This document shows positions 1-57,247 of a DNA stretch of 57,247 nucleotides, one piece after another. The DNA is from Cyclobacteriaceae bacterium (GTDB taxonomy: Bacteria; Bacteroidota; Bacteroidia; Cytophagales; Cyclobacteriaceae). The stretch lies in the NCBI GenBank assembly GCA_025455015.1, contig JALONI010000008.1, positions 1 through 57,247 of the forward strand, given 5' to 3'. How positions within the stretch are numbered: the stretch's first letter is position 1; every line of letters starts with the position of its first letter. Below the pieces are notes generated by a model that did not search any database, was not told the origin of the DNA, and saw nothing but the letters and a program-made list of their open reading frames with translations. A program made the position numbers and the translations under genes.

Positions 1-87
1 GTCCGATGACAAGGTAACAGAAAGAAAACAAAGTAAGTGATAGCTGATCATGTAGTTGCGAACTTTCTTATAGAAGTTTCTTGTCAT
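1..87 (-). CDS. Possible 5' end of a truncated protein gene
   Basis: An ATG at 87 on the minus strand opens 29 codons that run off the left edge without a stop. The predicted N-terminus is basic and then hydrophobic, as in an exported or membrane protein. No family can be recognised from so little sequence. It would lie just downstream of the small membrane protein gene that ends at 183, on the same strand. Weak call. Confidence 0.25.
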   Translation of the reverse strand, partial: MTRNFYKKVRNYMISYHLLCFLSVTLSSD

Positions 88-182
88 GAGTCCATGCCGC
101 TTACCTGGTAGTCGACCGAGAATAGCACAAAAGGCAGCATTGTCTCACAAATGGCCGGATTGACTAATCCGGTGTGGCGCAA

Positions 183-641
183 TTATTGGTGTGCAGTCTT
201 GTGTTTGCTCCCAAGTCGCTTCAAAACAAATCCACTTACGATGGCATAAGGCACAGTGATCCAGCCAAAAAACAACAAACTAAAAAACGAAAAACCAAAG
301 GCGCCTAACAAACTGTCGGCCAAGCCTGCCGGAGGTTCACCCATGGAGCCGGTGCACCCACCGGTAGTCCAATAGCAAATGTTCATGCCTAAGCTCATAA
401 ACAGGAATGTTAAATAATGCGATACTGATCCCGTAAACAAACCCGCCAGCGCGATGCGCCACGAATCCCAGGATTGCTTCACGAGTAACGACCACATCAA
501 TCCCGCGATGACAAACGCAGCCAACGGAGCCGCTACGGCAAGTGCTTCGTAACCCTCACCGATGGCCGTGACAGCCACATAAGCTCCAATAATCAATCCG
601 AATGCTGCATTAAGCAGCGCGTACTTTATCCAGGTTTTCAT
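183..641 (-). CDS. Small integral membrane protein, unknown function
   Basis: 152 residues with about four hydrophobic helices (roughly residues 5-30, 34-55, 62-85 and 110-140) and a basic C-terminus. Helices 3 and 4 are separated by a Gly/Cys/Pro-rich loop. ATG at 641 is the only sensible start and gives a typical N-in membrane protein. It lies 11 bp downstream of the DUF1080 gene on the same strand, so the two are probably co-transcribed. I do not recognise the family; the annotation rests on length, hydropathy and an intact frame. Confidence 0.75.
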   Translation of the reverse strand: MKTWIKYALLNAAFGLIIGAYVAVTAIGEGYEALAVAAPLAAFVIAGLMWSLLVKQSWDSWRIALAGLFTGSVSHYLTFLFMSLGMNICYWTTGGCTGSMGEPPAGLADSLLGAFGFSFFSLLFFGWITVPYAIVSGFVLKRLGSKHKTAHQ

Positions 642-652
642 GTCAGGTTGTT

Positions 653-1570
653 CTAAGGTCGCACCGCAGTGATGATCATATTTCTGAACTCGATCGGCCC
701 GTGGTCGCCTTGGAGCAGAATGGGGCCGGGCTCGCCCTCGCGGCTGTCAATGGCGCCACCTGTGATGCCGGGAATAACTTGTTCAGAGATGACAGTGATC
801 CCGTTCGCCACCACCGTCACGGTGCGGCCCACCAGCGTGATGTCGTACGTCTGCCACTCGCCCGCAGCCTTGGCCACGTTGCGGTTGGGCGGCAGGAATC
901 CGTAGATGCCGCTGAAATGGATGTCCCACGGCTCCAAACCCATTGCATCGTTGATTTGCACTTCGTAGCGGCCGCGCAAATACACGCCACTGTTGCTGCC
1001 TTTCGGGTAGCGAAACTCCACGTGCAACTTGAAGTCGGTAAAGGTTTTCTCCGTTCTCAGGTTGGCGCCTGACTGAGGACTTTTCAAAATACCGTTTTCT
1101 ATCACCCACTGGTTTTTGTCGCCATCAGCCGTCCAGCCCGCCAGGTCTTTGCCAATGAGGGCGATGGGCTTGCCCCACACGGGCGGTGCCGTGCGCGTGA
1201 GTGACGGGGCGCGCACTCCGGTAAAGGATGACATGTTGCCATCGGTATAGGTCATGGTGCCCGTTAGCTTGTCGGCCTCCAGCGTGCCGGCAAACTCCAT
1301 ATACCGTTTGCCTTCTTCCCACTGCGGTGGAATGGCAAAGCTGAATGTACCGTTGTCCCATTTTACTTCGGCCACGGGCCGGGCGCTGCCAAAGGCAAAA
1401 CAAAAGCGGCCTACGAGCGTCTCCCGACCGGAGTGACGCACTTCCAGCCACGAAGGCACCGACCGGCCATTCCAATCTACCGTCAGGTCCCAGCGCCCCT
1501 CTAGAGGATGGAGGTTTTGGGCAAAGGTGGCATGGCCGAGCAAGAACAAGAAGAAAGCGATGGGTTTCAT
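653..1570 (-). CDS. Secreted DUF1080 (3-keto-disaccharide hydrolase-like) protein
   Basis: 305 residues. The N-terminal signal peptide is cut around residue 17 (HATFAQ). Residues 20-125 form a beta-rich region of unclear family. Residues 135-303 match the DUF1080 / 3-keto-disaccharide hydrolase jelly roll: a GWTADG-like start, the W-x-I-E-N-G-I-L-K segment, FTDFKLHVEFRYP, SNSGVYLRGRYEVQI and a C-terminal IEFRNM strand. The family is abundant in Bacteroidota and Planctomycetota and binds or cleaves oxidised sugars or glycosides; most members are uncharacterised. Probably periplasmic or surface-exposed. A likely promoter lies at 1613-1642. Confidence 0.85.
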   Translation of the reverse strand: MKPIAFFLFLLGHATFAQNLHPLEGRWDLTVDWNGRSVPSWLEVRHSGRETLVGRFCFAFGSARPVAEVKWDNGTFSFAIPPQWEEGKRYMEFAGTLEADKLTGTMTYTDGNMSSFTGVRAPSLTRTAPPVWGKPIALIGKDLAGWTADGDKNQWVIENGILKSPQSGANLRTEKTFTDFKLHVEFRYPKGSNSGVYLRGRYEVQINDAMGLEPWDIHFSGIYGFLPPNRNVAKAAGEWQTYDITLVGRTVTVVANGITVISEQVIPGITGGAIDSREGEPGPILLQGDHGPIEFRNMIITAVRP

Positions 1571-1612
1571 GGGCGTTGATTTTTGATGTTGTAATGTCCG
1601 CTACTTTTTCTC

Positions 1613-1642
1613 CAACAATATTTGTTTTTGGCTGAAGTCAAA
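1613..1642 (-). promoter_or_regulatory. Probable Bacteroidota-type promoter of the DUF1080 gene
   Basis: On the minus strand TTTG (1642-1639) is followed after 18 bp by TATTGTTG (1620-1613), close to the Bacteroidota consensus TTTG-N19-TAnnTTTG. Transcription would start near 1606, giving a leader of about 35 nt before the ATG at 1570. Confidence 0.4.
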
Positions 1643-1725
1643 ACCACGCCTAAAACAGACATTACCAAACCTGCCAACAATATAATCACACTTTTTTACC
1701 CGTGCCAACTTTCGCGTGGGCAGCG

Positions 1726-1733
1726 TATCTTTG
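1726..1733 (+). promoter_or_regulatory. -7 promoter element of the rRNA methyltransferase gene
   Basis: TATCTTTG is an exact TAnnTTTG match ending 12 bp before the ATG at 1746. No clear -33 TTTG is visible at the expected distance. The start site would leave only about 5-8 nt of leader. Confidence 0.45.
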
Positions 1734-1745
1734 TCCACGCACACC

Positions 1746-2924
1746 ATGTTTTCCCCCACCGCTACTCTCATCCTTAAGCCCGGCCGCGATTCATCCGTCA
1801 AACGATTTCACCCGTGGGTTTTTTCAGGAGCCATCCAGAAAACCGAAGGAACTCCGGCCGATGGCGACTGGGTGTGTGTGCAAGGTGCGCAGGGCGAAGT
1901 ACTCGGCTACGGGCACTATCAAAAGAATACCATCACCGTGCGGCTGCTGTCATTCGGGCCGTTGCATCCGGGAGCCACCCTGTACGGGTCCAAGATCGCG
2001 CGCGCGTGGAGCCAGCGCATTGCCTGTGGGCTTCTTCAGCAAGACAACAATGCCTTTCGCTTGGTGCATGGCGAGGGCGATGGGTTGTCGGGCCTGATCA
2101 TCGACTACTACCACGGGGTGGCCGTCATACAGGCCCATTCCGCAGGCATGCATGCCGATCGTGAGGCCATTGCCTTGGCCCTGCAAGAGGTGTTGGCCGG
2201 CCGCCTGCAGGCGGTGTTTTACAAAAATCAACCGCAAGGGCAAGCCAAGCCCATGCAAGCGTATTTGATGGGCATGAGCGCAGTGCCCCATCAGATACAA
2301 GAACACGGCCACCTGTTTTGGGTGGACTGGGAAGAAGGGCAAAAGACGGGTTTCTTTTTAGATCAACGCGAGAACCGCAGACGCGTGGCCGCTTACAGCC
2401 GGGGCCGAACCGTGCTGAATACCTTTTGCTACACAGGCGGCTTTTCCGTGTATGCGCTAAAGGCCGGGGCCGAACAGGTACACTCGGTTGACGCTTCCGC
2501 GAAAGCGATTGAACTCACGCAACGCAACCTGCAGCTCAACGCCTTTGATCCGGCTGTGCACACCTGCGTGGTCATGGACACCTTCGATTACCTGAAAGAC
2601 AAAACACATTCCTACGACTTGATCATCCTGGATCCCCCCGCGTTTGCCAAGCACAAAGACTCCAAGCACCAAGCCATGAAGGGATACCAACGTTTGAATG
2701 CCGAAGCCATGAAAGCCATCGCCCCGGGCGGTATTTTGTTTACTTTTTCCTGCTCGCAAGTGGTGGACCGGCAGTTGTTTTACGATACCGTGGTGTCGGC
2801 CGCCATTCAGGCAGGGCGCGAGATCAAAGTACTGGAGCACCTGGGTCAACCGGCCGATCATCCCGTGTCCATCTACCACCGCGAGGGCGAGTACCTGAAA
2901 GGGCTGGTGCTGTACGTGGCGTAA
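1746..2924 (+). CDS. rlmI: Class I rRNA large-subunit methyltransferase, RlmI-like
   Basis: 392 residues, the usual length of RlmI (23S rRNA m5C1962 methyltransferase). The N-terminal PUA domain (about residues 1-75) begins LKPGRDSSVKRFHPWVFSGAI. A central linker follows, then a Rossmann methyltransferase domain (about 180-390) with the SAM-binding stretch NTFCYTGGFSVYALKAGA, the DPPAF motif in LIILDPPAFAKH and the catalytic-type FSCSQ cysteine. ATG 1746 is preferred over an upstream GTG at 1716 because conserved PUA sequence starts here and the promoter element lies between them. Orthology to RlmI specifically is inferred; the wider class is certain. Confidence 0.88.
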   Translation: MFSPTATLILKPGRDSSVKRFHPWVFSGAIQKTEGTPADGDWVCVQGAQGEVLGYGHYQKNTITVRLLSFGPLHPGATLYGSKIARAWSQRIACGLLQQDNNAFRLVHGEGDGLSGLIIDYYHGVAVIQAHSAGMHADREAIALALQEVLAGRLQAVFYKNQPQGQAKPMQAYLMGMSAVPHQIQEHGHLFWVDWEEGQKTGFFLDQRENRRRVAAYSRGRTVLNTFCYTGGFSVYALKAGAEQVHSVDASAKAIELTQRNLQLNAFDPAVHTCVVMDTFDYLKDKTHSYDLIILDPPAFAKHKDSKHQAMKGYQRLNAEAMKAIAPGGILFTFSCSQVVDRQLFYDTVVSAAIQAGREIKVLEHLGQPADHPVSIYHREGEYLKGLVLYVA

Positions 2925-2999
2925 GCCGCCTATCCTTTTGGCCGCCACGGATAGGGGCCGAATGGCTATCTTCCGGCCTGAAAGAAACGTGGTAACAAC

Positions 3000-4565
3000 A
3001 TGAAAAAAAGATTTGCCTGCGCGCTCTTGGTCATCGTGGCAGCCTGCCAGCCGGGCACCCAAAGCGCCAAAGACGACACCGCTTACCTCGAAGAGATAAC
3101 CCTCTCACAATTGCAGGAAGGTTATCGCTCCCAACGGTTCACCATCGAGAACGTGACGGCCGACTATCTCCAGCGCATCCAAGCAATCGACAAAAGCGGC
3201 CCGGCCCTTAACAGCATCTTGTACGTAAACCCGCAGGCGCTGGAGACCGCGCGCCAGTTGGATGAAGAAATGCGCCAGGGAAAAAGCCGCGGGCCTTTGC
3301 ATGGCATACCCGTGATCGTCAAAGACAACATGAACACAAACGACATGCCCACCACGGCCGGGGCCACCGTGCTTCGAAACTCCATTCCCCCCACCGATAG
3401 CCACCTGGTGAAAAAACTGCGCGAGGCCGGAGCCGTCATCCTCGCGAAAGCCAACTTGAGCGAGTGGGCCAACTTCCGTGCCGACATGAGCAGCAGCGGA
3501 TGGAGTGGCGTACTGGGGCAAACCAAAAACCCCTACGTGCTGGATCGCAACCCGTGCGGCTCCAGTTCGGGGTCGGGTGTGGCCGCGGCTGCCAACCTGT
3601 GTGCCATCGCCATCGGCACCGAGACTAACGGCTCCATCGTTTGCCCCTCCAACGCCAATGGGTTGGTGGGACTGAAACCCACCGTAGGCCTGCTGAGCCG
3701 GGCGGGCATCATCCCCATTTCCGAAACACAAGATACCGCTGGGCCCATGGGCCGTACGGTCACCGATGTGGCCATCTGCTTAGGGGTGCTCGCAGGCGTT
3801 GACAGCGCGGATGTCAAAACGCTGGCTTCGATCGGCAAGGTATCGGCCGACTACACGGCATTTTTGAAAGTGGATGGACTGAAAGGCAAACGGATCGGCC
3901 TTCTTAAAAACAGCCTGGGGTACCATGCCGCAGTAGATACGCTGATGAAACAGGCGGTGGCCGATTTGAAAGCTCAGGGTGCTGAAGTGGTGGAAATTGA
4001 TTTTTCGTTGGAACGCGGCACCAATGGATATTCGTTTACCGTATTGCTGTATGAATTCAAAGATGGGCTTGTCAAGTACTTTGCCAGCTTGGGCGAGCGA
4101 GCCCCCGTGAAGGATCTGGCCGAGTTGATGGAGTTCAACACGAAGGACTCCATCGAGCTTCGGTACTTTGATCAGCAACTGGTGAAAATGGCACACAAAA
4201 AAGGCACGCTGCAAGACAAGGAATACACCGAAGCCTTGGCCGCCATGCTCAAAGCCACGCGCGAAAACGGGATAGACAAGCTGCTGCGCGAACACGAACT
4301 GGATGTGTTGATGGCACCCACCGGTTCGCCCGCGTGGAAGACGGATTTGATCAATGGCGATCATTTTATCGGGGGCAGTTCTTCGCTGGCGGCCATCGCG
4401 GGCTATCCCTCCATCACGGTGCCCATGGGTTTTGTGGATGCCTTGCCCGTGGGGGTTTCGTTTACGGCAGGCGCGTGGCAAGAAGGCAAGCTGCTGGAAG
4501 TGGCGTATGGATATGAGCAAGCCACGCGACATCGCCAAGCACCCACATACATCCCTTCGCGATGA
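3000..4565 (+). CDS. Amidase-signature family lipoprotein
   Basis: 521 residues, amidase signature (AS) family, the fold shared by GatA, FAAH and peptide amidases. A lipoprotein signal ends VIVAAC (Cys16), so the enzyme probably faces the periplasm, which argues against a GatA role. The Lys-Ser-Ser triad is visible: Lys108 in IPVIVKDN, the cis-Ser in CGSSSGSG (188-190) and the nucleophile Ser212 in TETNGSIVCP. It probably hydrolyses an amide in a peptide or other imported compound; the substrate cannot be read. Its stop overlaps the next start by 4 bp (ATGA), indicating translational coupling. Confidence 0.9.
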   Translation: MKKRFACALLVIVAACQPGTQSAKDDTAYLEEITLSQLQEGYRSQRFTIENVTADYLQRIQAIDKSGPALNSILYVNPQALETARQLDEEMRQGKSRGPLHGIPVIVKDNMNTNDMPTTAGATVLRNSIPPTDSHLVKKLREAGAVILAKANLSEWANFRADMSSSGWSGVLGQTKNPYVLDRNPCGSSSGSGVAAAANLCAIAIGTETNGSIVCPSNANGLVGLKPTVGLLSRAGIIPISETQDTAGPMGRTVTDVAICLGVLAGVDSADVKTLASIGKVSADYTAFLKVDGLKGKRIGLLKNSLGYHAAVDTLMKQAVADLKAQGAEVVEIDFSLERGTNGYSFTVLLYEFKDGLVKYFASLGERAPVKDLAELMEFNTKDSIELRYFDQQLVKMAHKKGTLQDKEYTEALAAMLKATRENGIDKLLREHELDVLMAPTGSPAWKTDLINGDHFIGGSSSLAAIAGYPSITVPMGFVDALPVGVSFTAGAWQEGKLLEVAYGYEQATRHRQAPTYIPSR

Positions 4566-4954
4566 GCAAGACCTATGTGACTACCTTTCAGTTAGACATG
4601 CCCACGGCCGCCACGCTGGCCTACTTCCAACGGATGTCGCACCTGCGCGCGGGATCAGCACCGGCCAAACAAATGCATTGTACCGATGGTGTACGCTTAC
4701 GCGAGTGGATCACGTACCTGAGGGCGCTGCCCGATAGGGGCGATCAGATGAAAAAGCCGGGCGATGTTGCGCTGCTGACGGTGGAGTTGTTTTACCCCGC
4801 GGGCGTATTCTATGTTTCTTTTTACGACAGGCATCTAAAAACCACCGACACGTCCTTTTATGCCGAGTCTCCGCTCGCTGAAAGACAACTGTACGACTCG
4901 CTGGTGGAAGCGTTGGGGGGCGTTAACCGAAAAAACCAACGCCCCGCGCCATGA
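4562..4954 (+). CDS. Hypothetical 130-residue protein coupled to the amidase
   Basis: Starts in the ATGA overlap with the amidase stop and ends inside the convergent membrane-protein gene (32 bp antisense overlap, 4923-4954). It has no signal peptide or membrane segment. It looks like a compact alpha/beta cytosolic protein with regularly spaced aromatics in the middle (VELFYPAGVFYVSFYD). I do not recognise a family. The coupling implies expression with the amidase, but a functional link is only inferred. Confidence 0.7.
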   Translation: MSKTYVTTFQLDMPTAATLAYFQRMSHLRAGSAPAKQMHCTDGVRLREWITYLRALPDRGDQMKKPGDVALLTVELFYPAGVFYVSFYDRHLKTTDTSFYAESPLAERQLYDSLVEALGGVNRKNQRPAP

Positions 4955-5369
4955 GCCCGGCCAGCAGGGGAATGATCAGCAGCAGCAGAAGCTCGAACCG
5001 CAGCAGCCAAAAGATAGCCGCGGGTACGGTCACCAAATCGGCAGCCGGGCCCTTGCGGTTTTTGATAAAAAAAACCGTAGGATAGATCGACAACAGGCCC
5101 AGCCCCACCACGAGCATCAACTTCGTATGAAAAATCCAGTTCTTGCTGTAAAAGACGGCCGGCTTGCCCACCTCGCCCAACCACAACGTGAGGCCCGCGG
5201 CCAGCAGCGTGATGGAGGCAAGGCCATACACGGCATCGATTTTCGAGAGCCGATCCAATTCGGCCCGCGTCAATTGCTTTTTTAGCAGCAGGTGCTCCGA
5301 CACGAGCGAACCCACAATGGCAAAAACGCTGACAAAGTGCACGTAGCGGAGTAAGATTTCAGTAGTCAT
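4923..5369 (-). CDS. DUF2214-like four-helix membrane protein
   Basis: 148 residues with four hydrophobic helices (about 5-25, 45-65, 78-100 and 118-142). It begins with a His-containing helix (LLRYVHFVSVFAIVGSLVSE), as in DUF2214 and related CopD-like membrane proteins. The function is unknown; some relatives are thought to bind haem or metal through helix histidines. It is transcribed against the upstream pair, and its 3' end overlaps theirs by 32 bp. Confidence 0.75.
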   Translation of the reverse strand: MTTEILLRYVHFVSVFAIVGSLVSEHLLLKKQLTRAELDRLSKIDAVYGLASITLLAAGLTLWLGEVGKPAVFYSKNWIFHTKLMLVVGLGLLSIYPTVFFIKNRKGPAADLVTVPAAIFWLLRFELLLLLIIPLLAGLMARGVGFFG

Positions 5370-5397
5370 GGATCAATAACTTGAGGCAGCGAAGGTA

Positions 5398-5773
5398 GTG
5401 AATAGGGCTTGTTTTTGCATTCAGCTCCTCATTCCCGCAGGTACGACCTTCGCAGAGTTTCACGTAACACCCAACCGCGACCTCTTGCGCAAACGGAGAC
5501 CGGAGTTTGTGACGTTCATGATCGAATCAGTCAGCAAAGGGTTGGCCATTGACACATCGGCTGCGTTCCGCTTCAACATCATTGACGTGCGCCCCTGCCC
5601 GCCTGTGTTTGCGGTGTTTCCGAATCCCACATTTGGCAATGTGAACCTATACACCCTGCCGGCCAGCGAAGACGTGATATTTGCGGCCTCGCTGCTGGAC
5701 CCGGCCGGAGGCGTGCTCGTTTCGGCTAACGGCCTGCGATGAACAGGTCACGATTCGGATACTCAAGTTGTAA
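5398..5773 (+). pseudogene. Frameshifted remnant with a type IX sorting-domain-like tail
   Basis: The frame from 5398 contains VFAVFPNPTFGNVNLYTL followed by a strand ending in a D-x-x-G-like turn, the hallmark of type A sorting domains (PNP...G). It stops at TGA 5740-5742. One base over, from 5738, the frame reads DEQVTIRILKL and stops at 5773, which is how such tails normally end (V-x-I/K-strand, then stop). A single-base indel at about 5731-5740 explains both. No credible N-terminal domain or signal peptide precedes it, so this is a 3' relic of a secreted protein gene. Confidence 0.5.
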
Positions 5774-5815
5774 CAATCAATTAGGTGACGGCCACAAACA
5801 AACTTCTCGTTAAAC

Positions 5816-5846
5816 AAAAAACCCGGGAGCGATCCCGGGTTTTTTT
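5816..5846. terminator. Bidirectional intrinsic terminator
   Basis: A perfect 13-bp stem (AAAAAACCCGGGA, 5816-5828, with its complement at 5833-5845) and a GCGA tetraloop. T-runs follow on both strands. It closes the leftward fad operon, 84 bp past the fadE stop, and would also stop transcription from the remnant on the plus strand. Confidence 0.9.
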
Positions 5847-5930
5847 ATCTCAAATCAAATGTCTCAACTATCAATTTCCTCTGCCATCTCTCCCAAATTA
5901 ACGCGTTGGAAACTGAACCCGTCTGCGGGA

Positions 5931-7733
5931 TTAAAACGGATACTCGCCTTTTTCAATCACGTAGTTGGCTACCTTGCGTCTGGCTTCCTTGAGATTGTAG
6001 GGGTCAATCTTGGTAAATCGCTTCAACCCCATCAGCATCAGCCGCAGTTCATCCCCTTCGGCAAACGCGCTGATCGCTTCACGCCCGGCTTCGGCAGCGC
6101 GGTTTACTGCGTGGTGCAGATAAATCATCGCCATTGCTTTCTCTAATTCGCAGGCAGCTTCGCCTCGCTGGCCAATCATCTTTTCTACGCGCAGCAAGCA
6201 CGACTCCGCCACGTAGCCTTCTATCAGCATATCGGCCAGGTTCATGAGCACTTCCTGCTCATCGCTCAGCTTCATCATGTACTTCTGTACGGCAGCACCG
6301 GCTGCCATCAGTCCGGCTTTTTTCAGGTTAGCGATTACCTTCTTTTCTTTTGCGAATACTACGTCATCATCGCCACTGCCAAAGTCCGGCACGCTCATTA
6401 ATTCTTTTTGAACGGCCATCGCAGGCGTCATCAAGTCGAGGCCCCCCTTCATGGCGCGTTTCAGTAGCATGTCGATGGTGAGCATGCGGTTGATTTCATT
6501 GGTGCCTTCGAAAATGCGGTTGATACGTGCATCGCGGTAGGCGCGATCCATCGGGCCTTCGGCCGAGAAGCCCATGCCGCCATAAATCTGCACGCCCTCA
6601 TCCACCACAAAGTCGAGCACTTCGCTGCCGTGCACTTTCATGATGGCGCACTCGATCGCAAACTCTTCCAGTGATTTCAGGCGTGCCTGGCTGCTGTCCA
6701 TGCCACCGGCAATAAGGGCATGGTACGCATCTTCAATATTCTGGCTGGCACGGTAGTGCGCGGATTCTGAAGCAAAAATCTTAGTGACCATTTCGGCCAA
6801 CTTGTGTTTGATGGCGCCAAAGTTGGCGATGGATGTGCCAAACTGTTTGCGTTCTTTGGCATATCGCACGGCAATGCTTACCGTCATCTTGCAACCGCCC
6901 AGCGCAGCAACCCCCAATTTGATACGCCCGATGTTGAGGATGTTCACGGCAATTTTAAAGCCGTTCTCGCGCTCGCTCAGCATATTCTCAACGGGTACCT
7001 TGCAGTCGTTAAAGAAAATCTGACGGGTGGAAGAACCTTTGATGCCCATCTTCTTTTCCTCTTCGTTCATCGTAATCCCGCCAAATGACTTTTCTACGAT
7101 GAAGGCGGTCAGGTTTTTGTCGTTGTCGATTTTGGCGAACACCACAAAAACATCCGCAAAGCCCCCGTTGGTGATCCACATCTTCTGCCCGTTGAGCACG
7201 TAGTGCTTGCCATCGGGGGTGAGCGTAGCTTTGGTTTTGCCGGAGTTGGCATCCGAGCCGGAGTCGGGTTCAGTTAAACAGTAGGCCGCCTTCCATTTGC
7301 CGGACGCCAGGTTTGGGATGTACTTTTTCTTTTGTGCCTCGTTGCCGTAATACAAAATTGGCAGTGTGCCAATGCCCGTGTGCGCAGAGATGGCCACAGC
7401 AAACGAGTGCCCGGCACCCAACACTTCGGCCACCAGCATGGTGGTGTTGAAGTCCATGCCAAAGCCACCGAGCTCCTGCGGAACCGATGTGCCCAGCAAC
7501 CCCAGTTCGCCTGCCTTGTCGAGCAGAGAAGGCATGAGTTCGGGATGCTTCATGGAGTCGATTTCGTCAAGCCTTGTATAGATTTCCTGCTTGAGAAAAT
7601 CCTTGCACGTTTGTGCGATCATGCGTTGTTCTTCCGTGAACTCTTCGGGAATGAAGATGTCATGCGCGTGCGTCTCGCGGATCAGAAACTCTCCGCCTTT
7701 GATTGCTTGTTTGGTTTCTACTGCTGTTGCCAT
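5931..7733 (-). CDS. fadE: Acyl-CoA dehydrogenase, FadE-type
   Basis: 600 residues, longer than the usual 380-residue acyl-CoA dehydrogenases because of a C-terminal extension of about 170 residues, as in Bacillus FadE (about 594 residues). FAD- and substrate-binding regions include YCLTEPDSGSDA and KMWITNGGFADV. The catalytic Glu lies in RIFEGTNEINRM near residue 405. It makes the trans-2-enoyl-CoA, the first step of beta-oxidation. Last gene of the operon marR, antitoxin, toxin, fadN, four-helix gene, fadA, fadE. The spacer before it holds a 20-bp hairpin of repeat words (7776-7824), and a terminator follows at 5816-5846. Confidence 0.95.
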   Translation of the reverse strand: MATAVETKQAIKGGEFLIRETHAHDIFIPEEFTEEQRMIAQTCKDFLKQEIYTRLDEIDSMKHPELMPSLLDKAGELGLLGTSVPQELGGFGMDFNTTMLVAEVLGAGHSFAVAISAHTGIGTLPILYYGNEAQKKKYIPNLASGKWKAAYCLTEPDSGSDANSGKTKATLTPDGKHYVLNGQKMWITNGGFADVFVVFAKIDNDKNLTAFIVEKSFGGITMNEEEKKMGIKGSSTRQIFFNDCKVPVENMLSERENGFKIAVNILNIGRIKLGVAALGGCKMTVSIAVRYAKERKQFGTSIANFGAIKHKLAEMVTKIFASESAHYRASQNIEDAYHALIAGGMDSSQARLKSLEEFAIECAIMKVHGSEVLDFVVDEGVQIYGGMGFSAEGPMDRAYRDARINRIFEGTNEINRMLTIDMLLKRAMKGGLDLMTPAMAVQKELMSVPDFGSGDDDVVFAKEKKVIANLKKAGLMAAGAAVQKYMMKLSDEQEVLMNLADMLIEGYVAESCLLRVEKMIGQRGEAACELEKAMAMIYLHHAVNRAAEAGREAISAFAEGDELRLMLMGLKRFTKIDPYNLKEARRKVANYVIEKGEYPF

Positions 7734-7768
7734 GTTCGTTGTATTTTGCTTTTTTCTTTAGTTTTAAA

Positions 7769-7824
7769 TAGGCAGTAGGCAAAAGCAATCGGCAAGTTTG
7801 CGGTTTGCCTATTGCCTTTGCCTA
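7769..7824. repeat. Gene-less hairpin of TAGGCAA words in the fadA-fadE spacer
   Basis: Arm 7776-7795 (TAGGCAAAAGCAATCGGCAA) pairs with 7805-7824 at 18 of 20 positions around a 9-nt loop. An extra TAGGCAG unit precedes it at 7769. The same heptamer-like words flank the four-helix-bundle gene 1.2 kb away. It is not a terminator, because no T-run follows in the operon direction. Confidence 0.8.
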
Positions 7825-7829
7825 CGCGT

Positions 7830-9005
7830 TCAATTTAATAGTTCGTAAATGCCCGCTACCCCCTGTCCACCGCCAACACAGGCCGTTACCATGCCGTACT
7901 TCTTGTTTTGTCTGCGAAGTTCATTGAAAAGCTGGACAGATAAACGTGCACCCGATGAGCCGAGCGGATGGCCCACCGCGATAGCGCCCCCGTTTACGTT
8001 CAGTTTGCTGCGATCGATGCCTAGTTCTTTTACTACTGCGAGCGACTGTGCGGCAAACGCCTCGTTAAGCTCGATTAAATCAATGTCATCCAGCTTTTTA
8101 CCAGCGATCTTCAAGGCTTTCGGGATAGCCGCCACCGGCCCAATGCCCATGATGCGTGGATCAACGCCAGCGGTAGCGTAGCTCACCATGCGCGCGATCG
8201 GCTTTACGTTAAGCTGCTTCACCATGCGCTCGCTCATGACCATCACAAACGCAGCGCCATCCGATGTTTGCGAAGAGTTGCCAGCTGTAACTGTACCGCC
8301 CATGGCAAACACGGGCTTCAATTTGGAGAGACCTTCTACGGTGGTGTCCGCACGAATGCCCTCATCCGTGGCGACTACGAACTCGCGTGTCTTCTTTTTC
8401 ATGTTTTCGTCCACAAAAGTTTCTTGCACCGTGATTGGCACCACTTCGTCTTTGAACTTTCCGGCCTTCCACGCAGCGGCAGCCTTCATGTGCGATTCGT
8501 AACTGAACTGGTCTTGTTCTTCGCGTGAAATTTTATACTGCTTCGATACCTCCTCGGCCGTAAGGCCCATGCTGGTGTAGTAGGTGGGGTTGTCTTTCGC
8601 GATGGCGTAGTTCAAGGCCGTTTTGAAACCCATCACCGGCACCAATGACATTGACTCGGTGCCACCGGCAATAATGATATCTGCCTGCCCCGCCTGGATG
8701 CGTTGGCTGGCGATGGCAATGGTTTCCACGCCTGAGCCACAATAGCGGTTCACCACCATGCCCGGCACATCAAGTCCCAAGGCCAGCAGGGCAATCATGC
8801 GCCCCATCTGCATACCTTGGTCCGCCTCCGGCACGGCATTGCCCACGATCAGGTCGTCAATCATTTTGTTCTCGACTCCGGGCACCGACTTCACCAGATG
8901 TTTGATCACATCCGCGGCCAGATCGTCCGGTCTTGTAAATCGAAATCCACCTTTTTTGGCCTTTCCTACGCCTGTTCTGAATCCGGCTACGATGTATGCT
9001 TCCAT
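7830..9005 (-). CDS. fadA: Acetyl-CoA acyltransferase (3-ketoacyl-CoA thiolase)
   Basis: 391 residues, exactly thiolase size and equal to Bacillus FadA. It cleaves 3-ketoacyl-CoA to acetyl-CoA and a shortened acyl-CoA. The nucleophile Cys89 is in NRYCGSGVETIA, the NEAFAAQ motif is present, the catalytic His is in NGGAIAVGHPLGSSGAR, and the second Cys is in TACVGGGQG near the C-terminus. It lies between fadN (with the four-helix gene inserted) and fadE, completing the beta-oxidation cycle. Start ATG 9005. Confidence 0.95.
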   Translation of the reverse strand: MEAYIVAGFRTGVGKAKKGGFRFTRPDDLAADVIKHLVKSVPGVENKMIDDLIVGNAVPEADQGMQMGRMIALLALGLDVPGMVVNRYCGSGVETIAIASQRIQAGQADIIIAGGTESMSLVPVMGFKTALNYAIAKDNPTYYTSMGLTAEEVSKQYKISREEQDQFSYESHMKAAAAWKAGKFKDEVVPITVQETFVDENMKKKTREFVVATDEGIRADTTVEGLSKLKPVFAMGGTVTAGNSSQTSDGAAFVMVMSERMVKQLNVKPIARMVSYATAGVDPRIMGIGPVAAIPKALKIAGKKLDDIDLIELNEAFAAQSLAVVKELGIDRSKLNVNGGAIAVGHPLGSSGARLSVQLFNELRRQNKKYGMVTACVGGGQGVAGIYELLN

Positions 9006-9035
9006 ATTTTGTTAGTTTGATCTGCTTTAATGTCA

Positions 9036-9069
9036 AATAGGCAAAAGGCAGTTTGCAATTGGCAAAGCC
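9036..9069. repeat. Left word array (AGGCAAAAGGCA) beside the four-helix gene
   Basis: A short array of GGCAA/GGCAG words all in one orientation on the plus strand, abutting the stop of the four-helix-bundle gene. The array on the other side (9467-9570) carries the same words in inverse orientation, so the gene is bracketed by degenerate inverted repeats. Confidence 0.7.
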
Positions 9070-9483
9070 TTAGGCCAGACTTTTATCTTTTTTTCTAACG
9101 TACAATGCTGGGTTTTCGACCATGTGGTTCAATAACCTTCCTACTTCCTCCGATTGCTCCAATAATTTTTCTTGTTGTTCGTGGCTGATGTAGTGACAGG
9201 CTACGGCAAAGTCTAGCCACGTCTGCGTCTCGCTATTTTCCATATCTGCGTCAGAAGACTTGCTTACAAAGTAGGCTTGGTAGTCGCGCTTTCTGTAGGC
9301 CTCCGCGATACAACTGCAAACCGCGCGCGAAGATCTTCTGATTTGATCGATAAGAGAATATCGCTCTTCTTTTGGAAACGACTTCGAGACCTCAAAAATC
9401 TCCATGGCCAAGGCAAAAGCTTTTTTGTAGACCGTTAAGTCCCTAAAACTCTGATTCCCATTTTGTCTACTGCCTATTGCCAT
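9070..9483 (-). CDS. Four-helix bundle protein (23S rRNA IVS-encoded / S23 family)
   Basis: 137 residues. Family hallmarks are visible: FRDLTVYKKAFALAMEIFEV in helix 1, a SFPKEERYSLIDQIRRSSRA segment, CSCIAEAYRKRD, then a helix with DADMENSETQTWLDFA. This family (PF05635; relatives include the Avd accessory protein of diversity-generating retroelements) forms a pentameric helical bundle in Avd and may bind nucleic acid; its cellular role is unknown. The first seven codons (MAIGSRQ) are written in the flanking repeat word, so the true start is uncertain. It sits between fadN and fadA, where it has no obvious metabolic role and looks like an insertion. Confidence 0.88.
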   Translation of the reverse strand: MAIGSRQNGNQSFRDLTVYKKAFALAMEIFEVSKSFPKEERYSLIDQIRRSSRAVCSCIAEAYRKRDYQAYFVSKSSDADMENSETQTWLDFAVACHYISHEQQEKLLEQSEEVGRLLNHMVENPALYVRKKDKSLA

Positions 9484-9570
9484 CTGCTTACAGATTGACC
9501 ACTTTTTCCAACTTGTTATTTGCCTACTGCTATTGCCTACTTCTCCGTTGCTACTTGCCTACTGCCTACT
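9467..9570. repeat. Right word array (TTGCCTACTGCC) beside the four-helix gene
   Basis: About nine copies of TGCCTA/TTGCCTA/CTGCC-like words between fadN and the four-helix-bundle gene. They run from inside the first codons of the latter to the fadN stop codon (TAG, 9569-9571). Orientation is opposite to the array at 9036-9069. A non-repetitive stretch of about 30 bp (9493-9528) interrupts it. Confidence 0.8.
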
Positions 9571-11968
9571 AATTTCTCAAGGGTTTACCACCTGTCAAGA
9601 TCGACTGGATCCGCTCCAGCGTTTTCTTCTCGCCACACAGGCTCACGAATGCCTCGCGTTCCAAATCCAACAGGTATTGCTCGCTTACTTCTTGTGGGTA
9701 GCTTAGATCGCCACCGCACATTACGTTCGCAATCTTCATCGCAATCTTCATGTCGTGGTCGCTGATGTAACGCCCCATCTTCATTCCGTTTACGCCTGCG
9801 GCAAAAAGCGCCAAACCGGTGCGGCCCTGCACTCTAATGTTGGTCGCCTGCGGCTTCATGGTGTAGCCGGCATCGGCCAATTCAATCACCGCAGCCTTGG
9901 CGTCTAAAAGCTGGCGGTCTTTGTTTACGCTGATCCGATCAAAATCGCGCAGCACGCCCATCTCGCGGGCCTCCTCGGCACTCAGGGCTACTTTCGCGGT
10001 AGCGATATTCATAAACGCATTCTGTAAAGCGTTTAATTCTACATCGCCTTCTTGCAGCGCATCGCTTACGCGCTTGGTGAATTCTTTGGTGCCGCCACCG
10101 CCCGGGATCAACCCCACGCCAACTTCTACCAGGCCGATGTATGTTTCGGCAGCCGCTTGCACCAAGTCTGCGTGCATCGTCATCTCGCAACCCCCACCCA
10201 GCGTGCGACTCTGCGGACAGACCACTACGGGCACACCCGAATAGCGAATGCGCATCACGGAATTCTGAAACGCGCGCACCATAAAATCCAACTCATCGTA
10301 GTCCTGTTCAATGGCATACATAAACACCATGCCCAGGTTGGCACCCAGCGAGAAGTCCGCGCCTTGATGGCCAATCACCAGGCCGCGGTAATTCTTTTCG
10401 GCCAGGTCAATGGCCTTGTTCATGCCCTCCACCACGGCACTGCCCAGCGTGTAACTCTTGCTGTGCCACGAGAAGTTGATCACACCATCGCCCAAGTCAG
10501 TGACTTTAGAGTCAGCGTTCTTCCAAACCACGTTGTCGCTGAGGTTTTCGAGGATGATAAAGGCCTCTTTGCTGGTGATCGTTTTGTAGCTCTTGCTCGG
10601 AATGTCGTAGTACTTGCGCTGGCCCGCTTCTACTTTGTAGAACGATTTGTGGCCGGCCGCCAGCATGTCATGCACCCAGGCTGCCGGTTTGTATCCTGCG
10701 GCCTCCATGGCTTGCGCAGTTTTTTCTACGCCCAATGCGTCCCAGGTATCGAAGGGCCCAAGCTCCCAGCCAAAGCCGGCACAGACGGCATCATCAATCC
10801 GGTACAGTTCATCGCTGATTTCGGGAATACGATTCGAAGCATATTGAAAGAGACCATAGAAGCAATCGCGATAAAAATCACCTGCCTTGTCTTTGCCCGC
10901 CAGCAACACCTTGAAGCGATCTTTTAGGTTGTCGATCGTTTTCGTGGTTTCGAGCGTGGCAAATTTTGCTTTCGCCTTGGGCTTGTATTCTAACGTTTTG
11001 AGGTCAAGCGTATGGATTTCTGATTTGCCATCGGGCGTCTTCACTTTCTTGTAAAAGCCCTGACCGGTTTTATCGCCCAGCCAGTTGTTCTTCTCCATTT
11101 TCGTTACCACCTCGTTGAGCTTGAACATCTCGCGGCCTTCATCGTTGGGAAGACCAGCGTAAAGGTTGTTGGCTACTTTGATAAGAGTATCAAGGCCTAC
11201 CAGATCGGAAGTGCGGAAGGTAGCCGACTTGGGGCGACCGATAACCGGGCCGGTGAGCTTGTCGATCTCATCCACGTTCAGGTCAAACTTCTGCATGGAG
11301 TCGATCACTTTCAACAAGCCCCAAACGCCCACCCGGTTGCCGATGAAAGCCGGAGTGTCTTTACAGAGCACAGCCGTTTTGCCGAGGTACAAATCGCCAT
11401 AATGCAACAGGAACCTGGTGATTTCCGGGTCGGTGTGCGGGGTGGGAATTACCTCAAACAGTTTCAGATAGCGAGGCGGGTTAAAGAAATGCGTGCCCGC
11501 GAAATGCTTTTTGAAATCCTCGCTCCGGCCTTCCGCCATCAGGTGAATAGGAATGCCCGAAGTATTGGATGTGACCAGCGTTCCGGGCTTGCGGAATTTC
11601 TCCACCTGCTCGTACACCTTCTTTTTGATGTCGAGGTTTTCCGTTACCACCTCAATGATCCAGTCGAAGTCTTTGATTTTGGAGAAGTCATCGGTGAAGT
11701 TGCCCAGCGCAATACGGGGGATGAATTTTTTGCTATAAATCGGGCCGGGGCTGGACTTGATGCAGCGGTCGAAAGATGTCTGCACAATGCGGTTTTTCAC
11801 CCCTTTGCTTTCCAGCGTAAGCCCTTTGGCCTTTTCTTCCTCGGTAAGCGCATGGGGGGCAATGTCGAGCAAGAGTACCTGGCAGCCGATGTTAGCAAAG
11901 TGACAGGCGATGGCGGAGCCCATCACACCTGAGCCGAGCACGGCTACTTTTTTGATAGAACGGTTCAT
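9569..11968 (-). CDS. fadN: 3-hydroxyacyl-CoA dehydrogenase / enoyl-CoA hydratase, FadN-type
   Basis: 799 residues with the dehydrogenase first and the hydratase second, the order of Bacillus FadN (789 residues) and the reverse of E. coli FadB. The NAD-binding Rossmann motif is VAVLGSGVMGSAIACHFA near residues 8-25; the hydroxyacyl-CoA dehydrogenase core follows, with HFFNPPRYLKLFEVIP. The crotonase domain is at about 510-720, with the oxyanion region around GADFSLGANLG and the GLVEVGVGLIPGGGG stretch. It carries out the two middle steps of beta-oxidation. ATG 11968 is chosen because the Rossmann strand starts right after it; an upstream in-frame ATG (12040) would overlap the PIN gene. Followed by the repeat array and the four-helix gene. 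Confidence 0.93.
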   Translation of the reverse strand: MNRSIKKVAVLGSGVMGSAIACHFANIGCQVLLLDIAPHALTEEEKAKGLTLESKGVKNRIVQTSFDRCIKSSPGPIYSKKFIPRIALGNFTDDFSKIKDFDWIIEVVTENLDIKKKVYEQVEKFRKPGTLVTSNTSGIPIHLMAEGRSEDFKKHFAGTHFFNPPRYLKLFEVIPTPHTDPEITRFLLHYGDLYLGKTAVLCKDTPAFIGNRVGVWGLLKVIDSMQKFDLNVDEIDKLTGPVIGRPKSATFRTSDLVGLDTLIKVANNLYAGLPNDEGREMFKLNEVVTKMEKNNWLGDKTGQGFYKKVKTPDGKSEIHTLDLKTLEYKPKAKAKFATLETTKTIDNLKDRFKVLLAGKDKAGDFYRDCFYGLFQYASNRIPEISDELYRIDDAVCAGFGWELGPFDTWDALGVEKTAQAMEAAGYKPAAWVHDMLAAGHKSFYKVEAGQRKYYDIPSKSYKTITSKEAFIILENLSDNVVWKNADSKVTDLGDGVINFSWHSKSYTLGSAVVEGMNKAIDLAEKNYRGLVIGHQGADFSLGANLGMVFMYAIEQDYDELDFMVRAFQNSVMRIRYSGVPVVVCPQSRTLGGGCEMTMHADLVQAAAETYIGLVEVGVGLIPGGGGTKEFTKRVSDALQEGDVELNALQNAFMNIATAKVALSAEEAREMGVLRDFDRISVNKDRQLLDAKAAVIELADAGYTMKPQATNIRVQGRTGLALFAAGVNGMKMGRYISDHDMKIAMKIANVMCGGDLSYPQEVSEQYLLDLEREAFVSLCGEKKTLERIQSILTGGKPLRN

Positions 11969-11972
11969 GTTT

Positions 11973-12356
11973 TTACCAGATGGTTTTGATTGGGTATTGT
12001 TTGATGTTTTTGTCGATTGTGATAATGACCAGGTCTTCATGTGTAGCCTGCGCCACCAGCATACGATCGAAGGGATCTCGATGAATGGACTTGAGCTCCT
12101 TCAATAATTCAATATGCTGAATATCAATAGTCAAGGTTTTTACGCCCAGTTGGGTTGCAAAGTCGATTACGGACTGTAACCCCTTCTTCAATTGAAGTTT
12201 ACCAAGCTGAAGTTTTATTGCCATTTCCCAATAGGATGCGACACTTACAAATCTTAGGTTGTTTCTGTTTTCTATTTCTGCTCTGGCTGTTACGGACAGT
12301 CGATTGTCACCTTCCGCCATCCAAAGCAGTGAATGAGTATCCAACAGCACGTTCAT
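11973..12356 (-). CDS. PIN-domain toxin, VapC-like
   Basis: 127 residues of PIN fold. The N-terminus MNVLLDTHSLLWM carries the first catalytic Asp, a middle VASYWEMAIK segment supplies the conserved Glu, and HRDPFDRMLVAQA plus LVIITIDKNI complete the acidic Mg-binding site. Such proteins are ribonucleases of type II toxin-antitoxin pairs. Its ATG overlaps the antitoxin stop by one base (TAATG), the usual coupling. It is embedded between marR and fadN in the fad operon, so it should be transcribed with lipid catabolism genes. Confidence 0.88.
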   Translation of the reverse strand: MNVLLDTHSLLWMAEGDNRLSVTARAEIENRNNLRFVSVASYWEMAIKLQLGKLQLKKGLQSVIDFATQLGVKTLTIDIQHIELLKELKSIHRDPFDRMLVAQATHEDLVIITIDKNIKQYPIKTIW

Positions 12357-12556
12357 TACATATAATCTTTAAAATCTTCCACGGGCTCATCGAAATCATC
12401 TGACATAACGATCGTTCCCTTAAGCGCACCAAACCCGGACTTTGCCGGCTCTCTTTTTTCAACAGCCGCCAATAGTTCATCCACGATTTTGTCCAACTCC
12501 AACTGCTTATCCAGCGGCAGTTTTTTAATCTTTTCCTGTAGCGTTTCTGAGCTCAT
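12356..12556 (-). CDS. DUF2281-like antitoxin
   Basis: 66 residues. The N-terminal helix (LQEKIKKLPLDKQLELDKIV) resembles DUF2281 antitoxins. The acidic C-terminal tail (SDDFDEPVEDFKDYM) is typical of the segment that wraps around and blocks the PIN active site. Start ATG 12556, one base after the marR stop; the stop overlaps the toxin start. Family assignment is moderate; the antitoxin role follows from size, charge pattern and position. Confidence 0.8.
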   Translation of the reverse strand: MSSETLQEKIKKLPLDKQLELDKIVDELLAAVEKREPAKSGFGALKGTIVMSDDFDEPVEDFKDYM

Positions 12557-12557
12557 A

Positions 12558-13019
12558 CTATGCCCATGTTTTCACCTTTGATAATTCATTTACACTTGAT
12601 CGCTCAATCACTTGATTGATTTCTTGCACCACTTCAAAAAACGTATTCAACTTGGATATTGGGATTTCCTCCCGCACGGCTTCGTTAAACCGGAGCACCG
12701 TCTCCCGCGATTTCTCCTTCATCTTCTTGCCTTCTTTCGTGAGTAACACCCGCACCGAACGCTTGTCGTTTTTGTCTACCTGCCGGTAAATCAAGCCCTT
12801 CTCTTCCATGGACTTTAACAACCGCGTGAGGCTCCGGGGTTCCAGGCCCATCAGCGGGCCGATCTTCATAGCCGGTGTGCCTTCCTCGGAAGAGATATTT
12901 AATAAGGCATAGCCGATGGACATGGTGCCATCAAACTTGAGCGCCTGCTGGTTGTACATGCGCGCAATGGCATGCCAGGCGGTTTTGATGTGGTAGTCCA
13001 CGGTTTCTTCCTTTTTCAT
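12558..13019 (-). CDS. MarR-family transcriptional regulator of the fad operon
   Basis: 153 residues, winged helix. The recognition region is MKIGPLMGLEPRSLTRLLKSMEEKGLI, and the wing includes DKNDKRSVRVLLTKEG. The first gene of the fad operon, it probably binds the perfect palindrome at 13056-13073 and so regulates itself and the downstream genes; a fatty acyl-CoA ligand is a reasonable guess. ATG 13019 is preferred over a TTG three codons upstream (13028), which would leave almost no leader after the TACCTTTC element. Confidence 0.9.
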   Translation of the reverse strand: MKKEETVDYHIKTAWHAIARMYNQQALKFDGTMSIGYALLNISSEEGTPAMKIGPLMGLEPRSLTRLLKSMEEKGLIYRQVDKNDKRSVRVLLTKEGKKMKEKSRETVLRFNEAVREEIPISKLNTFFEVVQEINQVIERSSVNELSKVKTWA

Positions 13020-13037
13020 CTTTTGCAATCGAGTGCG

Positions 13038-13045
13038 GAAAGGTA
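13038..13045 (-). promoter_or_regulatory. Candidate -7 element of the marR-fad operon
   Basis: TACCTTTC on the minus strand is one base off TAnnTTTG. It lies 10 bp downstream of the 18-bp palindrome, which would cover the -33 to spacer region, a position suited to repression. Confidence 0.35.
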
Positions 13046-13055
13046 GAAAAAGATT

Positions 13056-13073
13056 TAGTATGCATGCATACTA
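13056..13073. promoter_or_regulatory. Perfect 18-bp palindrome, probable MarR operator
   Basis: TAGTATGCATGCATACTA is fully self-complementary and lies 36 bp upstream of the marR ATG. MarR dimers usually bind inverted repeats of 16-20 bp in their own promoters. No other gene start is closer; the neighbouring channel gene ends at 13107 on the same strand. Confidence 0.75.
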
Positions 13074-13106
13074 TTCAAGGAATTTTTTTAACCGCAGCCG
13101 ATTTGT

Positions 13107-13790
13107 TCAGGCCTCTGCCGGAGGGGCGCTTTCGGAGGCCAAACGCTGGGAGCGCTTGATCCGTCTGTCGCCCCAAGCATGGATGACGAAGATCAGTAAA
13201 AACGTATAACGCGACACCCAGACCGACACAAAAACCAGCGCGCCACTAAGTAAAAACACCCCCGCCACCACCAGCGACCGCTGCACCATCCACCGGGCTA
13301 CCGTGCGGCCCATCAGTTGCTCAAGTCCCTCGGTGCGTACAATTCTGCGGATAAACAAGCTCATCAAAATGCCGATGGCGGCCACGTTGCCGCAGTAGAA
13401 AAGGAACGCTTGATTGCTGCCCGGGTAGTTGGAATACAAAGCTGTACTAAACGGCATGAGCACCACAAACAGCAAAAGCCACAGGTTGAGCCATAAAAAA
13501 GCTCCGTCCACTTCTTTTTTGATGTATTTGCAGCTATTGAGGTGGGCCTTCCAAAACAGAGCCGTGACAAAAAAAGAAATCAGGTAGCCCATGAAATTCG
13601 GGATTCTGCGCGCCAGCACACCATCAATGCCATGTTCGCGCACCTCCTCCCACGAAGGCAACTTTATCTCCAGCACCAGCAAGGTGATGGCAATGGCAAA
13701 AATGGCATCGCTGAAGTACACGACACGGTCGGTGGGGAAGCGGTTGTTCACGGGCAAGTGGGGGTAAGTAAGGTCGGGCAAAATACTCAA
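13107..13790 (-). CDS. TMEM175-type (DUF1211) potassium channel-like protein
   Basis: 227 residues, about six transmembrane helices. Helix 1 carries the family signature RVVYFSDAIFAIAITLLVLE (R...FSDA), which lines the pore in TMEM175 channels. Bacterial members form tetrameric K+ channels. There is no in-frame ATG near the N-terminus; TTG 13790 is the likely start, so the true start is uncertain. The C-terminal tail is Ala/Pro/Glu-rich. Confidence 0.87.
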   Translation of the reverse strand: MSILPDLTYPHLPVNNRFPTDRVVYFSDAIFAIAITLLVLEIKLPSWEEVREHGIDGVLARRIPNFMGYLISFFVTALFWKAHLNSCKYIKKEVDGAFLWLNLWLLLFVVLMPFSTALYSNYPGSNQAFLFYCGNVAAIGILMSLFIRRIVRTEGLEQLMGRTVARWMVQRSLVVAGVFLLSGALVFVSVWVSRYTFLLIFVIHAWGDRRIKRSQRLASESAPPAEA

Positions 13791-13878
13791 AATGTTCCTT
13801 TTTGTGTGGCTCGGCCACGACTACTATTTTTAGTGAAAAAGGAGAAAACCATGCCGCGGGGTGCGGTGTTATCTGTTT

Positions 13879-14334
13879 ATGAACTACGCCATCATCGTTG
13901 CTGCTTGTGTTGGGCTATTGTTTCAGCAAGCGAGTGCCCAAGTGGCACGCTATTCATCCTGGGAGAAGGCCAAAGCCGAAGCCCTGGCCAGCCGCAAGCA
14001 GGTGTTGATACTGTTGACCGGAAAAGAATGGTGTGGCCCCTGTGTGAAATTGGAACGCGAGGTTATGGCTACGCCCGAGTTTGAGAAACTGGCACAGGAT
14101 CGGTTTGTTTTGTTTGAGATCGACATCCCCAAATCAAAGCTTTTGAAACCCGAGTCGAAGATCGTGCGCGAGCATGCCGAGTTCAGCAAACGCTACGAAG
14201 CGCCCGCGTTTCCCTCGCTGATACTGGTGCAACCCGATGGCACCGAACTTCAAAAAATCGTTGATGTATCCATCGGCAAAGACGAAATACTCCGGCTGCT
14301 GGCGCGCCCGGCCGGCCCCGCTGCTACTGACTAG
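13879..14334 (+). CDS. Secreted thioredoxin-fold protein
   Basis: 151 residues. The signal peptide ends near FQQASAQ (about residue 20), so the protein is periplasmic. The active site is EWCGPCVKLEREV, with a cis-Pro strand in YEAPAFPSLILVQPDG. It resembles DUF255/thioredoxin_7-type periplasmic disulfide or thiol proteins; the partner is unknown. ATG 13879 is preferred over an upstream GTG at 13861 because the signal sequence begins there. Confidence 0.85.
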   Translation: MNYAIIVAACVGLLFQQASAQVARYSSWEKAKAEALASRKQVLILLTGKEWCGPCVKLEREVMATPEFEKLAQDRFVLFEIDIPKSKLLKPESKIVREHAEFSKRYEAPAFPSLILVQPDGTELQKIVDVSIGKDEILRLLARPAGPAATD

Positions 14335-14354
14335 CGTACCGCTGTGGTCGCGTT

Positions 14355-15140
14355 TTATCCGTTGATTGTTTTGCGCTGGAAAAGCTCTTGTGCTTGCTCC
14401 ACCCAATGGTCGCGGGCGATACGCCCGGGGAAAAATTCCAATACTTCGCTAATGTGCTCGATTTCGGCTGCGCTAAACTCGGCAATCTGTTGAAACGTAT
14501 AGATGCCCTGCTCGTTCAGTTTCTTTTCAATCACCGGCCCGATGCCCTTGATCACTTTGAGGTCATCTCGCAGGTGGCTTAGGGTCTGGTGAAGCAGTTC
14601 GATCTCGTCACTGGATTTACCCTTGGGCAGTGATACGGCAGGTGCTTTTTGCTTCGCTTCGTCCAACTCAAACTCCAATTGGCGAACCTTGAATTTCAGC
14701 AAGTCGAGTTCGGTGGTGTCGGCCGGTTTTTCCAATGTTCGCTCGATAATCTGGGGGGGCTGATTTTCAAGGTGGTCTATTTTGGCTTGCCATTCCTGCG
14801 CGCGCTGCTCGTATCGCGCAAGCTGCTGCTGTGCCAGGGCCTGCGATTGCATCAACCCATCGCGCTCAAGAGCGACCGTTTGCATCTCCCTTTGCGCCTG
14901 TTCCAATCGGGTTTGCCACGCGCCCGCGGATTGATCGCGGAGCCACCACCCCAGCCCGAGACCGATCAACACGCTCAGTAGCAAAGCCAGCAAAATCTCG
15001 AGGATAAGCCACGTGCGGCTACCAGCCGACTCGTCAAAAAAGGAAACGCCCCGCACCCAGTGAACATACATGGCCACACCGGCCACACACAAAAGCACGA
15101 ACGCCAACAACAACAGATACGGAAGCCAGGCACGGTTCAT
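14355..15140 (-). CDS. Membrane-anchored coiled coil with helix-hairpin-helix C-terminus
   Basis: 261 residues. There are two transmembrane helices near the N-terminus (about 5-27 and 45-68) and a long coiled coil (about 75-170, rich in Gln/Glu/Leu heptads). A C-terminal helix-hairpin-helix module follows: DDLKVIKGIGPVIEKKLNEQ, then YTFQQIAEFSAAEIEHIS. The end resembles the domain called predicted 5' DNA nuclease or DUF4332, which also appears as a tail on other proteins. Nucleic-acid binding near the membrane is possible but unproven. ATG 15140 is chosen because the first helix starts just after it. Confidence 0.8.
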   Translation of the reverse strand: MNRAWLPYLLLLAFVLLCVAGVAMYVHWVRGVSFFDESAGSRTWLILEILLALLLSVLIGLGLGWWLRDQSAGAWQTRLEQAQREMQTVALERDGLMQSQALAQQQLARYEQRAQEWQAKIDHLENQPPQIIERTLEKPADTTELDLLKFKVRQLEFELDEAKQKAPAVSLPKGKSSDEIELLHQTLSHLRDDLKVIKGIGPVIEKKLNEQGIYTFQQIAEFSAAEIEHISEVLEFFPGRIARDHWVEQAQELFQRKTING

Positions 15141-15318
15141 ATCCCCGAAAGGTAAAAAATAAAAAATACAGACCGAAAAGGCGGTGGACAGCCGCCCCGG
15201 CACTCCCCACAAAAACCGTTATCGCGTGGCCATGGGATTCTTTGTGGCGTGGCAATTGCGCCAAGAAAGCCTTTGGTTGAAACCGTGCCGCTGCCAAAGC
15301 CGTTCACACCGTTAACCG

Positions 15319-16080
15319 ATGAGCCGTTGCCTGACCTATCTTACTCTCCTCGCGCTGGTCTGCCAGAGCTGCGGATCGTTTATCCCTGTGCATGAACCAG
15401 CCTACAGTCCCCACCGCGCTTCGTCAGCCGAAACCCCGGAAGTGACGATCACGCTGCAACATCTGCACAACCAATTTGAACACTTCGTTTTTGACCTTGA
15501 CCTTGCCTACCAGGGTGGCGGAACACTTTGGGTGGCACCCAACGATCACGTCAGTTATTATGCTTCGTCCAAGCCCTTTCCCACACATGACCGGGCACAT
15601 GACATCCACGCCCAGTCGTACAAACACTCGCGGTTGGCGGCCAAGCGGCTATATGCGCGCGATCCCTCGGCTGTGGTACGCTTGGTGGATCAGCGACTGA
15701 AAAAACGAGCTACCGCACAGACGGTGTTTGCCTTGATAGGGGTGGGGTTGGCTGTTTACGATGCGCTAAAAGATGGCGAGGACAACCGCCAGGAAACGTG
15801 GACTTATGCCGATGCGCGGAAGGCGGCCGCCCGCGAGGCAGCCGTGGCCGGGGCCATGGTGGCTTCCGACTTAGCGGGTGCGTCTGCCCAAAAGGCAGCC
15901 GAAGAGGCTCACCACTTGCCTCACGAAGTGTTTCCTCCGGTTGCGTTGGCGCCAGGCGAGTCGCAGCGGGGCAAGGTGTTTCTGCCGATCGAAACCAACT
16001 ATCGGTTTATGCGCGTGGTGGTGTCACTGCCTCCGGGCGACTATGTGTTTGACTTCAAGCGCGAGGGTACGCAGCGGTAA
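15319..16080 (+). CDS. Hypothetical exported protein, possibly a lipoprotein
   Basis: 253 residues. A hydrophobic N-terminus ends in CQSCGSF; Cys18 could be lipidated, although the lipobox is not canonical. A central Ala-rich helix (about 150-200; ARKAAAREAAVAGAMVASD) is flanked by beta-rich segments, and the C-terminus looks like a beta strand domain (LPPGDYVFDFKREG). No family recognised. It ends at the first base before the Crp/Fnr regulator frame, on the same strand. Confidence 0.7.
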   Translation: MSRCLTYLTLLALVCQSCGSFIPVHEPAYSPHRASSAETPEVTITLQHLHNQFEHFVFDLDLAYQGGGTLWVAPNDHVSYYASSKPFPTHDRAHDIHAQSYKHSRLAAKRLYARDPSAVVRLVDQRLKKRATAQTVFALIGVGLAVYDALKDGEDNRQETWTYADARKAAAREAAVAGAMVASDLAGASAQKAAEEAHHLPHEVFPPVALAPGESQRGKVFLPIETNYRFMRVVVSLPPGDYVFDFKREGTQR

Positions 16081-16707
16081 TTGCCGTATGTTTGCCAGGT
16101 GAACGCCACTGCGCTTTTTCGCTCACCTCTTCGTCAGGAAGTCCAAGCCTTCGGTACGGTCAAAAAGATTGCCGCGGGAGCGGCCCTGGTGCATGAAAAC
16201 AGCCACATCCACCACCTGCCCATCGTACTCACCGGGGTTATCCGCGTTACGCGCACAGAAGAAGACGGTCGCGAGCTGCTGCTCTACTACATCGCCCCGG
16301 GCGAAAGCTGCATCATGTCCTTTTTGGGCGGCCTTCACCACGACACCAGTAAAGTAAATGCCGTTGCTGAGGAAGACTCGGAAATACTGCTCATACCTGT
16401 GCAGAAAGCGGGCGAATGGGTGAAGCAATTTCCGGAATGGACCGACTTCATTTTTAAATTGTACCATAAACGGTTTGAGGAACTGCTGGCGGTGGTGAAC
16501 GCGGTGGCCTTTCAGCGCCTGGACGACCGGGTGCTACACGTGCTGAAGCAGAAATCGCAGTTGCTGCAAACCCACGAACTGAAACTAACCCATCAGCAAC
16601 TGGCCGATGAGGTAGGCTCCAGCCGCGAAGTGATCTCGCGCATTTTGAAGCACCTGGAGCATGAGGGGTTGGTGGCGCTGGGGCGAAATAAAATTACCCT
16701 TGTGTAA
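16081..16707 (+). CDS. Crp/Fnr-family transcriptional regulator
   Basis: About 200 residues. The cyclic-nucleotide-binding-like beta barrel is at about 10-125 (LLYYIAPGESCIMSFLGG is the core), and the C-terminal winged helix has LTHQQLADEVGSSREVISRILKHLEHEG. No Fe-S-type Cys cluster is apparent. No ATG start is available: TTG 16081 directly follows the previous stop, and GTG 16099 is an alternative. It precedes a DUF2892-rhodanese-thioredoxin cluster that it plausibly controls. Confidence 0.9.
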   Translation: MPYVCQVNATALFRSPLRQEVQAFGTVKKIAAGAALVHENSHIHHLPIVLTGVIRVTRTEEDGRELLLYYIAPGESCIMSFLGGLHHDTSKVNAVAEEDSEILLIPVQKAGEWVKQFPEWTDFIFKLYHKRFEELLAVVNAVAFQRLDDRVLHVLKQKSQLLQTHELKLTHQQLADEVGSSREVISRILKHLEHEGLVALGRNKITLV

Positions 16708-16739
16708 CTTAGGTCACCGTGCCGCGCCCGCGGCCATGG

Positions 16740-16747
16740 TAGGTTTG
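16740..16747 (+). promoter_or_regulatory. -7 promoter element before the DUF2892-rhodanese-thioredoxin cluster
   Basis: TAGGTTTG matches TAnnTTTG and ends 24 bp before the ATG at 16772, suggesting the cluster can be transcribed separately from the Crp/Fnr gene. No -33 TTTG at the right spacing. Confidence 0.35.
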
Positions 16748-16771
16748 TGTCATCAACCAAATCAAAAAAAT

Positions 16772-16990
16772 ATGACCAAAAATATGGGTTCCGCTGACCG
16801 CATCATCCGGGTGGTGATTGCGATCGTTCTGGTGGCCTTGTATGTCACCGGTGTAATTGGCGGCACGCTGGGCCTGGTGCTTATTGCCCTATCCGTTGTT
16901 TTTGTAGGCACCAGCCTGATCGGCTTTTGCCCACTATACCTGCCCTTCGGGCTACGCACGCTTCGCAAGAAACTGGCCGAGAAAAAATGA
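16772..16990 (+). CDS. DUF2892 membrane protein
   Basis: 72 residues with the family pattern: a short N-terminus (NMGSADRIIRVVIAIVLVAL), two transmembrane helices and the GFCPLYLPFGLRT motif near the end. DUF2892 proteins are often found beside or fused to rhodanese domains and are thought to take part in sulfur or sulfane handling at the membrane. Its stop overlaps the rhodanese start (ATGA). ATG 16772 follows an A-rich stretch. Confidence 0.88.
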   Translation: MTKNMGSADRIIRVVIAIVLVALYVTGVIGGTLGLVLIALSVVFVGTSLIGFCPLYLPFGLRTLRKKLAEKK

Positions 16991-17307
16991 GATCGGTGAT
17001 GGAGTTTTTAACGAAGTGGTTTGCCAAGGCCCCTGTGGTGAACTATGCGCAACTGGTAAAAGACGGTGCACTGGTGGTGGACGTCCGTTCAAAGGGCGAG
17101 TATGGCAGCGGCCACATCCGCGGGTCCATCAACATACCCGTAGATCAGTTGGCTAACCAGCTATCGCGCTTACCAAAAGAAAAAACGATCATCACTTGCT
17201 GTGCGTCCGGCATGCGCAGTGCCACGGCCCGCTCCCTGCTCCGATCCCACGGTTACGACAACGTGTACAACGGTGGCGCCTGGGGCCGCTTGCAGCGCCA
17301 GTTATGA
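16987..17307 (+). CDS. Rhodanese-like sulfurtransferase
   Basis: 106 residues, a single rhodanese domain. VVDVRSKGEYGSGHIRGSIN gives the family N-terminal motif. The catalytic loop is CCASGMRSATA, with the persulfide Cys in the C-x-S-G-x-R-S pattern, and YDNVYNGGAW closes the domain. It transfers sulfane sulfur, probably to or from the thioredoxin encoded next. Start ATG 16987 overlaps the DUF2892 stop; ATG 16999 is also possible. Confidence 0.9.
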   Translation: MRSVMEFLTKWFAKAPVVNYAQLVKDGALVVDVRSKGEYGSGHIRGSINIPVDQLANQLSRLPKEKTIITCCASGMRSATARSLLRSHGYDNVYNGGAWGRLQRQL

Positions 17308-17368
17308 ACCAGGGAACTTTCCGGTGGGCGATGCGAGTTGTAAAGATGTTTTCCAAACCCCGCTACGC

Positions 17369-17671
17369 ATGGCCAAAGGCACGTTTCGCCACTTGATTCA
17401 ATCGGAAAAACCCACCCTCATCGACTTCTCTGCGGAGTGGTGTGGCCCCTGCAAGATGATGGCCCCCATTCTGCAAGCGTTAAAAACGCAGATGGGCGAT
17501 CAGGCATCCATCCTGAAAGTAGATGTGGACCGCAACCCGGCTGTGGCTGCGCAGTACCAGGTAAACAGCGTGCCTACCCTAATACTCTTCAAAAACGGAG
17601 AGCCGGTATGGCGGCAGTCCGGGGTGGTGACTACCGCCTACCTCAAAGAAGTGATTGAGCGGCATCGCTGA
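17369..17671 (+). CDS. Thioredoxin
   Basis: 100 residues, cytosolic thioredoxin without a signal peptide. Active site FSAEWCGPCKMMAP; cis-Pro in VNSVPTLILFKNGE. ATG 17369 (MAKGTFRHLI) is chosen because it gives a normal-length thioredoxin; the longer upstream frame overlaps the rhodanese gene. Third gene of the cluster, 61 bp after the rhodanese. Likely reduces the rhodanese persulfide or general disulfides. Confidence 0.9.
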   Translation: MAKGTFRHLIQSEKPTLIDFSAEWCGPCKMMAPILQALKTQMGDQASILKVDVDRNPAVAAQYQVNSVPTLILFKNGEPVWRQSGVVTTAYLKEVIERHR

Positions 17672-17862
17672 TGCGAAAATAAGCTTGGTTGTCGTTCGTT
17701 GCCGGGCGCAAGAAGGATTTAAAACGGCACGTGATCATGCGTATTGCCCGCCCGCGGCAGACGACATCTGCGATGGCACTTTTTTGGGCAAATCGGAAAT
17801 TGGGCGGTTGCATCGTGTGGGCCGATCAGGCATTATTTTCCATCCTTTCGTACCTTCCACCC

Positions 17863-19128
17863 ATGAACAAACGCACCTTTCTCAAACGCTCCCTGGCATG
17901 GGCCGCTGCCGGCACATTGCCCTTTGATGCGCTCGCGCAATGGGTGCGGGCGCATGAAGGCCAGTCGGCCTCGGCACTGGCCTCCAACGAGAATTTCTGG
18001 CAAGGCGTGCGTGACGAATATCGTCTTAAACCCGACTACATCAACCTCGAAAACGGCTACTACAACATCATGCCCGAGAAAACCCTGGCGCGCCACGTTG
18101 AACATATCCGCGAAGTAAATTTCCAAGGCGCCTACTACATGCGCACGAGCCAAACCGAGAATAAACGAAAGATGGCCGCCCGGCTGGCCGCGTTGGCGGG
18201 CTGCAACCCAAACGAGCTGATCATCACCCGCAACACTACGGAGTCGCTGGACACCGTTATTGCGGGCTTTCCCTGGAAAGCCGGTGATGAGGCCGTGATG
18301 GCCGAACAAGACTATGGGGCCATGCTGGACATGTTCAAGCAGGTGGCCAAACGGCACGGGGTGATCAACCGTGTGGTCTCCATTCCCAACATCCCCACCA
18401 GCGATGACGAGCTGGTAGCGCTGTATGCCAATGCCATCACGCCCCACACGCGGTTGTTGATGATCTGCCACATGATCAACATTACCGGGCAGATTTTGCC
18501 GGTACGCAAAATCTGCGACATGGCCCATGAGCGGGGTGTTCAAGTGCTGGTGGACGGAGCCCACGCTTTTGCGCACATCCAATACAACATTTCAGACCTA
18601 CATTGTGACTACTATGGCACCAGTTTGCACAAATGGCTAAGTGTCCCTTTGGGGGCGGGGCTTTTGTACGTGCGGCAAGCGCATATCCCCCGGCTATGGC
18701 CTTTGCTGGCCGGTCACGAAGATGAAAAAACCATAGCGCGCCTGAACCACACCGGTACCCATCCGGTGCACACCGATTTGACCATAGCCGATGCCATCGA
18801 CTTTTATCAAACGCTGGGCCCTGCCCGCAAGGAAGAGCGGCTGCGGTATCTGCAAACTTATTGGACCAGCCGTGTGCGGTCGCTTCCGCGCATACGGGTA
18901 AACACACCGGCCGACCCCGCGCGTGCCTGCGCCATTGCCAACGTGGGCATTGACGGCATCAAGCCGGCTGCGCTGGCCGAAGGGCTGCTGAACAAATACC
19001 AGATTTTTACGGTAGCGATTGACGGGGCCCACGTGCACGGATGTCGCATCACGCCCAACGTGTACACCACTACAGCCGAATTAGATGCCTTCGTCAAGGC
19101 CTTGAAAGAGCTAAGCGGCAATGCGTAG
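17863..19128 (+). CDS. Exported class V aminotransferase-fold (PLP) enzyme
   Basis: 421 residues. The N-terminus NKRTFLKRSLAWAAAG is a Tat-like signal (KR variant of the twin-arginine motif) ending near DALAQ, so a folded cofactor enzyme is exported. The PLP lysine is in YGTSLHKWLSVPLGAG, and VLVDGAHAFAH supplies the cofactor-stacking Asp and His. It resembles isopenicillin-N-epimerase-like and EgtE/cysteine-desulfurase relatives; the reaction is not predictable. ATG 17863 is selected by the signal peptide. A TACCTTCC element (17851-17858) lies 4 bp before the ATG. Confidence 0.87.
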   Translation: MNKRTFLKRSLAWAAAGTLPFDALAQWVRAHEGQSASALASNENFWQGVRDEYRLKPDYINLENGYYNIMPEKTLARHVEHIREVNFQGAYYMRTSQTENKRKMAARLAALAGCNPNELIITRNTTESLDTVIAGFPWKAGDEAVMAEQDYGAMLDMFKQVAKRHGVINRVVSIPNIPTSDDELVALYANAITPHTRLLMICHMINITGQILPVRKICDMAHERGVQVLVDGAHAFAHIQYNISDLHCDYYGTSLHKWLSVPLGAGLLYVRQAHIPRLWPLLAGHEDEKTIARLNHTGTHPVHTDLTIADAIDFYQTLGPARKEERLRYLQTYWTSRVRSLPRIRVNTPADPARACAIANVGIDGIKPAALAEGLLNKYQIFTVAIDGAHVHGCRITPNVYTTTAELDAFVKALKELSGNA

Positions 19129-19150
19129 TTTCACCGCAACCGCCCGCAGC

Positions 19151-19510
19151 TCACCGCCTTTTCTTTTTGCCGGAAGCCCGGCCCAGGTACTTGAATGAGT
19201 CCACCAGCATGAACGTGCCCGTGATGCCCGTGATGCCGCCCGCTACCAGCAAGCCTTGCCCCAGCCGATCGTTTTCACGCCCCAGCATGAGCCCTCCGGC
19301 AATGGTGACGGTGTAACCCAGGGTAGCCAACGCCATGCCGCGTTGAAACTTCTGTTGCGAAAGAGCCAAGTTCACCTGGACGGTTTGAACGTCTTGCTGC
19401 AGCGCGAGCAGTTGTGCGCGCAGCGAGTCCTCTGAGATAACCGGTGTTTGGGAGAAGAGTGTGCCACCGCTCCAGGCAAGTAACACTACCATCAATAAGC
19501 GTCTAGTCAT
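19151..19510 (-). CDS. Small exported protein with coiled coil and membrane helices
   Basis: 119 residues: a signal-like N-terminus to about residue 20 (GGTLFSQ), a short coiled coil (about 28-58), two hydrophobic Gly-rich segments (about 62-100) and a basic C-terminus (GKKKRR). No family recognised. ATG 19510 is preferred over an in-frame upstream start. It stands alone, just downstream of the LytTR gene on the same strand. Confidence 0.65.
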   Translation of the reverse strand: MTRRLLMVVLLAWSGGTLFSQTPVISEDSLRAQLLALQQDVQTVQVNLALSQQKFQRGMALATLGYTVTIAGGLMLGRENDRLGQGLLVAGGITGITGTFMLVDSFKYLGRASGKKKRR

Positions 19511-19561
19511 AATCAAACGAACGACCAAGTAACAAAAAGATTCGGGTTTGGAAAAGTCCTT

Positions 19562-20326
19562 CTACCGATTTAACCAACGTTTGAACTCGGTTATCTTCTC
19601 GCGGCTTACCCATAGCGGAGGGTCGCACGGTTGGGCAATTTTCACTTCCAATCGCTGCGGTTGGGTCTGCACTTCCTTGATGGCTTGTATGTGCACAATG
19701 TGTTTGCGGCTGATCCGGAAAAAGCGGGCAGGATCCAGCAAGTGGCTTTCCAGCTCCTCCAACGTGTGATCAACAATGTATTGACGCTGGGTTTCTTTGG
19801 TGACCAAATAGGCAATCTTTCCCTCGGCAAACAGGTAGGCGATGTCCTCCACGGGGACATACAAGATTTTGTTGCCTTGGCGCACCAAAAACCGTTGTTT
19901 GTAAGGCGATTGCAGCGAGGCCAACAACTCTTGCACCAATTCCTTTGACAAGGGCGCGGGGCGCTCAGCCGGGTTCAGCCGTTTAAACTTTTCCAAGGCC
20001 TGCTGCAAGTCATCGAAGCGCACGGGTTTCAACAAATAGTCGATGCTGTTGTACTTGAATGCTTTGAGCGAATACTGATCATACGCGGTGGTAAATACCA
20101 CGGGCGTTTCGCAGGCCACTTGTTCAAATAACTCAAAACTTTTACCGTCCGCCAGTTGAATATCCAAAAAGAGAATGTCGATATCCCGATGCTCCCGTAA
20201 GTACCGCACGGTGTCTTGTACGGTATCCAAGGGCCCTTCAATGGCAATGGAACGGTCATACGAATGGATCATCTCTTCCAGTCGCTCGGCCGCCAGTTGT
20301 TCGTCTTCCACAATGAGTACCTTCAT
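19562..20326 (-). CDS. LytTR-family response regulator
   Basis: 254 residues. The receiver domain (1-120) has acidic pocket residues near the start (VEDEQ), the phospho-acceptor Asp in DILFLDIQLADG, Thr in VVFTTAYDQYS and Lys in YLLKPVRFD. The C-terminal LytTR DNA-binding domain (about 150-254) contains VEDIAYLFAEGKIAYLVT and RFFRISRKHIVHIQAI. It is translated with the sensor kinase: the kinase stop overlaps this ATG by 4 bp. Confidence 0.95.
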   Translation of the reverse strand: MKVLIVEDEQLAAERLEEMIHSYDRSIAIEGPLDTVQDTVRYLREHRDIDILFLDIQLADGKSFELFEQVACETPVVFTTAYDQYSLKAFKYNSIDYLLKPVRFDDLQQALEKFKRLNPAERPAPLSKELVQELLASLQSPYKQRFLVRQGNKILYVPVEDIAYLFAEGKIAYLVTKETQRQYIVDHTLEELESHLLDPARFFRISRKHIVHIQAIKEVQTQPQRLEVKIAQPCDPPLWVSREKITEFKRWLNR

Positions 20327-21378
20327 GCGTCCGGCAGTTCGGGGTGTATCTTTAGCAACGGTATTTTTACGGTGAAGCGCGTGTCTTGGATTACCTCCAC
20401 GGCCCGCTGGCCAACCAGAAACTCATAGCGCGATTGGATGTTGCGAAGCCCGAGTTTGGAGCTTTCTTCCTTTACCGCCTTGGGCTGCAGGTTGTTTTCG
20501 ACCACCAGTTTGTTCACCTCCGGGGTTCCGTTTTCTACGAACAACCGTATCTCCAGCGGATCTTTTTTGGAAACCACGTTGTGTTTGATGGCGTTTTCGA
20601 TCAATAGCTGCAAGGTAGCAGGGGCGATGTAGGTCTCTTTTTTCTCTTCGGGGATATCGTTGATGACCCGCAGGTTTTCCTGAAACCGTATCTTGAGCAG
20701 AAACAAATACGATTCGATAAAATCCAGCTCTTCTTTGAGGCGGATGAGCTTCTGATCCTGGTTGTAGAGCAAATACCGGTATACGTTGGAGAGCTGATCG
20801 ATGAAGCGGGCGGCCGTGTCGGCATCTTTGTACACCAGCGTGGAGAGCACGTTGAACGAGTTGAACAGAAAATGTGGGTTGATTTGGTTGCGTAGGGCGT
20901 CAAAACGAGCTTCGATGCTTTGTTTTTTCAGTACCTCGGCCTGCAATTGCGCCCGCTTGTACTTGTTCATGTAAAAGACAATGGCGTTGAGGCAGTGCAA
21001 AAAAAGATTGATGCGAAAGCTAAACCCTAACGCGATTTTAATAGGTAACCAGGTGAGCGGTTTGCCCACGTCATAAAACTCATGCAGCAGCAATACGGGC
21101 AGCACCGCCACCACGCATACGCCCACCAAGCTCAGCGCAAAGTGAATGATCAGTGGGTGAATCTTTTGCCGAAAGACACCGGAGAGGAAATCAAGCTGTT
21201 TTTGGATGAAGTGGTTTACCTCCCACACCAGCAGCACGAGCAGCACGACAATGCCTACAAACAAGGCCGTGGGCAGCGTGAACCCAAAAAGCTGGTCGCC
21301 ACCCGTAAAAATGATGTTTACGTACGAGTAAAGCCCCAGCAGCAGGATAAAAACGTAACGATAGCGGTAGCCAAACAT
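20323..21378 (-). CDS. LytS-type sensor histidine kinase
   Basis: 351 residues. About four transmembrane helices occupy residues 5-145. The His_kinase motif follows: DALRNQINPHFLFNSFNVLS (phospho-His near 170). A degenerate ATPase domain has the N-box LLIENAIKHNVV and an ending LGLRNIQSRYEFLVG. There is no extracytoplasmic sensor domain, so it senses within the membrane or through its helices. It pairs with the LytTR regulator. Its upstream leader contains two overlapping hairpins (21408-21453). Confidence 0.95.
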   Translation of the reverse strand: MFGYRYRYVFILLLGLYSYVNIIFTGGDQLFGFTLPTALFVGIVVLLVLLVWEVNHFIQKQLDFLSGVFRQKIHPLIIHFALSLVGVCVVAVLPVLLLHEFYDVGKPLTWLPIKIALGFSFRINLFLHCLNAIVFYMNKYKRAQLQAEVLKKQSIEARFDALRNQINPHFLFNSFNVLSTLVYKDADTAARFIDQLSNVYRYLLYNQDQKLIRLKEELDFIESYLFLLKIRFQENLRVINDIPEEKKETYIAPATLQLLIENAIKHNVVSKKDPLEIRLFVENGTPEVNKLVVENNLQPKAVKEESSKLGLRNIQSRYEFLVGQRAVEVIQDTRFTVKIPLLKIHPELPDA

Positions 21379-21407
21379 ACGCGTGCAAGTTAAGGCGCTT
21401 CAAATAT

Positions 21408-21453
21408 GCATATCTTCAAAGAGATATGCCCGGGAAATTTTTCCCGGGCATAT
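21408..21453. repeat. Two overlapping inverted repeats upstream of the LytS-type kinase
   Basis: Hairpin 1: 14-bp perfect arms ATATGCCCGGGAAA (21424-21437) with the complement at 21440-21453. Hairpin 2: GCATATCT (21408-21415) with AGATATGC (21422-21429). They share 21424-21429, so they cannot form together. No T-run follows on the minus strand after hairpin 1, so this is not a classical terminator for the fasciclin gene that ends at 21478. Confidence 0.7.
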
Positions 21454-21477
21454 ACCTTCATTCACTTCATGTATCCA

Positions 21478-22890
21478 TTACGGCTGCAATACCCGATCGA
21501 TGGTATGCACCACACCGTTGGAGCCAAGGATATTGATGGACCGGATAGGCGTGGCCACGATGTTTGCAGTTATACCACCGGTGGTGACTGTCAGTGCCGA
21601 TGCGTTGATCGTCACGGTACCGTTCAGCATGTCCAGATCTCCTGTAATCAAATCGCTGGAGAAAATCCGGCCCGTGGGCGCACGCGAAGAATTACTAGTA
21701 ATGTGCTTTTGCAACACCGCCACCAGGTTAGGTCCGCTGACGGTGGCCAAATCAATACCGGATGCTTGAAAAGCCGCGTCTGTGGGTGCAAATACTGTCA
21801 GGTTGGCGGCAGGATCATCGGCCACTGCTTTGAGGGCTTCGACACCGGTGCGATTGAGCGCTTGCAACAACCGGGTAAACTGTGCGGGATTGGCCGCAGC
21901 AGCAGCCTCCACAATTTCAAATATCGTTTGGGTAGGGGGCAGCAATGTGCGGTCAATGACATGCACCACCCCATTGTCAGCCAGGATATCGGCCTGCACT
22001 ACGCGTGACCCATTGATAAACACACCTTGTGCCCCACGGTTGCTGATGAAGGCATTACCGCCTCCCAGCATCGCTTGCGGGGTGTTGGCCGGGGCCGTGT
22101 TGGTGGGCAAATTGGCGGCACGTACTTCACTGCCAATCACGTGATACGAAAGTACGGCATCCAACGTGGCACGGCCTGGCAGCGCGGTGATGCCCGCAGC
22201 TTGAAAGGCGGCATTGGTCGGTGCAAACAACGTTTTGCGGCTGCTGCTCAACAACGCTTCCAGAATAGAAGGGCTGGCGGCATTCACCGCAGCGATCAGC
22301 GTGGTGAAATTTTTGTTGAAATAGGCAGGCTCCACCACCGTGTTTACAAAACGGCCGATGGACGGAGGCACCAACACTTGGTTGACGATGTGAACCACGC
22401 CATTAGATGCCCGCACATCAGGTGTAACCACCTGGGTGGCGCCATTCAGGCGAATTCCTCCCGCCACCGTCACGGCAATATCTTCTCCGTTGGCGGTCTC
22501 CACAGCTCCGGCTGTCAACTGGGTAGACAACACTGCGCCCGAGGTAATCACGTGGTACCGCAGCAGCGACTCCAACACGCTCTCAGGCACATCATCAATA
22601 TTGGTTTGGCCAACGGTTTGCAAAAGTGACGTAAAGGCTTCGTTCGTGGGGGCGAACACCGTAAAATTGCCCGATCCACTCAGGAGCGTTACCAAATCCG
22701 GAAACTTGGTGAGCGCAGCCACCAGCGAAGACAGGTTGCTTTGGCTTTGTGCCAAGGCCACGATGCTCTGCGTGGGTTGAGGGACATCGTCATCCTCGTT
22801 GTTACAGCCCGTGGTGGTCACCACGATCAGGGCCAGCACCATCAGGCTAAAGATGCCAGGCTTGAGAAACTTAAACCATGTTGATTTCAT
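21478..22890 (-). CDS. Fasciclin-domain lipoprotein with three FAS1 repeats
   Basis: 470 residues. The lipoprotein signal ends VVTTTGC (Cys29), followed by an acidic NNEDDD linker of the sort common in surface-exposed Bacteroidota lipoproteins. Three FAS1 domains at about 45-180, 182-325 and 326-468 each show the H1-type FTVFAPTNEAF / TLFAPTNAAF / LTVFAPTDAAF motif, a YHVI or KHIT element, and a closing NGVVHIVN / NGVVHVID / NGVVHTID strand. FAS1 proteins mediate adhesion. ATG 22890 is selected by the signal peptide. The 200 bp upstream to 23092 hold no gene I can support. Confidence 0.93.
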   Translation of the reverse strand: MKSTWFKFLKPGIFSLMVLALIVVTTTGCNNEDDDVPQPTQSIVALAQSQSNLSSLVAALTKFPDLVTLLSGSGNFTVFAPTNEAFTSLLQTVGQTNIDDVPESVLESLLRYHVITSGAVLSTQLTAGAVETANGEDIAVTVAGGIRLNGATQVVTPDVRASNGVVHIVNQVLVPPSIGRFVNTVVEPAYFNKNFTTLIAAVNAASPSILEALLSSSRKTLFAPTNAAFQAAGITALPGRATLDAVLSYHVIGSEVRAANLPTNTAPANTPQAMLGGGNAFISNRGAQGVFINGSRVVQADILADNGVVHVIDRTLLPPTQTIFEIVEAAAAANPAQFTRLLQALNRTGVEALKAVADDPAANLTVFAPTDAAFQASGIDLATVSGPNLVAVLQKHITSNSSRAPTGRIFSSDLITGDLDMLNGTVTINASALTVTTGGITANIVATPIRSINILGSNGVVHTIDRVLQP

Positions 22891-23092
22891 GTGTAAATGG
22901 GTTTGTGAAAATTCTCTTCTACAACGGAGCCTACCCACCCGCTGCCCCTGCCACCTGCGCGAACCGCCCAAAAAGCGGAGTGGATCGCCCGCCAGGCGGA
23001 ATGGAATGCGGCCGTGGAAATAACCCTGTTTGCCGGATGCGAAACGAGCGGAGCCGCCAAACGCCCATGATGAAGCATACAGGCCATCGTTG

Positions 23093-24538
23093 TCAGCGAA
23101 GGTCGCGCAGTAGTTGTTCGTAAAACCAAAGTGCGGTCTGGTAGCTCTCCAGGCTCACGCGCTCGTCAATGCCGTGAAAGCCGATGGGGTCAATCATGGG
23201 GCTAAACTTGATGATGTTGCTGGATATTTCGCCAAAGTGCCGCGAGTCGGTGGCCCCCAGCATGAGGAAGGGTGAAGTAAGCAGGGCCGGGTATGTTTTC
23301 TTGGCGATGCGCGCAATCTTCTGATAGCCAAATCCTCTGACCGGTGTCACGGCTGAAGCCTCCGCGAAAGCGCCTGAATACAGCGTCACTTGTACGCGGG
23401 CATCTTGGATGATGGTCTTCACCCGTTCGATCACTTCCGTGGATTCATCGCCCGGCAACAACCGAAAGTTTACGGTGGCCACCGCCTGCGTGGGGATGAC
23501 ATTGTCCTTGATACCGGCCTGCACAATTGTGGGTACCATGGTGGTGCGCATCATGGCGCTGCCGGCCGCACTTTGGTCGTACGTGCCGATGATGATTTTT
23601 TTGAACAGCCACGGGTTGGCGAAGGCCATTTTTTGTGCCAACGGCATCTCGGGCCCCAGGTGCTGAATAAACCCTTGCATGGGTGCCGAAAACGAGGGCT
23701 CAAACGGGCGGCTGCGCAGCGTTACCAACGCGCGGGTAAGGATGTCGATGGCCGTTTCGGATTCAGGCATAGAGCTGTGCCCCCCGGGTTTTTCTACGGT
23801 GAGGGTGAGCGATAGATAGCCTTTCTCGGAGGTGCCCAGCAACGCCACCGGTTGTTGCATGCCGGGTATCTTTTCTTTCGTGATGATGCCCCCTTCGTCC
23901 ATCACCAACTCCGCGGCAATGTTTCGTTGTTTGAGCAAGGCTGCCATGGCAATGGCCCCTTTGCCTCCGACTTCTTCATCGTGGCCAAAGGCCAGGTACA
24001 CCGTCCGGTCAGGTACCCATCCCTGCTGCAGCAGTTTTTCCACGGCTTCGCATATCGCAATCAAGTTGATTTTGTCGTCTGTGGTGCCGCGGCCCCAAAT
24101 GAACTCGTCTTTGACGGTGCCGGCAAACGGATCTGTTGTCCACCGCTCGCGGGTAGCTTCTTCGATGGGCACCACATCTTGGTGGGCCATCAATACCACG
24201 GGTTTGAGCGAGGCATCGCGGCCCGGCCATCGGTACAACAAACTGTATCCCTTGATCACCTCGCGCGTCAGCGTTTGGTGCATGAGCGGATAGGTGGCTT
24301 CCAGAAATCCGCGGAAGCCCAAAAACGCGGCCGGCTCAAAGCGTGCGCTGTCAGCAAAGGAAATCGTGCGGAAGCTTACCGCCTGCTGAAAGTGCTGCAA
24401 AGCCGCTACGGTGACCGGGGGCGCGGCTATCGCTTCCACCGCGGTTTGTACCGACTGAAAGCGCCACGTGTTCACGAGTACTACACACACCAGCAGGACA
24501 AGGCCCAGCAGCGCGGCAACGGCAAGTTTTTTAAGCAT
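23093..24538 (-). CDS. M20-family zinc metallopeptidase with N-terminal membrane anchor
   Basis: 481 residues. One N-terminal transmembrane helix (about 3-25). The M20 fold has the metal ligand His and Asp in VLMAHQDVVPIE, the bridging Asp in GRGTTDDK, the general-base Glu pair in GHDEEVGGKGA, an Asp in MDEGG and the final His in GATDSRHF; a dimerisation lid domain lies in between. Length and the N-terminal anchor resemble PM20D1/Cps1-type peptidases, which cleave N-acyl amino acids or carboxy-terminal residues. ATG 24538 lies 5 bp after a -7 element. Divergent from the methyltransferase. Confidence 0.92.
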   Translation of the reverse strand: MLKKLAVAALLGLVLLVCVVLVNTWRFQSVQTAVEAIAAPPVTVAALQHFQQAVSFRTISFADSARFEPAAFLGFRGFLEATYPLMHQTLTREVIKGYSLLYRWPGRDASLKPVVLMAHQDVVPIEEATRERWTTDPFAGTVKDEFIWGRGTTDDKINLIAICEAVEKLLQQGWVPDRTVYLAFGHDEEVGGKGAIAMAALLKQRNIAAELVMDEGGIITKEKIPGMQQPVALLGTSEKGYLSLTLTVEKPGGHSSMPESETAIDILTRALVTLRSRPFEPSFSAPMQGFIQHLGPEMPLAQKMAFANPWLFKKIIIGTYDQSAAGSAMMRTTMVPTIVQAGIKDNVIPTQAVATVNFRLLPGDESTEVIERVKTIIQDARVQVTLYSGAFAEASAVTPVRGFGYQKIARIAKKTYPALLTSPFLMLGATDSRHFGEISSNIIKFSPMIDPIGFHGIDERVSLESYQTALWFYEQLLRDLR

Positions 24539-24543
24539 GTGAA

Positions 24544-24551
24544 CAAAGATA
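24544..24551 (-). promoter_or_regulatory. -7 promoter element directly before the M20 peptidase ATG
   Basis: TATCTTTG on the minus strand exactly matches TAnnTTTG and leaves only 5 bp before the ATG at 24538. Transcription would begin at or next to the start codon. No -33 TTTG is visible. Confidence 0.45.
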
Positions 24552-24618
24552 TTGGTTTCTGCCGGCCCGCGGGTGCCGGTGCTGCCATCTCGCGGTTTTT
24601 GCCCAACTTGCACCGCCT

Positions 24619-25428
24619 ATGGTAAACCTCATCATCAAAGCCTTCAAACGATATGCGTGGTTCAAACGCATAAACGCCAAAATCACCTACGAAATACTGG
24701 CCAAATACATACCGGCCGAAGAGTGGCGGTTTATGAACTACGGCTACGTGCCCACCGAAGCTGAGCCCCCGCTGGCATTGCCCGATGACCCCACCCTGCA
24801 GAAATATCCCTTGCAGATGTATCACTACCTGGCCACGCAGGTAGACCTTCGCGGAAAGACAGTATTGGAAGTAGGCAGCGGCCGGGGCGGAGGCGCCCAC
24901 TACATTGCCACGCACCTACAGCCCGCCTCGTATACCGGCTTGGACCTGGCGCAACGGGCGGTGGACTTGGCCAACCGGCTGTATCAATCCGCCAACCTTC
25001 GCTTCATTCAAGGCAGTGCCGAAAAAATCCCGTTGCCCGATAACAGCATAGATGTGGTGATCAACGTGGAGTCATGCCATGCCTATGGCAGCGTGCCTGC
25101 TTTTTTGGGCGAGGTCACGCGTGTGCTCAAACCCGGAGGCTATTTTTTGATGGTGGATTTTCGCAATGAAGTTAAGAACATGGACGTGCTTCATGCCGAA
25201 TTGAGAGCCACGGAATTGACCTGGCTCAAGCACGAAAACATCAGCGAACGGGTGATCATGGCCATTGAAGCCGAAAACGACAGCAAGGTGGCGCGCATCG
25301 AAAAGTTGGTACCGCCCCGCTGGCATACGCTATTTGGCGATTTTGCCGGAGTGGTCGGCTCGCGTTTCTACAACACCCTCAAAGACGGCACCCGCGTGTA
25401 TCACCGCTTTGTGCTGCGGAAGGGATAG
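24619..25428 (+). CDS. Class I SAM-dependent methyltransferase
   Basis: 269 residues. SAM motif I is VLEVGSGRGGGAHYIA (about residues 80-95); YTGLDLAQRAVDLA is motif II, SIDVVINVESCHAY is the substrate-side post-II loop, and EVTRVLKPGGYFLMVDFRN is motif III. A 70-residue N-terminal extension precedes the core. It resembles methyltransferases of lipid and polyketide pathways (phthiotriol/sterol-type), but the substrate is not identifiable from the neighbours. Divergently transcribed from the M20 peptidase, 80 bp apart. Confidence 0.88.
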   Translation: MVNLIIKAFKRYAWFKRINAKITYEILAKYIPAEEWRFMNYGYVPTEAEPPLALPDDPTLQKYPLQMYHYLATQVDLRGKTVLEVGSGRGGGAHYIATHLQPASYTGLDLAQRAVDLANRLYQSANLRFIQGSAEKIPLPDNSIDVVINVESCHAYGSVPAFLGEVTRVLKPGGYFLMVDFRNEVKNMDVLHAELRATELTWLKHENISERVIMAIEAENDSKVARIEKLVPPRWHTLFGDFAGVVGSRFYNTLKDGTRVYHRFVLRKG

Positions 25429-25526
25429 GCACCATTTCCAAAACCCGAAGCCATCCGAGTGGTACAACTTGTGTGGCCAAAAAAGTGACGCAGCGGTGCA
25501 ACCCGCTGCGGTGTTTCTTCGTCTAA

Positions 25527-25545
25527 TACCTAAATCTCTTAGGTA
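25527..25545. promoter_or_regulatory. Inverted repeat TACCTAA-N5-TTAGGTA, probable PadR operator
   Basis: Perfect 7-bp arms at 25527-25533 and 25539-25545, 11 bp before the padR ATG. PadR regulators commonly bind such repeats in their own promoter to repress the adjoining transporter genes. Confidence 0.65.
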
Positions 25546-25556
25546 ATAAGACAATT

Positions 25557-25889
25557 ATGCATTCTCCCGAATTGCTGAAAGGCACGCTCCAGACCATTGT
25601 GCTCAAAGTATTGAAAGACCACGGCCGCATGTACGGCTATGAAATCACCCAGCGTGTTAAAGAGTTGTCGGGCGAAACGATTTTGCTGACGGAAGGTGCG
25701 CTGTACCCTGCCTTGCACAAGCTGGAGGCCGAGGGGATGCTAACGACCGAAACGGAAACCATTGGCAAACGCGTTCGAAAATATTATTCCCTTACCCCCC
25801 AGGGGCGAAGCCTTGTCAAAGAACGCGTACAAGAGTTTGTCGGGTTCATTAAAACCATGGGGAATGTGCTACAGGTGAACGTAGGATAA
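25557..25889 (+). CDS. PadR-family transcriptional repressor
   Basis: 110 residues, the short PadR type. The winged helix spans LQTIVLKVLKDHGRMYGYEI (helix 1-2), LLTEGALYPALHKLEAEGML (recognition helix) and the wing KRVRKYYSLTPQG; a C-terminal dimerisation helix follows. It directly precedes the MacB-like permease, the standard Bacteroidota arrangement in which PadR represses the transporter. Inverted repeat 25527-25545 is the likely operator. Confidence 0.93.
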   Translation: MHSPELLKGTLQTIVLKVLKDHGRMYGYEITQRVKELSGETILLTEGALYPALHKLEAEGMLTTETETIGKRVRKYYSLTPQGRSLVKERVQEFVGFIKTMGNVLQVNVG

Positions 25890-25940
25890 AATTCGCGGCT
25901 GCATTTTTATAGCTGGTAACAAGTCGCCCGTCACCAGAAA

Positions 25941-28637
25941 ATGAAACTTACAGAAGACCATATCGCGTACATCGTCAAAGACTTGAATTACCGCGGCATT
26001 GTGGCCGAGGGCGTGCAAGAGGAGTTGATTGACCACATCTGCACGGCCACCGAGAGCGAAATGAAAGCGGGACTGCGGTTTATTGATGCCTATCACCGCG
26101 TAGTGGAATCGTTTGGCCGTACCGCAGGCCTGCGCGAAACACAACGACAAGTCCTTCACGAAGAAACAAAACCTAAGGGTATGCTCAAAAACTACATCAC
26201 CGTGGCGCTGCGCAATTTGCGCAAGCACCGTTTTTATTCCTTCATCAACGTACTGGGCCTTTCCATCGGTCTGGCCGTGTGCCTCATCATTGTGCTTTTT
26301 GTGTTGAACGAGCTGTCGTTCGATCGTCATTTTGCCACGGCCCAACGGGTGTACCGCGTGCGGAGCGAAATTGTTTTCGGTGGCAGCGAGGGACGTTTCC
26401 TCTACGCCCCCGCCCCGCTGGGCCCCACTTTGGCCCAGGAATTTCCGGAAGTGGAAGCAGCCGTGCGCTTTCGCGATCGCGGCTCTTACCTGGTGAAGCG
26501 CACAGACGAAAACATCAAAGAGCCCCGAACGATTTGGGTGGACAAAGACTTCTTCAAAGTCTTTCCGGTGCCCCTGGTGGCCGGCAATCCTGCCACCGCA
26601 TTGGCCGAACCCAATACGGTGGCCATCAGCCAATCGCTGGCCGAGAAGCTCTTTCCGGGCGAAGAAGCCCTTGGAAAAACGGTGGTGCTGGACAATGAAT
26701 TGAATGTCAAAGTCAACGCTGTCTATACTGATTTTCCCAGCCAAACGCATTTTCACTTCAACTTGCTCATTTCTCTCGAAGGCGACCCAGAGGCGCAACA
26801 AAACCGGTGGTACAGCAACAACTTTCAGACGTACTTCCTGCTGCGTCCGGGCGCCAACATCCAAGGGGTGGAAGCCAAGTTGCCCAACCTTGTTGTGGAG
26901 CGGGCCATGCCTCAATTGAAAGAGGTGTTGGGAAATGATTTCTCCATGGAAAAATTTCGGGCTGCCGGCAACCGAATGGCCTATTTCGTGCAGCCGCTCA
27001 CTGACGTTCACCTGTACAGCCATTACACCGGTGAGTTTGAACCTAACTTTGACATCACCTACATCTATTTGTTCGGGGCCATTGCGGTGTTCATCCTCAT
27101 GCTGGCCTGCATCAATTTCATGAATTTATCTACCGCGCGCAGCGCCAACCGTGCCAAAGAGGTAGGCATCCGTAAGGTGATGGGCTCGTTCCGCTCGCAC
27201 CTGATGCGCCAATTCCTGACAGAGTCTGTATTGCTGAGCTTTCTCTCGTTGTTGTTGGCCCTCGCCATCGCGTACATGCTGCTGCCGGTGTTTAACGATT
27301 TGTCCGGACGCGTGCTCACCCTTCCCTTTGGCAGCCGTTGGTTTTATGTCATCTTTTTGCTGGCGGGTATTCTGGTGGGGGTGGCAGCCGGGGTGTACCC
27401 CTCCTTTTTTCTCTCGGCATTTCGTCCGGTACAGGTGCTAAAGGGGCAGGTAGCCCTGGGCATGAAGAGCGGGCTGATCCGCAGCGCGCTGGTAGTATTC
27501 CAGTTTACGGTTTCTATTTTCCTGGTCATCGGTACCTTGGCGGTGTATCAGCAACTCAACTACATCCAAACCAAAAAACTTGGCTTCAACAAAGACCAGG
27601 TGTTGGTAATAGACGATGCGTATGCGCTGGGCAGCAACCGCGGGGCCTTTAAAAACGAAGTGATGAGTAGCGGCAAGATGGAGCGCGCCACCATGTCGGG
27701 CTATTTGCCGGTGGAGGGAGGGTTTCGCAGCGACAACCCGTGGTGGATTGAGGGCCGCGACCCGGCCATGCAAGAAAACCTGGTCAGTATCCAAAACTGG
27801 CGCGTGGATCATGAGTATGTCAAAACGCTGGGCATGTCCATCGTGCAGGGACGAGATTTCTCAGACGAATTTCCATCCGATTCCTCCGCGGTCATTCTTA
27901 ACGAAGCAGCCGTTAAGACCTTCAACTTTCCCGGAGAGGTAATTGGCAGCCGCATCGCCACGTTTGCCGATGATGGCAACGAAGGCCCCGACAGAAACAA
28001 GCTGCAAGTACTTACGGTGATTGGCGTGGTCGAAAACTTCCACTTTCAATCACTCAAAGAGAATTTCTCGCCCGTCATGATGTTTTTGAGCAAGCGTGCC
28101 GGTGGCCCCATTTGCTTCCGTTTCAAGTCGGCCGATGCCCAAGAAGTCATACGCATCGTAGAAAAACAGTGGAAGGAAATGGCCCCTGGCCAGCCGTTCA
28201 CGTATTATTTTCTGGACGAGCGGTTCAGCCGCATGTACTCGGCCGAGCGGCAGTTGGGCGAAGTGTTTGGGGTCTTTTCTATTCTGGCGGTATTGATTGC
28301 TTGCCTTGGGTTGTTTGCGCTTACTGCGTTCACAGCCGAGCAGCGCACCAAAGAAATTGGCATTCGCAAAGTGCTGGGGGCCAGCATCACCAGCATTGTG
28401 GTACTGCTATCCAAAGAGTTTGGCAAGTTGATCCTCATTGCCTTCGCGCTGGCCGCACCGCTGGCGTGGCTCGGCATCAATTGGTGGTTGAAAGATTATA
28501 GCTATAAAACAGAGATTGGCGTGGGCTTATTCCTGCTGTCGGGTTTGGTGGCGTTTACGGTGGCCTGGCTCACGATGAGTTTCCAATCGTTTCGCGCGGC
28601 CGCCAGCGATCCGGTGAAGAGTTTGCGGAGTGAGTGA
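25941..28637 (+). CDS. MacB/FtsX-type ABC transporter permease, double-domain
   Basis: 898 residues, about twice the length of a classic MacB permease. An N-terminal 75-residue soluble helical segment (EELIDHICTATESEM) is of the kind found in Bacteroidota PadR-linked permeases. Then come the first transmembrane helix, a large periplasmic MacB core domain, three helices of FtsX domain 1 (FMNLSTARSANRAKEVGIRK...), a second periplasmic domain, and FtsX domain 2 (AFTAEQRTKEIGIRKVLGAS). No ATPase domain is in the protein or next to it, so a separate ATPase or a non-transport mechanotransmission role is required. Likely exports toxic compounds or acts in envelope stress, repressed by PadR. Confidence 0.93.
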   Translation: MKLTEDHIAYIVKDLNYRGIVAEGVQEELIDHICTATESEMKAGLRFIDAYHRVVESFGRTAGLRETQRQVLHEETKPKGMLKNYITVALRNLRKHRFYSFINVLGLSIGLAVCLIIVLFVLNELSFDRHFATAQRVYRVRSEIVFGGSEGRFLYAPAPLGPTLAQEFPEVEAAVRFRDRGSYLVKRTDENIKEPRTIWVDKDFFKVFPVPLVAGNPATALAEPNTVAISQSLAEKLFPGEEALGKTVVLDNELNVKVNAVYTDFPSQTHFHFNLLISLEGDPEAQQNRWYSNNFQTYFLLRPGANIQGVEAKLPNLVVERAMPQLKEVLGNDFSMEKFRAAGNRMAYFVQPLTDVHLYSHYTGEFEPNFDITYIYLFGAIAVFILMLACINFMNLSTARSANRAKEVGIRKVMGSFRSHLMRQFLTESVLLSFLSLLLALAIAYMLLPVFNDLSGRVLTLPFGSRWFYVIFLLAGILVGVAAGVYPSFFLSAFRPVQVLKGQVALGMKSGLIRSALVVFQFTVSIFLVIGTLAVYQQLNYIQTKKLGFNKDQVLVIDDAYALGSNRGAFKNEVMSSGKMERATMSGYLPVEGGFRSDNPWWIEGRDPAMQENLVSIQNWRVDHEYVKTLGMSIVQGRDFSDEFPSDSSAVILNEAAVKTFNFPGEVIGSRIATFADDGNEGPDRNKLQVLTVIGVVENFHFQSLKENFSPVMMFLSKRAGGPICFRFKSADAQEVIRIVEKQWKEMAPGQPFTYYFLDERFSRMYSAERQLGEVFGVFSILAVLIACLGLFALTAFTAEQRTKEIGIRKVLGASITSIVVLLSKEFGKLILIAFALAAPLAWLGINWWLKDYSYKTEIGVGLFLLSGLVAFTVAWLTMSFQSFRAAASDPVKSLRSE

Positions 28638-28719
28638 GCGGGAAACTCAAAATCGATGACGGGCATTTAGAAATTGTGGCAATGTGAATGTCGTTGAATA
28701 TCTCTTCAAGAGAATCCCG

Positions 28720-28848
28720 GTGAAACGGTTTCTTCCGGTAGTGCTGTGGGGGCTGCTCATACGCCCCGTAGCCGATGCACAAACGCACCCCCTGCGGGCG
28801 AAAACCCAACAGACCGTGGTCGCCAAAAGTGCTTCCATGGCGGCCACC
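28720..28848 (+). pseudogene. Possible signal-peptide remnant of a secreted protein gene
   Basis: From a GTG at 28720 the frame begins KRFLPVVLWGLLIRP, then VADAQ, an ordinary signal peptide with cleavage site, and continues about 20 residues before running antisense into the channel gene. No family is recognisable. It may be the start of a deleted gene or chance. The surrounding 28638-28848 stretch holds nothing else I can support. Confidence 0.25.
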
Positions 28849-29751
28849 CTACGAATCGCCCGCCCGCAACCGCGCTACCTCCGCCCGAAGCAGTTTCAAC
28901 TCGCGCATGACCTCCTGAAATCCGGCCTGCACTTCTTGTTCGGTTTCTTGAATCTCGCCCTGCAATTCCGACAGTTTTGATCGATTTGTTTTTTGGTCGC
29001 TGATGAATTTTTCATGAACCTGAGAGGTGAGCACCGCCACAAATACATTGAAACTGACGATGGCCGTCAAAATCACAAAGCTGATGAAGTATCCCTTGAT
29101 GAGCCAACTGTCATTGTAGCTTTTGCTGGCTGCATACATCATGTCGCTCCAGCCATCCAGCGTCATGAGCTGAAAAAGGGTGATGAAGGCATGGCCCAAC
29201 GAGGTGAAGTCGGCACTCTGATATTGATGGTGGCCGAACAGGTAGATGCCTACAATGGAGTAGATGTAGAGCAAAATGCCCAGCAGCAAGGCGAACGAAA
29301 AAATAGTAGGAATGATGGAGACAATTTTATGCTCTACCGCTTTCAGCTCGCTGCTGATTTCCAATAGCCGCAGCACCCTTAACACGCGAAACAAACGACT
29401 GACCACTAAAAACTCCGGGTGTTCAAACAAATGCTGAAACAGGCTGGTCACGCTCACCACCACGATCAGAAAATCAAACCAGTTCCAGAAGCCGTCTTCG
29501 TCCACGTGGACTTTCTTGTGGCGCACCGACAGCAACCGGAAAAAGTGCAGCGGTGTTTTTTCGCTGAAAATGCGGATCACGATTTCCCCCAGAAAGAAAA
29601 GGGTAAATGCGAAATCGAGTACATCAAAAAGGACGCGATGCTCCGGATAAAAGGTTTCCACCCCCAACACAATGGAGCACAAGATAATGGCGATGCTGAC
29701 GATGGTTTGAAAGCGTTTACTCGAAACGGTTTGCTGCGTAAAGAGATTCAT
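28849..29751 (-). CDS. Voltage-gated ion channel (NaChBac/CavMr-like), probably Ca2+-selective
   Basis: 300 residues, one six-helix domain per subunit. S4 has arginines every third position (SRLFRVLRVLRLLE). S5-S6 surround a pore loop LFQLMTLDGWSDMMYA. The filter TLDGWSD (about 195-201) has two acidic residues plus Gly at the fourth position, like calcium-selective CavMr/CavAb rather than the sodium-type TLESW. A C-terminal coiled coil (about 258-297) is expected to assemble the tetramer. ATG 29751 is chosen over an upstream start because the helix bundle begins directly after it. Confidence 0.93.
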   Translation of the reverse strand: MNLFTQQTVSSKRFQTIVSIAIILCSIVLGVETFYPEHRVLFDVLDFAFTLFFLGEIVIRIFSEKTPLHFFRLLSVRHKKVHVDEDGFWNWFDFLIVVVSVTSLFQHLFEHPEFLVVSRLFRVLRVLRLLEISSELKAVEHKIVSIIPTIFSFALLLGILLYIYSIVGIYLFGHHQYQSADFTSLGHAFITLFQLMTLDGWSDMMYAASKSYNDSWLIKGYFISFVILTAIVSFNVFVAVLTSQVHEKFISDQKTNRSKLSELQGEIQETEQEVQAGFQEVMRELKLLRAEVARLRAGDS

Positions 29752-29994
29752 GACAGGTTTTCGTGTGAGCAGGCAAGTTATCGGGAGAAGTCCGGAATGT
29801 GAAATCGGGAGAGAGTCGTACCCCAAAAAAAAATAGAGGAATGCCTTTGCCGGGAGCCCTGCCTCTTCCATCTTTCAGACCGGCCGGCCGTGCGGGAAAC
29901 CGATAGCGAGCCCCCCCCGCGCCAACCCCAAAAATAGTTTAACGGTTTGTCTGATTTTAGGGGCGCAGTCCGTCATACTCCCAAAAACCAACCT

Positions 29995-30200
29995 ATGGAA
30001 AAATTTATGCTCATCTTTCACGGGGGCAGCGACATCGCCCCCGAACTGAAATCGCCCGAAGCCCTGGCGAGGCGTGCTATCGAGCGGGTGACCATCTATT
30101 GGCCAACCACTACAGTCGTTTGTTAAGCCGTTTGGATGCTCAGGCTTTTCCGGATGCATTGCGCACATGGCAACAAAACAAAGCGACCGAAGGGCAATGA
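29995..30200 (+). pseudogene. Short fragments: YCII-like N-terminus and an unrelated C-terminus
   Basis: Frame 1 from ATG 29995 reads MEKFMLIFHGGSD then SPEAL, the N-terminus of YCII-related proteins (usually about 110-130 residues), but diverges and stops at 30126 after 43 codons. A second frame through the overlap (about 30067-30200) ends LLSRLDAQAFPDALRTWQQN and looks like the C-terminus of an unidentified helical protein. Together they look like deletion-fused debris. The rest of 29752-29994 holds no gene that I can support. Confidence 0.4.
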
Positions 30201-30226
30201 CGTCTGCCCAAAGCGGTTGTGCGCGC

Positions 30227-31060
30227 TCAGGCAAACACGGCTCCCTCTGCCACCGCTCGGCTTGCGTCCATATCGTGGCGCACGCTATCGAGCTTGCTTT
30301 GGATGGTTGCCAGCGCTGTTTTGCCCAACGGCATGCGAAGGGGCGGAACGGCCATCTGCGATAGCGCCAGCATGGCCAAGGCGGCCTTGGCAGGATCGCC
30401 CTCCTGTTTGCCGTGCACTTGCTTCATCCGGCTGCGAAATGCCCCGGCCGTGCTGTGGTAGTCTTCGATCACTACCGCTGCCGCGCGAAATGATGTTCCG
30501 GCAAACTGCGTACGAAAGGGCCCCGGTTCAACCAGCGAAGCATGGATACCGAGGGGTGCCACCTCCGCTGCCAGTGCTTCGCTGAACCCCTCCAAGGCAA
30601 ACTTACTGGCATTGTAGACCCCAAAGCCCGGAAATGCCTTGAGGCCACCGTGCGATGAGACCTGAATGATGCGTCCGCTTTGCTGCTGCCGCATCATCGG
30701 TAAGAGCAATTGCGTCAAGTGCATTGTGCCAAACACATTAGTTTCAAACACTTCGCGCACTTCTGCGAGGCTTGCCTCTTCCACGGCACCGGCCAAGCCG
30801 ATCCCAGCGTTATTGACCAGCACATCCAATCGCCCAAACCGGGCGTTGATGTGATGCGCCACCGCCTCGCGCAAGGGCGCTTGTGCGATATCCAGAAGCA
30901 AGGCTTCGGCCTTGCCTTCATAAAGCCGATTAAATGCTTCCACCTGTGTGGCCTGACGAAGCGTGCCGATGACGTAGTCGCCCGAGGCGACCACCGCGTG
31001 GGCCAAGGCTTTTCCGAGTCCGCTGGAAACACCTGTGATTAACCAAATCCGTTGATTCAT
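30227..31060 (-). CDS. Short-chain dehydrogenase/reductase
   Basis: 277 residues, classical SDR. The cofactor motif is WLITGVSSGLGKALAHAVV, with NNAGIG (the NNAG strand), the catalytic Ser in GRIIQVSSHGG and YNASKFALEG (Y-x-x-x-K). Substrate specificity is not predictable; the GVSSGLG variant is common in oxidoreductases annotated as ketoreductases. ATG 31060 is selected because the Rossmann strand starts at residue 4. It lies 17 bp after DoxX on the same strand, likely one operon, downstream of the AraC regulator. Confidence 0.93.
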   Translation of the reverse strand: MNQRIWLITGVSSGLGKALAHAVVASGDYVIGTLRQATQVEAFNRLYEGKAEALLLDIAQAPLREAVAHHINARFGRLDVLVNNAGIGLAGAVEEASLAEVREVFETNVFGTMHLTQLLLPMMRQQQSGRIIQVSSHGGLKAFPGFGVYNASKFALEGFSEALAAEVAPLGIHASLVEPGPFRTQFAGTSFRAAAVVIEDYHSTAGAFRSRMKQVHGKQEGDPAKAALAMLALSQMAVPPLRMPLGKTALATIQSKLDSVRHDMDASRAVAEGAVFA

Positions 31061-31077
31061 GGTAGAAACGATGGAGG

Positions 31078-31455
31078 TTAGATATTCACAAGTTGCCGAA
31101 ACGATTCCCGTTGGTCGTAGCACACCAACCCATGCAACAGCGTGGTAACGATCCAAATGCCATTGCCGGGCAAGTCATGCGCCACATGGAAGACCGCTAT
31201 ATTTACGGTGACGGGCAATAGCCACAGCGTGCCCATAAATGCCGTGCGGGAAAACAGCAGCAGCACACCCGCGATGATTTCGGTGGCACCCACCAGCGGG
31301 GCTAAGTACGAAGTAAACAGGGCACCCAGAAAAGCCTGTGCTTGCGCGCCAGCGGGCGGGGGTACATCCGCAAAGAGCAAAAACTTGTTGAGTCCGAAAA
31401 TGATCATGGGCACGGCCAATGCCATGTGCACGATGCGGGAGAAAAGTGTTTTCAT
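31078..31455 (-). CDS. DoxX-like membrane protein
   Basis: 125 residues with four transmembrane helices and the DoxX pattern (a helix-1 end in GLNKFLLF, then LVGATEIIAGVLLLF). DoxX proteins are membrane partners in oxidative-stress or quinone metabolism; the role here is unproven. ATG 31455 is preferred; an upstream in-frame start at 31524 would add a non-membrane stretch. Probably co-transcribed with the SDR. Confidence 0.88.
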   Translation of the reverse strand: MKTLFSRIVHMALAVPMIIFGLNKFLLFADVPPPAGAQAQAFLGALFTSYLAPLVGATEIIAGVLLLFSRTAFMGTLWLLPVTVNIAVFHVAHDLPGNGIWIVTTLLHGLVCYDQRESFRQLVNI

Positions 31456-31529
31456 GCAGTGTTCTTTTTTTGATTTGTTAGAACAACACAAAGGTGCGGC
31501 CGCGACCCGCGCGGATGTAAACACAAAAG

Positions 31530-32429
31530 CTACCTTCTTCGGTAGGATTCGGACATCGTTTCCCGGAAGGCAACGGGCGTGGTGCCGGTTTCGGCCTTGA
31601 ACATTTTGGCGAAATAGGAAGAGTCAAAGTATCCGATCTGCGCGGCCACTTCCGAAACCGAGGCGTGGCCAAAGGTCAGCAGCCGTTTGGCCTCCAGGAT
31701 GCAGCGCGCCCGGATTACCTCTGTGGCGGTGCGGCCCGTGACGCGTTTGCACACCTCGTTCAGGTGATGCGAGGTGATGGCCAACTCGCTGGCATAGGCA
31801 CTGACCGCCCATTGCGATAAAAAATGGGTGTCTAACAGCTCTTTGAATCGCTTATAGATGATCGTGTACCGAGCGGGCGATGAGCGCGCTCCTTGCCGCT
31901 CGATGCATCGCTGGATTTGGAGCATGAGCACGTGCAGCCATGCGCGCGCCAGGGCGGGCGAGTAGTCTGCACGCTGGCGTTCGCGTGTCAATTGCCCCAG
32001 GGTGTGGACCAACTCGGCAAACTCCTTTTTGGTTGGTGTTAAAACGGGGTTTGCATAAAAGTTGTCCAAAAAGCTAAGCTCAAAGAGCATGTCTTTGTTG
32101 GCTTGGTTCACCAAAAAAAACGACTCGGTAAACATCAACGTGCCTCCGGTGATGGGCCGCCACTCTTCAAATTCATGCACCTGGCCGGGGGAGATGAAAA
32201 ACAAAGAGCCCGGTCTTACCTCGTACTCGCGGTAGTCGATGCGTTGCCGGCTACGTCCTTTTTCAATCCAGAGAATTTCGTAAAACGTATGCTTGTGAAC
32301 ATCGTCTACGTTGGGTTCTTCCATCGCATGAAAATGGCTGATCTCAAACTCCGTGGGATTGGCTGGCTGATTGATAAAATGCCCAATGGAGTAACTGGGG
32401 AAAAGAGCCGCGGGCGAAGAGAAGGCCAT
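31530..32429 (-). CDS. AraC-family transcriptional regulator
   Basis: 299 residues. The N-terminal cupin sensing domain has VDDVHKHTFYEILWIEKG and a SLFFISPGQVHEFE strand. The C-terminal double helix-turn-helix includes ITSHHLNEVCKRVTGRTATE and VSEVAAQIGYFDSSYFAKMF. Ligand unknown. It lies upstream of and in the same direction as the DoxX-SDR pair (74 bp from the DoxX ATG), so it may regulate them. Confidence 0.93.
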   Translation of the reverse strand: MAFSSPAALFPSYSIGHFINQPANPTEFEISHFHAMEEPNVDDVHKHTFYEILWIEKGRSRQRIDYREYEVRPGSLFFISPGQVHEFEEWRPITGGTLMFTESFFLVNQANKDMLFELSFLDNFYANPVLTPTKKEFAELVHTLGQLTRERQRADYSPALARAWLHVLMLQIQRCIERQGARSSPARYTIIYKRFKELLDTHFLSQWAVSAYASELAITSHHLNEVCKRVTGRTATEVIRARCILEAKRLLTFGHASVSEVAAQIGYFDSSYFAKMFKAETGTTPVAFRETMSESYRRR

Positions 32430-32447
32430 CGTGAAAACACCAACCCC

Positions 32448-33707
32448 TCAGCGGGATTTCTTTTTCTTCTTCTTTTCTGCTTTGGCTTCTTCTTTTTTGG
32501 CTGCCTTCATTTCAGGCTGCGCTTGCTTGCGTGGTTCTTGGTTTTGCTGCTCGGCTTGTGCGCGTTGGGCAGCCAGCCGTTGTTCGGCTTGGAGCATGCG
32601 CGCGCGGTAATAGTCGGCTTCCGATTGGCGCAGCTTTCCTTTCAGGGCCATGATGCGCGCAAAGCTTTGGTCAATGCGGGCGCGGGGAATATCCCCTTTC
32701 TCCACCGCAGTACGGATGATGTCAAACACGCGGTCTACGGTGCGCGTCTCTGAGCCGGCAATGTTGTTCGAAAAACACAAGATGTCTACCCCTGCGTTGA
32801 TGGCCAACTTGATGGATTCCTCCAACCCATACTGCTTGGCAATGGCATGCATTTGCATGTCGTCCGAAAAGACCACCCCGTCAAAGCCGATTTTTTTTCG
32901 CAGTATTCCATCGAGTATCTCTTTCGAAAGGGTGCCCGGCAGCCCCTTGCTGTCGAGCTTCTTGTTCACGATATGCGAAGTCATCACGGCATCCACATAG
33001 CCGGAGTCCAACAGCCGCTGGTAGGGGGTCAACTCGCTCTCCGACCACGTGTGGGTCACATCGGCCACGCCAAAGTGCGTATCTTCCAGCGAGCTGCCGT
33101 GCCCCGGAAAATGTTTGAGCGAAGTGATGACCCCGTACTTTCGGTGTTGCTTGATGTACTCTTGCGCCAGCAGGGCCACGCTATCGGCATGGGGGGAAAA
33201 CGAGCGCTCCACTTTTACAATCACCGTGTTGTTGGGGTTAACGGCCAAATCCACGCAGGGGGCAAAGTTGACGTTGATGCCCAGCCCGGCCAGGTTGGAC
33301 GCCAGGGCTTCTGCATAGAACCGCACGGAATCCAGCGAGCCTGCCTTGCCAAGCGCGCGGGCCGTGACCGAACGCGGAAACCCATACTTTTCCTTGAGGC
33401 GGTTTACCTTGCCGCCTTCCTGGTCAATGGCAATGAACAAGGGGATGGGCGCGGCTTGTTGATACGTCCAGGTGATTTTTTTCAACGGAGCAAAGGCATT
33501 GGCACTTTTGGGTACGTTCTTTTCAAAGAGAATCAAAGTGCCCACTTTTCCCTGGCGCACCTCTTCCAACACCACCGGGTCCACTTTGGCTTCGGGCATG
33601 CCAATCAAAATCATCTGCCCGATTTTGATGTGGAGGCTGTCGGGCTGGGCAATGGCCAAGCGTGCCGTTAGCACCAGGGCAAGCGTTAGGTATTTCTTCA
33701 TAGCCAA
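32448..33707 (-). CDS. Glycoside hydrolase family 3, NagZ-like beta-N-acetylhexosaminidase
   Basis: 419 residues. Signal peptide to about residue 20 (ARLAIAQ). The GH3 (beta/alpha)8 domain shows PLFIAIDQEGGKVNRL, SLKHFPGHGSSLEDTHFG (the NagZ His-containing loop) and GVVFSDDMQMHAI (catalytic Asp). It probably cuts GlcNAc-containing glycan or muropeptide material in the periplasm. The C-terminal 60 residues are a Gln/Lys/Glu-rich coil with a polylysine end (KKKKKKSR). A second ATG two codons inside (33701) is also a possible start. Confidence 0.9.
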   Translation of the reverse strand: MAMKKYLTLALVLTARLAIAQPDSLHIKIGQMILIGMPEAKVDPVVLEEVRQGKVGTLILFEKNVPKSANAFAPLKKITWTYQQAAPIPLFIAIDQEGGKVNRLKEKYGFPRSVTARALGKAGSLDSVRFYAEALASNLAGLGINVNFAPCVDLAVNPNNTVIVKVERSFSPHADSVALLAQEYIKQHRKYGVITSLKHFPGHGSSLEDTHFGVADVTHTWSESELTPYQRLLDSGYVDAVMTSHIVNKKLDSKGLPGTLSKEILDGILRKKIGFDGVVFSDDMQMHAIAKQYGLEESIKLAINAGVDILCFSNNIAGSETRTVDRVFDIIRTAVEKGDIPRARIDQSFARIMALKGKLRQSEADYYRARMLQAEQRLAAQRAQAEQQNQEPRKQAQPEMKAAKKEEAKAEKKKKKKSR

Positions 33708-33767
33708 ATTAAAAACCAGGTTGTCTCAAAAAAGCGGCCCACGAAAGGCCTGCATGACTCCGCGCAC

Positions 33768-33827
33768 CCCTGTGCTTCCGGGTGAATCTCTGTGAAACAA
33801 CACAAAGACACGCAAGGAATCACAGCG
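33768..33827. repeat. Imperfect palindrome of CTCTGTGA/CACAAAG words
   Basis: Left arm 33768-33795 aligns to the complement of 33800-33827 at about 19-20 of 28 positions with only a few bases of loop. Words are TCTCTGTGAAAC on the left and CACAAAGACACGCAAGG on the right. It sits alone in the roughly 200-bp spacer between the SPOR-like and GH3 genes; the rest of the spacer holds nothing I can support. Confidence 0.6.
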
Positions 33828-33905
33828 GTGCACAAAGAATCAGGCCAATTCAAAAAAGCTGTTTTCGAGACAGCCTCCCTGAGGGGGATGATGGATGGGG
33901 TAACG

Positions 33906-34532
33906 TTATTTTGCTCCGGTCTCTTTCTCGGCCACTACGCCTTCGAGCACGTCTTTGATTTCTACGCGCACGCCATCTTTAAAGGGAACGATCCACGCGT
34001 CTTTCACGCCCATGTCGCGCATGTACTTTTTGAACTTGTCGGCTTCCCAATAGTCGCGAAACACGCCAATGGTGAACTTCTGTTCGCCCTTTTCGGTGGC
34101 TTCGCCCCCAAAGTTGGGGTTGTTTTCAAAATACTTGCTCAGGTCTTTGTTGCGAAAGGCCCCGATTTGCACTTTGAAAATGATGCCGCGCGAAAAGTCC
34201 ATCGGGTTGGGCGATTCTTTCAATTGCGCCAGCTCTGTCTTGACGGTCGTCAGCTCTGAGCGCATGCGCGAGAGTTCTTCTTCCAGTTCGGCAATGCGGG
34301 CGTTTTTGTCGCTGATCTGCGAAGTGAGACCGGTCACTTGCGTTTTCAGCGTGCTCACTTCGGAGTCGGCCGCCTGCTTCTGTTCGACAAACGTTTTCAG
34401 GTTGGCCGGGTTTTTAGCGTATTCTTTTGCCTTCTTTTTCCATTCTTTTCGCTCGGCTTTAGAAAGCTGCGCGAAACCCTGTACGCTGCAAAAAATCAAA
34501 GCCAGACAGACGATGAGGAGTTTGGTTTTCAT
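33906..34532 (-). CDS. Secreted coiled-coil protein with SPOR-like C-terminus
   Basis: 208 residues. A signal peptide ends near SVQGFAQ, followed by a charged helical part and a coiled coil (about 50-110; LEEELSRMRSELTTVKTELA). A C-terminal domain of about 75 residues matches SPOR-like folds: GIIFKVQIGAFRNKDLSKYF, FTIGVFRDYWEADKFKKYMR, DAWIVPFKDGVRVEI. SPOR domains bind denuded peptidoglycan glycans; the fit here is at the level of pattern only. Confidence 0.75.
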   Translation of the reverse strand: MKTKLLIVCLALIFCSVQGFAQLSKAERKEWKKKAKEYAKNPANLKTFVEQKQAADSEVSTLKTQVTGLTSQISDKNARIAELEEELSRMRSELTTVKTELAQLKESPNPMDFSRGIIFKVQIGAFRNKDLSKYFENNPNFGGEATEKGEQKFTIGVFRDYWEADKFKKYMRDMGVKDAWIVPFKDGVRVEIKDVLEGVVAEKETGAK

Positions 34533-34608
34533 GAGGTGGTGATTGGTTATTTGCCGATAAAAGTAGTAAAAAATCGGGGCACGGCAAGTCCTTACCTCAT
34601 GGCCCCGG

Positions 34609-35568
34609 TCACCGCATCAGCGCTATGAGTTGGTCGGCATAGCGGTCCAGCGCATCCAGCGCGGCCGCTTTGTATTGGGCATAGTCGGCTTCCACCTGAA
34701 ACATGAACTTGAAATCCGGGTTATCGCCAGCGCGGCCACGGGAGAGCACAATGATGCTTTCGCGCAATATCTTGCCACCGGTGGTTCGCTCGGTAAACTC
34801 CGGGAGACAATCGGTACAGGATTGCACGCGGGTGTGAAATGGCTGGCTGCTGGAGATGCTTTTATCCGCGTTGAAAGACGTTTTGAACGTAGAATAATCG
34901 GGGCCTTGCAACTCCAACGTTGAGCTGTGGATGATGATGGCAGGACGGACGGCCGCTTCCATATTGATGACTCCTTTGACAGGCCGCGTTTTCGTTTGAT
35001 CAATGTATACGAAGTCGAGCAGCGTGTTGCTGTTCCACACCAGCACTTCGTTGCGATTGGCCAGCCGGGCATGAGCGCCTCCGGCAAAGTTGGGGAAATC
35101 AATCATGGCCGCTTCGTGGGCTGATCCCCGGGCCGCCATCCCCCAGGTTTTATTAATGGTGAGCCGCTCTTTTTCGGAGATCAAGTTTTTGTATTCTTCG
35201 GTTTGTTGCAAGGGCTTTTCATCGACCACGTCAAATCCGGCAGCCATGAGTTTTGCCTTGAGGCGCACGTAGTGTTCGTTCGTGATTTCCTGCATCAACG
35301 CGGCCGAGGGGGGAGGGTTGAGTGTGACCCAGGTGCGTGACGAGGCATCGGAGTTTCGTTCTTTGCCCACCGTTTGGCTGGTGGCCAGGCGGAACGATAC
35401 GTCCACGCCCAGCAACGCAATCCGCTTGGTTTTTTTAAACGGATTTTTGACTTCATACACAGTCATGTTATCCTTGGCTTGTTCGGCCAGCGTAAGGTTT
35501 TTCCCTTTTTTTTGCGCGGAAATAGCGGTGGCGCTCAAGAGGGCAACCGCAAAAAGGAGGTGTTTCAT
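34609..35568 (-). CDS. Secreted protein of unknown family
   Basis: 319 residues. A clear signal peptide ends SATAISAQ; the mature part is mixed alpha/beta with no motif I recognise. A CTDC pair of cysteines (near 253-256) is the only notable residue cluster. ATG 35568 is preferred over an upstream in-frame codon because of the signal peptide. No operon partner within 60 bp except the SPOR-like gene downstream (76 bp). Confidence 0.75.
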   Translation of the reverse strand: MKHLLFAVALLSATAISAQKKGKNLTLAEQAKDNMTVYEVKNPFKKTKRIALLGVDVSFRLATSQTVGKERNSDASSRTWVTLNPPPSAALMQEITNEHYVRLKAKLMAAGFDVVDEKPLQQTEEYKNLISEKERLTINKTWGMAARGSAHEAAMIDFPNFAGGAHARLANRNEVLVWNSNTLLDFVYIDQTKTRPVKGVINMEAAVRPAIIIHSSTLELQGPDYSTFKTSFNADKSISSSQPFHTRVQSCTDCLPEFTERTTGGKILRESIIVLSRGRAGDNPDFKFMFQVEADYAQYKAAALDALDRYADQLIALMR

Positions 35569-35635
35569 AGGGTCATTATTTTTTGACCAAAATTGAGACA
35601 CGGCAGCGTGCGTCTCAATACGATGAAATGCGTAT

Positions 35636-36280
35636 TTACTGCACCAGCCGGTTGGCCACGGCTTTTTGCACAGCCTCCACTTTGTTGTTGACCTGAAGTT
35701 TGTGGTAAATGTGTTGGATGTGTTTGCGCACGGTGCCGGGGCTGATAAACAGATTGGCGCCAATGGCCTCGTAGGTCAATCCATTTTTGAGTTGCTCCAA
35801 AATAGCTCGCTCGCGTGGCGTAAGGCCAAAATCATGGTGGATGGCATGGGGTGTCAGCGGTTGGCGTATCAAATTGAGGGCTTTCAGAGCAATGGCGGGC
35901 GACATGGCCGCACCGCCTTCTGCGGTTTCGGTTAGCGCGCGGCCGATGGCTTCGTCCGATTCATCTTTCAACAAATAGCCGGAAGCCCCCGCCAGGATGG
36001 ACTCAAAAATCTTGTCGTCATCATCGAAGGTTGTGAGCATCAATATTTTTATCTGCGGAAAGAGTCGTTTTACCTCGCGCGTAGCGGCAATGCCATCCAT
36101 CACGGGCATTTGAATGTCCATCAGCACGACATCCACGACCGAATCGCGCTGGAGGCGCGTGAGCAGCTCATGACCATGGGCAGCGGAAAACTTCACCTGA
36201 ACATGGGGCTGCAAAGCCAGCTTCTGCCGGATGGCCTGAAGGGCCAGTGGATTATCTTCGGCAATCACCACGCGCATCAT
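35636..36280 (-). CDS. NarL/LuxR-type response regulator
   Basis: 214 residues. The receiver has MRVVIAEDN at the start, the phospho-Asp in VDVVLMDIQMPVMDG, Thr in ILMLTTFDDDD and Lys in GYLLKDESDE. The C-terminal LuxR-type helix-turn-helix contains LTPRERAILEQLKNGLTYEA and GTVRKHIQHIYHKL. Two adjacent ATGs (36280, 36277) are possible starts. It works with the TPR histidine kinase encoded 205 bp upstream on the same strand. Confidence 0.94.
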   Translation of the reverse strand: MMRVVIAEDNPLALQAIRQKLALQPHVQVKFSAAHGHELLTRLQRDSVVDVVLMDIQMPVMDGIAATREVKRLFPQIKILMLTTFDDDDKIFESILAGASGYLLKDESDEAIGRALTETAEGGAAMSPAIALKALNLIRQPLTPHAIHHDFGLTPRERAILEQLKNGLTYEAIGANLFISPGTVRKHIQHIYHKLQVNNKVEAVQKAVANRLVQ

Positions 36281-36485
36281 CGATCCGTTTCGTTTTAACC
36301 CCAAGGTATCAAAAAGTAAGTAGCCCAGGCGAACCCCGGCTGCCCCACCGTGCACACGGGCACATCCACGCTCCCGCTCAAGTGAGGAAGCCTTCATGGC
36401 AGCGTGTGCGTTGTGCCACAAAAGTGGCCTTGGCGCGGCAAGCCATCAATACGCAGATCATCGTATTTGTACAAGTGGCCGAGTG

Positions 36486-38396
36486 CTAAGCCAACGGGAA
36501 ATGCGCGGTAATGCGCGTGCCAGAGTTGCGCGCGGTGCTAAGCACCAAAGATCCGCCCTCGCTTTCCACCCGCGTTCGCATCGTTTGCAGCCCTATGCCT
36601 ACTGCGGGTAACGCGCTGTCAAATCCGTGACCATCATCGGTTACTTCGGCAGTCATCTCCTTTTCGGACACCGTAAGCCTCACCTTGATTTCGTTGGCTT
36701 GCGCATGCTTGATGGCGTTGGTCACGCCTTCCTGAATGAAGCGAAACAATTGATCGGCCAACCGCGAGGGGAGAAGTTGATGGGTGGGGCCTGTTAAACT
36801 CACGTGGATACGCGGTACAGGAAGGGCGGGCAGGTAGTCGCGCAGTTTGATCACAAACTCTTCGGCCGTGGCATTCTCGCGGTGCATCAGCCATACCGTT
36901 TTGCGCAGTTCACGAATGGCATCGGCCGTGAGTTGCTGAATGTCGCCCAGGCGCTGGCTGTCATTCTCTTTGCGCAAAGCCGCCACGGAAGCATTGACAA
37001 ACGTGAGGTGCGAGCCGATGTTGTCATGTAACTCATGGGAGATGCGGATGCGCTCCTGGTGTAAGGCATTTTGTGTTTTGGCCTCGGCCAATGCTGCTTT
37101 CAGCGCAAGCCGTTGCTGGCGGATGGCGTAGTAGCGCACCACCAGCAACGCACCGCCTACCACTACCAAGAGCGCCATGGCAACCGCTGCCAGCTGGCTG
37201 TTTTGCTGGCGTATCTTCAGCTCGCGCTCCGCCAACGTCACGCGACTCTCGGCCAGCGCGCGCTCCTTTTCCGCTGTCTCGTAGCGCACGTGCAGGTCGC
37301 GTATCTGTTGCATTCGCTCGCGCTCAAAGAGACTGTCACGCACCTGAAGGTGCGCTTGGCGGGCGGCATACGCTTTTTGGTAGTTGCCCATCCTTACGTG
37401 CAGGCGGGCCAATAAATCATGGGCATCGGCTTGCTGCTGCCACACACGCGCCTCATTCGCTTTGGCCAGCGCAAGCTCTGCCAGGGGCAGCGCTTGCGCG
37501 GCTTTTCCCTGTTGGGCATAGAGCTCCGCCAGTTTTTGCAGGCAAAAAGACCACTCCTTCACATTGTTGTTTTGCGTGTGCATATCCACCGCGCGCTGCA
37601 AGTAGGCCATGCCGGTTTTCTCATCCCCCAAGTGGCCAAACGCAACGCCCGCATTGCCAATGGCCACCGCCTCAAAGCGGACAAATTTCAACTTGGCAAA
37701 TTCCCGTTCGGCCAACAGCGAATACTTCAAGGCACTGTCATACGCATGCATCGCCAAAAACACCGATCCCATATTGACGTGGCACACGGCTGCGCCATAG
37801 TCATTGCCCAACTCGGTAAACTGGCGTTCGGCCTGGCGGTAGTGGCGTGCCGACTGCTCAAAGTCGCGGAGTCCTTTGTAGACCACTCCCAAGTTTACTT
37901 TAACCAAGGCAAGTTTGTCTGACTGTTTTTTTTCAGAATAGATGGCATCGGCTTGAAGATAATAGTCCAGCGCGGTTTTGTACTGCCCTTGCTCATCGTA
38001 CAAAATCCCTATGTTGTTGAGGAGATTGGCCCGAAACAATGTGTCGCGGAGGTGTTCGGCAATTGTCAGTGCTTCGGCATCGTAGGCCAGCGCTTGAGTA
38101 TAGTCGCTTTGCACTTGATGGGTGATGGCCAGGTGATGAAGCGTTACGGCCCGCAGGTGCACGGGTTCATCGTTCAGCATGGCCAATGCCTGCAAACCAT
38201 ACTTCCGTGCCGTGTCGGCATTGACATAGGCATACTCTGACGACAGGTTGGATAATATTTCTATGCGCGCTTTGCCCGAGGTGGATGCCAGCCGGTTTTT
38301 TAACGAGTCGATAGCGTCTTGGGCAACGAGGTTGATCGCGCAGCCGGTAAGAAAAATCGAAAAAAGGAAACGAGAAGCGCAAAAATTTCCAATCAT
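36486..38396 (-). CDS. Sensor histidine kinase with TPR repeats (NarX/DegS-type)
   Basis: 636 residues. A signal-like N-terminus is followed by six or more tetratricopeptide repeats (about 30-380; AYDAEALTIAEHL, ALDYYLQADAIYSEK, QSARHYRQAERQF and similar), a transmembrane helix near 410-430, then a HisKA_3 core RIRISHELHDNIGSHL (phospho-His about residue 457) and an ATPase domain with NAIKHAQ, DDGHGFD and GIGLQTMRTRVESEGGSL. TPRs lie outside the membrane as a protein-sensing platform. Cognate partner: the LuxR-type regulator downstream. ATG 38396. Confidence 0.94.
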   Translation of the reverse strand: MIGNFCASRFLFSIFLTGCAINLVAQDAIDSLKNRLASTSGKARIEILSNLSSEYAYVNADTARKYGLQALAMLNDEPVHLRAVTLHHLAITHQVQSDYTQALAYDAEALTIAEHLRDTLFRANLLNNIGILYDEQGQYKTALDYYLQADAIYSEKKQSDKLALVKVNLGVVYKGLRDFEQSARHYRQAERQFTELGNDYGAAVCHVNMGSVFLAMHAYDSALKYSLLAEREFAKLKFVRFEAVAIGNAGVAFGHLGDEKTGMAYLQRAVDMHTQNNNVKEWSFCLQKLAELYAQQGKAAQALPLAELALAKANEARVWQQQADAHDLLARLHVRMGNYQKAYAARQAHLQVRDSLFERERMQQIRDLHVRYETAEKERALAESRVTLAERELKIRQQNSQLAAVAMALLVVVGGALLVVRYYAIRQQRLALKAALAEAKTQNALHQERIRISHELHDNIGSHLTFVNASVAALRKENDSQRLGDIQQLTADAIRELRKTVWLMHRENATAEEFVIKLRDYLPALPVPRIHVSLTGPTHQLLPSRLADQLFRFIQEGVTNAIKHAQANEIKVRLTVSEKEMTAEVTDDGHGFDSALPAVGIGLQTMRTRVESEGGSLVLSTARNSGTRITAHFPLA

Positions 38397-38570
38397 CAAC
38401 TTCGATTTTTTACGGTTGGAAGTCGCCACAAATGTAGCCACAAGTTATTGACTCCATGAATGATTGTACGAGTGAGGGGCCGGGCGCTGGCAGAAACACG
38501 CGGTTAGCGTGACGCAAATAACCCTTAAATGCGTTATACTTGCGGTTCCATTTTTCGGATCACGAGTGTT

Positions 38571-39554
38571 ATGAGTGGCATGAGCGAGATACATCAACAG
38601 CATCAACAAAAGATTAAAGACGTTTTTGCCGAAGTGGCAAAAGTGGTGGTGGGGCAGGAGTACATGGTCAGCCGCCTCTTGGCCGGTCTGTTCACCAACG
38701 GCCACATCCTGCTGGAAGGCGTACCCGGCTTGGCCAAAACCCTTACGGTAAGCACCCTGGCGCAGGTGCTCCACCTCGACTTCCAACGCATCCAGTTTAC
38801 GCCCGACTTGCTGCCAGCCGACTTGATTGGCACCATGATCTACAACCAAAAAGACGGGCGCTTTGACGTGAAGAAGGGGCCTATTATCGCCAACATCATT
38901 TTGGCCGATGAAATTAACCGCTCCCCGGCCAAAGTACAGTCGGCCTTGCTGGAGGCCATGCAAGAAAAGCAGGTGACCATTGGCGAAACCACATTCAAAC
39001 TCGATCGGCCATTTTTGGTGTTGGCCACGCAAAACCCCGTAGACCAAGAAGGCACCTACCCGCTGCCCGAAGCGCAGGTAGACCGCTTTATGATGAAAGT
39101 ATCGGTGGACTATCCCACCAAGGAACAGGAATTGGAGATCATGCGGAGGATATCAAACATGCAGTTTGGCTACGAAGTGAACACGATCCTGACCAAAGAA
39201 GACATCTTTGCCATCCGCGAAGAAGTGAACAAAGTAAAAATATCCGAGTCGCTGGAGCGCTACATTATCGAGTTGGTGACCGCCACGCGCAAACCCAAAG
39301 ATTACAACTTGACCCACGAGGCGCAGTACATTCAGTTTGGCGCATCGCCCCGCGCCAGCATCAACCTGAATTTATCGGCCAAAGCCGTGGCCTACTTTGA
39401 GGGCCGCGATTACGTGCTGCCCGAAGACATCAAAGAAGTGGCACGGGATGTCATGAACCACCGCATCTTGTTGAATTACGAGGCAGAAGCCGACAACGTA
39501 AAAACCAGCGACATCATCAAGGTGTTGTTGAACAAGGTGCCAATCAGCAAATAG
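38571..39554 (+). CDS. MoxR-family AAA+ ATPase
   Basis: 327 residues. Walker A is in LLEGVPGLAKTLTV, Walker B is in IILADEINRSPAKVQSALLEAMQE, and sensor region FLVLATQNPVDQEGTYPLPEAQVDRF follows. C-terminal lid to residue 327. MoxR ATPases are chaperones that act with a VWA/DUF58 partner; no such partner is adjacent, so the partner must lie elsewhere. ATG 38571 is favoured over an in-frame upstream start. Confidence 0.92.
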   Translation: MSGMSEIHQQHQQKIKDVFAEVAKVVVGQEYMVSRLLAGLFTNGHILLEGVPGLAKTLTVSTLAQVLHLDFQRIQFTPDLLPADLIGTMIYNQKDGRFDVKKGPIIANIILADEINRSPAKVQSALLEAMQEKQVTIGETTFKLDRPFLVLATQNPVDQEGTYPLPEAQVDRFMMKVSVDYPTKEQELEIMRRISNMQFGYEVNTILTKEDIFAIREEVNKVKISESLERYIIELVTATRKPKDYNLTHEAQYIQFGASPRASINLNLSAKAVAYFEGRDYVLPEDIKEVARDVMNHRILLNYEAEADNVKTSDIIKVLLNKVPISK

Positions 39555-39695
39555 AGCAACGGCTTTTGTTAGTTCGCGCGGCCACCGGGGGTGCTTTTGC
39601 GGCCTCGGCAGCAAGCGTACTTCTGTCGGTTTTCAGTTCCCGGGCCACGCAGAAAGGCCCCCAAGGGCCCGGTGACAAAGACCGGCTGGCCATTT

Positions 39696-39724
39696 TTTGT
39701 TTTACCTCCCACCCCGTATTTTTG
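39696..39724 (+). promoter_or_regulatory. Bacteroidota-type promoter before the DksA-tail fusion gene
   Basis: TTTG at 39696-39699, a 17-bp spacer, then TATTTTTG at 39717-39724 (matches TAnnTTTG). The start site would be near 39731, giving a leader of about 30 nt that contains GAGGAG before the ATG at 39761. Confidence 0.5.
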
Positions 39725-39760
39725 CGCATCTTTTTCAAAACCCCAAAAACGAGGAGTGTT

Positions 39761-40501
39761 ATGGCCAAAGCATCGAAGAAGTCCGCGAAGAAACCGGCAG
39801 CCAAGCCTGCCGCCAAAGGCAAAAAGATCGTAAAAGCCAAGGCCGCCCCTAAAAAGGCTGATAAAAAAGCCAAACCTGCGCCCAAGCCGACCAAAAAAGC
39901 TGCGCCCAAAGCCAAAAAAGTAGTGGCCCCCAAAAAGGAAGCTCCGAAAAAAGTAGCCAAGGCGGTAGCCAAGCCCGTTGAAAAAGTAGAAAAAGAGAAA
40001 AAGCCCCTCACCCGAAAGCAAGAGGCATTGGCAAAACCCCTCACAGCACCCCAGTTAACCATCTTCCCGGCATTGACACAGCGCCCCGTAGCCCACAAAC
40101 CCCAAAAGGCCACCATTCAAGATGACCGCACGCGCTACAGCGAAGACGAGCTAAAGGAGTTTGAAGCCCTGATTCTCGACAAACTGGAAAAGGCGCGCGA
40201 GGAGTTTCGCATACTGAAAGATACCCTCAACCGCACCAACGATGAAGGCACCGATTCTACTTCGGGCGGAAACACCAAGGTACTTGAAGATGGTGCCGAG
40301 ACAGCCGAAAAGGAAAACTTGAGCCAATTGGCCGCCCGCCAATTGAAATACATGCAAAACCTGGAGAATGCCTTGGTCCGAATCAAAAACGGAACCTATG
40401 GTATCTGCTCCGTTACGGGCAAACTCATTTCCAAAGAACGATTGATTGCCGTGCCGCACACCACGCAGTCTATCGAGGCCAAGATGATGAAGCAAGATTA
40501 A
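39761..40501 (+). CDS. DksA/TraR-domain protein with histone H1-like tail
   Basis: 246 residues. Residues 1-95 are low-complexity Lys/Ala/Pro (KKPAAKPAAKGKK, PKPTKKAAPKAKK, KKVAKAVAKPVEK), the composition of histone H1 and Hc1. Residues 110-246 form a DksA/TraR fold: a long coiled-coil helix (SEDELKEFEALILDKLEKAR) then RIKNGTYGICSVTGKLISKE and the C-terminal helix. The zinc finger keeps only one Cys (216), so metal binding by the usual four-Cys site is lost. Probably binds RNA polymerase or DNA; the tail should bind nucleic acid. ATG 39761 follows GAGGAG. Confidence 0.9.
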   Translation: MAKASKKSAKKPAAKPAAKGKKIVKAKAAPKKADKKAKPAPKPTKKAAPKAKKVVAPKKEAPKKVAKAVAKPVEKVEKEKKPLTRKQEALAKPLTAPQLTIFPALTQRPVAHKPQKATIQDDRTRYSEDELKEFEALILDKLEKAREEFRILKDTLNRTNDEGTDSTSGGNTKVLEDGAETAEKENLSQLAARQLKYMQNLENALVRIKNGTYGICSVTGKLISKERLIAVPHTTQSIEAKMMKQD

Positions 40502-40535
40502 GCGAGTCAAACCATACGATTAACACCCCCCCTGC

Positions 40536-41105
40536 GTGGACTTCCTACAAAACCATATCGAAGCACTTGTCTTCTGCTCGCCTTCGCCCACCAAAGTGGC
40601 CGATTTGCAGGCTTGCCTTTCGGAGATGTTCAATGCTGAAGTTCCCGAACAGGACGTGCTGGATGCCTTGGGCCGCATTGAAGGCAAGTACCAGGCCGAT
40701 GAGTACTCTTTTCAATTGTACAAGAGCGGGGGCGGCTATCAGTTTTTGACCAAGCCCGCGTATCAAACGAGCATCGGCATCATGCTCAAGCAGCAATCCA
40801 AAAAGCGGCTGTCTACTTCGGCCATGGAAACCCTGTCCATCATTGCCTACAAGCAGCCCATCTCGAAAACGGAAGTGGAAAACATCCGCGGGGTAAACTG
40901 CGACTACGCCATTCAAAAACTGCTGGACAAAGGCTTGATCGAAATCCGTGGCAAAGCCGAAACCATCGGGCGCCCCATGTTGTACGGCACCAGCGCCAAG
41001 TTCATGGAGTACTTTGGGATCAACGACATCCACGAGCTGCCCACCCCCAAGGATTTCACGCAAGAGGTGAACACCATTGGCGAAAGCCCCGATAACAACC
41101 AATAG
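40536..41105 (+). CDS. scpB: Segregation and condensation protein B
   Basis: 189 residues. ScpB, the winged-helix partner of the SMC-kleisin complex in chromosome condensation. Sequence matches include an N-terminal helix (LQNHIEALVFCSPSP), then STSAMETLSIIAYKQPISKT and VNCDYAIQKLLDKGLIEIRG in winged helix 2. The start is GTG 40536; no ATG is suitable. Its kleisin partner ScpA is not in the window. Downstream of the DksA-tail gene on the same strand with 34 bp between. Confidence 0.92.
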   Translation: MDFLQNHIEALVFCSPSPTKVADLQACLSEMFNAEVPEQDVLDALGRIEGKYQADEYSFQLYKSGGGYQFLTKPAYQTSIGIMLKQQSKKRLSTSAMETLSIIAYKQPISKTEVENIRGVNCDYAIQKLLDKGLIEIRGKAETIGRPMLYGTSAKFMEYFGINDIHELPTPKDFTQEVNTIGESPDNNQ

Positions 41106-41202
41106 CATTTTCATTTTTTGATGCCCGTTTGAACACGGCCGCCCAGAGTGGGCCCGGGCCGAGGTTCACGGTTTCTTTGTACCTTGACAATTTCTGATTG
41201 AT

Positions 41203-42555
41203 ATGCCACGCCCAACCAACCCCGGCCGCCAGGGCCGTTCCCGCCCGAACTCTTCCAAACCGCGCTTTCGTTCCGAGGGGGGTGACAAACGCGGCTCCGA
41301 TAAGAAAGAAACCCGTGGCGCGGACAACAGCCGTGGCGACCGCAAAAACGTTGGCAAGCCGCGGTTTGGCGAGGACAAAAAACAGCGCGCGGGCAGCCCG
41401 CGGTTTGAGAGCCGGGGCAGTTCAAAACCGTATGGCGAAAAGAGAAGCCGCACGGGGGCCGATCGGGATGACAACCGCGTCCCGGGCGAGCGCAAATTCA
41501 CCAAACCCTATCCGCGCAAACGCGAGGCCGATGACAGCCGTCCACGCTCATTTGGCAACAAGCCCCGTTTTGGGGATGACCGCAAAAAGCCCTTCGAAAA
41601 ACGAGAGGAACGCTCCTTTGATAAGCGCCCGGCATCCAACGATTTTCCGCGCAAGCGCCAGGAGGGAGATGAATCCGAAAGCCGTTCGGGCGGGCCACCA
41701 CGCGAAGGCAAGTCGATGCGTAGCCGCCACAAGTTTGGCAAGGGCGATGGTGAGCGCCCCTCCTTTGTGCAGTCACGCATAAACAAAAAGCGCGTTCAAC
41801 CCGACTATGAAGAGAAGAAGCACAGCGATGACGACTTGATACGACTCAACCGGTTCATCTCCAACAGCGGAGTGTGCTCCCGCAGGGAAGCCGACAACCT
41901 CATCAGCATGGGGTTGGTGAGCGTGAACGGCAAAGTAATCACCGAACTGGGGTTCAAAGTAAAACGATCGGACGATGTGCGGTACGAAGGCAGGCGGCTA
42001 AAAGCCGAAAAGCCCGTGTACATTTTGCTCAACAAACCCAAAGGCTACATTACCACCACCGATGACCCGGAGGAACGCAGAACCGTAATGCACCTGATTG
42101 CCGATGCGTGCCAGGAGCGGGTGTACCCGGTGGGCCGCCTGGATCGCAACACCACCGGTCTGTTGCTGCTCACAAACGATGGCGACCTGGCCGACAAACT
42201 CACGCACCCTTCCTACAACGCCAAAAAGATTTACAAAGTAGAACTGGACAAGCCCATTACCAAAGCTGACTTTGAAAAAGTGGCGGCAGGCGTGCACCTC
42301 GAAGAAGGCAGGGCCATGGTGGATGATTTGGCCATCGTAAGTGATGATAAAAAAACGGTGGGTATCGAGTTGCACATCGGATGGAACCGGATTGTGAGAC
42401 GCATTTTTGAGTCGCTCGATTACCAGGTGGTGAAACTCGATCGCGTGGTGTATGCAGGCCTGGACAAAAAAGACATCGGCCGTGGCGAATGGCGCTTTCT
42501 TAAGCCCGCAGAAGTATCCATGTTGAAGAGCAGCCAGTTGCCGGCCAGGCGGTAG
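41203..42555 (+). CDS. RluB/RsuA-type pseudouridine synthase with long basic N-terminal tail
   Basis: 450 residues. Residues 1-205 are disordered, rich in Arg/Lys/Gly/Asp/Ser (PGRQGRSRPNSSKPRFRS and similar), unlike the roughly 30-50 residues before the S4 domain in E. coli RluB. S4 domain at about 212-260 (LNRFISNSGVCSRREADNLI). Catalytic domain with YPVGRLDRNTTGLLLLTND (catalytic Asp in GRLDRNT) and GWNRIVRRIFESLDYQV near the end. It makes pseudouridine in 23S or 16S rRNA; RluB is more likely than RsuA by the GRLDRNTTG style and tail. Confidence 0.88.
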   Translation: MPRPTNPGRQGRSRPNSSKPRFRSEGGDKRGSDKKETRGADNSRGDRKNVGKPRFGEDKKQRAGSPRFESRGSSKPYGEKRSRTGADRDDNRVPGERKFTKPYPRKREADDSRPRSFGNKPRFGDDRKKPFEKREERSFDKRPASNDFPRKRQEGDESESRSGGPPREGKSMRSRHKFGKGDGERPSFVQSRINKKRVQPDYEEKKHSDDDLIRLNRFISNSGVCSRREADNLISMGLVSVNGKVITELGFKVKRSDDVRYEGRRLKAEKPVYILLNKPKGYITTTDDPEERRTVMHLIADACQERVYPVGRLDRNTTGLLLLTNDGDLADKLTHPSYNAKKIYKVELDKPITKADFEKVAAGVHLEEGRAMVDDLAIVSDDKKTVGIELHIGWNRIVRRIFESLDYQVVKLDRVVYAGLDKKDIGRGEWRFLKPAEVSMLKSSQLPARR

Positions 42556-42612
42556 CATCCGGCCACGCGAAACAAACACACCGTACTTACGTGACGGTAG
42601 CCGTTGGCATGC

Positions 42613-43941
42613 TTATCGCGCAAACGCCAACCGTTGCCCAGCGCCCACTTCGTAGATGCGATTGTTCGCATAGGCCAACTGGCCATTAATCCAGGTGTGC
42701 GTGATGCGATGACTGAACGTGTATCCCTCAAAAGGGCTCCAGCCGCATTTGGCCAAGATGGTTTCCGGCTTCACCGTCCACGGCTCCTCTTTCACCAGCG
42801 CCAAGTCGGCAAAATAGCCCTCGCGGATGAAGCCGCGTTCGCGTATGCGAAACAGAATAGCCGGGTTGTGCGCCAGCTTTTGAACGGCCTGCTCCACCCG
42901 TAGCTTTCCTTGCCTCGCCATTTCAAACAGGGCCACCACGGAGTGCTGTACCAATGGCCCGCCCGAAGGGGCTTTGAAATAGGTTTGGGCTTTCTCTTCG
43001 CGTGTATGAGGTGCGTGGTCCGTGGCAATTACATCGATACGGTCGTCCAGCACAGCTTGTAGTATCGCGGTGCGGTCGGTGGCCTTTTTGATGGCGGGGT
43101 TCCATTTGATCAGGTTGCCCTTGGTGGCGTAGTCTGCTTCGCTAAACCACAAATGATGAATGCAGGCCTCGGCCGTGATTTTCTTTTTCTCCAACGGCAG
43201 CGTGTTGTCAAACAGCGAAGTCTCGCGGGCCGTAGAGATGTGCAAAATATGCAACTGCGTACCGTGCTTTTGCGCGAGCGCTACGGCAAAGGAAGAAGAA
43301 GCGTAGCAGGCTTCCTCGCTGCGGATGAGGGGGTGTTGTTCGATGGGCACGTCTTCGCCATACCGCGCGCGGGCGGCTTCCAAATTTGCCCGGATGATCG
43401 GCTCCGACTCGCAATGTGTGGCAATGAGACCCGGGAAGCGGCTGAACACCGCTTCCAACACCGTTGGATCATCCACCAACAAATTGCCGGTGGAGGAGCC
43501 CATAAAAATTTTGAGTCCGCATACGCGGGAGATGTCCGTTCGCAACACCTCGTCCAGGTTGTTGTGGGAGGTGCCCATAAAAAACGAATAGTTGGCCAGC
43601 GCATCGCGCGAAGCCACCGCATATTTTTCTTCCAGCAACGCCTGCGTGAAAGCAGGAGGTACGGTGTTGGGCATCTCCATAAAACTGGTAACGCCCCCTG
43701 CCACCGCGGCCCGCGATTCGGTAAAGATGGTAGCCTTGTGCGTTAGGCCCGGCTCGCGAAAGTGCACCTGGTCATCAATGGCCCCGGGAATGAGATACGA
43801 TCCATCCGCGTCAACAATTTGGGCATGGGGGGCACTGAGATTTCGGCCGATTTTTTCGATGCGGTCATCATGAATCAGCACATCGCCCGGCTGAATGCTG
43901 CCTTCGTTGACAATGCGGGCGTTTTTGATGAGGGTAAACAT
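42613..43941 (-). CDS. pyrC: Dihydroorotase
   Basis: 442 residues, class I dihydroorotase. It converts carbamoyl aspartate to dihydroorotate in pyrimidine synthesis. The metal-site sequence is AIDDQVHFREPGLTHK: the first His of the usual H-x-H is Gln here, a variant also seen in Bacteroidota relatives. Other motifs remain: LIATHCESEP, LHILHIST, VIATDHAPHTREEK. The lysine normally carboxylated may be replaced (GLKIFMGSST carries Lys in the expected region). ATG 43941, 65 bp from the divergent DEAD-box gene. Confidence 0.9.
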   Translation of the reverse strand: MFTLIKNARIVNEGSIQPGDVLIHDDRIEKIGRNLSAPHAQIVDADGSYLIPGAIDDQVHFREPGLTHKATIFTESRAAVAGGVTSFMEMPNTVPPAFTQALLEEKYAVASRDALANYSFFMGTSHNNLDEVLRTDISRVCGLKIFMGSSTGNLLVDDPTVLEAVFSRFPGLIATHCESEPIIRANLEAARARYGEDVPIEQHPLIRSEEACYASSSFAVALAQKHGTQLHILHISTARETSLFDNTLPLEKKKITAEACIHHLWFSEADYATKGNLIKWNPAIKKATDRTAILQAVLDDRIDVIATDHAPHTREEKAQTYFKAPSGGPLVQHSVVALFEMARQGKLRVEQAVQKLAHNPAILFRIRERGFIREGYFADLALVKEEPWTVKPETILAKCGWSPFEGYTFSHRITHTWINGQLAYANNRIYEVGAGQRLAFAR

Positions 43942-44006
43942 ATGATTGTAAAGATACATCGGTAACTTCACACCTTGAAAGCCCACGTGCCAGTTTAGAC
44001 ATTCGA

Positions 44007-45266
44007 ATGCAATCAACGACCACCAAATCCTGGCTGGACTTCGCGTTCAACAAGCAATTGCTGCAAGCGATTGATGCCGCAGGCTATACCCAGCCCACAG
44101 AAGTGCAGCAAAAGTGTATCCCGCTGATCTTGGGCGGCCAGGAAGTGATCGGCATTGCTCAAACCGGCACCGGCAAAACAGCCGCGTATGCGCTTCCGCT
44201 GATCATGAAAGTGCGCTATGCACAAGGCACAGACCCGCGGGCGCTGGTGTTGGCCCCCACCAAAGAACTGACGGTGCAACTGGCGCAACACATCCGGACG
44301 CTGGCCCAATTCACCGACTTGCGCATTGTGCCGCTATACGGTGGCGTAGGCCCCAAAACACAAATTGAAACACTGCAAAAGGGCGTGGACATACTGGTTG
44401 CCACCCCCGGGCGGTTGATGGAGTTGTACCTGGCCAAACACGTGGTGACAAAGCAGTTGAAAACCCTGGTGCTGGATGAAGCCGACCGGATGATGGACAT
44501 GGGCTTCATGCCGCAACTACGCAGGATTTTTGAAATCATTCCGCCCAAGCGGCAGAACCTTTTGTTCTCCGCTACCTTTTCCGATAAAGTGGAGCGGTTG
44601 TCGCAGGAGTTTTTGGAGTTTCCGGTAAAAATCGAGGTGACACCCCCCGCTACCACCGCCAAACAAGTGGCCCAGCTTGTGTACGAAGTGCCAAACCTCA
44701 AAACGAAAATCCATTTTTTGGAGCACCTCCTCAGCGACCGCGCTGCATTTGCCCGCGTCATGGTGTTTACCCGCACCAAAGAAGCAGCTGACCAAGTGAC
44801 CCACTACCTTGAACGCAAAGGCCTGGGCCCTGTGCGCGTCATCCACTCCAACAAAGGGCAGAACAGCCGCATCAATGCCATGAATGAATTCCGCGAGGGG
44901 CAGTTGCGCGTGTTGGTGTCCACCGATGTATCGGCACGCGGTATTGATGTGGTACAGGTCAGCCACGTGATCAACTTCGATGTGCCCGTGATGTACGATG
45001 ACTATGTACACCGCATTGGCCGCACAGGACGCGCGTTCGAAACGGGGACGGCCATCACCATGGTAACCCCGGCCGAAGTTTATCATTTGAAAAAAATCGA
45101 AGACTTGATCCGGCAAAAGTTGCCACTGAAAAAGCTGCCTGCGGCAGTAGCCGTGGCCGAAACCTTGGCAGACGAACAGCAGGAGATGGCCCGCGAGATA
45201 GACCGCCAGCGCCAACGCGAAGACCCCGACTACCAGGGGGCGTTTCACGAGCGCAAGAGAAAATAA
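44007..45266 (+). CDS. DEAD-box ATP-dependent RNA helicase
   Basis: 419 residues. Motifs in order: Q motif near YTQPTEVQ, I in GIAQTGTGKTAAYALP, Ia in LAPTKELTVQ, Ib in TPGR, II in LVLDEADRMMDMGF, III in LLFSATFS, V in VLVSTDVSARGIDV, VI in YVHRIGRTGRAF. The basic, short C-terminal tail (ERKRK) lacks the long RNA-binding domain of DeaD, so this is RhlE-like by length. Likely acts in ribosome assembly or mRNA decay. A hairpin sits just past the stop (45271-45294). Confidence 0.95.
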   Translation: MQSTTTKSWLDFAFNKQLLQAIDAAGYTQPTEVQQKCIPLILGGQEVIGIAQTGTGKTAAYALPLIMKVRYAQGTDPRALVLAPTKELTVQLAQHIRTLAQFTDLRIVPLYGGVGPKTQIETLQKGVDILVATPGRLMELYLAKHVVTKQLKTLVLDEADRMMDMGFMPQLRRIFEIIPPKRQNLLFSATFSDKVERLSQEFLEFPVKIEVTPPATTAKQVAQLVYEVPNLKTKIHFLEHLLSDRAAFARVMVFTRTKEAADQVTHYLERKGLGPVRVIHSNKGQNSRINAMNEFREGQLRVLVSTDVSARGIDVVQVSHVINFDVPVMYDDYVHRIGRTGRAFETGTAITMVTPAEVYHLKKIEDLIRQKLPLKKLPAAVAVAETLADEQQEMAREIDRQRQREDPDYQGAFHERKRK

Positions 45267-45294
45267 AAAAGGGCCACAACGTTAGTCGTGGCCC
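45265..45294 (-). terminator. Intrinsic terminator of rho
   Basis: On the minus strand a 10-bp stem with one mismatch (45294-45285 with 45280-45271) and a 4-nt loop is followed by TTTTTT (45270-45265). It starts 28 bp past the rho stop. The same hairpin directly follows the DEAD-box stop on the plus strand but lacks a T-run in that direction. Confidence 0.8.
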
Positions 45295-45321
45295 CGGTTA
45301 TCGGGCAGGCTACCCGAGGGG

Positions 45322-46884
45322 CTACCCGTTCATCGAAATCAAAAACTCCTGGTTGTTGCGCGTGCCTTTCATCTTGTCCAGCAAAAACTCCATCGCCTCG
45401 TTGCTGTTCATGTCGCTCATGTACTTGCGCAGAATCCACACGCGCTGAAGTTCTTCTTCCTTCATCAACAGGTCTTCTCTGCGCGTACCCGAGGCAGGCA
45501 CGTCAATGGCCGGGTACACACGCTTGTTGGCCAGCTTGCGGTCCAACTGCAATTCCATATTGCCCGTGCCCTTAAATTCTTCAAAAATCACTTCGTCCAT
45601 CTTCGAGCCGGTATCGATCAGCGCGGTGGCGATGATGGTGAGCGAGCCGCCATTCTCAATCTTACGGGCGGCCCCAAAGAAACGCTTGGGTTTGTGCAGG
45701 GCGTTGGCATCCACACCGCCTGATAGGATTTTACCTGAAGAGGGCACCACCGTGTTGTACGCACGGGCCAACCGGGTGATCGAATCCAACAGGATAACTA
45801 CGTCATGGCCGCATTCCACCAGGCGCTTGGCCTTTTCCAGCACAATGCTCGCCACCTTGACGTGACGCTCGGCCTGCTCATCAAACGTGGAGGCAATCAC
45901 TTCGGCCTTTACGCTGCGTGCCATGTCCGTCACTTCTTCCGGCCGTTCGTCAATCAGTAAGACGATCAGGTACACCTCGGGGTGGTTTTCTGCGATGGCG
46001 TTGGCAATGCTTTTCAGCAATACGGTTTTACCGGTTTTGGGTTGGGCTACAATCATGCCGCGCTGTCCTTTGCCGATGGGCGAAAACAAATCGAGGATGC
46101 GGGTGCTCATGTTGTCGGGCGTGGTGCTGAGCTTAAGTTTCTCGTTCGGAAACAGCGGGGTCAGGTATTCAAACGCCACGCGGTCGCGGATTTCTTCGGA
46201 TGTCTTCCCGTTTACGCTCTCTACTTTGATCAGCGCAAAGTATTTCTCACCTTCTTTAGGCGGGCGGATGGTGCCGCGAACGGTATCGCCTGTTCGCAAA
46301 CCAAACAATTTAATCTGCGAGGGCGATACGTAAATGTCATCGGGGCTGGCCAGGTAGTGGTAGTCAGACGAGCGCAGGAAGCCGTAGCCATCCTGCATCA
46401 TTTCCAACACGCCTTCGGCCAACACGGCCCCTTCAAATTCTTTAATGACGGTTTCGCGTTTCTGCTGTTGTTGTTGGCGTTCTTCGCGGCTTTGTTGTCC
46501 TTCCTGGCGCGGATGAGGTTCCCGTTCTTGCGGCTTGGGTTGAGGCTCGGGCGCGTCTTCAAACCGAACGGGCTTGATGTCAAACGAGTCGTTCTCTTCG
46601 GCCACCGTTTCGTCCTGGGCGGCTATTTCTTTTTCGCGGGGTTCTTTGGCAGCACCCGGAGCTACGTTTTCACGCTTGCGCGGACGCAACTTGCGGTCGC
46701 CCTCTTTATTCTTTTGAGGCTCAGGCGTGGCCGGGTTGGCGGCTTCGTTGATGGCCTGCTGGTCCAGGATTTTGTACACCAGTTCTTGCTTGCCCAGTTT
46801 CTTGGCGTTTTTTACGCCCATTCCTTCGGCTATTTCCTTTAATTCGGAAAGCAGCCTGACGTTTAGATCGTCAATTGTATACAT
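45322..46884 (-). CDS. rho: Transcription termination factor Rho
   Basis: 520 residues. Rho_N domain at 1-45, then a low-complexity charged insert (about 50-145; Glu/Lys/Gln/Pro-rich) not present in E. coli Rho, then the RNA-binding cold-shock domain (about 150-225; [20 protein letters not shown]). ATPase motor: [18 protein letters not shown] (P-loop), [15 protein letters not shown] (Walker B region), [20 protein letters not shown] (Q loop) and [16 protein letters not shown]. Hexameric helicase that releases RNA polymerase. ATG 46884 with a candidate leader peptide upstream. Confidence 0.96.
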
Positions 46885-46908
46885 GTAAAAAATATAAAGT
46901 TTAGTGTG

Positions 46909-46938
46909 TTAGCGTTGCGCGTACAGAAAAACCCACAT
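46909..46938 (-). other. Candidate 9-codon leader peptide in the rho 5' leader
   Basis: ATG 46938 opens MWVFLYAQR and stops at TAA (46911-46909), 25 bp upstream of the rho ATG. The ATG sits inside a small hairpin (ACCC-ATGT-GGGT) followed by five Ts. The transcript leader would be about 125 nt long if the promoter at 47017-47047 is used. Pure inference: no homologous leader peptide is known to me in this lineage. Confidence 0.2.
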
Positions 46939-47016
46939 GGGTCGGAGGCGTCACTCAGAATACGTTTTTGGAAATTTATCGGTTGAGGCAGGTCGGGAAG
47001 ACCTTCAAAGACGATG

Positions 47017-47047
47017 CAAGTATAGGTCAAAAAACGTTACGAACAAA
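47017..47047 (-). promoter_or_regulatory. Promoter of rho
   Basis: Minus-strand TTTG (47047-47044), exactly 19 bp, then TATACTTG (47024-47017), one base off TAnnTTTG. Good match to the Bacteroidota consensus; the predicted start near 47010 gives an unusually long leader of about 125 nt. Confidence 0.55.
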
Positions 47048-47068
47048 TCAATCCTGAAATTTTGTGGC

Positions 47069-47076
47069 TAATTTTG
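47069..47076 (+). promoter_or_regulatory. -7 promoter element of serS
   Basis: TAATTTTG matches TAnnTTTG and lies 17 bp before the ATG. No clear -33 element at the expected distance; the rho promoter lies on the other strand about 25 bp away. Confidence 0.4.
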
Positions 47077-47093
47077 ACATCCACTTTTAGTGT

Positions 47094-48365
47094 ATGCTAC
47101 AGATAAACACCGTGCGCGAACACACAGCCGAAGTACTGGCAGGGCTGGCCAAACGAAACGTGAAAGATGCCGAAGCACTCGTGCAGCGCGTCATTGACAT
47201 TGACAAAGCCCGCAGGGAAACACAAAAAACACTGGACGACCTGAAAGCCAAATCCAATGCCGACAGCAAACGCGTGGGCGAGCTGATGCGCGAGAAAAAA
47301 ACCACAGAGGCGGATCAATTAAAGGCTTCCATCGGGGCCGACAAAAACGCGATCAAGACGTTGGAAGAAAAACTGAGTCAACGGGAGCAAGAACTGCAAA
47401 CGGCCTTATACAAAATCCCCAACGTACCGGCCGCCAACGTTCCGGCCGGCAAAAATGCGGATGACAATATCTATGGCCCCACCGTGGGCAATATCCCCGC
47501 GCTGCCTGCCGATGCATTGCCCCACTGGGAACTCATCAAAAAGTATGACATCATCGACTTTGACCTGGGCGTGAAAATTTCGGGCGCGGGTTTTCCCGTG
47601 TACAAAGGCAAGGGCGCCAAGTTGCAGCGCGCGCTGATCAATTTCTTTTTGGACGAAGCCGAAAAAGCCGGCTACCACGAAATCCAACCACCCATTGTGG
47701 TGAACGAAGCCAGCGGCTATGGCACGGGGCAGCTTCCCGACAAGGAAGGGCAGATGTATTTCATTGCAGAAGACGGTCTGTACCTGATCCCCACGGCCGA
47801 GGTACCCATCACCAACTTGTACCGCGATGTGATCTTGACCGAGGAGCAACTGCCGGTAAAAAACGTGGGCTACACCCCGTGCTTCAGGCGCGAAGCCGGT
47901 AGTTGGGGCGCGCACGTGCGCGGCCTGAACCGCCTGCACCAATTTGATAAGGTGGAGATCGTGCAGATCAGCAAACCGGAAGACTCCTACGCCCTCCTGG
48001 AGGAAATGTGCCGGCATGTGGAGGGCCTGCTGGAAAAACTGGAACTGCCGTACCGCAAGCTGCTGCTGTGTGGCGGAGACATGGGCTTCAACTCAGCGCT
48101 GACATACGACATGGAAGTGTACTCGGCCGCGCAACAGCGGTGGCTGGAGGTGAGCTCGGTCAGCAACTTCGAAACCTACCAGGCCAACCGCCTCAAGCTG
48201 CGCTATAAAACTAAGGAAGGCAAAACGCAATTGCTCCACACCCTCAACGGCAGTGCCTTGGCGCTTCCGCGGATATTGGCGGCTATCCTGGAGAACAATC
48301 AAACCGAAGACGGCATTCGCGTACCCAACGTGCTGGTGAAGTATGCCGGGTTTGAACACGTGTAG
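47094..48365 (+). CDS. serS: Seryl-tRNA synthetase
   Basis: 423 residues. The N-terminal two-helix coiled coil (about 25-110) binds tRNA-Ser. The class II core has motif 2 PCFRREAGSWGAHVRGLNRL and motif 3 NGSALALPRILAAILENNQ. Charges tRNA-Ser. Isolated in a divergent position to rho with its own -7 element. Confidence 0.96.
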   Translation: MLQINTVREHTAEVLAGLAKRNVKDAEALVQRVIDIDKARRETQKTLDDLKAKSNADSKRVGELMREKKTTEADQLKASIGADKNAIKTLEEKLSQREQELQTALYKIPNVPAANVPAGKNADDNIYGPTVGNIPALPADALPHWELIKKYDIIDFDLGVKISGAGFPVYKGKGAKLQRALINFFLDEAEKAGYHEIQPPIVVNEASGYGTGQLPDKEGQMYFIAEDGLYLIPTAEVPITNLYRDVILTEEQLPVKNVGYTPCFRREAGSWGAHVRGLNRLHQFDKVEIVQISKPEDSYALLEEMCRHVEGLLEKLELPYRKLLLCGGDMGFNSALTYDMEVYSAAQQRWLEVSSVSNFETYQANRLKLRYKTKEGKTQLLHTLNGSALALPRILAAILENNQTEDGIRVPNVLVKYAGFEHV

Positions 48366-48382
48366 ATAACTCTATTCGGCCC

Positions 48383-50545
48383 ATGAATAAATTATGCGGC
48401 ATAGCACTTGTTGCGTTATGGTTGGCAGCCTGCACACCATCGGAGAAGCCTTACACCACGTGGCCCGCGTACAATGGCAGTAAAGAAGGCATCAAGTATT
48501 CGTCCCTCACGCAAGTCAATACGGGCAACGTAAGCCGGCTCACACCCGTATGGACGTATCATACCGGTGATGCCGATACGGTTCATCATTCGCAGATCCA
48601 ATGCAACCCCATCGTGGTCAACGGCACGTTGTATGGCGTTACCGCTGCCATGAAGCTGTTCGCGTTGGATGCCGCCACCGGCCAGGAGAAGTGGGTGTTT
48701 GACCCGAACCGCAAAACGGAGTTTGACAACAACCGCACTGCACTTCACATCCTGATCAACAGTCGGGGAATAGCTTATTGGACGGATGGCCGTGAAGATG
48801 AACGCATCTTCTTCACGGCCGGGTCACACACATTTGCCGTCAATGCCCGCACCGGCCGGGTCATCCCCTCATTTGGAACCAAGGGCTCCATCGATTTGCA
48901 CGAAGGCCTCGGCCGCGATGTCAGTGACTTGTTTGTGGTCAGCACTTCGCCCGGCATGGTGTATAAAAACCTCCTCATCATGGGTACCCGCGTACACGAG
49001 TCGCCCCCGGCCGCCCCCGGCCATATCCGCGCCTACGATGTGCTCACCGGAAAACAGGTATGGATATTTCACACCATCCCCCAGCCGGGAGAGTTTGGCT
49101 ATGAAACCTGGGACGACCCCAACGCCTGGAAATACACCGGAGGGGCCAACGTGTGGAGCGGATTTACGCTCGATGAAGAAAAGGGAATCTTGTTTGCGCC
49201 CACCGGGTCTGCCACCAGCGATTTCTACGGAGGAACACGCACGGGAGCCAACCTGTTTGCCAATTGCCTGCTGGCACTGAAGGCCGAAACGGGCGAGCGG
49301 CTGTGGCATTTTCAATTTATGCATCACGACTTGTGGGATAAAGACCTGCCCGCACCGCCCGTCTTGGCCCGGTTGCGGCATGAGGGAAAATCCGTGGAGG
49401 CGGTGATCCAAACCACCAAGAACGGGATGGTGTTTGCCTTTGAGCGAAACACCGGCAAGCCGCTTGTTGAGGTGGAAGAAGTGGCGGTGGACACAATCAG
49501 TGAACTGCCGGGAGAGAAGGTGTGGCCCACGCAACCCACGGTGCGCAAGCCGGCACCCTTTGTGCGGCAAACCATCACCCTGAACGACATCAACCCCTAC
49601 CTTGACAAAAGCGTGCAGGCGCAGTTGCGCGAACAGATGAGGGGCTATCGCTTTGGCAATCCTTTTATCCCGCCCGGCAAAACCCCCTCGCTGGTGTTTC
49701 CCGGTTATGACGGTGGCGGTGAGTGGGGCGGCCCCAGCATCGACCCCGAAACGGGGTGGCTCTATGTCAATGCCAATGAAATGGCGTGGATCATGAAAAT
49801 GGTGGACAACGAAACGCAGGCGGCAGCCCGCGAGACATGGCTGCAAGCGGGCCAGCGGTTATATCGCCAGCATTGCCAGACTTGCCATGGGCCCGACCTG
49901 AAGGGCCAGGGCAACAACCCCGCGTTGGCCACCTTGCCGGGCCGGTATGCCAAAACTGATTTTCTGGCCCTCGTGGCCGGAGGCCGCAGAATGATGCCGG
50001 CCTTTCAGCACTTGAAACACGAGGAACGCGAAGCGTTGGCCTCCTACCTGTTGAATTTGCGCGAGGAGCAACGCCAGCCCTTTAAGGCCTCATCCACCGT
50101 TGACTCTGCCACGTACCTACCCTTCAAACTGGAAGGATACACCAAGTTTTTGAGCCCCGATGGCTATCCGGCCATCAGCCCCCCGTGGGGTACACTCACC
50201 GCCATCAACATGAACACGGGCGAGCAGGTTTGGCAGCAACCATTGGGCGAGTACGAAGAGTTGAAAGCAAAAGGCATTCCGCCCACGGGAACCGAAAACT
50301 ACGGAGGACCTGTGGTGACGGCCGGAGGGCTGGTGTTCATCGCGGCCACGCGCGATGCCACCTTTCGCGCCTTTGACAAGCAGAGTGGCACGTTACTGTG
50401 GGAGTATCCCCTGCCGGCCGCGGGGTTCGCCACGCCTGCCGTGTTCGAGCAGAACGGAAAGCAATACATCGTGATCGCCTGCGGTGGAGGCAAACTCAAC
50501 ACGCGCGCTGGCGATGCCTACGTGGCGTTTGCCTTACCGGAGTAA
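48383..50545 (+). CDS. PQQ-dependent dehydrogenase with inserted cytochrome c domain, lipoprotein
   Basis: 720 residues. The signal ends WLAAC (Cys17, lipoprotein), so the protein is periplasmic or outer-membrane bound. A beta propeller of quinoprotein type has W-motif-like repeats: GNVSRLTPVWTYH, ALDAATGQEKWVF, ALKAETGERLWHF, AFDKQSGTLLWEYPLPAAG. Within the propeller order, a c-type cytochrome module at about 490-565 carries HCQTCHGPDLKG (haem CxxCH at 498-502) and a Met ligand region RRMMPAF. It would oxidise a sugar or alcohol and pass electrons to the haem. No pqq synthesis genes are visible here. 18 bp after serS, but probably a separate unit. Confidence 0.9.
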   Translation: MNKLCGIALVALWLAACTPSEKPYTTWPAYNGSKEGIKYSSLTQVNTGNVSRLTPVWTYHTGDADTVHHSQIQCNPIVVNGTLYGVTAAMKLFALDAATGQEKWVFDPNRKTEFDNNRTALHILINSRGIAYWTDGREDERIFFTAGSHTFAVNARTGRVIPSFGTKGSIDLHEGLGRDVSDLFVVSTSPGMVYKNLLIMGTRVHESPPAAPGHIRAYDVLTGKQVWIFHTIPQPGEFGYETWDDPNAWKYTGGANVWSGFTLDEEKGILFAPTGSATSDFYGGTRTGANLFANCLLALKAETGERLWHFQFMHHDLWDKDLPAPPVLARLRHEGKSVEAVIQTTKNGMVFAFERNTGKPLVEVEEVAVDTISELPGEKVWPTQPTVRKPAPFVRQTITLNDINPYLDKSVQAQLREQMRGYRFGNPFIPPGKTPSLVFPGYDGGGEWGGPSIDPETGWLYVNANEMAWIMKMVDNETQAAARETWLQAGQRLYRQHCQTCHGPDLKGQGNNPALATLPGRYAKTDFLALVAGGRRMMPAFQHLKHEEREALASYLLNLREEQRQPFKASSTVDSATYLPFKLEGYTKFLSPDGYPAISPPWGTLTAINMNTGEQVWQQPLGEYEELKAKGIPPTGTENYGGPVVTAGGLVFIAATRDATFRAFDKQSGTLLWEYPLPAAGFATPAVFEQNGKQYIVIACGGGKLNTRAGDAYVAFALPE

Positions 50546-50571
50546 ATAATCGTCTCCTTCGATAGCGTTTT

Positions 50572-52044
50572 TCAATACTTGGCGGGCATTCCTGCGGCAG
50601 GCGTTGACTTTTTGATAAAGTCACGGATGTGTTCGTTGGAACTGGCCAGGTCTTCGGCCCGCAGGTACATCATGTGGCCGCTGCGGTACCCTTCAAAGCG
50701 CAACCGGTTTTTCATGCGGCCGCTGGGATCCAACTGCCACATGGAGTACTTCGCATCAAAATACGTGGTAGCCCCATCATAGTAGCCGCTTTGCACCATC
50801 ACGTGCAGGTACGGGTTCTCGGCCATCGCCAAACGCAGGTTTTCACCTGTGTTGTCATTGCTGTTGTCCCACGGGCGCACGGGGCCAAACATGTTATACT
50901 GCAGATCAGTCTTGTAGTTGAGCACATCGCGCAGGTAGTAGTTAATGGCCGGGGTAAACGAGTGTAGCCACGAAGTAAGCTCCGAGTTGTAGTCCGGTGC
51001 ACTGCCGGCTTGGGCTTTGTCGATGCCCAGGTAGCGCGAATCCAAACGCCCCACGGTAAACCCTTTTTCGCGCAGCAGGTCTTTCCAGAAGTACTGCGTG
51101 GGCACGGCTAAGTTGTAATGCAACACCGTGCGCTCAGACAACCCCGAGTAGCGCGCCACCTTGGCCGCGATTTGTTTTTTCCGGGCCTCATCCAAAAAAC
51201 CGCCTCGCGAAAGGGCGGGGATAAATTCATCGATGGTGAACGCTTCCGACTCCGCCAGTACCTCGTCCAAGTCTTTTTGTTGGAGATCGGTTGGCAACAC
51301 TTTTTGATACCAGGCGGCAGCCGTGTAGTACGGCAACGACAAGGCATCGTTTACCGGGCCATCGCGCTTGATGCCCAGCTCGGTGGGCGATACAAGAATC
51401 ACTCCGTTCAGATACATCCAGTGCGCATTTTGCAACTCCAACGCCAGCCCCGACACGCGCGTAGTGCCGTAGCTTTCGCCAATGAGGTATTTGGGCGAAG
51501 TCCAGCGCCCTTTGCGCGACACAAAGTTGTCGACCCAATCGCCCAGGTATTTGATATCAGCATTGACGCCAAAAAAGGTTGTCTTATCGGCCTTCGGATC
51601 GAGGATGCGTGAAAACCCGGTGTTCACGGGATCGACAAACACGATATCGGCCACATCTAAAATCGAGTGCGGGTTGTCGCGCACACCATAAGGCTGCACG
51701 GGATATCCCTCGTTGTCGATGTTCAGCATTTTGGGCCCGGTGTAGGCCAAATGCATCCATACGGAAGCGGAGCCCGGCCCACCGTTAAAGGAGATCACCA
51801 GCGGCCGTTTGCTTTTGTCGGCCATATCGGTGCGTTCATAGTAGATGTAGAACAAGGCCGCACTGGGCTTTCCTTCGGCATTCCACACGGGCTGGGTGCC
51901 AGCGGTGACTTTGTACGGCACGGCCTTGCCTTTGATGGTGACCGATCCGTTGGCGGTGACGGCCGACTCGGCCGGGAGCGTGCGCTCTTGGGCGAAGGTG
52001 AGCAAGCCAACAAAACCGAAAAGCAGAATCAACAGTGGTTTCAT
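50572..52044 (-). CDS. S10-family serine carboxypeptidase-like protein
   Basis: 490 residues. The signal peptide ends near LLTFAQ. SxNGGPGS oxyanion signature ISFNGGPGSASVWMHL; nucleophile Ser in LIGESYGTTR; Asp in VQSGYYDGATTYFD; His in RSGHMMYL. Peptidase family S10 members cut C-terminal residues; Bacteroidota copies are periplasmic or secreted. ATG 52044 is selected by the signal peptide. Convergent with the PQQ gene, divergent from the MATE gene. Confidence 0.92.
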   Translation of the reverse strand: MKPLLILLFGFVGLLTFAQERTLPAESAVTANGSVTIKGKAVPYKVTAGTQPVWNAEGKPSAALFYIYYERTDMADKSKRPLVISFNGGPGSASVWMHLAYTGPKMLNIDNEGYPVQPYGVRDNPHSILDVADIVFVDPVNTGFSRILDPKADKTTFFGVNADIKYLGDWVDNFVSRKGRWTSPKYLIGESYGTTRVSGLALELQNAHWMYLNGVILVSPTELGIKRDGPVNDALSLPYYTAAAWYQKVLPTDLQQKDLDEVLAESEAFTIDEFIPALSRGGFLDEARKKQIAAKVARYSGLSERTVLHYNLAVPTQYFWKDLLREKGFTVGRLDSRYLGIDKAQAGSAPDYNSELTSWLHSFTPAINYYLRDVLNYKTDLQYNMFGPVRPWDNSNDNTGENLRLAMAENPYLHVMVQSGYYDGATTYFDAKYSMWQLDPSGRMKNRLRFEGYRSGHMMYLRAEDLASSNEHIRDFIKKSTPAAGMPAKY

Positions 52045-52108
52045 GAGGAGGCGGTTGAATGAATGAGTCGGGAAAGTAGTTTTTTCCGTCAATACGCCAC
52101 CCATTTTT

Positions 52109-52116
52109 TACTTTTG
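52109..52116 (+). promoter_or_regulatory. -7 promoter element of the MATE exporter gene
   Basis: TACTTTTG matches TAnnTTTG and ends 20 bp before the ATG at 52137. No -33 match is apparent; the expected region is T-rich. Confidence 0.4.
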
Positions 52117-52136
52117 CGCGCCCTATTTGTACACCA

Positions 52137-53483
52137 ATGGCCGCGCCCGACTTACGCCTGCAACCCACCTATCGCCAGATCTTGGCCATGGCGTTGCCCA
52201 TTTCGCTGGCTATGTTGGTGCCGCAGATCAATTTCATCACCAACAACATTTTTTTGGGTGGCTTGGGTGAGCGTGAATTGGCCAGCGCGGGCATCACGGG
52301 CGTGTACTATTTGATTTTTGCCGTGGCGGGCAACGGCCTCAACAGTGGCTTGCAGGCGCTGATTGCGCGCAGGGCCGGACAAAACCTGCCGCGCGAAATC
52401 GGCCGGGTATTTTTTCACGGTATTTGGGTAGCCTTGTGTTTTGCTCTGGTGGGCATTGCCTTCACCTATGCCGCGGCACCGGGCATTTTGCGCGCATTCA
52501 TCAAAGACGGAGCCATTGCCACTCAGGTCATTGACTTCCTGCTCATCCGCATTTGGGGATTGCCCTTTTTGTATCTGTACGTAATGCGCAACGCCCTGCT
52601 GGTGGGCACCAACCAAACGCGTCTGTTGGTGTGGGGCACGTTGGCGGAAGCCGTTACGAACATCGTGTTGGACTATGCACTCATTTACGGCCGTTGGGGT
52701 CTTCCCGCCTTGGGTTTTAATGGGGCTGCCTATGCTTCCATCATTGCCGAGGCTACCGGGCTCGTGGTCATCTATGGGATCATCCACGCCAACGGACTCA
52801 ACCGGCAGTTCGCCTTATTTGAAAACATCACGTGGGACATGCCGCTGGCCAAATCCATTGTGGTGCGCTCGGCACCGCTGGTGGCTCAGTTTGTCATCAG
52901 CATTGCCACGTGGGAGTATTTTTACATTTTGGTTGAACACCACGGCCACCGGGCACTGGCCATTTCCAATACCATGCGCAACCTCTTTGGCGTGGTGGGC
53001 ATCTTTGCCTGGGCGTTTGCCTCCACGGCCAATACCATGGTCAGCAACATCATCGGGCAGGGCAAAAGCGAAGAGGTGCTGCCGTTGATACGAAAGATCG
53101 TAAAAGTGAGCATGGTTTTTTCCTCGCTCATCATCGTCTTGCTCAATATTGATCCGGCCCTTTTTCTGTCCATCTACGGACAGGGCCCCGCATTCATTGA
53201 AGAGGCCGTGCCGGTGCTGCGCATTGTGTCACTGGCGTTGTTGATGATGTCATTTGGATCCATCTGGCTTAATGCCGTGACGGGCACGGGCAACACGATG
53301 GTCAACCTGACGATCGAAGTTATCACCTTGGTGATCTACTGTGTGTACGTGTATTTGGTGTTGGAGTACTGGCGCCTGCCCATCACGTGGGGATGGGGCA
53401 GCGAGTGGGTGTACTGGCTCAGCATGTTTTCGATGGCATTTGTATACATGCGCTCGGGCAAGTGGCGCGGAAAAGTGATTTAA
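52137..53483 (+). CDS. MATE-family efflux transporter
   Basis: 448 residues, about 12 transmembrane helices in two homologous bundles. N-terminal pattern: YRQILAMALPISLAMLVPQI, then NNIFLGGLGERELASAGITG. The second half has a similar LVRSAPLVAQFV-type helix 7 region. MATE proteins export cationic drugs or metabolites with Na+ or H+. Substrate unknown. No regulator adjacent. Confidence 0.93.
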   Translation: MAAPDLRLQPTYRQILAMALPISLAMLVPQINFITNNIFLGGLGERELASAGITGVYYLIFAVAGNGLNSGLQALIARRAGQNLPREIGRVFFHGIWVALCFALVGIAFTYAAAPGILRAFIKDGAIATQVIDFLLIRIWGLPFLYLYVMRNALLVGTNQTRLLVWGTLAEAVTNIVLDYALIYGRWGLPALGFNGAAYASIIAEATGLVVIYGIIHANGLNRQFALFENITWDMPLAKSIVVRSAPLVAQFVISIATWEYFYILVEHHGHRALAISNTMRNLFGVVGIFAWAFASTANTMVSNIIGQGKSEEVLPLIRKIVKVSMVFSSLIIVLLNIDPALFLSIYGQGPAFIEEAVPVLRIVSLALLMMSFGSIWLNAVTGTGNTMVNLTIEVITLVIYCVYVYLVLEYWRLPITWGWGSEWVYWLSMFSMAFVYMRSGKWRGKVI

Positions 53484-53492
53484 GGCGTCCGG

Positions 53493-53798
53493 TCATTCAA
53501 ACACTGCATCTGAGTTTACGCTTAGTTCGGGGAACAACCGGGGTGTGAGTTGATCGCCTTTGAAGACACCGTTCTGCCACACATACACCAACACGGTGCC
53601 CTCGCCCGGCTGCACGACCCAGTATTCTTTCACCCCCGCGTGCTCGTAGGCGTCAAATTTTTCGCGCAACTCTTTTCGCGAGGTGTGTTTGGATAGTATC
53701 TCAATGACTCAATCGGGCGCACCGATGCAGCCTCGGGCAAATCCCAGGTAGTCGGCATACGTGTAGGTACCGGAAAGATCGGGTTCGTTTACTTCCAC
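53493..53798 (-). pseudogene. Decayed Uma2-family (DUF820) nuclease-fold gene
   Basis: Frame from GTG 53798 reads MEVNEPDLSGTYTYADYL, the normal Uma2 N-terminus. It jumps straight to RGCIGAPD, skipping about 70-80 residues that normally lie between, then an in-frame TGA (53711-53709) replaces the conserved Trp of APDW. After it comes VIEILSKHTSRKELREKFDA and YEHAGVKEYWVV up to the stop at 53493. Both an internal deletion and a nonsense mutation are therefore present. It shares its frame with the DUF4783 gene, whose stop lies 12 bp upstream of the GTG. Confidence 0.85.
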
Positions 53799-53810
53799 GC
53801 ACGAAGGTGG

Positions 53811-54209
53811 CTACTTCTCTTCCTTGGTGAACGAAATCTCGTGCACCAGAAAGCTGCTTTGCTGCTCACGCGCGCGGATGATGACATTGTATCGCTGCGA
53901 GCCGCTCACGTAACGGCCCAGGGCAAATTGCAGTCCGCCTTTGGAGGAGCCGGTGTGCACCACGGCAAATTCGGCCACGGGGTTTTGGTCAAAAAATTTT
54001 TGAAACACCAGCTTGGCTTGTGCGCGGCTGTAGGTGGTTACCGGGCCGTCCAGGGTCACATCTACCGATGTGTTGAACTGCCGACTGAGCGCCTCGGCAT
54101 TGGCCAACCGGATGGCATCCTTGACCGGAGCAAACGCATCCGATTGCGCCATGCCCGAAAGGGCCATCGCCACGCACAAACCAATCACCCCCACTTTTAC
54201 GCTTTTCAT
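53811..54209 (-). CDS. DUF4783 exported protein
   Basis: 132 residues. Signal peptide to about residue 21 (ALSGMAQ), then the DUF4783 pattern: VKDAIRLANAEALSRQFNTS, VDVTLDGPVTTYSRAQAKLV, FQKFFDQNPVAEFAVVHTGS and FLVHEISF near the end. A cystatin-like or NTF2-like fold is likely; the function is unknown. Common in Bacteroidota. ATG 54209 is preferred over an upstream in-frame start because of the signal peptide. Divergent from gpmI. Confidence 0.88.
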   Translation of the reverse strand: MKSVKVGVIGLCVAMALSGMAQSDAFAPVKDAIRLANAEALSRQFNTSVDVTLDGPVTTYSRAQAKLVFQKFFDQNPVAEFAVVHTGSSKGGLQFALGRYVSGSQRYNVIIRAREQQSSFLVHEISFTKEEK

Positions 54210-54328
54210 AACCAATGTTACGCACCAAAAGTATGCCATACTGGCCATTGTTTGCAATTATTGCCAAAAAATGAACGACCCGCCAAACGATTCAACTTTT
54301 TATCGCCCCAAACGCCTGCTTGCCTGCC

Positions 54329-54336
54329 TATATTTG
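54329..54336 (+). promoter_or_regulatory. -7 promoter element of gpmI
   Basis: TATATTTG matches TAnnTTTG and ends 16 bp before the ATG at 54353. No clear -33 TTTG. Confidence 0.4.
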
Positions 54337-54352
54337 CTGCGACAACTGACGT

Positions 54353-55876
54353 ATGCAAAAGAAAGTTCTATTGATGATTTTGGACGGCTGGGGGCTTGCC
54401 ACCAATCCAAAGGTATCGGCCGTGGATGCCGCCCACACACCCTATATTCGTTCGCTGTACCAAAAGTATCCGCACAGCAAACTAGAGGCCTCCGGGCTGG
54501 CCGTGGGCTTGCCGGCCGGGCAGATGGGAAATTCAGAAGTGGGGCACATGAACATTGGGGCCGGGCGCGTGGTGTATCAAGACCTGGTGCGCGTCAATAA
54601 AGCCATCGAAGAAAAGGAACTGGACACCAACCCGGTGTTAGTCGAAGCGTATGACCACGCAAAGAAAACCGGCAAAGCGGTGCACTTGATCGGCCTTCTC
54701 TCCGATGGGGGCGTCCACTCGCACATCCTCCATCTCAAAGCGCTGGTAAGCATTGCCCAGGCGCGGGGCGTAAAAGACGTATTTGTCCATGCCTTTACGG
54801 ATGGCCGTGACACCGACCCCAAAGGTGGCCGCGCTTATCTGGCCGAGCTACAACAACACCTGGCCAAAACCACCGGCAAAATCGCCACGGTGATCGGCCG
54901 CTACTACGCCATGGACCGCGACAAACGCTGGGAGCGTGTGAAGCTGGCCTACGAGGCATTGATCAATGGCAAAGGCGAACACAGTACGGACGTCCTGGCT
55001 TCGGTGCAAAAATCGTATGACGCCAACGTCACAGACGAGTTCATCCAGCCCATCATTGCCACCGAGCAGGGCCAGCCGGTAGGGGTGATCCGCGAAGGCG
55101 ATGTTGTCCTCTGTTTCAACTTCCGCACCGACCGCGGCCGTCAAATCACACAGGCCCTCACCCAACAGGATTTTCCCGAGCAGCAAATGAAGAAGCTGCC
55201 GCTGCATTACGTCACGCTCACCAATTATGACGACTCGTTTACCGGGGTGCGGGTGATCTTTGACAAAGACAATCTGGAAAATACGCTGGGCGAAACCGTG
55301 GCGAAGGCCGGCAAAAAGCAGATACGCATAGCTGAAACGGAGAAGTACCCGCATGTCACCTTTTTCTTTTCGGGGGGCCGGGAGGAGGCCTTTCCGGGCG
55401 AGTCGCGCATTCTTTGCCCCTCCCCCAAAGTGGCCACGTATGACCTGCAGCCTGACATGAGCGCGCGTGACATCCGCGACCAGATCATTCCCGAGCTGGA
55501 AAAAAAATCGGCCGATTTTATCTGTCTTAACTTTGCTAATCCCGACATGGTGGGCCACACGGGAGTGTTTGCCGCGGCCGTCAAAGCCTGTGAAACGGTG
55601 GATCAATGCAACGAAGCCGTCACCGAGGTTGCACGTAAAAATGGATACACCGTCATCATCATCGCTGACCACGGCAATGCCGATGTGATGATCAATGACG
55701 ATGGCACCCCAAACACCGCACACAGCACCAACCGGGTGCCCTGTATTTTAGTTGACGATCAGTACAAAGGGTCGCTCAAAAACGGAAAACTGGGAGATCT
55801 GGCGCCCACCATCCTCACACTCATGGGCATTGCCATCCCTCGCGAAATGACCGGCACGGTCCTGATCGATGCGTAG
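54353..55876 (+). CDS. gpmI: 2,3-bisphosphoglycerate-independent phosphoglycerate mutase
   Basis: 507 residues, normal for GpmI (alkaline-phosphatase superfamily, Mn2+). First metal motif LLMILDGWGL; the phospho-enzyme Ser in GQMGNSEVGHMNIGAGR; HAFTDGRDTDPKGG; RYYAMDRDKRWER; second metal site motifs FANPDMVGHTG and IIIADHGNADVM. Interconverts 3- and 2-phosphoglycerate in glycolysis. Its stop overlaps the next start by 8 bp. Confidence 0.96.
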   Translation: MQKKVLLMILDGWGLATNPKVSAVDAAHTPYIRSLYQKYPHSKLEASGLAVGLPAGQMGNSEVGHMNIGAGRVVYQDLVRVNKAIEEKELDTNPVLVEAYDHAKKTGKAVHLIGLLSDGGVHSHILHLKALVSIAQARGVKDVFVHAFTDGRDTDPKGGRAYLAELQQHLAKTTGKIATVIGRYYAMDRDKRWERVKLAYEALINGKGEHSTDVLASVQKSYDANVTDEFIQPIIATEQGQPVGVIREGDVVLCFNFRTDRGRQITQALTQQDFPEQQMKKLPLHYVTLTNYDDSFTGVRVIFDKDNLENTLGETVAKAGKKQIRIAETEKYPHVTFFFSGGREEAFPGESRILCPSPKVATYDLQPDMSARDIRDQIIPELEKKSADFICLNFANPDMVGHTGVFAAAVKACETVDQCNEAVTEVARKNGYTVIIIADHGNADVMINDDGTPNTAHSTNRVPCILVDDQYKGSLKNGKLGDLAPTILTLMGIAIPREMTGTVLIDA

Positions 55877-56444
55877 CGTGCTGCCTTGGGTGGTCGTGGC
55901 GCTGGTCATGCTGGCGTGTGGCAAGCAAACAAACACCGCGCAGCCGTTGTACTTTGATAGTCTCCTTTACGCGCAAGCCCATGCCTACCGCGTTCAACCG
56001 GCCGGCATTGAAAAGTATGCACGCGTAGACGACCAGACAGACACCACATGGCTCGCGTTTGACACCGGTACGCTCCAGCGCGAGTGGGATTTGTTTACGC
56101 CTCTCAACGCGTTTCAAAAACCGGCTTTTGCCGATACCTATGCCGTGACGGTGGAAAAGGACCCCCATAGCAACCTGACGGTAAAGCGGTATCGGTCTAT
56201 GCAAGAAGTGCCCGTGCCGCAGGTTGAGTTCTATTATCTCGCCACGCCCACGCGGCTTCGCGCTATCCGGGCAGTTTTTGAAGAGCGAAATCTGTTCTAC
56301 TCCACCCAACGTCACCTGCGGCTCTCGTTTGCGGAGCACGGGGGCCAACCGGTGATCACCGAATATGCGGTGGCCGGATATCAAAAAATGGTGCTGGCCG
56401 ATTCGGTTCAGTTTTCCATCACCGGAAAAATAGTGTGGCAGTAA
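55869..56444 (+). CDS. Hypothetical lipoprotein coupled to gpmI
   Basis: 191 residues. The lipobox ends VMLACGKQ (Cys17). The mature part is predicted beta-rich, with strands such as YAVTVEKDPHSNLTVKRYRS and VEFYYLATPTRLRAIRAVF. The start ATG is inside gpmI (8 bp overlap), so it is translated from the same mRNA. No family recognised. Confidence 0.75.
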   Translation: MRSVLPWVVVALVMLACGKQTNTAQPLYFDSLLYAQAHAYRVQPAGIEKYARVDDQTDTTWLAFDTGTLQREWDLFTPLNAFQKPAFADTYAVTVEKDPHSNLTVKRYRSMQEVPVPQVEFYYLATPTRLRAIRAVFEERNLFYSTQRHLRLSFAEHGGQPVITEYAVAGYQKMVLADSVQFSITGKIVWQ

Positions 56445-56453
56445 CGACCGCGC

Positions 56454-56461
56454 TACCTTTG
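56454..56461 (+). promoter_or_regulatory. -7 promoter element of the ABC exporter gene
   Basis: TACCTTTG matches TAnnTTTG and ends 36 bp before the ATG at 56498. No clear -33. Confidence 0.4.
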
Positions 56462-56497
56462 CACTAAAATCCACAGCACTGCGTCTGTAAAGTATCT

Positions 56498-57247
56498 ATG
56501 GCGAAACGAGGCGGCCGGTTTGCAGAAACCGAAGAGAAAGACAAACGGAAAATCACCAAAGAGGGCATTCGACATCTGCTCGGCATCTATCGGTTTGTTA
56601 CACCGTACCGGGGCACCTTTGCGTTGGGGTTGGTATCGTTGGCGTTGTCCAGCGGCACGCTGCTGGCGTTTCCCTTCTTTGCCGGCAAGCTGTTGGATGT
56701 GGCCCAGGGCAAATCCGATTTTTTCCTCACCTCCATTAATCAAATTGCGGGGGTGCTCATCGGCATTTTGCTGGTGCAAAGTGTATTTTCGTTTACCCGC
56801 GTCACCACCTTTTCCGTTGTCAGCGAAAAAAGCCTGGCCGATCTGCGCCAAGCCTTGTACGAAAAGCTGATCTGGCTGCCCCAGTCGTTTTATGACAAAC
56901 GCAGGGTGGGGGAGTTGATGAGCCGCATCACCTCGGATGTGGGCACCCTGCACGACACGTTTACCATCACGCTGGCCGAATTGCTGCGCCAAGCGCTGGT
57001 ATTGGTGCTGGGCACGGCCATCATTTTTGTCATTACGCCCAAGCTTACGGGCTTTATGATGCTCACGTTTCCGCTGTTGATTTTGGCCGCGTTGTTTTTT
57101 GGCAAGTTCATTCGCGGCATGTCGCGCAAAACACAAGACCAGTTGGCCAGTGCCAACGTGATCGTTGAGGAAACACTCCAGTCCATTGCTGTGGTGAAGT
57201 CTTTTACCAACGAAGTGTTTGAAGCCTTGCGCTATCGTCAATCATTG
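56498..57247 (+). CDS. ABC exporter (MsbA/lipid A type), 5' part
   Basis: The first 250 codons; the gene continues beyond the window. The basic N-terminus is followed by transmembrane helices (about 35-60, 75-100, 160-185 and 190-215) of an ABC transporter type-1 domain, with the coupling-loop-like LPQSFYDKRRVGELMSRITS and a second one in TFTITLAEL. The nucleotide-binding half is missing, so half-size exporter assignment is by homology of the membrane part only. Transport substrate unknown. Confidence 0.88.
   Translation, partial: MAKRGGRFAETEEKDKRKITKEGIRHLLGIYRFVTPYRGTFALGLVSLALSSGTLLAFPFFAGKLLDVAQGKSDFFLTSINQIAGVLIGILLVQSVFSFTRVTTFSVVSEKSLADLRQALYEKLIWLPQSFYDKRRVGELMSRITSDVGTLHDTFTITLAELLRQALVLVLGTAIIFVITPKLTGFMMLTFPLLILAALFFGKFIRGMSRKTQDQLASANVIVEETLQSIAVVKSFTNEVFEALRYRQSL

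Follow-up and report, generated by a model that had tools for sequence, protein, structure and literature searches.

S23 genes between inverted heptamer arrays in operon spacers of Bacteroidota: a probable family of very small mobile elements

The S23 unit between fadN and fadA

The window, that is, the whole stretch of 57,247 nucleotides analysed here from a Cyclobacteriaceae genome (contig JALONI010000008.1), contains fad operon genes on the minus strand that enclose an S23 gene, word arrays on both of its sides and a separate small hairpin:

5931–7733, minus strand: acyl-CoA dehydrogenase (FadE-type), the next operon gene (NCBIfam)
7769–7824, no strand assigned: S23-less mini-hairpin with the same word as the window arrays, in the spacer between fadA and the acyl-CoA dehydrogenase gene
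7830–9005, minus strand: fadA-like thiolase (acetyl-CoA C-acyltransferase), 391 aa (NCBIfam)
9038–9066, minus strand: 3′ word array, reverse complement of the 5′ words, TTTGCCAATTGCAAACTGCCTTTTGCCTA (sequence words)
9070–9483, minus strand: S23/IVP four-helix-bundle protein, 137 aa (PF05635; AlphaFold; Foldseek)
9464–9483, minus strand: second word block, which also forms the first S23 codons, ATGGCAATAGGCAGTAGACA (sequence words)
9518–9571, minus strand: 5′ word array of the S23 unit, TAGGCAGTAGGCAAGTAGCAA...GTAGGCAATAGCAGTAGGCAAA in minus-strand reading (sequence words)
9569–12040, minus strand: fadN-like 3-hydroxyacyl-CoA dehydrogenase/enoyl-CoA hydratase, 823 aa (NCBIfam FadB-type match under the curated cut-off)

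The fadN-like, S23 and thiolase genes all run in the same direction, and the fadN stop codon TAG (9571–9569, minus strand) touches the 5′ array. TAGGCAGTAGGCA follows directly at 9568–9556 and, in the S23 sense, further TAGGCA and TAGCAA words continue to about 9518, the 5′ flank as a whole being a chain of TAGGCAG, TAGGCAA and TAGCAA. The 3′ array TTTGCCAATTGCAAACTGCCTTTTGCCTA (9066–9038, S23 sense) comes after the S23 stop codon. The unit therefore comprises a single Avd-fold S23 gene and two inverted arrays of degenerate heptamers, placed directly after a stop codon, between co-directional genes and in operon sense. Both the coordinates and a 109.5-bit match to PF05635 (23S rRNA intervening-sequence protein; cut-off 33.8) bear out the original prediction of an S23/IVS-type gene between fadN and fadA with words in inverse orientation on its two sides, and the start codons of the gene are indeed made of array words, as had been proposed (ATGGCAATAGGCAGTAGACA, 9483–9464). 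The array that had been placed at 9467–9570 stands in part: words occupy 9518–9571 and 9464–9483, but the stretch from 9484 to 9517 does not consist of words. The hairpin at 7769–7824, built from the same word, is an addition to that earlier description.

S23/IVP proteins are widespread, their structures have been solved and they have no known function. At E 0.001 the only Pfam matches of the window S23 are PF05635 and PF22296 (bAvd, 45.5 bits). Its AlphaFold model has four helices (pLDDT 94), and Foldseek aligns this model with 2gsc and 2rld (TM 0.93 and 0.88 over the target) as well as with Avd, 4dwl (TM 0.90 over the target, E 0.002), so that the suggested resemblance to Avd is found in both fold and profile. 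The median dN/dS of S23 is 0.049 (12 computable of the 32 closest pairs, several with dS > 1), and the protein appears to be kept by purifying selection. The reverse transcriptase family RVT_1 has no match in the window's genome, which is 96% complete; a diversity-generating retroelement was rejected for the window unit on this ground.

Taken by itself, the window locus is modestly unusual. The word TAGGCARTAGGCA, with up to two mismatches, has nine copies in the whole window, compared with a mean of 1.51 and a maximum of 4 in 100 dinucleotide shuffles, and six of the nine fall in the two fad spacers, the 7769–7824 hairpin included. The heptad repeats in the 88-nt 5′ flank of S23 are matched in 14 of 2000 shuffles, the inverted sharing of 6-mers between the flanks in 84 and the flank duplex energy in 295. 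The minimum-energy RNA fold of the whole unit pairs both arrays around the gene, with a z of only −1.7, and the inverted 8-mer score of the locus is 26, under the S23 mean of 49.8. The weight of the observation lies at the level of the family.

Word arrays in the S23 family

Each of the six PF05635 genes of the window's genome lies, by eye, beside arrays of short words, and the word differs among the six save for the sister copies L004 and L005. A PF05635 search of 58 genomes, the window's own included, was positive in 49 and gave at least about 233 matches (summed from the table). The better-scoring matches and the FadN loci yielded a relatives' set of 121 distinct S23 domains, 106 of them with both 200-bp flanks, which were scored by the number of bases covered by 8-mers that one flank has in common with its partner flank when the latter is read as reverse complement. 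The mean inverted score of these 106 loci is 49.8, with 57% at 40 or above, compared with 11.7 (6%) when flanks of different loci are paired (2096 pairs), 11.5 (4%) for 50 other window genes, among whose high scorers is fadA, flanked by two arrays, and 13.6 (7%) for Markov shuffles; sharing on the same strand reaches 22.2 (21%). From these comparisons it follows that the sharing is mostly inverted and specific to the locus, and the enrichment of inverted arrays beside PF05635 genes that had been anticipated is present here and in the named-genome set described below. Among the weak scorers, 20 of the 106 loci fall under 20, of which 12 score 0; L229 carries direct instead of inverted arrays. 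The flank duplex energy is −44.6 kcal/mol for the flanks of S23 loci paired with their own partners and −31.7 kcal/mol for mispaired ones.

The arrays have a period of seven, as identical 5-mers recur at lags 7, 14 and 21 with 9.8, 9.7 and 6.4 times the expected frequency, more weakly at lags 8, 16 and 24 (4.5, 3.1 and 2.7 times), and below expectation at the other lags between 3 and 13. In a named-genome set consisting of the best 80 of at least 583 confirmed S23 loci, 73 with both flanks, the 58 Bacteroidota loci have an inverted mean of 49.1 against 13.4 for mispaired flanks and the 15 differently labelled loci (Ignavibacteria counted here) 61.3 against 9.5, the lag-7 signal being present in both groups. 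Arrayed S23 loci include ones labelled Elusimicrobia, Nitrospirae, Ignavibacteria and Thiodictyon, although such labels of metagenome bins are possibly wrong: L178, labelled "Limnohabitans", sits between fadN and fadA and has an S23 that is 82–88% identical to those of the Flavobacteriales loci L176 and L179.

Heptamer arrays in intergenic DNA number five in 276 kb sampled from the window's genome, where at least 11 kb reads as N (contigs C10, C13, C16 and C19, for L144, L147, L150 and L153, come out as runs of N and could not be used), and four in a 400-kb sample of the relative G007, three of them S23-less, where six other periods gave 0–2; five and four arrays are too few for a precise ratio of solo to S23-bearing ones. 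We also note solo direct intergenic arrays at L007, L008 and L012 in the window's genome, some of which chain different words (TAGGCAG beside ACTTTCAGACTTC).

Array words were compared across 182 loci (107 from relatives and 75 named). The number of words common to pairs of loci at different sites climbs with S23 identity, from 0.12 at 35–45% and 0.19 at 45–55% to 0.62 at 55–65% and 2.37 at 65–75%; different S23 genes within one genome have 0.375 words in common, and same-site pairs with S23 35–55% identical have 0.47–0.51. Different-site pairs that are at least 50% identical share 0.440 words, compared with a mean of 0.263 and a largest value of 0.369 in 500 permutations of the word sets. The words go with the S23 protein, not with the site or the genome; an exception is L225, with no words in common with S23 relatives at 70–75% identity.

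The association extends beyond the flanks. Class-A S23 proteins are defined as those at least 57% identical to the window's, a limit put at a gap in the list (the next value is 49%), and TAGGCARTAGGCA occurs genome-wide in 12 of 13 genomes that have one, the window's included, versus 6 of 43 that do not (Fisher p = 3.8e-7). Within the genus the figures are 10 of 11 and 3 of 24 (p = 1.5e-5), and all 12 class-A genomes with the word have some sites away from the class-A gene. As exceptions, G005 has a class-A S23 without TAGGCARTAGGCA, while G018 and G052, without class A, have 9 and 12 word sites. Counted by independent branches, 3.6 of 5 pairs follow the association and none opposes it, too few pairs for more than p = 0.125. 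A second word, GTTGTTAGTTGTT, is within the genus commonest in G007 (10 hits), whose S23 at L042 has such words, and is scattered elsewhere (24 of 56 genomes).

GxxExxY genes (PF13366, PDDEXK_3; L236–L263, for example L236, L247, L255 and L257) are also bracketed by common word arrays. The 27 usable of 30 such loci have an inverted mean of 49.4 with 63% at 40 or above, compared with 17.7 and 12.5% for mispaired flanks, and their same-strand sharing, with a mean of 59.4 and 44% at 40 or above, has a higher mean than the inverted. Their words have a period of 8–10 bases, as in ACCGCAGAG/GCGCAAAGG, and several copies are fragments.

Sites, turnover and defective copies

S23 and both of its neighbours are co-directional at 150 of 167 loci (90%), compared with 194 of 331 genes (59%) in the 400-kb G007 background, and the median distances from the S23 domain to its neighbours are about 74 and 83 bases. 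A gene for FadN, FadA or acyl-CoA dehydrogenase adjoins 57 of the 182 S23 loci (27 between fadN and fadA, 24 between fadA and the acyl-CoA dehydrogenase gene, six with one of these genes found), a share that may be inflated because similarity to S23 proteins from this order was the criterion for choosing the named set; the other 125 lie elsewhere. The fadN–fadA–acyl-CoA dehydrogenase spacers (window 5931–12040 and relatives) are, we note, a favoured home of S23 across Bacteroidota. Other sites recur in argD, sufC, sdhB, murD, dnaJ, rsmH and aguA operons (NCBIfam names), with partner genes named by eye as argC, sufB, sdhA, ftsW, grpE, mraZ and two metH halves.

Comparison with relatives at the fadN site, as the original prediction had called for, shows that S23 is not conserved in all of them: it follows fadN in 17 of 30 fadN loci, the window's included, and is absent there from the other 13. 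At this site S23 is either of class A (about 60–93% identical to the window's), with TAGGCAG or TGACAAT words, or of class B (27–47% identical), with TAGTATTTAGTC-type words, and 7 of the 13 spacers without S23 contain, by eye, a short inverted array. Mapped onto a tree built from FadN and FadA of 32 genomes, the three spacer states need 13 changes, compared with a mean of 15.2 after shuffling and a value as low in 26 of 200 shuffles, so that spacer content is hardly clustered on the tree. G007, which is without S23 at the fadN site, is the sister of the window's genome (support 88). Both neighbours of the L004 site are matched in three genomes, where the spacer contains a solo array (G015), a hairpin (G028) or neither of these (G017). 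A proposed empty site at L005 was rejected: G017, G028 and G029 lack a unit after the upstream gene, but the gene downstream differs from that of L005, and G015, which alone keeps both neighbours, has the unit too. L004, the fad spacers and the rplO-secY spacer considered next compensate for the loss of this case.

The strongest evidence for mobility, including that of copies unable to make the whole protein, comes from internally deleted copies in the genome G037. Besides an intact S23 unit (L316; PF05635, 103 bits), this genome carries five copies, L307, L308, L309, L310 and L312, that have lost the middle of S23 and retained the ends and arrays. Four of them are 96–98% identical to one another and L312, with a larger deletion, is 89–90% identical. 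The five sites are unrelated, with L312 between rplO and secY, L308 behind rbfA and L310 between genes for a UDP-sugar dehydrogenase and an epimerase, and the rplO-secY spacers of 22 other genomes of the order, 2–162 bases long, contain no such unit by eye. No target-site duplication was seen by eye at the five copies, whose variable array ends hide the junctions. Two of the five, L309 and L310, have by eye inverted host sequence outside the arrays (AGCGCATGGCA/TGCCATGCGCT and GTAATTCAATGG/CCATTGAATTAC), on which we base no claim that units insert into palindromes already present in the host; a symporter-like reading frame has the L309 unit at its 3′ end.

Protein-free copies of the repeat are found as well. 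The genome G000 has 8 word sites, 7 of them away from S23, and G037 has 24; such copies occur as inverted pairs (window 7769–7824, L009, L317–L319) and as direct arrays (L007, L012). At other sites in some genomes, then, there are derivatives without a whole S23, either deleted inside or reduced to the hairpin. Words are also common to neighbouring spacers: in 14 genomes with one S23 across the two fad spacers, on average 12.9 7-mers are common to both spacers versus 3.8 across genomes, a value reached in 0 of 10,000 permutations, and in 4 of these 14 operons the other spacer has at most two words in common. We note in addition that the TAGGCA hairpins at L317, L319 and L320 in G037 lie inside another inverted sequence (AAATCCCACGAAAG ... 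CTTTAGTGGGATTT), forming nested hairpins of two types.

Origin of the units and comparison with known systems

We consider it likely, with a probability of about 0.7, that window 9038–9571 represents one member of a family of very small, IVS-like mobile elements that reside in operon spacers and have REPIN-like satellites. The deleted copies at five sites in G037 and the sites without a unit support the original suggestion of an insertion-prone, perhaps mobile unit. Against it stands that no target-site duplication, catalytic residue or transposition event has been identified. S23, presumably a pentamer like its solved relatives, would recognise folded nucleic acid that contains the array of its own words, a role for which the evidence is correlative, namely the word type of each lineage, the words of the hairpins and the association of one word with one class. 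Recognition would cause both array-bounded units and S23-less hairpins of the same word to be copied, in the manner proposed for RAYT transposases and REPINs, and the arrays would change length by gain or loss of heptamers. Base pairing between the arrays in the mRNA may create a stem that has the S23 gene in its loop, as in the 23S rRNA IVS, and by analogy RNase III may cut this stem, which would soften the insertion and allow it to be tolerated; we propose this step because of the IVS work and the flank duplex energies reported above.

The arrays could instead be passive simple-sequence hot spots, in which slippage and fold-back copying expand heptamers, recombination homogenises adjacent spacers and S23 is merely retained. 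This account fits the degenerate heptamers and their varying number, as well as the frequency of S23-less arrays (three of four in the G007 sample), but we judge it improbable, since the words track the S23 protein between unrelated sites and slippage does not produce internally deleted S23 copies at five sites. Moreover, where S23 is present in both fad spacers (five genomes), the two do not match in words, with 2.4 in common versus 3.75 across genomes.

Equally improbable is a domesticated regulator, by which S23 would be an RNA-binding protein and the arrays operators, or hairpins that process or stabilise mRNA, tuning the neighbouring genes, with ordinary gene transfer accounting for the spread. 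The apparent purifying selection on S23 and its sense location in housekeeping operons (fad and the seven named above) speak for such a regulator, which is also compatible with the mobile-element explanation; however, one site swaps two S23 classes, a hairpin or nothing among relatives, the contexts are functionally unrelated, and defective copies have multiplied.

A retro-mobile element, whose S23-array RNA would be copied by a reverse transcriptase acting in trans with S23 in the manner of Avd, is suggested by the Avd fold, by the sense orientation between co-directional genes, by the four RVT_1 matches in G037, the genome with the deleted copies, and by the residence of IVS units inside rRNA (PMC4990558). 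We nevertheless regard it as very unlikely, because RVT_1 has no match in 17 genomes with at least four S23 genes, the window's own included and some of them incomplete drafts; it seems that a genome can carry S23 units without having a reverse transcriptase. Finally, an ordinary, vertically inherited fad-operon gene beside chance short repeats, for which the 57 fad-adjacent loci across Bacteroidota might speak, can be dismissed: a single site has S23 of two divergent classes or no S23 at all (13 changes in 32 genomes), 125 of 182 loci lie elsewhere, and the flank controls reject chance repeats.

Returning to the mobile-element reading, a broader form of it, to which we give slightly less than even odds, is that these units represent phylum-spanning mobile DNA that encodes no recognisable transposase, recombinase or reverse transcriptase, in which an Avd-fold S23 recognises a private heptamer code in the inverted arrays and spreads both the unit and protein-free hairpins through operon spacers, the rRNA IVS is a special case that landed in rRNA and the GxxExxY (PF13366) genes follow the same logic. 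If the mobile-element reading is right, S23 is the only protein of one of the smallest families of mobile elements, and its units would have supplied short repeats to the intergenic DNA of Bacteroidota and given rise to the rRNA intervening sequences that carry S23. The function of S23 would also become directly testable, because each protein comes with a predicted target word, and the units would offer a simpler relative for the study of Avd action.

The literature comparisons below draw on passages of the cited papers. The 23S rRNA IVS with an S23p ORF is known from Coxiella, Leptospira and others, where RNase III excises the unit, with its site at the first heptamer, and the Coxiella S23p is judged not to be expressed and to be in reductive evolution (PMC4990558). 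The units described here resemble it in that complementary ends can form a stem whose loop holds the S23 ORF in sense orientation, and in their sporadic distribution (PMC4990558); the sense orientation is seen here in the co-directional 150 of 167 loci, and the complementary ends in the flank duplex energies and in the window fold that pairs the arrays (z −1.7). They differ in that the window unit lies between fadN and fadA rather than in 23S rRNA, with other loci in protein operons, in that both ends of operon-spacer units are heptamer arrays whose word follows the S23 lineage, and in that dispersed S23-less and internally deleted derivatives exist. Operon-spacer S23 is, moreover, apparently under purifying selection, in contrast to the reductive evolution of the Coxiella S23p (PMC4990558).

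With the REPIN/RAYT system, the units share a gene flanked by its own repeat word, gene-free inverted word pairs dispersed as small hairpins, and word groups that adjoin particular protein copies (PMC3116915). However, S23 has no transposase match (at E 0.001 its Pfam matches are limited to PF05635 and PF22296), and its words form heptamer arrays whereas a REPIN word is one 16-mer (PMC3116915). Avd (4dwl; PMC10053308) has the same fold, and PF22296 (bAvd) matches the window S23, but in contrast to diversity-generating retroelements the window's genome is without a reverse transcriptase match. As in MITEs, internally deleted, terminally inverted copies stand beside a full copy, a likeness that holds for the family through G037 (five copies and one intact) and not for the window copy; in contrast to MITEs, the ends of S23 units are variable word arrays, no target-site duplication was seen and there is no transposase. 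Cyanobacterial repeats include small dispersed repeats and STRR. In addition, TAACTGA heptamer repeats occur in Beggiatoaceae, Cyanobacteria and five Bacteroidetes (PMC4679880), in a paper whose main text does not contain the term S23, and two alternative classes of heptamer repeat build the same stem, P6b, in the Nostoc tRNA-Leu intron (PMC4476775); the likeness to the S23 arrays lies in seven-base repeats in intergenic DNA or structured RNA (PMC4679880, PMC4476775). A further paper names the S23 family in a figure legend only (PMC10910872). The IVS with an S23 ORF, heptamer repeats, REPIN/RAYT pairs and Avd are thus already known separately, and no paper linking S23 genes outside rRNA with heptamer arrays was found in a search of open-access papers. 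Since the parts are known apart and no joining paper was found there, we class the S23 unit as a kind of IVS with REPIN-like satellites.
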